A stretch of DNA of 32,532 nt from an uncultured Gammaproteobacteria bacterium (lineage in GTDB: Bacteria > Pseudomonadota > Gammaproteobacteria > GCA-002705445 > GCA-002716945): contig CAJWPJ010000010.1 of the NCBI GenBank assembly GCA_913045115.1, forward strand, positions 1 to 32,532, in the 5' to 3' direction. The position numbers and the translations under genes are program-made. This document shows positions 1-32,532 of this stretch, in pieces. The notes under the pieces are model-generated. The model was not told the origin of the DNA. It ran no database searches and saw nothing but the letters and a program-made list of their open reading frames with translations. The first letter of the stretch is position 1. Each line of letters opens with the position of its first letter.

Positions 1-1
1 T

Positions 2-691
2 TCCTCTACTAGAAGAATTGTTAGAATTGCAAAAAAGTATAATAAAAAAGCACATATTCTTCATATAACAACTGAGAAAGAGATGGAGTTTCTATCTCAC
101 AATAAAGATGTTGCCAGCGTTGAGCTACTAGCTAATCATCTCAGCCTGTATGCACCTGAATGCTATGAGAGACTTGGTACGCTTGCACAACAGAATCCGC
201 CAATAAGGGAAAAAAATCATCAAGATGCCTTATGGAAAGCATTAAACGATGGCGTTGTGGATATAATAGCTTCTGATCATGCACCACATACACTTGATGA
301 GAAGGCTGAAACTTATCCAAAATCACCAAGTGGAACGCCTGGCGTTCAAACACTCGTACCCATAATGCTCAACCACGTTAATAATGGAAAACTATCACTG
401 AGTAAATTAGTGAGCCTATGGAGTTACGGACCTGAGCGTATACACAAGATACATAACAAAGGAAAAATTAAAGAAGGGTACGACGCTGATTTTACAATAG
501 TCGATATCAATAAAGAGATGATAATCAGTAACCAGCAACAGAAATCTAAAAGTAAGTGGACGCCTTTTGATGGCATGAAAGTAAGAGGATGGCCAACGCA
601 TACAATTGTTAGAGGTAACTGCGTTATGTGTAACGATGATATCATCGGGAAACCGATCGGTGAAAAAGTTAGATTCAAAGAAACTATGTAA
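2..691 (+). CDS. pyrC: Dihydroorotase, C-terminal part (5' truncated by window edge)
   Basis: Reading frame is open upstream of the ATG at 83 to the window edge (SSTRRIVRIAKKYNKKAHILHITTEKEM...). Motifs IIASDHAPHTLDEK and GKIKEGYDADFTIVD are typical of dihydroorotase/amidohydrolases. Confidence 0.85.
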   Translation, partial: SSTRRIVRIAKKYNKKAHILHITTEKEMEFLSHNKDVASVELLANHLSLYAPECYERLGTLAQQNPPIREKNHQDALWKALNDGVVDIIASDHAPHTLDEKAETYPKSPSGTPGVQTLVPIMLNHVNNGKLSLSKLVSLWSYGPERIHKIHNKGKIKEGYDADFTIVDINKEMIISNQQQKSKSKWTPFDGMKVRGWPTHTIVRGNCVMCNDDIIGKPIGEKVRFKETM

Positions 692-698
692 GATTTAT

Positions 699-1166
699 GT
701 GAGCAATAAGTACGAATTATTCTATGACTTGGCTTATAATCTAGCAGAATTTGCTTATAGCATGGACGAAGTGCCAGTTGGCGCTGTAATTATCAAAGAT
801 GATACACATGAAGTTTTGAGCTCTAGCTATAATCAAATGAAATCAAACAAATCTTCACTTGATCATGCAGAAATCTTGGCATTGAGACTGGCCATGTCGA
901 GGTTAAAAAACGAGAGATTAAACGGATGTACGATGATATCAACATTAGAGCCTTGCCCAATGTGTGCTCAAGCTATTAGTTTTGCAAGGTTGAGCAATAT
1001 AGTCTTCAGTGCAGAAGATGTAAAAAGCGGCGGCGTTCTAAATGGTCCTAAAATCTATGAGTCATCATCATGTCATCATAAACCTAATGTGATTCGATTT
1101 GATGACAATCATAAATCAAGGAAATTACTTCAAAAGTTCTTTGAATCTAAGAGGAAAAAAGGCTAA
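699..1166 (+). CDS. tadA: tRNA-specific adenosine deaminase-like (cytidine/deoxycytidylate deaminase family)
   Basis: HAE...PCPMC zinc-deaminase motifs (DHAEILAL, TLEPCPMCAQA). ORF track starts at 606 inside pyrC; an in-frame GTG at 699 just after the pyrC stop is more plausible. Confidence 0.8.
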   Translation: MSNKYELFYDLAYNLAEFAYSMDEVPVGAVIIKDDTHEVLSSSYNQMKSNKSSLDHAEILALRLAMSRLKNERLNGCTMISTLEPCPMCAQAISFARLSNIVFSAEDVKSGGVLNGPKIYESSSCHHKPNVIRFDDNHKSRKLLQKFFESKRKKG

Positions 1167-1266
1167 AAACAGTATTGTCAAGCTTGAACATGCTCTTTTT
1201 TAGAGGTATCTTGAGCACTGCTATGAACTTGGGTATGTTTATTGCAGCTAAATATATCATGAAACT

Positions 1267-4068
1267 ATGAGCGAATTCCTTAAAACTTTTGATAAATTAA
1301 ATGATGCGCAACTAAGATCAAGTGTTAAGTTGCTTGGTAAACTTTTGGGAAATATCATTAAATCACATGCTGGCGATAAAGTTTATATCGCAGTAGAGAA
1401 ACTAAGAAAAGGTTTCATAAACTTAAGAAAAGATAATAACCAAATTAAACATGATCAGCTTATCCGATACATAGGAAAGCTAGACCCGACCACTTTAAAA
1501 AATGTAATTAGATCATTTTCCAAATATTTTGCACTTGTAAATGTTGCTGAAGAGGCATATCAGCACATCAATAGAACTGATCGTCTTAAATCAGGGTTTG
1601 ATTCATGGGAAGGTTCATTCGATCAGACATTAAGGGAATGTAAATCTTCAGAAATGGACGATGCTCAATTAGAGAGCTTGATCGATTCTTTGCGGTATAT
1701 ACCTGTTTTTACAGCACATCCTACTGAAGCCAAAAGAAGAAGCAAGCTTGAGGCAATGCGAAGAATCTTTAACACTATTTTAGAATTACAAAGTTATAAG
1801 GGGCAGTCCATTAAAAGAGAGGAATTAATTGATGAGTTGCAAGCAGAGATTCTAATACTTTGGAGGACAGATGAGGTTAGACTAAAAAAACCAACAGTCT
1901 TAGATGAGGTTGAAAATGGTTTATATTATTTTCGAACCTCACTATTTAAAGCTATACCCGAAGTATATAGAGATCTAGAAAAAGCTGTTAAAAGAGTTTA
2001 TCACACCGACAATATAAAAATTCCTAGTTTCATAAGATTTGGCTCCTGGATTGGTGGAGACAGAGACGGAAATCCATTTGTCACACCTGATATAACTAGG
2101 GAAGCTGTTTATATGCATGCTGAGACTGCACTGCATGAATACATAAGACGTGCTCAAAAATTATCTACTCTTTTGACTCACTCATCCGGCTTAACAAAGC
2201 CCTCTGAAGAATTTTTGTCTTCATCTAAGAATGATGACCAGTATTGCGAAGAGGCATTTAAAGATACAACACAAGATTTTGCAAAAGAACCATATAGAAG
2301 AAAATTAAAAATAGTGAGATATAGACTTAAGGAAAGGCTAAAAGCAATCAAGCATCTAAAAAACAAAACTAATATTAAAACTCCTCATGCATATAACTCG
2401 GAACAAGATCTATTAAATGACTTATATCTGATTAAAGATTCTTTGATCTCTGACAATGATAATATTTTGAATGACTTTGGCTTGAATGACTTTATTAGAC
2501 TCGTTGAAACTTTTGGGTTTTACTTAGTTAATCTTGATATCAGAGAAGAATCAACAAATCACACTAATGCAATTTCTGAGATATTAAATAATCATGAAAA
2601 CTTAGATTATGAAAACTTAAACGAGGCATCTAGAATCGCATCACTTGAGAGCTTTATAAAATCGGACATTGTTTATGATGATATCTACCCATCGTTATCT
2701 GATGAATCAAAAAAAGTACTTGATGTGTTCACTGTAATGAAACAATTGAGCAATGAGATTAGCTCGCAGGCGTTTGGTAATTACATTATATCAATGACTC
2801 ACCATGCAAGTCATGTCTTTGAGGTGCTTGCTTTAGCTAGAATATGTGGCTTAGTCACAAACAGTGAGGGATACATAAAGTCATCAATACATATTACACC
2901 GTTGTTCGAGACTATTGATGATCTAACGAGAATAGAAGAAATATTACAAGACCTATTTAGTAACGAGACCTATACAGGCTTACTTGGGAATTACAAAAAT
3001 AGAAAGTTACAAGAGGTTATGCTCGGTTACTCAGATTCTTGCAAAGATGGGGGGATATTGTCCTCATCATGGAGCCTTTATAAAGCTCAGCAACAGGTTC
3101 TTGATATATCAAAGAAATATCAGATTGAATGTAGGTTGTTCCATGGGCGTGGAGGAACCGTCGGAAGAGGTGGCGGGCCTACACATAATGCAATACTAGC
3201 CCAACCTAATAAAACCGTTAGGGGCATGATTAAGATTACCGAACAAGGTGAAGTGTTATCTTACAAGTACGCTGTGCCACAGTCTGCATCTTATGAGCTA
3301 GAACTTGCAATAAGTGGTTTAATAAAGGCAAGCAAACATCTTGTCATTGATGATACTGTATGCACAAATAATTTTGAAGAATCGATGAGCAACATGGCTA
3401 TTGTTGGTGAAAAAAAATATAGAGATCTTACTGACGATAAAGAGGGAGTCATGGATTATTTTTATGAGGCAACACCTGTCCAAGAATTAGCGGAGTTAAA
3501 CATAGGCTCAAGACCATCCCATAGAAAGAAAACCCAAAGATCTAAATACTCAATAAGAGCTATCCCATGGGTTTTTGGTTGGTCGCTTTCAAGGCATACT
3601 CTACCTGCATGGTATGGTCTTGGTACCGCTTTGAATGAAATGATCTCAAGCGATCAGTCTAATATGGAAAAATTAAAAACTATGTACCAAGAGTGGCCTT
3701 TCTTTAGAGTGTTACTGGATAATATTCAAATGGCGTTAGCTAAATCGGATTTAGGAATTGCTAGAGATTATTCCTTGCTTGCTAGCGATAGAGCCTCTGC
3801 TAGTGAAATCATTAATGATATCGAAGAAGAATTTGACTCTACCGTTCAAACTTTATTAAAAATTGTTGAGTCAGATCAACTTTTATCTGATAACACTAAA
3901 CTCTCACTATCATTAAGCCGAAGACAGCCTTATCTTGATCCCCTAAACTATATTCAAGTGATGTTATTGAAAGCTCATCGCGCTATACCTGGTGAAGATA
4001 CAGTCAATCTGGATCCGCTATTGAGGACTATACATGCTATTGCGACAGGTATGAGAAATACTGGATAG
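1267..4068 (+). CDS. ppc: Phosphoenolpyruvate carboxylase
   Basis: 933 aa with FTAHPTEAKRRS, RFGSWIGGDRDGNPFVT, FHGRGGTVGRGGGPTH and C-terminal MRNTG. Confidence 0.97.
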   Translation: MSEFLKTFDKLNDAQLRSSVKLLGKLLGNIIKSHAGDKVYIAVEKLRKGFINLRKDNNQIKHDQLIRYIGKLDPTTLKNVIRSFSKYFALVNVAEEAYQHINRTDRLKSGFDSWEGSFDQTLRECKSSEMDDAQLESLIDSLRYIPVFTAHPTEAKRRSKLEAMRRIFNTILELQSYKGQSIKREELIDELQAEILILWRTDEVRLKKPTVLDEVENGLYYFRTSLFKAIPEVYRDLEKAVKRVYHTDNIKIPSFIRFGSWIGGDRDGNPFVTPDITREAVYMHAETALHEYIRRAQKLSTLLTHSSGLTKPSEEFLSSSKNDDQYCEEAFKDTTQDFAKEPYRRKLKIVRYRLKERLKAIKHLKNKTNIKTPHAYNSEQDLLNDLYLIKDSLISDNDNILNDFGLNDFIRLVETFGFYLVNLDIREESTNHTNAISEILNNHENLDYENLNEASRIASLESFIKSDIVYDDIYPSLSDESKKVLDVFTVMKQLSNEISSQAFGNYIISMTHHASHVFEVLALARICGLVTNSEGYIKSSIHITPLFETIDDLTRIEEILQDLFSNETYTGLLGNYKNRKLQEVMLGYSDSCKDGGILSSSWSLYKAQQQVLDISKKYQIECRLFHGRGGTVGRGGGPTHNAILAQPNKTVRGMIKITEQGEVLSYKYAVPQSASYELELAISGLIKASKHLVIDDTVCTNNFEESMSNMAIVGEKKYRDLTDDKEGVMDYFYEATPVQELAELNIGSRPSHRKKTQRSKYSIRAIPWVFGWSLSRHTLPAWYGLGTALNEMISSDQSNMEKLKTMYQEWPFFRVLLDNIQMALAKSDLGIARDYSLLASDRASASEIINDIEEEFDSTVQTLLKIVESDQLLSDNTKLSLSLSRRQPYLDPLNYIQVMLLKAHRAIPGEDTVNLDPLLRTIHAIATGMRNTG

Positions 4069-4070
4069 AA

Positions 4071-4268
4071 ATGTCCAAAATATTAATCTCGATAGGAATC
4101 ATCTTTATTCTAATTGGAGTCTTGTACCCATATTTGAATAATCTTGGATTAGGACGTCTTCCAGGGGACATAATAATAAAAAAAAATAACTTTAATATCT
4201 ATTTTCCTGTAACAAGTGCGATAATAATTAGTATTGTTATAAGCATAATATTTAAGATTTTTAGATGA
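4071..4268 (+). CDS. DUF2905-like small membrane protein
   Basis: 65 aa, two TM segments, LGRLPGDIIIKKNNFNIYFPVTSAIIISI pattern typical of DUF2905. Confidence 0.75.
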   Translation: MSKILISIGIIFILIGVLYPYLNNLGLGRLPGDIIIKKNNFNIYFPVTSAIIISIVISIIFKIFR

Positions 4269-4597
4269 CAGAAAATAATCAAATAACAGATTTACATAGC
4301 GAGTGTGGCTCCTCTGAGCCCTATGCGCTACAAGTGACTGACAATAGTATGGAGCCAGAGTTTCCAAATGGATGCATCGTGATAGTTGACCCATCTGGGT
4401 CGTGTAATGACGGGCAATATATTTTCGTTGAATATGATGGGGTAAGATGGTTTAGGAAATTTAAAGAAATTGATGGCGACAATTATTTACTAGCATTAAA
4501 CACTGAATATCCCGAGATAAAACTTGATAATTCCTATGATGTTATTGGTATAATTGTTCAGAAAAATGTGAATCGAAAAATCACGCATTATAGTTAA
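4265..4597 (+). CDS. S24/LexA-like peptidase-domain protein without DNA-binding domain
   Basis: YALQVTDNSMEPEFPNGCIVIVDPSG (Ser motif) and WFRKFKEIDGDNYLLALNTEYPEI; ATGA overlap with upstream gene. Confidence 0.7.
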   Translation: MTENNQITDLHSECGSSEPYALQVTDNSMEPEFPNGCIVIVDPSGSCNDGQYIFVEYDGVRWFRKFKEIDGDNYLLALNTEYPEIKLDNSYDVIGIIVQKNVNRKITHYS

Positions 4598-4598
4598 T

Positions 4599-4850
4599 AT
4601 GAAAAAAGTAGTCATATATAGTACAAGAATTTGCCCATATTGCGTAAGAGCAAAGAAATTTTTTGACAAAAAAAATATTACCTACACAGAAATCATGATA
4701 GATCAAGATCCATCATTGATTGCAGAAATGATTGAAAAATCTGGTAGACAATCTGTCCCACAAATATTTATAGATGATTATCATGTTGGAGGTTTTGATG
4801 ATTTGATAGAACATGATATGGATGGGAAGTTAGAGGGTTTACTAAATTAA
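4599..4850 (+). CDS. grxC: Glutaredoxin 3
   Basis: CPYC active site, SVPQIFIDDYHVGGFDDL GSH-binding pattern, 83 aa. Confidence 0.92.
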   Translation: MKKVVIYSTRICPYCVRAKKFFDKKNITYTEIMIDQDPSLIAEMIEKSGRQSVPQIFIDDYHVGGFDDLIEHDMDGKLEGLLN

Positions 4851-4851
4851 A

Positions 4852-5289
4852 ATGGATCACAGGGAAAACAGAGCAATGGAACTTGAAAGTGGCATTGCTG
4901 CATTTGAAACAAAGAATTTCGCACACGCTACAAAGTTACTATCTCCTATTGCTGAGGAGGGAAATTCTGATGCTATGTACCGCATGGCTATAATGCTTCA
5001 GAATGGTCTTGGCTGTCTTGCCAATGAGGATAAAGCATTTACCTATATGAAAAAAGCTGCAGAAAATGGATTGCCTTTAGCTATGCACGCCCTTGGTTTT
5101 ATGTATTTTGAGGGAGAGTGCACAGATAAGAATCCTGAATTGTGTATCAAATGGTTTGAAAAAGCTGCAGAAGCTGGGATGATGGGTTCAGCAACAACTC
5201 TAGGTATGATATTTGAGGAAGGAAAAATTGTTGACCAGGATTTAATTAAAGCCGAAGAATGGTACAAGAAAGCGGGTATTTCTAAGTAA
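4852..5289 (+). CDS. Sel1-like repeat protein
   Basis: Repeats such as GNSDAMYRMAIMLQNGLG, GLPLAMHALGFMYFEGE, GMMGSATTLGMIFEEGK. Confidence 0.85.
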   Translation: MDHRENRAMELESGIAAFETKNFAHATKLLSPIAEEGNSDAMYRMAIMLQNGLGCLANEDKAFTYMKKAAENGLPLAMHALGFMYFEGECTDKNPELCIKWFEKAAEAGMMGSATTLGMIFEEGKIVDQDLIKAEEWYKKAGISK

Positions 5290-5294
5290 GCTTT

Positions 5295-6698
5295 ATGAAA
5301 TACTTTCCATTTTTTTTACAATTGGATAAATTACCATGTTTGATTGTAGGCGGTGGATCTGTCGCCGAGAGAAAGTTAGATCTCCTTATTAAAGCTAAAG
5401 CTGACATTACAGTTATCTCACTAGAGTTCTCAGACTATATTCTTGACTTAGCAAAAACTCATAATATTAGGTGCGTGAAAAAAGAATATTCTAATAAGAT
5501 TTTAGAAGAGAATAAGTATAATTTTGTCATATCAGCAACAAATGATGTTTCACTGAATGAACGTGTCGCAAAAGACTGTAAAAAATATAACATCATTGTC
5601 AATGTAGTTGATCAGCCTGAAATATGTGATTTTATTTTCCCTTCAATACTAGAAAGAGGGGATATTACTGTTGCGGTTTCAACAGGAGGAGCTTCTCCTG
5701 TTTTAGCAAGAGTCCTCAGAACCAAGCTCGAGACTATGGTGCCAGGTAGTTACGGTAAACTTGCAGAGATCGTATCAGCCAATCGGATCAAGGTTAGAGA
5801 GAAAATGAAAAAATTTTCGTCCAATAAGATATTTTGGGAGAAGATGTTAAATGGAAAGTTTCTAGAACTTGTTTTATCTGGAAAGACCGATGAGGCTAAA
5901 TCATTCCTTAATAAACAAATAGACAACTTTGATGAGGATATTGCAAACCAAGGAGAAGTGTATTTAGTTGGAGCAGGACCTGGAGATCCTGACTTGCTGA
6001 CGTTCAAAGCTCTCCGTCTTATGCAACAAGCTGATATAGCTCTCTATGACAGATTAGTCCATCCCTCAATAGTTGACTTAATAAGAAGAGATGCCACAAA
6101 AATTTATGTAGGTAAAGAAAGAGACAATCATGTTGTAAGACAAGAAGAGATAAATGAGTTGCTTGTAAAGTATGCTAAAGAGGGTAAAAAAGTTTTACGT
6201 CTTAAAGGGGGCGACCCCTTTATTTTTGGAAGGGGCGGTGAAGAGATAGAAACACTTGCTGATGAGAAAATAGCATTTCAAGTAGTCCCAGGTATAACGA
6301 GTGCAAGTGGTTGTTCTACATATAGCGGCATCCCACTTACACATAGAGACTATGCTCAAAGTTGCATATTTGTAACTGGGCATCTCAAAGAAGGTAAGTT
6401 AGAACTAGATTGGGAGAAATTAATACAGGATAACCAGACTATTGTTTTTTACATGGGTTTAGTATCTATAGACATTATCTGTGAACAGTTAACACAACAT
6501 GGATTGTCTGAATTAATGCCTTGTGCACTTATTCAACAAGGGACTACTAGCACCCAAAAAGAATATATTTCAACTCTTAAAGATATGCCATCAGTTGTTA
6601 AAAAGAAAAAACCTAAGGCACCTACAATATTTATAATCGGTGGTGTAGTTGCTTTGAGAGATAAACTCAAATGGTACTCAACTAACGTTGCAGACTGA
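5295..6698 (+). CDS. cysG: Siroheme synthase CysG (precorrin-2 dehydrogenase/ferrochelatase fused to uroporphyrinogen-III C-methyltransferase)
   Basis: N-terminal CLIVGGGSVAERKLDLL; C-terminal VYLVGAGPGDPDLLTFKALRLMQQADIALYDRLV, LRLKGGDPFIFGRGGEE, VVPGITSASG. Confidence 0.95.
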   Translation: MKYFPFFLQLDKLPCLIVGGGSVAERKLDLLIKAKADITVISLEFSDYILDLAKTHNIRCVKKEYSNKILEENKYNFVISATNDVSLNERVAKDCKKYNIIVNVVDQPEICDFIFPSILERGDITVAVSTGGASPVLARVLRTKLETMVPGSYGKLAEIVSANRIKVREKMKKFSSNKIFWEKMLNGKFLELVLSGKTDEAKSFLNKQIDNFDEDIANQGEVYLVGAGPGDPDLLTFKALRLMQQADIALYDRLVHPSIVDLIRRDATKIYVGKERDNHVVRQEEINELLVKYAKEGKKVLRLKGGDPFIFGRGGEEIETLADEKIAFQVVPGITSASGCSTYSGIPLTHRDYAQSCIFVTGHLKEGKLELDWEKLIQDNQTIVFYMGLVSIDIICEQLTQHGLSELMPCALIQQGTTSTQKEYISTLKDMPSVVKKKKPKAPTIFIIGGVVALRDKLKWYSTNVAD

Positions 6699-7242
6699 AG
6701 TTAATCGGCACCCTCAAATCAATCTTATTTTTTCCTAGCGACTTAGGTATGGGTGGAAATGGTGCAGATTTCAAAACAATCTTTTGAGCTTCTCTATCAA
6801 GAAGCCGATAGCCAGAAGATGTAATATCTATATTTGTAACATCCCCATTCTGAAGAATGGTAAATTCTACAATCGGTGTACCTTCTTGTCTCCTCTGAAG
6901 GGATAGAAGAGGATATTTTTTATTTGAATCGAGTATACTTCTTACCACACCGTAATAAGATTGATAAATCTTATTAGTTCTATCACCTTGTAATCTATTA
7001 TCTACAATAGCTTGCTCTTCCTTTTCCTCGCTCTTTATAATTTTCTTTTCACTGGAGTTTATAGATTCCTCATCTTGAACATCGTCTTGTTGATCTCTTA
7101 TAAGCACCATTTGAATTTGCATTCCTTGTTCACCAATTTGACTTATGTCTCTTTGAACATTCTTAACACTTATTGACATTAAGAAAAAGGCATGAACTAC
7201 CAGAGAAACAAGAACATATTTATTTAGATTATCAGTTTGCAT
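6682..7242 (-). CDS. tonB: TonB family energy transducer
   Basis: N-terminal TM helix, charged spacer, C-terminal EGTPIVEFTILQNGDVTNIDITSSGYRLLDREAQKIVLKSAPFPPIP; adjacent exbD genes. Confidence 0.85.
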   Translation of the reverse strand: MQTDNLNKYVLVSLVVHAFFLMSISVKNVQRDISQIGEQGMQIQMVLIRDQQDDVQDEESINSSEKKIIKSEEKEEQAIVDNRLQGDRTNKIYQSYYGVVRSILDSNKKYPLLSLQRRQEGTPIVEFTILQNGDVTNIDITSSGYRLLDREAQKIVLKSAPFPPIPKSLGKNKIDLRVPINFSLQR

Positions 7243-7630
7243 TAAGTGACGATAATAGCTTTATATTGTTTATCTTATTTTTTTTAAGCTCTAGTAAAAC
7301 ATTATTTATTTCAGAAATAAGGAGTGACTTATCTGCAACAAAGACCACATCTTTAACTTTAAGAGCTTTAATTCTATCGCCAATATTATTAATGTCAGTA
7401 ATTTCATCATTTATAAAAATATTTTTATCTGCATCAAAAAATATTTTCGTTATGTCTTTATTTTCAAATTTATCTAATTCTACTTTTGGCAACTGCATAT
7501 TATCTCTTACAATATTTTTTTCTATGACACCAACAATCATGAAAAATATTAATAGCAAGAAAATAATATTTACTAGAGGGAGAAGGCCATCATCTTCATA
7601 GTCTCTTCTTTCTTTAATTTTTAACTTCAT
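7232..7630 (-). CDS. exbD: ExbD/TolR family protein (second copy)
   Basis: DDGLLPLVNIIFLLLIFFMIVGVIEK. ATG at 7630 (MKLKIKERRD) preferred over the ORF-track start at 7660. Confidence 0.82.
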   Translation of the reverse strand: MKLKIKERRDYEDDGLLPLVNIIFLLLIFFMIVGVIEKNIVRDNMQLPKVELDKFENKDITKIFFDADKNIFINDEITDINNIGDRIKALKVKDVVFVADKSLLISEINNVLLELKKNKINNIKLLSSLNAN

Positions 7631-8000
7631 TATCCTTAATTCCCAGTGAAACATTTTCAATCTTATTGCTTTTTAAAAAACTCATTAGTGATAGATATCT
7701 TTGGTAAGTAACATCATCTTTAGCGGTCAATATTATTGCATACTGTTGAGCTTCTTTTACAGCAAGCCTTAACATAGTTAGTAATTCGTCATCATCATAG
7801 ATCTTTCCATTACTCATTACGGAATTGTCTTGTTTGACTATTAGTTTTATAAGCTTAATATCGTCATTTGATGACTGACTAGACTCTTTCGATAAATCCA
7901 TATTTAGTTCCCCAACCTTATTGAAATTTGACGCAAGCATAAAAAAAATCAAAAGGATAAACACGACATCTATTATTGGTGTAAGGCTAATTCTGGTCAT
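7614..8000 (-). CDS. exbD: ExbD/TolR family protein (first copy)
   Basis: ISLTPIIDVVFILLIFFMLASNF plus periplasmic domain. Confidence 0.85.
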   Translation of the reverse strand: MTRISLTPIIDVVFILLIFFMLASNFNKVGELNMDLSKESSQSSNDDIKLIKLIVKQDNSVMSNGKIYDDDELLTMLRLAVKEAQQYAIILTAKDDVTYQRYLSLMSFLKSNKIENVSLGIKDNEVKN

Positions 8001-8049
8001 TTCGATACTCTAAAATATATTAGTTAATATTCAAAGAAATATAATTAAA

Positions 8050-8064
8050 TGAGAATTATTCTCA
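8050..8064. promoter_or_regulatory. Fur-box-like palindrome TGAGAATTATTCTCA
   Basis: Perfect 7-1-7 inverted repeat in the divergent exbD / TonB-dependent receptor intergenic region. Confidence 0.7.
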
Positions 8065-8078
8065 TTTACTGTTGCAAA

Positions 8079-8093
8079 TGCGAATTATTATCA
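8079..8093. promoter_or_regulatory. Second Fur-box-like site TGCGAATTATTATCA
   Basis: 7-1-7 imperfect inverted repeat similar to the Fur consensus, 14 bp after the first. Confidence 0.55.
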
Positions 8094-8132
8094 ATATAAT
8101 AGCACCAATTAATAACGTTATAGGGATAAATT

Positions 8133-10340
8133 ATGAGAAAAACAGCCATAGTTATTGCTTTTTTGAGCAGTAATGCATTTGCGGATGATTTGGCGCCACT
8201 GAGTATATTTGGTGGTCAATCTACTGATGAAATCGCTGGTTCAGCGAACTTTATCGATGATGCGCAAATGAAAAAGTCTGGATACACTGATATCGAACGT
8301 CTGTTGAATGAGGTTCCAGGTGTATATTCACAGACTGAGGACGGATTAGGTCTTCGAACAAACATAGGTATGCGTGGTGTAAGTGCACTTCGTACAACTA
8401 AAGTTAATATTACTGAAGATGGTATTCTTCAAGGACCAGCAGTATATTCAAACCCTTCTATGTACTTCTTCCCAGATGTCGGAAGAGCTGAAGGAATTGA
8501 AGTTCTGAAAGGTGCAGCTGCTATAGGCACAGGACCTAGAACAACAGCTGGTGCGATCAACATAATATCAAGAAGTATTCCAACTGAAACTACTGGGTAT
8601 TATGGATTCACAATGGGTGATGATAACTATTTCAATCAGCATACATATTACGGTGGCGAAATGGGCAACCTTTCATATGTAATTGAGCTTTCAAATGCTG
8701 GTACAGAAGGTTACAAGGAAATTGAACCTGCAAGTGGAAATGATACAAATGCCGGTTATAGAAAAAACTCTGACTTATTTAAGTTGAGATATACGATGCC
8801 TTCATCTTATATTGAATTCTCAAGTCAGAACACATCAGAAACATCACATGAGTCTTATGTTGGATTAACAAGAGCAGATTTTGCTGCTAATCCATATAAA
8901 CGTTATGCTGCTTCATCACAAGATAAGATGGATAACGATTATCATAGATATATTCTGACATACAACATGGATCTTTCACCATCGACTAATTTTGTTGGTA
9001 AACTCTACAAAACTAAATATAGTCGTAACTGGAAAAAAGTTGGTTCAATTTATGTCAGTGATGATGGAACCGATACAGGTACAATCACAGAAGTAAGTTT
9101 TGACGATATCGACTGGAATGGCAACTGTGCTAACGATACTGGCACAGAACTTAGAGCATGTAACATTGTAACCAATGGTACATCTATGCTTTATGACGAT
9201 ACCTTTAGTAGTGATGATGAATATATCAAACGTTCAATTGGTCATAGAGACTATGGAATGTATGGGTATGATATGCAACTGAATCACGTTATGGGTAATC
9301 ATGACATTACACTAGGTTATAGAAAACACCATGACTACAGACAAAGAAAGGATAATGGTATTTCTGAGAAATATACATTAGATGATAACAACACAATGGT
9401 TGCTGTTAACATTGACCGTGATGCAGCAGCTTTACAAGAGAGAAAATCTGCTTGGGCTGATTCTATAAGTATTCAAGATAGAATTACTCACGGTAATTTT
9501 GTAACAACACTTGGTGTTAGATATGAAGATGTTGACTATGACAAAATTTCAAAATCTGATGGCAGTTTAACTAAATATGATAACAGCGAAACAATGGTCG
9601 CAGCTAGTACTGTGTATTCAATGGGCGCTGGTAAGTCAATGTTCGCTGCATATAGTCAAGGTTATAACCCAACAGGTCCATCAAGTGTAGATCCTGATGA
9701 GTCAGATAACTACGAAATTGGATATAGATCAAGATCTGCAAACAGCTTTTTAGAGGTAGTGGCATTCTTTGTCGATTATGACAACTTGAATGAAACTTGT
9801 TCTATTGCATCTGGTTGTGGTAACGCAAGTAACTCTCAAACAAACGCTGGTGAAGCTGAGTCTAAAGGTTTAGAAATTACTTATAAAGTAAATAATCTAT
9901 TCCCTTCAACTCAGATGAAAGGCGCTGAAGTTACAAGTGGAGTTAGATATCCCTTCACAATTGCAATGACTTTCCAAGATTCAGAAAGAACCGTTGGAAC
10001 TAGTTCAAGCAAACCAGCAAACAAAACGTTACCATATAACCCAGAACAAATCTTTTATGTATCACTTGGTGCAGAAACGAATGACTGGGATTATAAGTTT
10101 GCTGCGAAATATACAGATGAATATTTCACAAATGATACAAATACTATTAAAACCGATTCTGGCATAGTTGTAGATTTCCAAGGTGGAATCAAACTTGACA
10201 AACTCGGTATGCCAGGAACACGTGCTTTTGTTAATATAGATAACCTACTTGACAAAACATACTTGGCATCAGCTCATGAGTATGGTGTTAGACCTAACAA
10301 GCCACAAACATTTATGGCAGGTATGGCAATAGACTTCTGA
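8133..10340 (+). CDS. TonB-dependent receptor, FecA-like (siderophore / ferric citrate type)
   Basis: Signal peptide MRKTAIVIAFLSSNAFA; plug motifs IERLLNEVPGVYSQTEDGLGLRTNIGMRGV, VLKGAAAIGTGPRTTAGAINIISR; C-terminal beta strand ending in F. Confidence 0.88.
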   Translation: MRKTAIVIAFLSSNAFADDLAPLSIFGGQSTDEIAGSANFIDDAQMKKSGYTDIERLLNEVPGVYSQTEDGLGLRTNIGMRGVSALRTTKVNITEDGILQGPAVYSNPSMYFFPDVGRAEGIEVLKGAAAIGTGPRTTAGAINIISRSIPTETTGYYGFTMGDDNYFNQHTYYGGEMGNLSYVIELSNAGTEGYKEIEPASGNDTNAGYRKNSDLFKLRYTMPSSYIEFSSQNTSETSHESYVGLTRADFAANPYKRYAASSQDKMDNDYHRYILTYNMDLSPSTNFVGKLYKTKYSRNWKKVGSIYVSDDGTDTGTITEVSFDDIDWNGNCANDTGTELRACNIVTNGTSMLYDDTFSSDDEYIKRSIGHRDYGMYGYDMQLNHVMGNHDITLGYRKHHDYRQRKDNGISEKYTLDDNNTMVAVNIDRDAAALQERKSAWADSISIQDRITHGNFVTTLGVRYEDVDYDKISKSDGSLTKYDNSETMVAASTVYSMGAGKSMFAAYSQGYNPTGPSSVDPDESDNYEIGYRSRSANSFLEVVAFFVDYDNLNETCSIASGCGNASNSQTNAGEAESKGLEITYKVNNLFPSTQMKGAEVTSGVRYPFTIAMTFQDSERTVGTSSSKPANKTLPYNPEQIFYVSLGAETNDWDYKFAAKYTDEYFTNDTNTIKTDSGIVVDFQGGIKLDKLGMPGTRAFVNIDNLLDKTYLASAHEYGVRPNKPQTFMAGMAIDF

Positions 10341-10380
10341 GAAAAATAAATTTTATATCGTTCTCCGATGATATGAATGA

Positions 10381-10407
10381 GTCTGGCTGGATTCCCTGCA
10401 GCCAGAC
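10381..10407 (+). terminator. Hairpin GTCTGGCTG-N9-CAGCCAGAC downstream of receptor
   Basis: Perfect 9-bp inverted repeat, 9-nt loop, ~40 nt after the receptor stop; not followed by a long T tract. Confidence 0.5.
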
Positions 10408-10415
10408 TTCAGATT

Positions 10416-10459
10416 GAAGATACTCGTTTCCTTATTTCCCTATTGTTGCGAGTATCTTC
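10416..10459 (+). repeat. Second inverted repeat GAAGATACTCG-N22-CGAGTATCTTC
   Basis: Perfect 11-bp inverted repeat immediately after the first hairpin; leader or terminator structure. Confidence 0.5.
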
Positions 10460-10508
10460 TACTTTAATTCATTCTTTAAATTTGTTACTGTACTGTTGGG
10501 GTAATAAA

Positions 10509-10904
10509 TTGAATAAAATTATTAAAATATTCCTGATAATATTAGTAGCATTTCAACCGCTACACAGTTATACAGTCATAAATACATCATCTGCAGTTCA
10601 AGATAATGGATTTCATCTTCTCCATACAGAACTTTGTGGTAGCAAATATTCTAATTCTATATCTCACACAGAAAAACTATCTAATTTTCTAGACAGGATC
10701 AATACAGCTTTACTCTCTGATATGCCTGAGGATTGTGTCTGTTGTAGTTCAATTGATATTAATTCAACAGATATAATTACTGTTAAATATCAGCATATTA
10801 ACGTAGGATTTAATACTGCCAAAATTCATAATTCAGTTTACGCTCCTAACGTAAAATCATTAACACCATATACAAATCAATCTAGAGCACCACCATTAGT
10901 TTAA
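10509..10904 (+). CDS. DUF2946-like exported Cys-containing protein (copper-linked family, tentative)
   Basis: In-frame TTG start at 10509 preceded by GGGG; signal-like NKIIKIFLIILVAFQPLHS; DCVCC motif; C-terminus SRAPPLV, as in DUF2946. ORF-track start at 10377 would place coding through two hairpins. Confidence 0.5.
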   Translation: MNKIIKIFLIILVAFQPLHSYTVINTSSAVQDNGFHLLHTELCGSKYSNSISHTEKLSNFLDRINTALLSDMPEDCVCCSSIDINSTDIITVKYQHINVGFNTAKIHNSVYAPNVKSLTPYTNQSRAPPLV

Positions 10905-10941
10905 TTAAATCGTTTTAATTAAATTTAATCTGGAGGTAATA

Positions 10942-12936
10942 ATGAATAGATTAATAATTATGATCTTCAGCGCTATATTGATAACAAATGTTTCAGCTGA
11001 AGAATTAACAGATATACAAATAAGTAGCCCTGTGATGGACAAGGCAACAATCAGTAATGAAGCCATAGAGGAAATTGATACGCGTAATGCTGTTGATGGT
11101 GGCGATCTACTAAAAAATATTAATGGTGTAAATACTATTAGGCGTGGTGGTCATGGACTTGAAGCCGTTATCCGAGGTCAAAGTGACTCTAGACTTAATA
11201 CATTTCTTGACGGCGCTATGGTTTATGGAGCATGTTCTTCTAAAATGGATCCAGCAAGTACTTATGCAAACGTTAATAACTATGACTCCGTCACGGTAAT
11301 TAAAGGAACACAATCCGTACTTTTTGGTGCTGGCGGTCCTGGAGGTATCGTAAGTTTTAAACGTGTTACTAATCCAGTTAGTAAACCTGAATTTAGTGTA
11401 GGGCAAAACTTTGATTCTAATGCCGGTTCTTATACAACCAGTGCTAATATGGTTTTCCCACTTTCATCTAGTAGTTATCTAAGGCTAAATGGATCATCAT
11501 CTAATTCTGGTAACTTTGAAACTGGCGCAGGCATTAAACCATTAACTGAATACTCAACTACTGACTATACAGTGATTTTAGGTACATTACTCTCGGATGG
11601 CTCTAAGCTAGAGTTCAACTATTCTAATAACAGACAAGATAAAGTTGGATATCCTGGTTTGAGGATGGATATTGCATACAGTTATACAGATATGTATACG
11701 ATGAAGTATCACAAGGTAACACCATTTGGTATCTTTTCATCTCTGAACCTTGAGCTGTTCAATACGGATATTGATCACTTGATGGATAATACGACTCTTA
11801 GAGGTTCAACAGGAAATGGAAGCATGTTTACTCCTACTTCCTCAGACACCTATGGAGGGAGGATAATAGGTAATATTGGCACCGACATGAGAGCGGGGCT
11901 AGATTATGAGCATAATACAAAAAACGCAGAACAAAACATGACCATGATGGGCAGTAATGTTTTTATGGCTTACTTGTGGCCTGATGTAGAAACAGAAAAG
12001 CTTGGCCTTTTCTTTGAAAAAGATCTAGATAATATATCCTATGGCCTTAGATATGATCAGGTTGAAGTTACACCAAATAAAGCTACAGCTGACCCAGGTT
12101 CTGGAATGCAACAGAAAACTGCTAATCAGATATACACAGCAGACTATACTGGGACAATTACAGCAAGCGAGAGAGACTTTGATAATATAAGTGGTTTTAT
12201 AAGATTCAATAGGGATCTCAGTCATGGAAAATCTTACATAAGTCTAAGTGTTAATGAGAGAGCTCCAGATACTACCGAACTATTTAATGCCAAACATAGT
12301 AGCACTGCGATGATGAGACATGTCGGTAATCCAAATCTCTCTAGTGAAAGGCATATGACAATCGAGCTTGGCTATGACGGAATGTTTTTGGGCAACCACA
12401 TTGATGGTTCTATTTACTATAATGATGTCGATGATTATGTAACAACATACAGATTAGATGATTCAGCAATGAAAGCTAGATTATATAAAAACGTTGATGC
12501 AACTTTATATGGTTACGAGTTAACTGCTCATAGATTAATTGCAGGTATAGATACTACACTAAATCTTAATTACACACGTGGTGAGGACGATACACAAAAT
12601 AGAGCACTACCTCAAATTATGCCCCTTGCAGGTGATTTAACATTTGAAATTAAATCAGCTAAAGCTAACTATGGTCTCAGAATTAACTTTGCTGATACTC
12701 AAGATAGATTTGATTCTAAAGTTTTAGATGTTGGTGAGACCTCAGGATACACTGTCTATGATGTATTTGCGGGCTTTGAGCCTGCGCCTAACCTTCGTTT
12801 TACTATAGGTATGGGCAATATTACAGACAAACGATATGCAACTCATCTGAATACAACGAACACTTTGGATAGTTCGGCAACAAGAACTGATGAACCCGGT
12901 AGGACATTATTTGGATCGGTTAATTACGAGTTCTAA
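10942..12936 (+). CDS. TonB-dependent copper receptor, OprC/NosA type
   Basis: Plug RGQSDSRLNTFLDGAMVYGACSSKMDPASTYANVNNYDSVTVIKGTQSVLFGAGGPGG; contains CxxxM (C98-M102) and HxMDN (H279-M281) as in OprC; GGAGG RBS upstream. Confidence 0.82.
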   Translation: MNRLIIMIFSAILITNVSAEELTDIQISSPVMDKATISNEAIEEIDTRNAVDGGDLLKNINGVNTIRRGGHGLEAVIRGQSDSRLNTFLDGAMVYGACSSKMDPASTYANVNNYDSVTVIKGTQSVLFGAGGPGGIVSFKRVTNPVSKPEFSVGQNFDSNAGSYTTSANMVFPLSSSSYLRLNGSSSNSGNFETGAGIKPLTEYSTTDYTVILGTLLSDGSKLEFNYSNNRQDKVGYPGLRMDIAYSYTDMYTMKYHKVTPFGIFSSLNLELFNTDIDHLMDNTTLRGSTGNGSMFTPTSSDTYGGRIIGNIGTDMRAGLDYEHNTKNAEQNMTMMGSNVFMAYLWPDVETEKLGLFFEKDLDNISYGLRYDQVEVTPNKATADPGSGMQQKTANQIYTADYTGTITASERDFDNISGFIRFNRDLSHGKSYISLSVNERAPDTTELFNAKHSSTAMMRHVGNPNLSSERHMTIELGYDGMFLGNHIDGSIYYNDVDDYVTTYRLDDSAMKARLYKNVDATLYGYELTAHRLIAGIDTTLNLNYTRGEDDTQNRALPQIMPLAGDLTFEIKSAKANYGLRINFADTQDRFDSKVLDVGETSGYTVYDVFAGFEPAPNLRFTIGMGNITDKRYATHLNTTNTLDSSATRTDEPGRTLFGSVNYEF

Positions 12937-12946
12937 TCTAAAAAAA

Positions 12947-12979
12947 TAGTCTAACAGGGCTTAAAACTCTGTTAGACTA
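12947..12979 (+). terminator. Hairpin TAGTCTAACAG ... CTGTTAGACTA
   Basis: Perfect 11-bp inverted repeat between the copper receptor stop and exbB, flanked by an A-rich upstream run. Confidence 0.6.
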
Positions 12980-13004
12980 ATTGTTGGAATGAATAAATCA
13001 TAAT

Positions 13005-13631
13005 ATGGAATTTGGATCACTACTTACTAAAGGCGGACCTGTAGTCTACATACTTCTGGGATTATCAGTTTATGTTTTATCAATTGTCATCTATAAGTTA
13101 CATGTACTTTTCAAAGTAAATTTTTTTAGAACAGATGTTACTCAGGCTAGTTTGGCACTATGGTTTGAGGATAAAAAAGAGGATGCCTATAAGGCTATTT
13201 CAAAAGATATTCACCCGCAAAAAGAGGTAGTGTCATTTACTATGTATCATTTACTTAAAAATAATATTGCACAAGATAAAGAACGATACCTCAGAGAGGA
13301 GGTGTCTCGACTTAGTCAAGAGAGATTGGAATATTATGAATCAAATCTAGATACCTTAAAAGTAATCGCAATGGTAGCACCCTTATTAGGCTTATTAGGA
13401 ACAGTTTTTGGAATGATTGATGCATTTCAGCAAATGGAAATGGCAGGCAATAATATCAACCCTTCAACTCTATCAGGTGGTATTTGGGAAGCTTTGTTGA
13501 CGACAGCTGTTGGATTATCTGTGGCGATACCAACTGTGCTTTTTGAAAGTTATTTCAGAGCAACAAATGAAAAATTAAAAATAAATATTGAACACTCAGT
13601 GACTAAGCTTTTAACAGCTCACATGAACTAA
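13005..13631 (+). CDS. exbB: ExbB/TolQ/MotA family proton channel
   Basis: VIAMVAPLLGLLGTVFGMIDAFQQM and LSGGIWEALLTTAVGLSVAIPTVLFESYF. Confidence 0.92.
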   Translation: MEFGSLLTKGGPVVYILLGLSVYVLSIVIYKLHVLFKVNFFRTDVTQASLALWFEDKKEDAYKAISKDIHPQKEVVSFTMYHLLKNNIAQDKERYLREEVSRLSQERLEYYESNLDTLKVIAMVAPLLGLLGTVFGMIDAFQQMEMAGNNINPSTLSGGIWEALLTTAVGLSVAIPTVLFESYFRATNEKLKINIEHSVTKLLTAHMN

Positions 13632-14077
13632 TTACAGCATCCTTTATTAAATTTTTTTAATCTCCAGTAATTGTAAGGCCATGGTGTTAGAAAGCCTGCA
13701 ATCAACATCAGCGGAATAACCATTAAATTTATTTTGGCACCACCAGTAACTAAGTAATCTACAAGGTTCATTGCAATTTCCATACTGATCATAGAGATAA
13801 GGCTCATACCAATCGCTGTTTTAAATGCTGATGAGAGGTTCATTTGTTTTAACAAAATAATAGTCTCTAAAACAATACTTGTGATAATACCATTTGTCAT
13901 GGCAAGAAGCATAATTGATAGGGTGCTCCATGGAATTTCATTAACCTGGAAATAGTAAATTGTTCCCATGTCACCTATGCTGCAGCCAATTAAGCACCAC
14001 ATAGTATTATACGCAGATTGACGCCAAGTGGTGTTGCAATCCCAGTCAATAGTGTTATCGATAGCTGCAAATATCAT
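13628..14077 (-). CDS. DUF4396-like integral membrane protein
   Basis: CLIGCSIGDMGTIYYF, AMTNGIITSIVLETIILL, GMSLISMISMEIAMNLVDYLVTGGAK, GFLTPWPYNYWRLKKFNKGCCN. Confidence 0.65.
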   Translation of the reverse strand: MIFAAIDNTIDWDCNTTWRQSAYNTMWCLIGCSIGDMGTIYYFQVNEIPWSTLSIMLLAMTNGIITSIVLETIILLKQMNLSSAFKTAIGMSLISMISMEIAMNLVDYLVTGGAKINLMVIPLMLIAGFLTPWPYNYWRLKKFNKGCCN

Positions 14078-14376
14078 AATTCAATACATATATTATTATC
14101 TTTCATGACAGTCTTATAAGCTTTTATCGGTTCATCGGCAGGTTCATTCAAAGCCTTGCCAGTTTCCAAATCAAAGTGACTCCCGTGCAAAGAGCATTTA
14201 ATAGTTTTATCTTTCAGACATCCTAGTATTAATTCTGAGTCCTCATGACTACACATGTTATCAACTACATAAAATTTTTCTTCAACTTTTGCTACAAGGT
14301 AAGAGTGACCCTCATGAATAATCTCAAGCATACTATTTTCTGTAAAGTCTTCCTTAGAGCATAAATGCACAATCAT
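14074..14376 (-). CDS. Rieske [2Fe-2S] ferredoxin-like protein
   Basis: CSHE ... CSLHGSHFDLETGKAL ligand motifs (CxH, CxxH). Confidence 0.88.
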   Translation of the reverse strand: MIVHLCSKEDFTENSMLEIIHEGHSYLVAKVEEKFYVVDNMCSHEDSELILGCLKDKTIKCSLHGSHFDLETGKALNEPADEPIKAYKTVMKDNNICIEL

Positions 14377-15482
14377 TTCTTAATCCTTTTTAGGGCAGCT
14401 CCGGTTTTTATAACTCGTAAGACTTCTTTAGAGCATTCACTCAAATCATTTCCAGTAGCACGTTGTAAGATAATTGCTGCACCAAGCTGTATACATGACA
14501 ACATAGGACCGTCATTACCTGATAGAGCATCTAAACCTGACTTAATTGTCTCTTTGGCAATTTCAGCTGCATCCACTTTTGATGCAATTTTATCTTTAGT
14601 ATTTTTCCTTGTTATTTCTTCAGGAATATCAACAGCTCGTGATGACTGGACTATTCCTAGATCCCCAGGAATGACCTCATAAGATTTATCTTGATTATCT
14701 GCATTGTGATAAAAATGAACTTTACCAGTTTGTCTTAAAGATGGGATTATTCCTCCCTCGGTTCCTCGGATAACAGTTGCTGAGGTAAACTCTGCATTTC
14801 TTGAGAGCTCTAAATATATGGGTGGATATGGCTTGTGAACGAAACCTGTAAAAAACATATCATTTTTTGATGATACAGGCTTTACCAATACCTCAACTGT
14901 TGTTATTACAGGTCTTTTTATAATTTGTTTTCTTAGACTCATGAGACTGTGAAGTTTTGGATTAAATATTGACTGATCTGCATATGCCCATCCAATATCT
15001 TTATTTTCTAATCTTTCTACTATTTCTTCATGATTATTACTAGAGTTATATCCTAGCTCATTTAAAGTTAAGTGATGAGTACAACCATACTTAGGACCAA
15101 CAGATAAAACCCCATGAGAAATAATTGGTAGACCAAGTTCTGCTATAACTGGAAGAATAAAAACAGAAGAAGGCAGATTTCTAGAAAATCCATCATATGG
15201 ATCTGCAATATTAATGAGACTATCACATGAAGTATTCACAGTGGTTGTAGACTCAATAATTGCGTCATGAACACCCAAGTTCTCATCCATAGTTTCTCTT
15301 TTCATGCGCAAAGCAATCAAAAAAATTGCTGATTGAACTAGGTCAATTTCTCCATTAAGAATGTCGGTCATTGACCTCTTCGCTTCATCTCTGGAAATAT
15401 TTTTACTTAGTTCTGGACCAGTGGCAATCCGCTGAATTACAGATTTCATATTTTCTTGAGCTTCTGTAGATGTTTTATTCAC
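14373..15482 (-). CDS. Divergent anthranilate phosphoribosyltransferase-like (TrpD/glycosyltransferase family 3) protein
   Basis: Overall TrpD-like layout (DEAKRSMTDILNGEIDLVQSAIFLIALRMKRET; ELGLPIISHGVLSVGPKYG; VIRGTEGG) but the GTGGD region is replaced by ADPYDGFSRN. Confidence 0.65.
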   Translation of the reverse strand: MNKTSTEAQENMKSVIQRIATGPELSKNISRDEAKRSMTDILNGEIDLVQSAIFLIALRMKRETMDENLGVHDAIIESTTTVNTSCDSLINIADPYDGFSRNLPSSVFILPVIAELGLPIISHGVLSVGPKYGCTHHLTLNELGYNSSNNHEEIVERLENKDIGWAYADQSIFNPKLHSLMSLRKQIIKRPVITTVEVLVKPVSSKNDMFFTGFVHKPYPPIYLELSRNAEFTSATVIRGTEGGIIPSLRQTGKVHFYHNADNQDKSYEVIPGDLGIVQSSRAVDIPEEITRKNTKDKIASKVDAAEIAKETIKSGLDALSGNDGPMLSCIQLGAAIILQRATGNDLSECSKEVLRVIKTGAALKRIKK

Positions 15483-16078
15483 TTAAATACTATCCATGTT
15501 GTCGCTATGTATTTCGACCCTTTCTTTACTGTAACACCTCGATGTTCATGCGTCCAAAATGGAGGGAAGATTACAAGCTTTCCTTTCTCTGGTTTTATTT
15601 TGACCTTTTGATGCAAGAACTCTGTCTCACCACCTGGGCCGTCTACATTATTTAGATACCATATCGCGACAAGTTGTCTATCACTCATTTGATGACTACC
15701 TGTATCAATATGCCAATGAAAGTACTCACCGGCATCAGTTCTTTGTATTGCATACCCAATATCTTTAAATTTACCGTTGAAAAAATCATACTCCTTTTTC
15801 ATTTTTGATAGAGCTTTCGATAGGCTGACAAAAAATATCTCGTCTATATCTTTCCATGAATCTTTACCGCTGATCACCATATCGGTAGATTTTTTTACAT
15901 TATCATTCTCTTCAAAATTTGGACCGACCCTTCCTCTATAATGATCGTCTTTTGAGTCTTCAAACCTTTTAACTATTTCGTCACATTTTTCGGGTGTTAT
16001 TTCATTATCAAATTCAAATATAAAGCTACCCGGACTTTTTTCAATGAGCCTTTTATCTATCTTTATTTCATTAGTCAT
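15479..16078 (-). CDS. 2OG-Fe(II) oxygenase (prolyl 4-hydroxylase-like)
   Basis: YFHWHIDTGSH (HxD), LVAIWYLNNVDGPGGETEFLHQ, LVIFPPFWTHEHRGVTVKKGSKYIATTW. Confidence 0.85.
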   Translation of the reverse strand: MTNEIKIDKRLIEKSPGSFIFEFDNEITPEKCDEIVKRFEDSKDDHYRGRVGPNFEENDNVKKSTDMVISGKDSWKDIDEIFFVSLSKALSKMKKEYDFFNGKFKDIGYAIQRTDAGEYFHWHIDTGSHQMSDRQLVAIWYLNNVDGPGGETEFLHQKVKIKPEKGKLVIFPPFWTHEHRGVTVKKGSKYIATTWIVFK

Positions 16079-16118
16079 AATATTTATATTACACAGTAAA
16101 TGTTATCATCTGAATATT

Positions 16119-16682
16119 ATGGCAATAAGAATTAAAAGCAAGTGGTCAAAAACCGTAAAAAGAAAGAAGACCCCAGAGGACTATGGTAGCGCCCTGTCCT
16201 TTATCTCATGGAGGTTATCTTTAGATAAGGCAAAAACGCTCCATGGTGAGGATTTTGAATACGAAAATGATCATCAAAGAGTTTCTATAATTGTAGAGTA
16301 CATGTCATTTCAAGTTCATCTAGTTGATAGATTATTATTTGAAGACAATATGGATAGTGAATTTAGAGCTCAAGTTATGAACTCGCTAGGGAAACAATCA
16401 GCAAGAATAATGCAAGAGAATTGTGAGGATCTTTTTGGACCAGGGGATTACAAGAAAGGCTATATCAATACACTTAATCTTAGATCAACAGAGTACTCTG
16501 AATTTGAATTTTCAAGAAAGGGGAGTAATTACTCTTTATACAGACACCTGTCAAAAAAATGCCAAGATGTTATGGGTTACAGTCAGACAAACAAATGGGT
16601 TATGGATCAGATTATAGATATTGATTCAGTAGAGATATTAAAAAAGATTCTTGAAGTTTACGACTCAGTAACGAAGTCTTGA
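16119..16682 (+). CDS. Hypothetical protein
   Basis: 188-codon ORF; ATG at 16119 (MAIRIKSKWSKTVKRKKTPEDYG) preferred over 16044, which overlaps the divergent gene. Confidence 0.7.
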   Translation: MAIRIKSKWSKTVKRKKTPEDYGSALSFISWRLSLDKAKTLHGEDFEYENDHQRVSIIVEYMSFQVHLVDRLLFEDNMDSEFRAQVMNSLGKQSARIMQENCEDLFGPGDYKKGYINTLNLRSTEYSEFEFSRKGSNYSLYRHLSKKCQDVMGYSQTNKWVMDQIIDIDSVEILKKILEVYDSVTKS

Positions 16683-16683
16683 G

Positions 16684-16878
16684 TTAGTCTTTAAATTTTT
16701 CTACGTTATCGAAATTATTATTTTTACCGTCTTCATATCCTGCTTGGTATGCATCGGTTACTCTTTGCTCTTCCACTTCTGGTGCGTCTTGATAGCCTTC
16801 TTGCCAGCCTAGTATGTATTGATCGCTAGCATTCATTTTTTCAAGTTCAGTTACTTTATCAAAATATTCTTGATTCAT
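16684..16878 (-). CDS. Small hypothetical acidic protein with GxxxGY/GYxxG repeats
   Basis: 64 aa, internal similarity YILGWQEGYQ / AYQAGYEDGK; 1-nt stop/start overlap with upstream gene. Confidence 0.65.
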   Translation of the reverse strand: MNQEYFDKVTELEKMNASDQYILGWQEGYQDAPEVEEQRVTDAYQAGYEDGKNNNFDNVEKFKD

Positions 16879-17111
16879 TATGTTCTTATTGACCCCTTTA
16901 TTTGGTGCGCTATATCAACTAGTCTGTTAGCAAGTTTTTCATGCTCTTCTTTATACTCTTTAACGATGCCCTTAGGATTATGGTGTATGTCTTTCTCAGT
17001 GACTCCTTTCTCTCTTTCGAGTTCCATAAATTTTTTTTGAATCTCTAGAATCCTCGCTATTATCTCTTTTCTTTCTTTTTGTAGCTCTTTCTCATTAACT
17101 GCATCAGTCAT
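16878..17111 (-). CDS. Small hypothetical coiled-coil-like protein
   Basis: 77 aa, Glu/Lys-rich heptad-like; TAATG coupling with upstream gene. Confidence 0.65.
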   Translation of the reverse strand: MTDAVNEKELQKERKEIIARILEIQKKFMELEREKGVTEKDIHHNPKGIVKEYKEEHEKLANRLVDIAHQIKGSIRT

Positions 17112-17455
17112 TAATATCCACCTTTTCTCCTACTCTCAGGTAGACCGCCAATTCTCCCTGCTTGTTTACTAGGATTGCCAGGGAACAGATCAAACAGCGC
17201 TTTTGAATCAATTTTTTCTCCCCATAACTTTCCTATATCTTTAATCATGTTCCTAGTATTAGGCTGATTTTCTTTATTATTGATAAATTCATCTCGTAAA
17301 TAGTTGATCACATCCCAGTGTTTTTGAGTAAGCTCAATACCTTCTTGCTGTGCGATAACTGCAGCCACGTCCTCTGTCCAGTCCTCGATATTTGTCAAAA
17401 AGCCAGTATCAGTGGTGGCTATCTCTTGTCCATTAACCTCAACTTTCATATTCAT
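17111..17455 (-). CDS. DsrC/TusE family protein lacking both C-terminal cysteines (RspA-like)
   Basis: EVNGQEIATTDTGFLTNIEDWTEDVAAVIAQQEGIELTQKHWDVINYLRDEF aligns with DsrC at 22831; C-terminus KQAGRIGGLPESRRKGGY has no Cys. Confidence 0.85.
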   Translation of the reverse strand: MNMKVEVNGQEIATTDTGFLTNIEDWTEDVAAVIAQQEGIELTQKHWDVINYLRDEFINNKENQPNTRNMIKDIGKLWGEKIDSKALFDLFPGNPSKQAGRIGGLPESRRKGGY

Positions 17456-17494
17456 ATCCTCATTTCTGAATTAATCAATATTGGAAAATTCTAA

Positions 17495-17510
17495 TATACT
17501 AAAAAGTATA
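17495..17510 (-). promoter_or_regulatory. Putative promoter -10 / palindrome TATACT-AAAA-AGTATA
   Basis: Inverted repeat in the 80-bp gap before the DsrC-like gene; on the - strand TTTACC-N16-TATACT resembles sigma70. Confidence 0.3.
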
Positions 17511-17535
17511 AGTCTAGAAGCTTGTAGGTAAATTC

Positions 17536-18213
17536 CTAGTCTTCTCTAAAATTATTCACAGCGTCAATAGACTTATGTGGAAGAAAAATACCACAACCAT
17601 ACAGTTTTTTGTCACCCACACCCTCCTCTTGGAGCTTAAGTGACTCCTCTTTAGATAGGTCAGCAATCATAAGTGATCTTGTATACAATGTTTTTTCACC
17701 AAAATTGATTACCATAGATCTTCCGCAAAGTGCTTTTCTAATATTAATATGTAAGTCGCTTAATTCATTCTGGATTTTATTCAGAAAATCATCTTCTGAT
17801 AATTTGTGATCACTCATCACAAATCTACAGAATAAGTCTTTGACAACCAAGAAACTTTTGACTTTTGACCTACCAATTTTCAATGTATTTCCAAAAAGAG
17901 TTATCTCTTTACCTTCTATATTTTTAATATCATCGAGTTGGTTTCTATTAATTCGCATTATAAGCTTTGCTCGTTTCGATAGAGGTATATTCTCACTATC
18001 AGGGCGCACCCATCCGTTGCCTGACATAGGTCCATGCAATGTTTGAATTGCATTTCTTTTATCTTTTTTAATTTCAGGGACAAGATTAAGAATTTCAGAA
18101 GAAAGTTCGTATGCATGGTCATATGGGAGTTCTTTACAATCAACAGAAAATGATAATTCCGCCATATCCGAATTATCAGCTATTGGTTTTTTTTCTTCAT
18201 TTTCTTGCCACAT
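17536..18213 (-). CDS. Cas6/Cmx6-like (type I-MYXAN-like) protein
   Basis: LSFSVDCKELPYDHAYELSSEILNLVPEI, LHGPMSGNGWVRP, LSKRAKLIMRI, SLMIADLSKEESLKLQEEGVGDKKLYGCGIFLPHKSI match the recalled Cmx6 pattern. Confidence 0.7.
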   Translation of the reverse strand: MWQENEEKKPIADNSDMAELSFSVDCKELPYDHAYELSSEILNLVPEIKKDKRNAIQTLHGPMSGNGWVRPDSENIPLSKRAKLIMRINRNQLDDIKNIEGKEITLFGNTLKIGRSKVKSFLVVKDLFCRFVMSDHKLSEDDFLNKIQNELSDLHINIRKALCGRSMVINFGEKTLYTRSLMIADLSKEESLKLQEEGVGDKKLYGCGIFLPHKSIDAVNNFRED

Positions 18214-18215
18214 AT

Positions 18216-18410
18216 TTAGTCTCTAATATATCCACTGAAGACACTTTCTACACGATCTTGCCAATTCTCTGGAGTATCTGGAAAGGGCGGCTTTAAATCA
18301 AACCTAATGAACATCTCTCCTTCTATAGCCTTTTGCTTGACGATGTCTAAAAACTCATCAAATGTCTCAACATCTTTATGTTCTATTAGTAGCGTACTTA
18401 GATAGAGCAT
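18216..18410 (-). CDS. Small hypothetical protein
   Basis: 64 aa (FLDIVKQKAIEGEMFIRFDLKPPFPDTPENWQDRVESVFSG) tightly coupled between TauD-like and Cas6-like genes. Confidence 0.65.
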   Translation of the reverse strand: MLYLSTLLIEHKDVETFDEFLDIVKQKAIEGEMFIRFDLKPPFPDTPENWQDRVESVFSGYIRD

Positions 18411-19237
18411 TATAACCTCTCGTAAGATCTAATCCTTAAAAGTTTTCTTTTTACCTTATCATCTTTAAATGCATTTCTTCCATGTAAAATGTTGTTAGTT
18501 ATAATTCCCTCATTTTTCTGTAGCTTGTATGTAAGGGAATACTTGCCACAATCGTTTTCTATAATTCTTTTTAGATTTGCAATGGCAGCGCTAGCCTTTG
18601 GACTCGTGTCAATATTATCTTTTCTCATTGAGAATCTCATATGTAATTTTTTATACTGATTTTCGAACGAGAAAATATATGTTGAGATTTTTGCTCTAGA
18701 TGTGTCTTTGCTCTCCGGTATAGTTAAGGCGTCTGCTGCCAATAAATTATTTATGTCGTCGTGTCTCATGACGTATTCTCTCAAAGCTAGCTCATGATCA
18801 AGTAAATAATTTTCGCCTCCTTGGGTTGCTGGATTAACACAATGAAGGAGCCATGAAAAAATTGGTTTTCTATCGTAGTAACCATCAGTGTGCCAATTAA
18901 GAGGCTTATCTGTGTAAGGTATATAATTTATTTTGTTGTTTTCTACAGGAGTGATTGTACTAATTTCATTTGATTCTAAATTGTTGCAATCATATGTTCT
19001 CATTCCAACTAATTCAGCAAATTTTAAAAGTGTAATATTAGACTCCAAGGGAGCACTAGATGAGTATATGCAGCTATTATATCTATTGATAGTCTCTTTG
19101 ATCTTGGCGATCTCAGAGGTTTTTACATTATTTATGTCATGGATATTTACTGATATTCCATCAATATTCTGAGGGATATTCCTCTCTTTTTCCTCTGCCC
19201 ATCTGAGGAATTCTGCTGATTTTGCTGTAAATATCAT
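18410..19237 (-). CDS. TauD/TfdA family Fe(II)/2OG-dependent dioxygenase
   Basis: NWHTDGYYDRKPIFSWLLHCVNPATQGGENYLLDHELAL (HxD), distal NNILHGRNAF and RKLLRIRSYE. Confidence 0.85.
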   Translation of the reverse strand: MIFTAKSAEFLRWAEEKERNIPQNIDGISVNIHDINNVKTSEIAKIKETINRYNSCIYSSSAPLESNITLLKFAELVGMRTYDCNNLESNEISTITPVENNKINYIPYTDKPLNWHTDGYYDRKPIFSWLLHCVNPATQGGENYLLDHELALREYVMRHDDINNLLAADALTIPESKDTSRAKISTYIFSFENQYKKLHMRFSMRKDNIDTSPKASAAIANLKRIIENDCGKYSLTYKLQKNEGIITNNILHGRNAFKDDKVKRKLLRIRSYERL

Positions 19238-19314
19238 ACTTTTATATATTGTTAATTTTTAGGTCATTTTAATACTTGTTTTTTATGATAATTCCATGCA
19301 ATATTAACTTCACG

Positions 19315-19342
19315 TGGACATATTAGAAATCAATGATAAAAT
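19315..19342 (+). promoter_or_regulatory. Putative dsrA promoter TGGACA-N16-TAAAAT
   Basis: Sigma70-like hexamers at 19315-19320 and 19337-19342, 40 bp upstream of the dsrA GTG; CACGTG palindrome overlaps the -35. Confidence 0.4.
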
Positions 19343-19381
19343 AATATACATTGGAAACCAAAGGATTTTAGGGGAATATTT

Positions 19382-20638
19382 GTGAAAAAACATGATACAC
19401 CAATGATTGATGAGCTAGAGAATGGCCCATGGCCTAGTTTCATTAGTGGTATAAAAAGACTAAGAGATACACATCCAGAAAAAAGAATTAACGAGATGAC
19501 AAATGACCTCCTTGGTCAGCTCGAGCACTCATACGAAACACGTAAAGGGTACTGGAAAGGTGGGACAGTAAGTGTCTATGGCTATGGAGGAGGAATTATT
19601 CCAAGATTCTCCGAAGTGGGCAATGCTTTCCCTGCATCAAAAGAATTTCATACTTTGAGAGTACAACCACCTGCTGGCAACTTCTACTCAACAAGTATAT
19701 TAAGACAACTCGCAGACAGCTGGGAGAAACATGGCTCTGGTTTAGTAACATTTCATGGACAAACAGGCAACATTATGTTCATTGGTTCAACTACCGAAAA
19801 CACACAACACTTCTTTGATGAAGTTAATGAGTATGGATTTGACCTTGGTGGTGCGGGACCATGTGTAAGAACAGCAATGTCATGTGTTGGAGCTGGACGT
19901 TGTGAGATGTCTAATGTCAATGAGCATAAAGCTCACAGACTCCTAGTTAATAACTTTACTGACGATGTACATAGACCTGCTTTACCATATAAGTTCAAAT
20001 TTAAAGTGTCAGGTTGCCCAAATGATTGCATGAACTCAATCGAGCGTGCTGACATGTCTGTAATAGGTACATGGAGAGATGACATTAAAGTTGATCAAGA
20101 AGAATTTAAGAAGTACGTCGAGATGAAAGGTCGTAAATACGTCATAGATAACATAGTTACAAGATGCCCAACCAATGCAATCTCTCTAAATGATGATGAT
20201 TCAATTCAAATCGATAATCAAAACTGCGTCAAATGCATGCACTGTCTGAATGTTGTTCCAAAAGCACTTCAATGTGGAGATGATAAGGGTGTAACAATTC
20301 TAATCGGCGGTAAAAGGACTCTAAAAATAGGTGATTTGATGGGAACAGTCATTGTTCCATTCATGAAGTTAGAAAATGAAGAGGATTGGGAGAGACTAGT
20401 CGAGATTGCAGAGGAGACAATCGATTTTTGGGCTGACAATGCTCTTGAACATGAGAGATGCGGCGAGATGATTGAAAGAATTGGGCTTGTGAATTTCCTA
20501 GAAGGAGTTGGCTTTGATGTTGATCCAAACATGGTTGCCAACCCAAGAGAAAGTTCTTATGTAAGAACAGATGATTGGGATGATGAAGCCGTCAAATGGT
20601 ACGAAAAAGCCGATCAACGTGAAAAGGATTCAGCATAA
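19382..20638 (+). CDS. dsrA: Reverse-type dissimilatory sulfite reductase alpha subunit
   Basis: GTG start with AGGGGA RBS; FKVSGCPNDCMNSIERADMSVIG, CVRTAMSCVGAGRCEMSN, ferredoxin insert CVKCMHCLNVVPKAL. Confidence 0.96.
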   Translation: MKKHDTPMIDELENGPWPSFISGIKRLRDTHPEKRINEMTNDLLGQLEHSYETRKGYWKGGTVSVYGYGGGIIPRFSEVGNAFPASKEFHTLRVQPPAGNFYSTSILRQLADSWEKHGSGLVTFHGQTGNIMFIGSTTENTQHFFDEVNEYGFDLGGAGPCVRTAMSCVGAGRCEMSNVNEHKAHRLLVNNFTDDVHRPALPYKFKFKVSGCPNDCMNSIERADMSVIGTWRDDIKVDQEEFKKYVEMKGRKYVIDNIVTRCPTNAISLNDDDSIQIDNQNCVKCMHCLNVVPKALQCGDDKGVTILIGGKRTLKIGDLMGTVIVPFMKLENEEDWERLVEIAEETIDFWADNALEHERCGEMIERIGLVNFLEGVGFDVDPNMVANPRESSYVRTDDWDDEAVKWYEKADQREKDSA

Positions 20639-21723
20639 TGAGTGAGAATGCAAAAAAAGAGATGAGATCACCTATAGAAACTGGTTGTCCTGATGGCTTC
20701 CAGTACATGCATCCAACTATGCGAAAAAACTTTGGGCAATGGAAGTATCATGAACACCCAAGACCTGGCGTTTTAGTACATGTATCTCACAGTGGCGAAG
20801 AAATCTGGACTGTAAGAGCTGGAACACAGCGTATATTAGATGTTTTCACTCTAAGAACTCTTTGTGACATCGGTGATGAATTTGCTGATGGTTATGTAAG
20901 ATTCACCATAAGAAGTAATATTGAGTATATGGTGAGTGATAAAGATAAAGTACAACCACTTATTGATGCTCTAGAGAAAGAAGGGTTCATAGTCGGTGGA
21001 ACAAAAAACTCAGTAGCTATGATCTCTCATACTCAAGGCTGGTTACATTGTGATATTCCTGGAACTGATGCATCAGGCGTTGTTAAAGCAATGATGGATG
21101 AACTGATTGATGAGTTCAGAAACAATGATATGCCAAACCGTGTTCATTTAACTACTTCTTGCTGTCAAATTAACTGTGGTGGCCAAGGAGATATTGCTAT
21201 AAACATTCAACACACGAAGCCACCAAAAATTAATCATGATTTGGTATCTAACGTATGTGAGAGACCGTCAGTTGTAGCACGTTGTCCAGTTGCTGCTATT
21301 AGACCAGCAATGGTTAACGGTAAACCATCACTAGAGGTTGATGAAAAAAAATGTATATGTTGTGGTGCATGTTTCCCACCATGTCCGCCTATGCAAATTA
21401 ATGATCCAGAGCATAGTAAGCTTGCAATATGGGTCGGCGGTAATCATTCTAACGCAAGAAGCAAACCATCTTTTCAAAAGCTTGTAGCTGCAGGCATACC
21501 TAATAATCCACCAAGATGGCCAGAAGCAACAGCAATCGTCAAAAGAATTCTATCTGCGTACAAAGAAGATGCGCGCGATTGGGAAAGAATCAACGACTGG
21601 ATTGAGAGAATAGGTTGGCCAAGGTTTTTTGAACTTACAGAACTACCATTTACAAAATATCATATTGATAACTGGCGTGGTGGTAGAAAAACTCTTAACT
21701 CATCAGCATACGTTAGATTCTAA
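20638..21723 (+). CDS. dsrB: Dissimilatory sulfite reductase beta subunit
   Basis: LTTSCCQINCGGQGDIAINIQHTKPP, CICCGACFPPCPPMQINDPEHSKLAIWVGG. Confidence 0.96.
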   Translation: MSENAKKEMRSPIETGCPDGFQYMHPTMRKNFGQWKYHEHPRPGVLVHVSHSGEEIWTVRAGTQRILDVFTLRTLCDIGDEFADGYVRFTIRSNIEYMVSDKDKVQPLIDALEKEGFIVGGTKNSVAMISHTQGWLHCDIPGTDASGVVKAMMDELIDEFRNNDMPNRVHLTTSCCQINCGGQGDIAINIQHTKPPKINHDLVSNVCERPSVVARCPVAAIRPAMVNGKPSLEVDEKKCICCGACFPPCPPMQINDPEHSKLAIWVGGNHSNARSKPSFQKLVAAGIPNNPPRWPEATAIVKRILSAYKEDARDWERINDWIERIGWPRFFELTELPFTKYHIDNWRGGRKTLNSSAYVRF

Positions 21724-21735
21724 TCGTCAGTTACT

Positions 21736-22128
21736 ATGAAGTTTGGAGTTTTAATTAACGAAGGCCCTTACCAACATCAAGCATCTGATACAGCCTATAA
21801 ATTTATTGAAGCTGCAATTGAAGAAGGACATGAAATATTTAGGGTTTTCTTCTATCACGATGGTGTCAATAACGGTACACGGTTAGCAACTCCTCCCCAA
21901 GATGACAGGCATATTCCTAATCGATGGACTGAGCTAGCTGAAAAACACGAAATTGATCTAGTTCTGTGTGTGGCAGCTGCTCAAAGAAGAGGAATGGTTG
22001 ATGAGGATGAGATGAAAAGAAATAGCAAAGATGCTAATAATATTGCAGGTAAGTTCAGAATATCAGGTTTAGGACAACTGATTGAAGCAGGCATTCAAGC
22101 AGATAGAATGATTACATTTGGTGATTGA
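21736..22128 (+). CDS. dsrE: DsrE sulfur-transfer protein
   Basis: MKFGVLINEGPYQHQASDTAYKFIEAAIEEGHEIFRVFFYHDGV; conserved Cys in DLVLCVAAAQRRG. Confidence 0.95.
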   Translation: MKFGVLINEGPYQHQASDTAYKFIEAAIEEGHEIFRVFFYHDGVNNGTRLATPPQDDRHIPNRWTELAEKHEIDLVLCVAAAQRRGMVDEDEMKRNSKDANNIAGKFRISGLGQLIEAGIQADRMITFGD

Positions 22129-22129
22129 T

Positions 22130-22516
22130 ATGGAAGATCAAGAGTTAGAATCAGGAATTGTAAAAAAATTTATCTACGTAAATAGAAAAGCTCCTCATGG
22201 AACGATATATGCTCATGAGGCTCTTGAAGTTGTACTGATTGCAGCTGCATTTGAACAAGATGTGTCTTTAGCTTTCATTGACGATGGAGTGTATCAACTA
22301 AAAAAAGGTCAGAATACTGACGGCATAGCAACGAAAAATTTTACTAAAACATTTGGAGCTCTAGAAATGTATGACGTTGAAAAACTTTATGTAGAAAAAG
22401 AATCCTTAGAAGAGCGCGGTCTTAGTGAAGATGATTTGTCTGTTGATGTTGAAGTTTTAGCATCATCGGAATTAAAAAAACTATTTAATGAATCTGAGGT
22501 ATTTTTCAACTTCTAA
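22130..22516 (+). CDS. dsrF: DsrF sulfur-transfer protein
   Basis: KKFIYVNRKAPHGTIYAHEALEVVLIAAAFEQDVSLAFIDDGVYQLKKGQ; ATG at 22130 avoids the dsrE overlap of the ORF-track start. Confidence 0.94.
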   Translation: MEDQELESGIVKKFIYVNRKAPHGTIYAHEALEVVLIAAAFEQDVSLAFIDDGVYQLKKGQNTDGIATKNFTKTFGALEMYDVEKLYVEKESLEERGLSEDDLSVDVEVLASSELKKLFNESEVFFNF

Positions 22517-22818
22517 TGTTACATACAATAAATAAATCGCCTTTTGAAAAGGATAGCCTTAAAACTTGCTTGAGATATGCAGAGAAGGGCTCATCAGTAT
22601 TGTTTATAGAAGATGCTGTTTATGCATGCACAAAAGGAACTAACTTTGAAAAGCAGATTACTGAGAATCAAGAAAACATTAGTTTTTATGTACTAGGACC
22701 AGATCTAGAAGCAAGAGGGCTTGATAATTCGAATTTAACAAATAATATAGAAATTATAGATTATAAAGGTTTCGTTAAACTTGTAGCTGAAAACGAAAAA
22801 ACTCAAAATTGGCTTTAA
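22516..22818 (+). CDS. dsrH: DsrH sulfur-transfer protein
   Basis: MLHTINKSPFEKDSLKTCLRYAEKGSSVLFIEDAVYACTKGT. Confidence 0.94.
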   Translation: MLHTINKSPFEKDSLKTCLRYAEKGSSVLFIEDAVYACTKGTNFEKQITENQENISFYVLGPDLEARGLDNSNLTNNIEIIDYKGFVKLVAENEKTQNWL

Positions 22819-22830
22819 CAGGAGAATAAG

Positions 22831-23163
22831 ATGGCAATTGAAGTAAATGGCAAATCTTTTGAAACAGACGAAGAGGGATATTTAGCAAACCTCAACGACT
22901 GGGAAAAAGACGTAGCAACAGTAATGGCAAAAGAAGATGATATTGAACTCTCTGATGATCACTGGGAAATTATCAATTTCCTTCGTGAGTACTATGAGGA
23001 ATATCAAATTGCACCAGCTGTAAGAGTTCTTACAAAAGCTGTGGGCAAGAAGCTTGGCAAAGATAAAGGAAACAGTAAGTATCTATATGAGCTCTTTCCA
23101 TATGGCCCAGGCAAACAAGCATGTAAATTTGCAGGCCTTCCAAAACCTACTGGTTGCGTATAA
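22831..23163 (+). CDS. dsrC: Canonical DsrC with both C-terminal cysteines
   Basis: C-terminus LFPYGPGKQACKFAGLPKPTGCV. Confidence 0.97.
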   Translation: MAIEVNGKSFETDEEGYLANLNDWEKDVATVMAKEDDIELSDDHWEIINFLREYYEEYQIAPAVRVLTKAVGKKLGKDKGNSKYLYELFPYGPGKQACKFAGLPKPTGCV

Positions 23164-23188
23164 GTAATCACAAGGTCAGGGAAAGGCA

Positions 23189-23926
23189 ATGTCATTTGTA
23201 ACAATATTGTATGCAGCGATGTTTTACTTCGCTGCAGCAATTTTATTTATTGGTTTAGCATATAGAGTCTATGAATACGCTAAGATACCAGCCCCATTGA
23301 AAATACCAACACCACCTGCACCAATGACTCAAAAAGGTGTAGCAATCAGAATTTTTAGAGAAGTTGTTTTTTTTGAAAGTCTTTTTTCAGCTACAAAATG
23401 GACATGGCTTTTTAGTTGGATATTTCACCTAGCTCTACTACTTGCTGCTTTCAGGCACCTAAAATATTTTACAGACCCAGTTTGGTTTTGGGTTTCATTC
23501 GAACTTGTTCAGGTTGCTGGTCACTATGCAGCATATCTTATGCTTGCAGGCTTACTTGGATTACTTGCAAGACGTGTATTTGTAGATAGAGTAAGATACA
23601 TATCATCACCTTCAGATTACTTAATACTTGTCTTAATCATAGCAATAGCTGGTTCCGGTTTAATGATGAAATGGTTTCCTTCAGATATTCTTGCGATTAA
23701 ATTGTTTTTCGTTGGGTTATTAACTTTCAATTTTTCAGAACTTCCATCTGATGTTGTATTATTAATTCATTTATCTCTAGTTATTGCATTAATGATAATT
23801 TTTCCATACAGTAAACTTTTACATGCACCTGGTTTATTCTTTAGTCCTACAAGAAATCAGGTTGACAATGCAAGGAGCAAAAGACATGTAGCGAATTGGG
23901 CTAAAAGAATGGAGTCGACAAAATAA
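23189..23926 (+). CDS. dsrM: DsrM, membrane cytochrome b-like subunit of DsrMKJOP
   Basis: Multiple TM helices, NarI-like; position in operon. Confidence 0.93.
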   Translation: MSFVTILYAAMFYFAAAILFIGLAYRVYEYAKIPAPLKIPTPPAPMTQKGVAIRIFREVVFFESLFSATKWTWLFSWIFHLALLLAAFRHLKYFTDPVWFWVSFELVQVAGHYAAYLMLAGLLGLLARRVFVDRVRYISSPSDYLILVLIIAIAGSGLMMKWFPSDILAIKLFFVGLLTFNFSELPSDVVLLIHLSLVIALMIIFPYSKLLHAPGLFFSPTRNQVDNARSKRHVANWAKRMESTK

Positions 23927-23927
23927 A

Positions 23928-25424
23928 ATGGCTAGCAAATTTGAAACACCTCAAGTAAGAAAGTTTCCAATAATTCCGAAACTAGAGAATAGTGCGACTT
24001 CACATCTATCTCCTTTCAAATCAAAAGAAGAATTTCAATCCAGCTTAGGCTACCCTGGAGAACTCGTTGAAAACTGGCAGGAAAAAGCCATTGACAAAAT
24101 GGGCGATCTTCTAGGAAAGTATCGTTCACTTCGTGTTTATCTTGATTCATGTATTCAATGCGGCGCTTGCACTGATAAGTGCCATTATTATCAAGGTACA
24201 AAAGATCCTAATAATATGCCAGTTGGTAGACAAAATTTAATGAGAAGTGTTTATCGCAGATACTTTACTTTGCCAGGAAAATATTTTCCTAAATTAGTTG
24301 GAGCTAAAGATTTAACAAAAGAAGTACTAGATGATTGGTATTCTTACTATCATCAATGCTCACAATGCAGAAGATGTGCTGTCTTTTGTCCCATCGGTAT
24401 TGATACAGCTGAAATATCTATGGCTGCTAGAGAAGTTATGGATTCTATCGGCGTTGGACAGAAATACTGCAATGAAATAATAGGTAAAGTTCATAAAATT
24501 GGTAACAATCTTGGATTACCAGAACCGGCTTTAGCAGACACACTAGAAGGCCTTGAAGAAGATGTCTTGGATGATACAGAAATCGATGTAAAGTTTCCAT
24601 TAGATGTAAAAGATTCAGAAGTACTCTTAGTAACACCGTCTGCTGATTTTTTTGCTGAACCTCATGTAGATGGTCTTATTGGATATGCAAAGGTCTTTCA
24701 TCAAGCAGGTATTAGCTGGACACTGAGTTCTCATGCCAGCGAGGCTGCCAATTTTGGAATGTTCATTGGAAGTTACGACAATATGAAAAAACTAGCAATG
24801 CGCATAAGAGAAGCAGCGTTAGAATTAAATGTAAAAAGAATCGTTTTTGGTGAATGCGGACATGCCTGGAGGGTTGCTTATAGTTTTTTGAATACTCTTG
24901 CAGGACCATTTGATTTCCTTGACCCAAGATATCCAGTCCCACAACATATTTGCGAAATTACAAATGGATTGATAGATCAAAACGTTTTGAATTTTGATAA
25001 GTCTGCTAACGATGATATGACTCTCACTTATCATGACTCATGTAACGTCGCAAGAGCATCGAGCATGGGAGGTATTATGGGGGGTCAATTTACAATTCCA
25101 AGGAAAATAATCCAAACAGTGGCCAATAATTTTTATGACATGGATGATGAAACCATCAAGGAAAAGACATATTGCTGCGGCGGCGGTGGAGGCTTGCTGA
25201 CAGATGATTTAATGGAATTGCGAGTTAAGGGGGCATTACCTAGAATGGAGGCCTTGAAGCATCTCATTGAAGAGAAAGGAGTCACGCATATGGCTGCTAT
25301 CTGTGCTATCTGTAAAAGCCAATTCAGCAAGGTTTTTCAGTATTATGACCTTGAATTAGACCAAATTGTTAGCCTTCATCAACTTGTCAGTAATGCATTA
25401 ATAATGAATAAAAAAGAGGTTTAG
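23928..25424 (+). CDS. dsrK: DsrK, HdrD-like Fe-S subunit
   Basis: CIQCGACTDKCHYY, CSQCRRCAVFCPIGID, CCGGGGGLL. Confidence 0.96.
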   Translation: MASKFETPQVRKFPIIPKLENSATSHLSPFKSKEEFQSSLGYPGELVENWQEKAIDKMGDLLGKYRSLRVYLDSCIQCGACTDKCHYYQGTKDPNNMPVGRQNLMRSVYRRYFTLPGKYFPKLVGAKDLTKEVLDDWYSYYHQCSQCRRCAVFCPIGIDTAEISMAAREVMDSIGVGQKYCNEIIGKVHKIGNNLGLPEPALADTLEGLEEDVLDDTEIDVKFPLDVKDSEVLLVTPSADFFAEPHVDGLIGYAKVFHQAGISWTLSSHASEAANFGMFIGSYDNMKKLAMRIREAALELNVKRIVFGECGHAWRVAYSFLNTLAGPFDFLDPRYPVPQHICEITNGLIDQNVLNFDKSANDDMTLTYHDSCNVARASSMGGIMGGQFTIPRKIIQTVANNFYDMDDETIKEKTYCCGGGGGLLTDDLMELRVKGALPRMEALKHLIEEKGVTHMAAICAICKSQFSKVFQYYDLELDQIVSLHQLVSNALIMNKKEV

Positions 25425-25501
25425 CCCAAAAATTCTTATGCTATACTGCTAAAATTGGTGTATTAGAAAAGTATAATAAACTTATATAAAATGTTGAAAT
25501 A

Positions 25502-27475
25502 ATGACTAAGATAGAAAAGACAATAAACTTGATGAAAGAGGAAAATACCTACAGAAGGTTTAACGACGGTGATCATAAATATGATGACTTTTCTGAGGCG
25601 ATATTTGAACAAGACCACTCTCACAAGTGCCCTACATATGTTCACAAAACACCTCCTTGCCAAGGAAGTTGTCCATCTGGTGAAGACATACGTGGATGGT
25701 TACAAATCGTCAGAGGAATAGAGCAGCCGCCTGAAGATATGTCCATGTCAGAATACGCATTTAGAAGATCCACATCAGCTAATCCGTTTCCATCTCAAAT
25801 GGGAAGAGTCTGCCCAGCACCTTGTCAAAGTGGGTGTAATAGAAACGAGGTTGACGACTATGTTGGGATAAACGCTGTTGAACAGTTTATAGGTGATAAA
25901 GCTATCAAAGAAGGTTATACATTTGATCCTGCGCCTAAATTACAAAAAGAGAGAGTAGCAATTATTGGTGGCGGTCCTGCGGGGTTATCGGCAGCATATC
26001 AACTGAGAAAAATGGGATATGCCTCAACTATATTTGAAGAGAGAAAAGAGCTTGGTGGGATGATGCGCTATGGTATTCCAGGTTACAGAACACCCAGAGA
26101 TCTTCTAGACAAAGAAATTGAGAGAATTATTAACCTTGGTGATATCGAACTAGTTCTTGGAAAAAGAGTTGGTAGAGATATAGAGTTAGCAGAAGTCGAG
26201 AAATCACACGATGCGGTTTTATGGACCATAGGATGTTGGAATGGTAAAGCAATTCCTGTAGATGGTGGAGATGCGACTAACTGCATTACTGGCGTTGATT
26301 TCTTAGAAGCCTTTTGTGATGGAAGACTCAAGGTTGGTTCAAAAAAAGTGATATGCGTTGGTGGGGGTGATACATCCATAGACGTCGTATCTGTAGCTAG
26401 AAGACTTGGACACATATCTAAAATGAATGACCAAGATACTCCTGAGAATATTGTTCACGGCTACGTTGCTCAAGATGTATCTGAATCAGCTGCTAAAGAG
26501 GGTGCTGAAGTAACATTAACATCATTATTTAAAAAAGAAGAAATGACAGCAGCAGAGCAAGAGGTCAATGATGCTATGCATGAGGGTGTAAACATTCTAA
26601 ATGGAGTTATGCCTGTCAAGATAGAAAAAAATGATGAAAATAGAGCTGTAGCAATGATAGTTGCAGATTGTACTTTTGATGAGAAAAATATTCCTGTACC
26701 AGTTGAGGGGACAGAAAGAAGAATAGAGGCTGATCTAATTGTAGCTGCTATTGGACAAGCACCAGACATTGAGGGCATAGACGAATTAGGAAACGAAAGA
26801 GGATTTTTTGAGGTAGATGATTATTATAGACATAAAACAAAAGAAGGACATTTTGTTGCTGGTGATATTATAAGACCACATCTTCTAACAACTGCCATCG
26901 GGCAAGGGTCTATCGTTTCACAAACAATTAAAAGTTACTTTGAAAATAAAGATTTTAAAAGACGCCCTAAAGTTGACGTTCACCACTTCAACCTTCTTGA
27001 TAAATTAAGAGAGACAGACTTAGAGCCAGAACCGTATACAGCTCCAATAGATCCTGATTTATATCGTGGTTCTGATAAAAGCAAAAACGTGCTTCATAAC
27101 TATGAAGATAGATCCGCTCAAGAAATTATCCCATCCACTGAATTATTTCTTGGTCATTTTAAGCATGAGGATAGACTCAAGAGAGGAGAGGATGTTCCAT
27201 CTGGAGACGATGTAATAGACAACTATCAAGATCGAATTATAGGACTAACAGAAGAACAAGCTATTGCTGAAGCATCAAGATGCATGAGCTGTGGTATGTG
27301 CTTTGAATGTGACAATTGTGTTATCTACTGCCCTCAAGATGCTGTATTTCGAGTTAAAAAAGATGAGGCTACGCTTGGTAGATATGTAGATACAGATTAC
27401 AACAAATGCATTGGATGCCATATTTGTGCTGATGTATGCCCAACTGGATATATAAAAATGGGGCTCGGCGAGTAG
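25502..27475 (+). CDS. dsrL: DsrL, NAD(P)H:acceptor oxidoreductase with ferredoxin domain
   Basis: IIGGGPAGLSAAYQLRKMGY, CVGGGDTSIDVVSVARRLG; C-terminal CMSCGMCFECDNCVIYCPQDAV and CIGCHICADVCPTG. Confidence 0.95.
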   Translation: MTKIEKTINLMKEENTYRRFNDGDHKYDDFSEAIFEQDHSHKCPTYVHKTPPCQGSCPSGEDIRGWLQIVRGIEQPPEDMSMSEYAFRRSTSANPFPSQMGRVCPAPCQSGCNRNEVDDYVGINAVEQFIGDKAIKEGYTFDPAPKLQKERVAIIGGGPAGLSAAYQLRKMGYASTIFEERKELGGMMRYGIPGYRTPRDLLDKEIERIINLGDIELVLGKRVGRDIELAEVEKSHDAVLWTIGCWNGKAIPVDGGDATNCITGVDFLEAFCDGRLKVGSKKVICVGGGDTSIDVVSVARRLGHISKMNDQDTPENIVHGYVAQDVSESAAKEGAEVTLTSLFKKEEMTAAEQEVNDAMHEGVNILNGVMPVKIEKNDENRAVAMIVADCTFDEKNIPVPVEGTERRIEADLIVAAIGQAPDIEGIDELGNERGFFEVDDYYRHKTKEGHFVAGDIIRPHLLTTAIGQGSIVSQTIKSYFENKDFKRRPKVDVHHFNLLDKLRETDLEPEPYTAPIDPDLYRGSDKSKNVLHNYEDRSAQEIIPSTELFLGHFKHEDRLKRGEDVPSGDDVIDNYQDRIIGLTEEQAIAEASRCMSCGMCFECDNCVIYCPQDAVFRVKKDEATLGRYVDTDYNKCIGCHICADVCPTGYIKMGLGE

Positions 27476-27503
27476 TTAATCGCTTTTTACTCAGGGGAAA
27501 ATA

Positions 27504-27956
27504 TTGAGACATCTTAAAATATCATTACTGATATTTGTCTGCATGGTTACTATGCATTCAGTCTATGCCCATGACGGCAACCCACACGTATCCCCAGGTA
27601 AATCTAAGGCAGATTCCCAAAAAGCATGCGTAGAACCTACAGATGTTATGAGAAAAGAACACTATTTGTTTCTTCTACATCAAAGAGACGAGACAGTAAT
27701 AGACGGCATTAGGACAAAAAATCATAGTTTAGCAAATTGTGTTGATTGTCATGTTTCATATGACGAGAAAGGTAAAGCTATTCCTATTAATTCTGAGGGT
27801 CAATTCTGTCAAGAGTGCCATGTAAAAACAGCAACTAATATAACTTGTTTCTCGTGTCATGCTGCAGAACCAAGATTCCCCAACCATGCAAAGAATATCA
27901 GTAATGGTGATATTGATGAGATTAGTGCTATTGCAAAGAGGATAGAAGATGAATAA
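27504..27956 (+). CDS. dsrJ: DsrJ, triheme c-type cytochrome
   Basis: Signal peptide; three CxxCH motifs (CVDCH, CQECH, CFSCH); TTG start with AGGGGA RBS. Confidence 0.93.
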   Translation: MRHLKISLLIFVCMVTMHSVYAHDGNPHVSPGKSKADSQKACVEPTDVMRKEHYLFLLHQRDETVIDGIRTKNHSLANCVDCHVSYDEKGKAIPINSEGQFCQECHVKTATNITCFSCHAAEPRFPNHAKNISNGDIDEISAIAKRIEDE

Positions 27957-28677
27957 TAGACGAAATTTCCTTGTTAAATCAGCAAGCGCATTAACTATGA
28001 CATTTATTGTTCCATCTCTCTTGTCTTCTAATGTACAAGCAAAAAAACCACTTGATCAAAAAGTTTCTAATAAGCAAAGTTGGGGAATGCATATTGACGT
28101 TGATAAATGTGTTGATGGATGTACAGCATGTGTTGATGCTTGTAATGAGGAAAATGGATTGACTGGCTTCGGTAGACCTGAGACAGACTCTCAGTGGATT
28201 AGAAAAGTTAAAATTAAAGATAAAACCACTGACAAAATAACAACCATGCCAATGATGTGCCAACATTGTGAGAACCCACCATGTTGTGATGTCTGTCCTA
28301 CAGGAGCTTCATTCAAAAGAGTAGATGGCATTGTGATGGTTAATCAGCATACATGTATTGGCTGTAGATATTGCATGATGGCATGTCCATTTAAAGCAAG
28401 ATCGTTTGTTCACGAAACATTAACAACTCAGAATACTAATGCTCCACGCGGAAAAGGATGTGTAGAAAGCTGCAATTTATGTGTTAATAAAATAGATCAT
28501 GGCTCAAAAACTACTGCATGTGAAGATGCTTGTATTAAATCTGGCCATAATGCGATTACATTTGGTGACTTAAAAGATAGTAACAGTAAAGTCAGATTAG
28601 CAATTGATTCAAATAGTCCAAGAAGACTAAGAAATGATTTAAATTTAAACCAAAAAGTTTTCTATTCAAATATATGA
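27949..28677 (+). CDS. dsrO: DsrO, periplasmic Fe-S protein with Tat-like signal
   Basis: NNRRNFLVKSASALT Tat-like; CVDGCTACVDACNEE, CQHCENPPCCDVCPTGAS, CIGCRYCMMACPF. Confidence 0.95.
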   Translation: MNNRRNFLVKSASALTMTFIVPSLLSSNVQAKKPLDQKVSNKQSWGMHIDVDKCVDGCTACVDACNEENGLTGFGRPETDSQWIRKVKIKDKTTDKITTMPMMCQHCENPPCCDVCPTGASFKRVDGIVMVNQHTCIGCRYCMMACPFKARSFVHETLTTQNTNAPRGKGCVESCNLCVNKIDHGSKTTACEDACIKSGHNAITFGDLKDSNSKVRLAIDSNSPRRLRNDLNLNQKVFYSNI

Positions 28678-29849
28678 GCGACTACACACTTAACAAATTA
28701 AAAACTCCTCGAATACTTTATTGGGGGATATTTCTTTTTCTAGGTTTTCTAATATTACTAGGCTTAGCCTCATCTGCATATATGGAACATGAAGGCCACT
28801 ATGTTACTGGCATGAATAATCAGATCGTTTGGGGCTTACCACATATTTTTGCAGTTACACTAATTGTGATAGCGTCGGGAGTTTTAAATATTGCTTCAAT
28901 GTCATCAGCATTCAATAAAAAACTATATAAACCTCTTGCTCCGCTATCAGCATTATTTGCTATAGCTTTTTTAATAGCCGGACTTATTATTTTAGTCCTT
29001 GATTTAGGTAGACCGGATCGTTTAATTGTTGCGATGACCACATATAACTTTAAATCAATTTTTGCGTGGAATATTTTTCTATACTCTGGTTTTTTTGTCA
29101 TATTGGCAATATATATTTGGTCAATGTTGGACTTCAATGTCAGTAGGTTCTCTTCTTTAATTGGAAAAATAGCATTTGGTTGGAGAATAATACTAACTAC
29201 CGGTACAGGATCAATATTTGGATTTTTAGTAGCTAGAGAAGCTTATTCAACTGCAGTTCTTGCACCACTTTTTATTGTGATGTCTTTATTATATGGAACG
29301 GCAGTATTTTATTTGTTATTAAGAGTTATCTCTAAGCTACAATCTATTGATATCCCACCTGAAATCACCACAAGCATTAGAAGGTTAATGATAATCTTCC
29401 TTTTAGCCAATATATATTTTTTGATCTTGTATCATATAACCAATCTATACATATCCAAACAAATAGCTGTTGAGTCATTCATACTATTAAATGGCGGGGG
29501 TTATACAACTATGTTTTGGCTAGGACAAGTTGGTTTGGGACTAGTAGTACCACTTTCATATGAAATGACTAATGGTGAGAATAGAGGATTTGCTTTGACG
29601 ATAACTTCTATTATGGTCTTAGTTGGGGGGTTCTTTGCGGTTGCTGTGATCATTATTGGCGGTCAGGCTTTCCCATTAAATATTTTTCCGGATCATATTA
29701 TTTTAGAGTCTTCTTTTTATGACAGCGTAATTCATTCTTACACACCTTCAATATTTGAGTTCGGTCTGGGAATAGGCGGGACATCACTTGCTCTAATAAT
29801 AATTCTTATTCTTATTACAAATTTAAAATTTATCCCTTCGAAGAAGTAG
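28674..29849 (+). CDS. dsrP: DsrP, NrfD-like integral membrane subunit
   Basis: Polytopic; HIFAVTLIVIASGVLNIASMSS, LDLGRPDRLIVAMTTYNFKSIFAWN. Confidence 0.95.
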   Translation: MSDYTLNKLKTPRILYWGIFLFLGFLILLGLASSAYMEHEGHYVTGMNNQIVWGLPHIFAVTLIVIASGVLNIASMSSAFNKKLYKPLAPLSALFAIAFLIAGLIILVLDLGRPDRLIVAMTTYNFKSIFAWNIFLYSGFFVILAIYIWSMLDFNVSRFSSLIGKIAFGWRIILTTGTGSIFGFLVAREAYSTAVLAPLFIVMSLLYGTAVFYLLLRVISKLQSIDIPPEITTSIRRLMIIFLLANIYFLILYHITNLYISKQIAVESFILLNGGGYTTMFWLGQVGLGLVVPLSYEMTNGENRGFALTITSIMVLVGGFFAVAVIIIGGQAFPLNIFPDHIILESSFYDSVIHSYTPSIFEFGLGIGGTSLALIIILILITNLKFIPSKK

Positions 29850-29861
29850 AGTTTAATCATT

Positions 29862-31214
29862 ATGGTTAACTCCTTACTCATATCATCTACCAAAAAGTCA
29901 TCAGGCAAAACAATTATCTCTATTGGTCTATCTGGATTAATTAATAAGATTGGTTACAATGTCCGAACTTTTAAAAAAGGACCAGATTTCATAGATCCGT
30001 CATGGTTATCTTTAGCCTCAAACAGAGACTGCTATAACCTAGATTTTAATACGATGAGTCAGGCTGAGATAACAAAGCTATTTTCAGAGAAAACTCATAA
30101 CATGGATTTTAGTCTCATAGAGGGAACTAAAGGTCTTTACGATGGTATATCTACTGATGGAAGCGATAGCAACGCACAGTTAGCTAGTCTTCTAAAAACT
30201 GAGGTATTATTAGTTATAGACTGTGAAGGTATGACAAGGGGCATAGCTCCTTTATTAGAAGGGTATAAGTCGTTTGGGAAAGATCTTAGATTAAATAAAG
30301 TTCTATTAAATAATGTCTCAACATCAAGACATGAATCTAAATTGGTTGCTGCAGTATCACAATATACAGATTTTGATGTTTTGGGAGTTGTTCCAAAAAT
30401 AAGTAACTTCATATCTGAGAGGCATTTAGGACTAGTTCCAACATTTCAACACCCACGTAAAAAGAAGGTATTATCATCATTAATATCAATTATAAAAGAC
30501 AACACAGACTATAAAAAATTGTTACCAGCTAAACCTAAAAAATCACAGAGTGATAATAAACCTATTTTAAAAAATAAACACAATTCTCTTCTAATAGGAG
30601 TTGCTTCAGATGCAGCATTTGGTTTTTATTATCCAGATGATTTAGAGGAAATCGAGAGACATGGTTGTAAAATAAAAAAAATTGATTTGATACGAGACTC
30701 TAAACTACCATCACTAGATGGCTTATTTATAGGTGGAGGTTTCCCAGAGGTACAAGCACATAAACTTGAAAAAAATACCTCAATGAAAAAGTCAATTCGT
30801 AATGCAATAAATCAAAACCTTCCAGTGTATGCTGAATGTGGCGGACTTATGTATCTAGCTAAAAGTATTAAGTTTAAGAATTCTCGTACTAAAATGTGTA
30901 ATGTTTTTGATATTGATATTGAAATGAATGAAAAGCCTATCGGAAGAGGTTATACAGTCTTAGAAGCTAATAATCACCCATGGGCAGTGAATAAAAAAAA
31001 TATACATGCGCATGAGTTTCACTACTCATCTGTCATACATAACACCAAGAAATATAAATATGCATATAATATAAAACGAGGTTATGGTATCAATGGTAAA
31101 AAAGATGGCTTAATATATAAAAATACTATTGCGTCTTTTTCACATTTAAGGTCAACAAATAGATTCAGTTGGACCAAATATTTTATTAAATTTATTGAGG
31201 AACTAAATGGTTAA
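29862..31214 (+). CDS. dsrN: DsrN, cobyrinate a,c-diamide synthase-like (siroheme amidase)
   Basis: STKKSSGKTIISIGLSGLINKIGYNVRTFKKGPDFIDPSWLS; GLFIGGGFPEVQA; VYAECGGLMYLAKS. Confidence 0.92.
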   Translation: MVNSLLISSTKKSSGKTIISIGLSGLINKIGYNVRTFKKGPDFIDPSWLSLASNRDCYNLDFNTMSQAEITKLFSEKTHNMDFSLIEGTKGLYDGISTDGSDSNAQLASLLKTEVLLVIDCEGMTRGIAPLLEGYKSFGKDLRLNKVLLNNVSTSRHESKLVAAVSQYTDFDVLGVVPKISNFISERHLGLVPTFQHPRKKKVLSSLISIIKDNTDYKKLLPAKPKKSQSDNKPILKNKHNSLLIGVASDAAFGFYYPDDLEEIERHGCKIKKIDLIRDSKLPSLDGLFIGGGFPEVQAHKLEKNTSMKKSIRNAINQNLPVYAECGGLMYLAKSIKFKNSRTKMCNVFDIDIEMNEKPIGRGYTVLEANNHPWAVNKKNIHAHEFHYSSVIHNTKKYKYAYNIKRGYGINGKKDGLIYKNTIASFSHLRSTNRFSWTKYFIKFIEELNG

Positions 31215-31560
31215 GCAGATATTTGAAATTAGTGATGATGCAGCAAAGCAGATTATTGCAGCCGCTGAGGAGTCAGAAAGTTCTGAGTGGCCACTAAGAA
31301 TATCACTAAACGTAGATTCTTCTGGCAAGTTTAATTACCTAATGGGTTTTGACCAATCAAAAGAGGAGGATCTTCAATTGAAAATAAATGGCATAAATAT
31401 ATTGATTGATCCTGACTCTATGGTAAATCTTAAAAATACAAAACTTGACTATGTTGCTATAGATGGTTCAGATAAGCAGTTTATTTTTATCAATCCAAAT
31501 GACCCAGAGTATAAAAAGCCAGACGAATCACTTGATACAAATACTACACACGATTTTTAG
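31207..31560 (+). CDS. dsrR: DsrR, A-type (IscA-like) protein without Cys ligands
   Basis: A-type carrier layout (FEISDDAAKQIIAAAEE...LDYVAIDG...FIFINPNDP) with no cysteines; position after dsrN. Confidence 0.88.
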   Translation: MVKQIFEISDDAAKQIIAAAEESESSEWPLRISLNVDSSGKFNYLMGFDQSKEEDLQLKINGINILIDPDSMVNLKNTKLDYVAIDGSDKQFIFINPNDPEYKKPDESLDTNTTHDF

Positions 31561-32517
31561 CTAGGTAGAAGTTTTTCTTAATTCTTTTGGTATGGAGAAC
31601 GTTATATTTTCGCTTTTGAAAGATAGATTTTTATCAGACATCTTGGCACCTTGACCCAATAGAAATTTTACTAAGGAATCTACAGTGTCCTCAGGCGCCG
31701 ATGCACCCGCTGTAATACCTATAACCTTATCACCACTTAAATCTTCGATACTGATCTGATTTATGTCGTCGATCAAAAAAGACTTAATTCCATATTGTAC
31801 CCCTATCTCTCTCAACCGCTGAGAGTTCGAGCTATTTTGTGAGCCCACAACTATCAATGAATCACAAAACTCTAAAATCTTTTTGACAGCTTCTTGTCTA
31901 TTTTGTGTTGCATAACAAATATCATCTTTTCTTGGACCAATGATGTTTGGGAACTTGAGTTTCAAAGACCTCACTATACTTTTCGTATCATCAACCGATA
32001 ATGTTGTCTGCGTTACATAGGCAAGATCTTCGTTTTCAATTTGTAATTTATCTATATCATCGTTTGTCTCAACTAGATGAATTTTACCCTTATCAGAAAT
32101 GTATTGACCCATTGTTCCTTCAACTTCTGGGTGACCACTATGTCCCACTAAAACAACATCAATGTTCTGTGATGCAAATTTATGAATTTCAAAATGAACT
32201 TTTGTAACAAGTGGACAAGTTGCATCAAATACTTTTAGTCTTTTTAAAGAAGCTAGTTCTGATATTTCTTTTGATACACCATGAGCGCTATAAATTAATA
32301 TAGACTGATCTGGAACATTGTCTAGAGATTCAACAAAAACAACCCCTTTTTCTACTAATTGTTCTATTACATGTTTGTTATGTACAACTTCATGCTTAAC
32401 ATAAATAGTTTCATCAAAAATTTCTACAGCACGGTTTACTATTTCTATTGCTCTTTCTACACCTGCGCAAAAACCTCTAGGCTCTGTTAATAATATTTCT
32501 GAGTTTTTAAGTATCAT
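31561..32517 (-). CDS. ispH: 4-hydroxy-3-methylbut-2-enyl diphosphate reductase
   Basis: EPRGFCAGVERAIEIVNRA, KHEVVHNKHVIEQL, DATCPLVTKVH, VGHSGHPEVEGTMGQ, ITAGASAPEDTVD. Confidence 0.97.
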   Translation of the reverse strand: MILKNSEILLTEPRGFCAGVERAIEIVNRAVEIFDETIYVKHEVVHNKHVIEQLVEKGVVFVESLDNVPDQSILIYSAHGVSKEISELASLKRLKVFDATCPLVTKVHFEIHKFASQNIDVVLVGHSGHPEVEGTMGQYISDKGKIHLVETNDDIDKLQIENEDLAYVTQTTLSVDDTKSIVRSLKLKFPNIIGPRKDDICYATQNRQEAVKKILEFCDSLIVVGSQNSSNSQRLREIGVQYGIKSFLIDDINQISIEDLSGDKVIGITAGASAPEDTVDSLVKFLLGQGAKMSDKNLSFKSENITFSIPKELRKTST

Positions 32518-32532
32518 TATCTACATCCAATA

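Follow-up and report, generated by a model that had tools for sequence, protein, structure and literature searches.

Organization of the Locus

The window, that is, the whole 32,532-nt stretch of gammaproteobacterial DNA that was analyzed, contains a gene cluster for the reverse Dsr (rDsr) pathway, which is the cytoplasmic sulfite-forming route of many sulfur oxidizers and whose regulation is poorly known. The dsrA gene (19382–20638, plus strand; TIGR02064, 612 bits) is followed by the rest of the cluster (dsrB, E, F, H, C, M, K, L, J, O and P and a following gene; 20638–31214, plus strand), which was read from the ORFs with a profile match for DsrK. The cluster is transcribed away from an operon on the minus strand, from which it is separated by a divergent intergenic region (19238–19381).

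The first gene of the divergent operon encodes a TauD/TfdA-type Fe(II)/2-oxoglutarate oxygenase in which the HTD motif is kept (18410–19237; PF02668 profile and locus survey). It is followed by s64 (18216–18410), which encodes a conserved 64-aa protein and lies directly upstream of a Cas6-like gene (17536–18213). The s64 product has a conserved DxKPP..DTP..W...LE..F pattern and belongs to no known family; its structure was modeled confidently, and the fold search gave no PDB match better than E = 3.5. Downstream of the Cas6-like gene, profiles, locus survey and alignment identified a DsrC/TusE-family paralogue (17111–17455) in which both C-terminal redox cysteines are replaced. Its product ends with RIGGLPESRRKGGY, and in general these paralogues end with (R/K)I(A/G)GLPESRRKGGY, whereas DsrC has ACKYAGLPKPTGCV there. 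We take the paralogue to be of the RspA type, since RspA-type members likewise belong to the DsrC family and lack both redox cysteines; it differs from them in ending with RKGGY and in keeping its place beside the Cas6-like gene at most of the loci. The following minus-strand genes encode the conserved small protein s77 (77 aa; 16878–17111, locus survey) and an Alvin_2107 family globule sulfur oxidation protein (16684–16878; NF049856 profile match). A conserved protein with no assigned function (cluster c11; 16044–16682, plus strand) recurs in the module in the locus survey and was also found in three divergent genomes (L105–L107). Two further proteins were observed near the module: a TrpD2-like protein (PF02885; 14373–15482, minus strand), recurrent in 15 of 63 loci, and a DUF6866/Sfum_1244 family protein (L059:14293–15339 and relatives), found in 21 of the 63.

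The order TauD-like protein, 64-aa protein, Cas6-like protein, cysteine-less DsrC paralogue and 67–77 aa protein recurred across the 63 loci, with dsrAB on the opposite side; in about 20 of them a 235-aa protein was encoded between the 64-aa and the Cas6-like genes. In three dsrA loci of a different class within the phylum (L202–L204), the TauD-like gene and s64 were shown to form a pair that either faces away from dsrA or immediately precedes it. No Cas6 gene was found in these three loci, where a different small protein follows the pair; in L203 and L204 the place of Cas6 is taken by an ORF that we read from its sequence as siroheme-synthase-like. The core of wider distribution is thus the TauD-s64 pair, to which the Cas6-like gene was added in Gammaproteobacteria, unless it was lost elsewhere.

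Family and Fold of the Cas6-Like Protein

The original prediction had described a 225-aa ORF at 17536–18213, quoted several motifs from it and assigned it to the Cmx6/Cas6 family. An ORF check confirmed the length and the motifs and placed the ORF on the minus strand. The family assignment was borne out by TIGR02807 (cas6_cmx6, NCBIfam; 122.8 bits, E = 1.7e-35, cut-off 98.85) and by a full-length match to PF09559 (Cas6, Pfam; 183.6 bits, E = 5.2e-54, cut-off 26.7). The gene is present as a single copy in the home genome, and no relative of the protein was found in phage records. Its dN/dS of 0.06–0.08 against relatives (0.07–0.08 against those of about 90% identity) shows that it is a real gene under selection.

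The nearest solved structure by sequence was 8fcj_B, the Cas6 of a type I-B CAST Cascade (E = 7.5e-7). An AlphaFold2 model built with a 57-sequence alignment (pLDDT 87, pTM 0.82) gave the same structure as rank 1 in Foldseek (E = 1.3e-15, TM 0.74/0.77), and ranks 1–47 were all Cas6-type proteins or complexes containing them. As modeled, the protein thus has the double ferredoxin-like fold of Cas6/RAMP proteins. 8fcj_B, its closest solved structure by both sequence and fold, serves an RNA-guided transposition complex and has Asn at the position aligned with His33 of the window protein.

Besides His33, the landmarks of the window protein are the NGW motif (residues 66–68), R81, R87 and the Gly-rich loop GVGDKKLYGCG (198–208). 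The C-terminal Gly-rich loop of Cas6 has been defined as GhGxxxxxGhG with K or R (PMC3936711); the pattern GhGx5GhG was found in 55 of 57 relatives, 49 of which have K or R inside the loop. The active-site-type His33, in the first helix region, is kept in 77 of 78 dsr-linked proteins and in six of seven CRISPR Cas6 proteins.

Absence of CRISPR Context

It had also been claimed that the gene has no CRISPR context, and this was supported. No repeat-spacer array was found in the 32.5-kb window or in about 967 kb (small overlaps included) of the 1,045-kb home genome (49 contigs, 96.65% complete; contigs C34–C49 lay outside the scan). The same script detected the arrays of two cyanobacterial loci used as positive controls (L095 and L100); a marginal call in another locus (L163) was rejected as a low-complexity short-unit repeat. 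The window contains no cas3, cas8a1/cmx8, cas7, cas5, cas1 or cas2. In the home genome, profile searches showed no Cas1, no Cas3 above cut-off (helicase matches lay below it only) and no Cas5/Cmx5, the last search being weak on its own as it matched in no genome. In comparison, five of six true Cas6/Cmx6 relatives on cyanobacterial plasmids adjoin cas3 and other type I-MYXAN cas genes; the sixth (L098) has no cas genes within the stretch shown.

The family name and the Cas6 fold would suit a crRNA-processing Cas6 that is used in trans by a CRISPR system elsewhere in the genome, and some Cas1 is indeed present in 30 of 63 carriers of the Cas6-like gene. However, the other 33 carriers have no Cas1, nine of them being single-contig genomes, and the dsr-linked clade is separate from CRISPR Cas6 (see below). 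In the home genome the array and the effector genes would have to sit in the remaining 8% of the sequence. We therefore rejected this explanation, which is already contradicted by these results and is extremely improbable.

Co-occurrence of the Cas6-Like Gene and dsrA

Profile counts of PF09559 and dsrA were compared in 369 gammaproteobacterial genomes, a survey that included the neighborhood of dsrAB. PF09559 was found in 118 genomes, nearly always as a single copy, and dsrA in 119; 111 genomes contained both, seven PF09559 alone and eight dsrA alone (odds ratio 482, Fisher p = 7e-75, not corrected for relatedness). The two genes were on one contig in 84 genomes, in 82 of which they were 0.7–4.5 kb apart, and all 82 nearby pairs were divergent, as in the window, where the Cas6-like gene is on the minus strand and dsrA starts at 19382 on the plus strand. 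At least 11 of the 15 exceptions had a contig end on the relevant side (G067, G093, G127, G186, G317, G318, G070, G079, G110, G123, and G207). The other four (G299, G211, G238, and G355) were genomes of 55–91% completeness; the dsrA of G355 is similar to the additional copy that its congener G147 carries away from the Cas6-like gene. Three more genomes from other families (G569, G596, and G620) also showed PF09559 and dsrA adjacent and divergent. In addition, the distance matrices of the Cas6-like proteins and DsrA were correlated (r = 0.62, 0 of 2000 permutations as high). A real, class-wide association of the Cas6-like gene with dsr is supported, as opposed to a chance neighborhood.

Within the family to which the window belongs, the five genomes without the Cas6-like gene were shown also to lack dsrA, and dsrA was found in 14 of 16 other genomes that were re-searched, the remaining two being 72–78% complete. 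This bears on the idea that the Cas6-like gene is functionally unrelated to dsr and simply rides along in a conserved sulfur island. Passive linkage of this kind might be read from genomes in which the two genes are on different contigs or far apart (for example, 40 kb in G109 and 517 kb in G325), but neither gene is missing from these genomes, and members of the window's family that lack one also lack the other. The link thus survives physical separation, and we regard passive linkage as very improbable.

PF09559 was absent from 48 dsrA-bearing genomes of other classes of the same phylum (Pseudomonadota). Among the genomes sampled, the link is thus specific to Gammaproteobacteria, and rDsr chemistry itself does not require the protein. 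The presence of the Cas6-like gene in essentially every sampled gammaproteobacterial genome with dsrA would make it a missing component of the system that has been hidden under a CRISPR name.

A dsr-Linked Subfamily Distinct from CRISPR Cas6

A tree of 41 sequences divided the proteins into a dsr-linked and a CRISPR Cas6 clade (support 100/99; the bootstrap was not fully settled), with the window protein outside the CRISPR Cas6 clade. Compared to the Cas6/Cmx6 proteins of type I-MYXAN/I-B CRISPR-Cas systems (TIGR02807; cyanobacterial plasmids L095–L100), the window protein showed the same fold and homology over its whole length, and both groups have a DH motif with His33, R87, R130 and a basic residue (K/R203) in the Gly-rich loop. 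In contrast to them, it occurs without cas genes or array. Only the dsr-linked proteins have an N-terminal MxWQE (W2), a 10–12 residue insertion with GNGWxRP (SGNGW in the window protein), R81, K160, R179 and a C-terminal PHK. Basic residues conserved in CRISPR Cas6 are lost at alignment columns 135, 149, 164 and 202, and a basic loop is missing; others are gained at columns 80, 81, 119, 159, 160, 179 and 214. The median pI of the dsr-linked proteins is 6.0 (6.25 for the window protein) versus 9.3–9.6 in six CRISPR Cas6/Cmx6 proteins.

Profile scores also differed between the two groups. On TIGR02807, which names both as type I-MYXAN CRISPR proteins, dsr-linked members scored 105–157 bits and five CRISPR members 161–255 bits, the window protein scoring below all five. 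Its best PADLOC-DB model was the Cas6 model PDLC01346 (237 bits), on which a true CRISPR Cas6 scored 197 bits, compared to 301 bits on PDLC02102. The PADLOC defense library thus seems to hold the dsr-linked subfamily already, in a model that carries the label crRNA maturation. Annotation pipelines will therefore tend to call CRISPR Cas6 in Gammaproteobacteria with rDsr, and TIGR02807, PF09559 and PADLOC Cas6 calls in sulfur oxidizers can be CRISPR false positives.

The proteins almost certainly constitute a CRISPR-independent, dsr-linked Cas6 subfamily. This subfamily is clearly tied to dsr in the genomes and adds a novel branch to an established family. It shows a Cas6 that has become a fixed housekeeping gene outside CRISPR. 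No text that connects Cas6 with dsr, no description of the subfamily and no biochemical data on dsr-linked Cas6-like proteins were found in the open-access papers searched; the subscription literature may differ. The original prediction had offered two readings, namely recruitment of an RNA-binding or RNA-processing protein to sulfur-oxidation gene expression, or a family misnamed as CRISPR-associated. The misnaming holds for the dsr-linked subfamily and the association with dsr is real, while binding or processing of dsr transcripts is the part that we still infer.

Possible Function of the Cas6-Like Protein

The kept active-site-type His and the Gly-rich loop favor an RNA-binding endoribonuclease, the exchanged basic residues favor a new substrate, and the divergent, co-inherited place beside dsrA favors control of rDsr. 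From these features we predict that the protein probably binds or cuts RNA. Alternatively, the Cas6 fold could serve without RNA work: the protein would then be a scaffold for DsrAB or for the products of the divergent operon (the oxygenase, the DsrC-like protein and s64), or would assist in their assembly or regulation, with the His and the Gly-rich loop kept for folding or as a protein or ligand site. Such a role would agree with the acidic pI and with the disappearance of several basic residues that CRISPR Cas6 conserves. The constant neighbors are proteins, including an oxygenase and a DsrC paralogue, and the new invariant features (W2, the SGNGW.RP insertion and the C-terminal PHK) resemble a binding site that CRISPR Cas6 does not have. 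However, if the fold alone mattered, one would not expect the His (77/78) and the basic Gly-rich loop to be nearly invariant among members that have diverged so deeply, and we consider a role of this kind unlikely.

That dsr transcripts are the target is predicted with somewhat less than even confidence. In A. vinosum, the dsr genes are transcribed as a single unit, in which dsrC has an additional promoter (PMC3368242), and on pyrite dsrAB is down about 22-fold while dsrC is nearly unchanged (PMC11267869). The unequal response of genes within one unit makes segment-wise control of the transcript plausible. Where the spacer separating dsrC from dsrM is 35 nt or longer, it contains a strong hairpin in 41 of 48 loci (L043–L123); other spacers seldom have one. 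In 35 loci the hairpin was stronger than all 20 shuffles. Its sequence is variable and its stem is typically 8–16 bp. It may possibly act as a 3′ stabilizer, a partial terminator or a processing site. Cas6 enzymes cut at the 3′ base of a hairpin and then remain bound, which makes this hairpin an attractive candidate target. However, it is absent from streamlined families, including that of the window (equivalent position 23164–23188), which nevertheless retain the Cas6-like protein in the window's case; the hairpin cannot therefore be the general answer and was rejected as a universal substrate. Two other candidates were also rejected: a dsrA-leader hairpin, as none is conserved in the window's family, and hairpins in the Cas6-RspA and RspA-s77 spacers, which barely exceed shuffled sequence (3/71 and 4/28, respectively). 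No conserved hairpin was thus found in the dsrA leader or the operon spacers of the window's lineage, and an Rfam search of the window gave no match.

This lack of a hairpin in cis would fit an RNA target elsewhere, such as tRNA or an unlinked small RNA, by which the DsrC/TusE-type sulfur relay would be tied to the modification or the decay of RNA. Paralogy with the relay for tRNA 2-thiouridine has been described for TusE/DsrC and DsrEFH/TusBCD (PMC3397948), and the gene next to the Cas6-like gene encodes a DsrC paralogue. A role in tRNA would not, however, predict strict dependence on dsrA, and the gene is absent from nearly all sampled dsr-negative Gammaproteobacteria; we find such a target rather improbable.

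The protein was probably repurposed as an accessory of the sulfur-oxidation pathway, either a helper or a regulator at the RNA level. The best explanation as a whole, a domesticated Cas6-type RNA-binding endoribonuclease that controls dsr expression, has in our judgment an even chance of being correct. According to this model, a Cas6-fold protein left CRISPR service and became fixed in the accessory operon divergent to the rDsr genes of Gammaproteobacteria. It would still recognize a specific RNA element and either cleave beside it or stay bound, and this action would tune the rDsr genes or its own operon post-transcriptionally, with the cysteine-less DsrC paralogue working alongside as a sensor or effector. 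More tentatively, there may have been a single domestication of a CRISPR processing nuclease in the ancestor of gammaproteobacterial sulfur oxidizers, the protein now being a sequence-specific endoribonuclease or RNA chaperone over reverse Dsr with the paralogue as its sulfur-status input. The acidic pI, the lost or changed basic residues and the lineage without a substrate hairpin speak against an RNA role on dsr, and the 48 dsrA-bearing genomes of other Pseudomonadota classes, which manage without the protein, count against the best explanation. The reading with a single domestication, if true, would mean that an exapted Cas protein regulates sulfur energy metabolism at the RNA level.

Conserved DNA Motifs

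A near-palindrome (AGTATATTAGAATTTTCCAATATT/AGTATATTAGAATTTTCCAATATA; 17477–17500, minus strand) was detected by its conservation in the spacer before the RspA-like gene. AGTATATTAGAATTTTCCAATATA is nearly invariant at this place in the window's family (equivalents in L032–L037 and L125–L140), and the near-palindrome is a candidate promoter or operator; TATTAGAA was also found before dsrA (19321) and dsrL (25461). In many loci a near-palindrome of the form TATCCC-N3/4-GGGATATA was observed upstream of the TauD-like, s64, s77, Alvin_2107-family and trpD2-like genes (e.g., L053:9159, L056:7340, and L059:8232). From its sequence it looks like the operator of a regulator of an rDsr regulon. The pattern CC[CTA]N3GGGATAT[AG] occurred 31 times versus 1–5 expected, and 27 of these occurrences were within 380 bp upstream of module genes.
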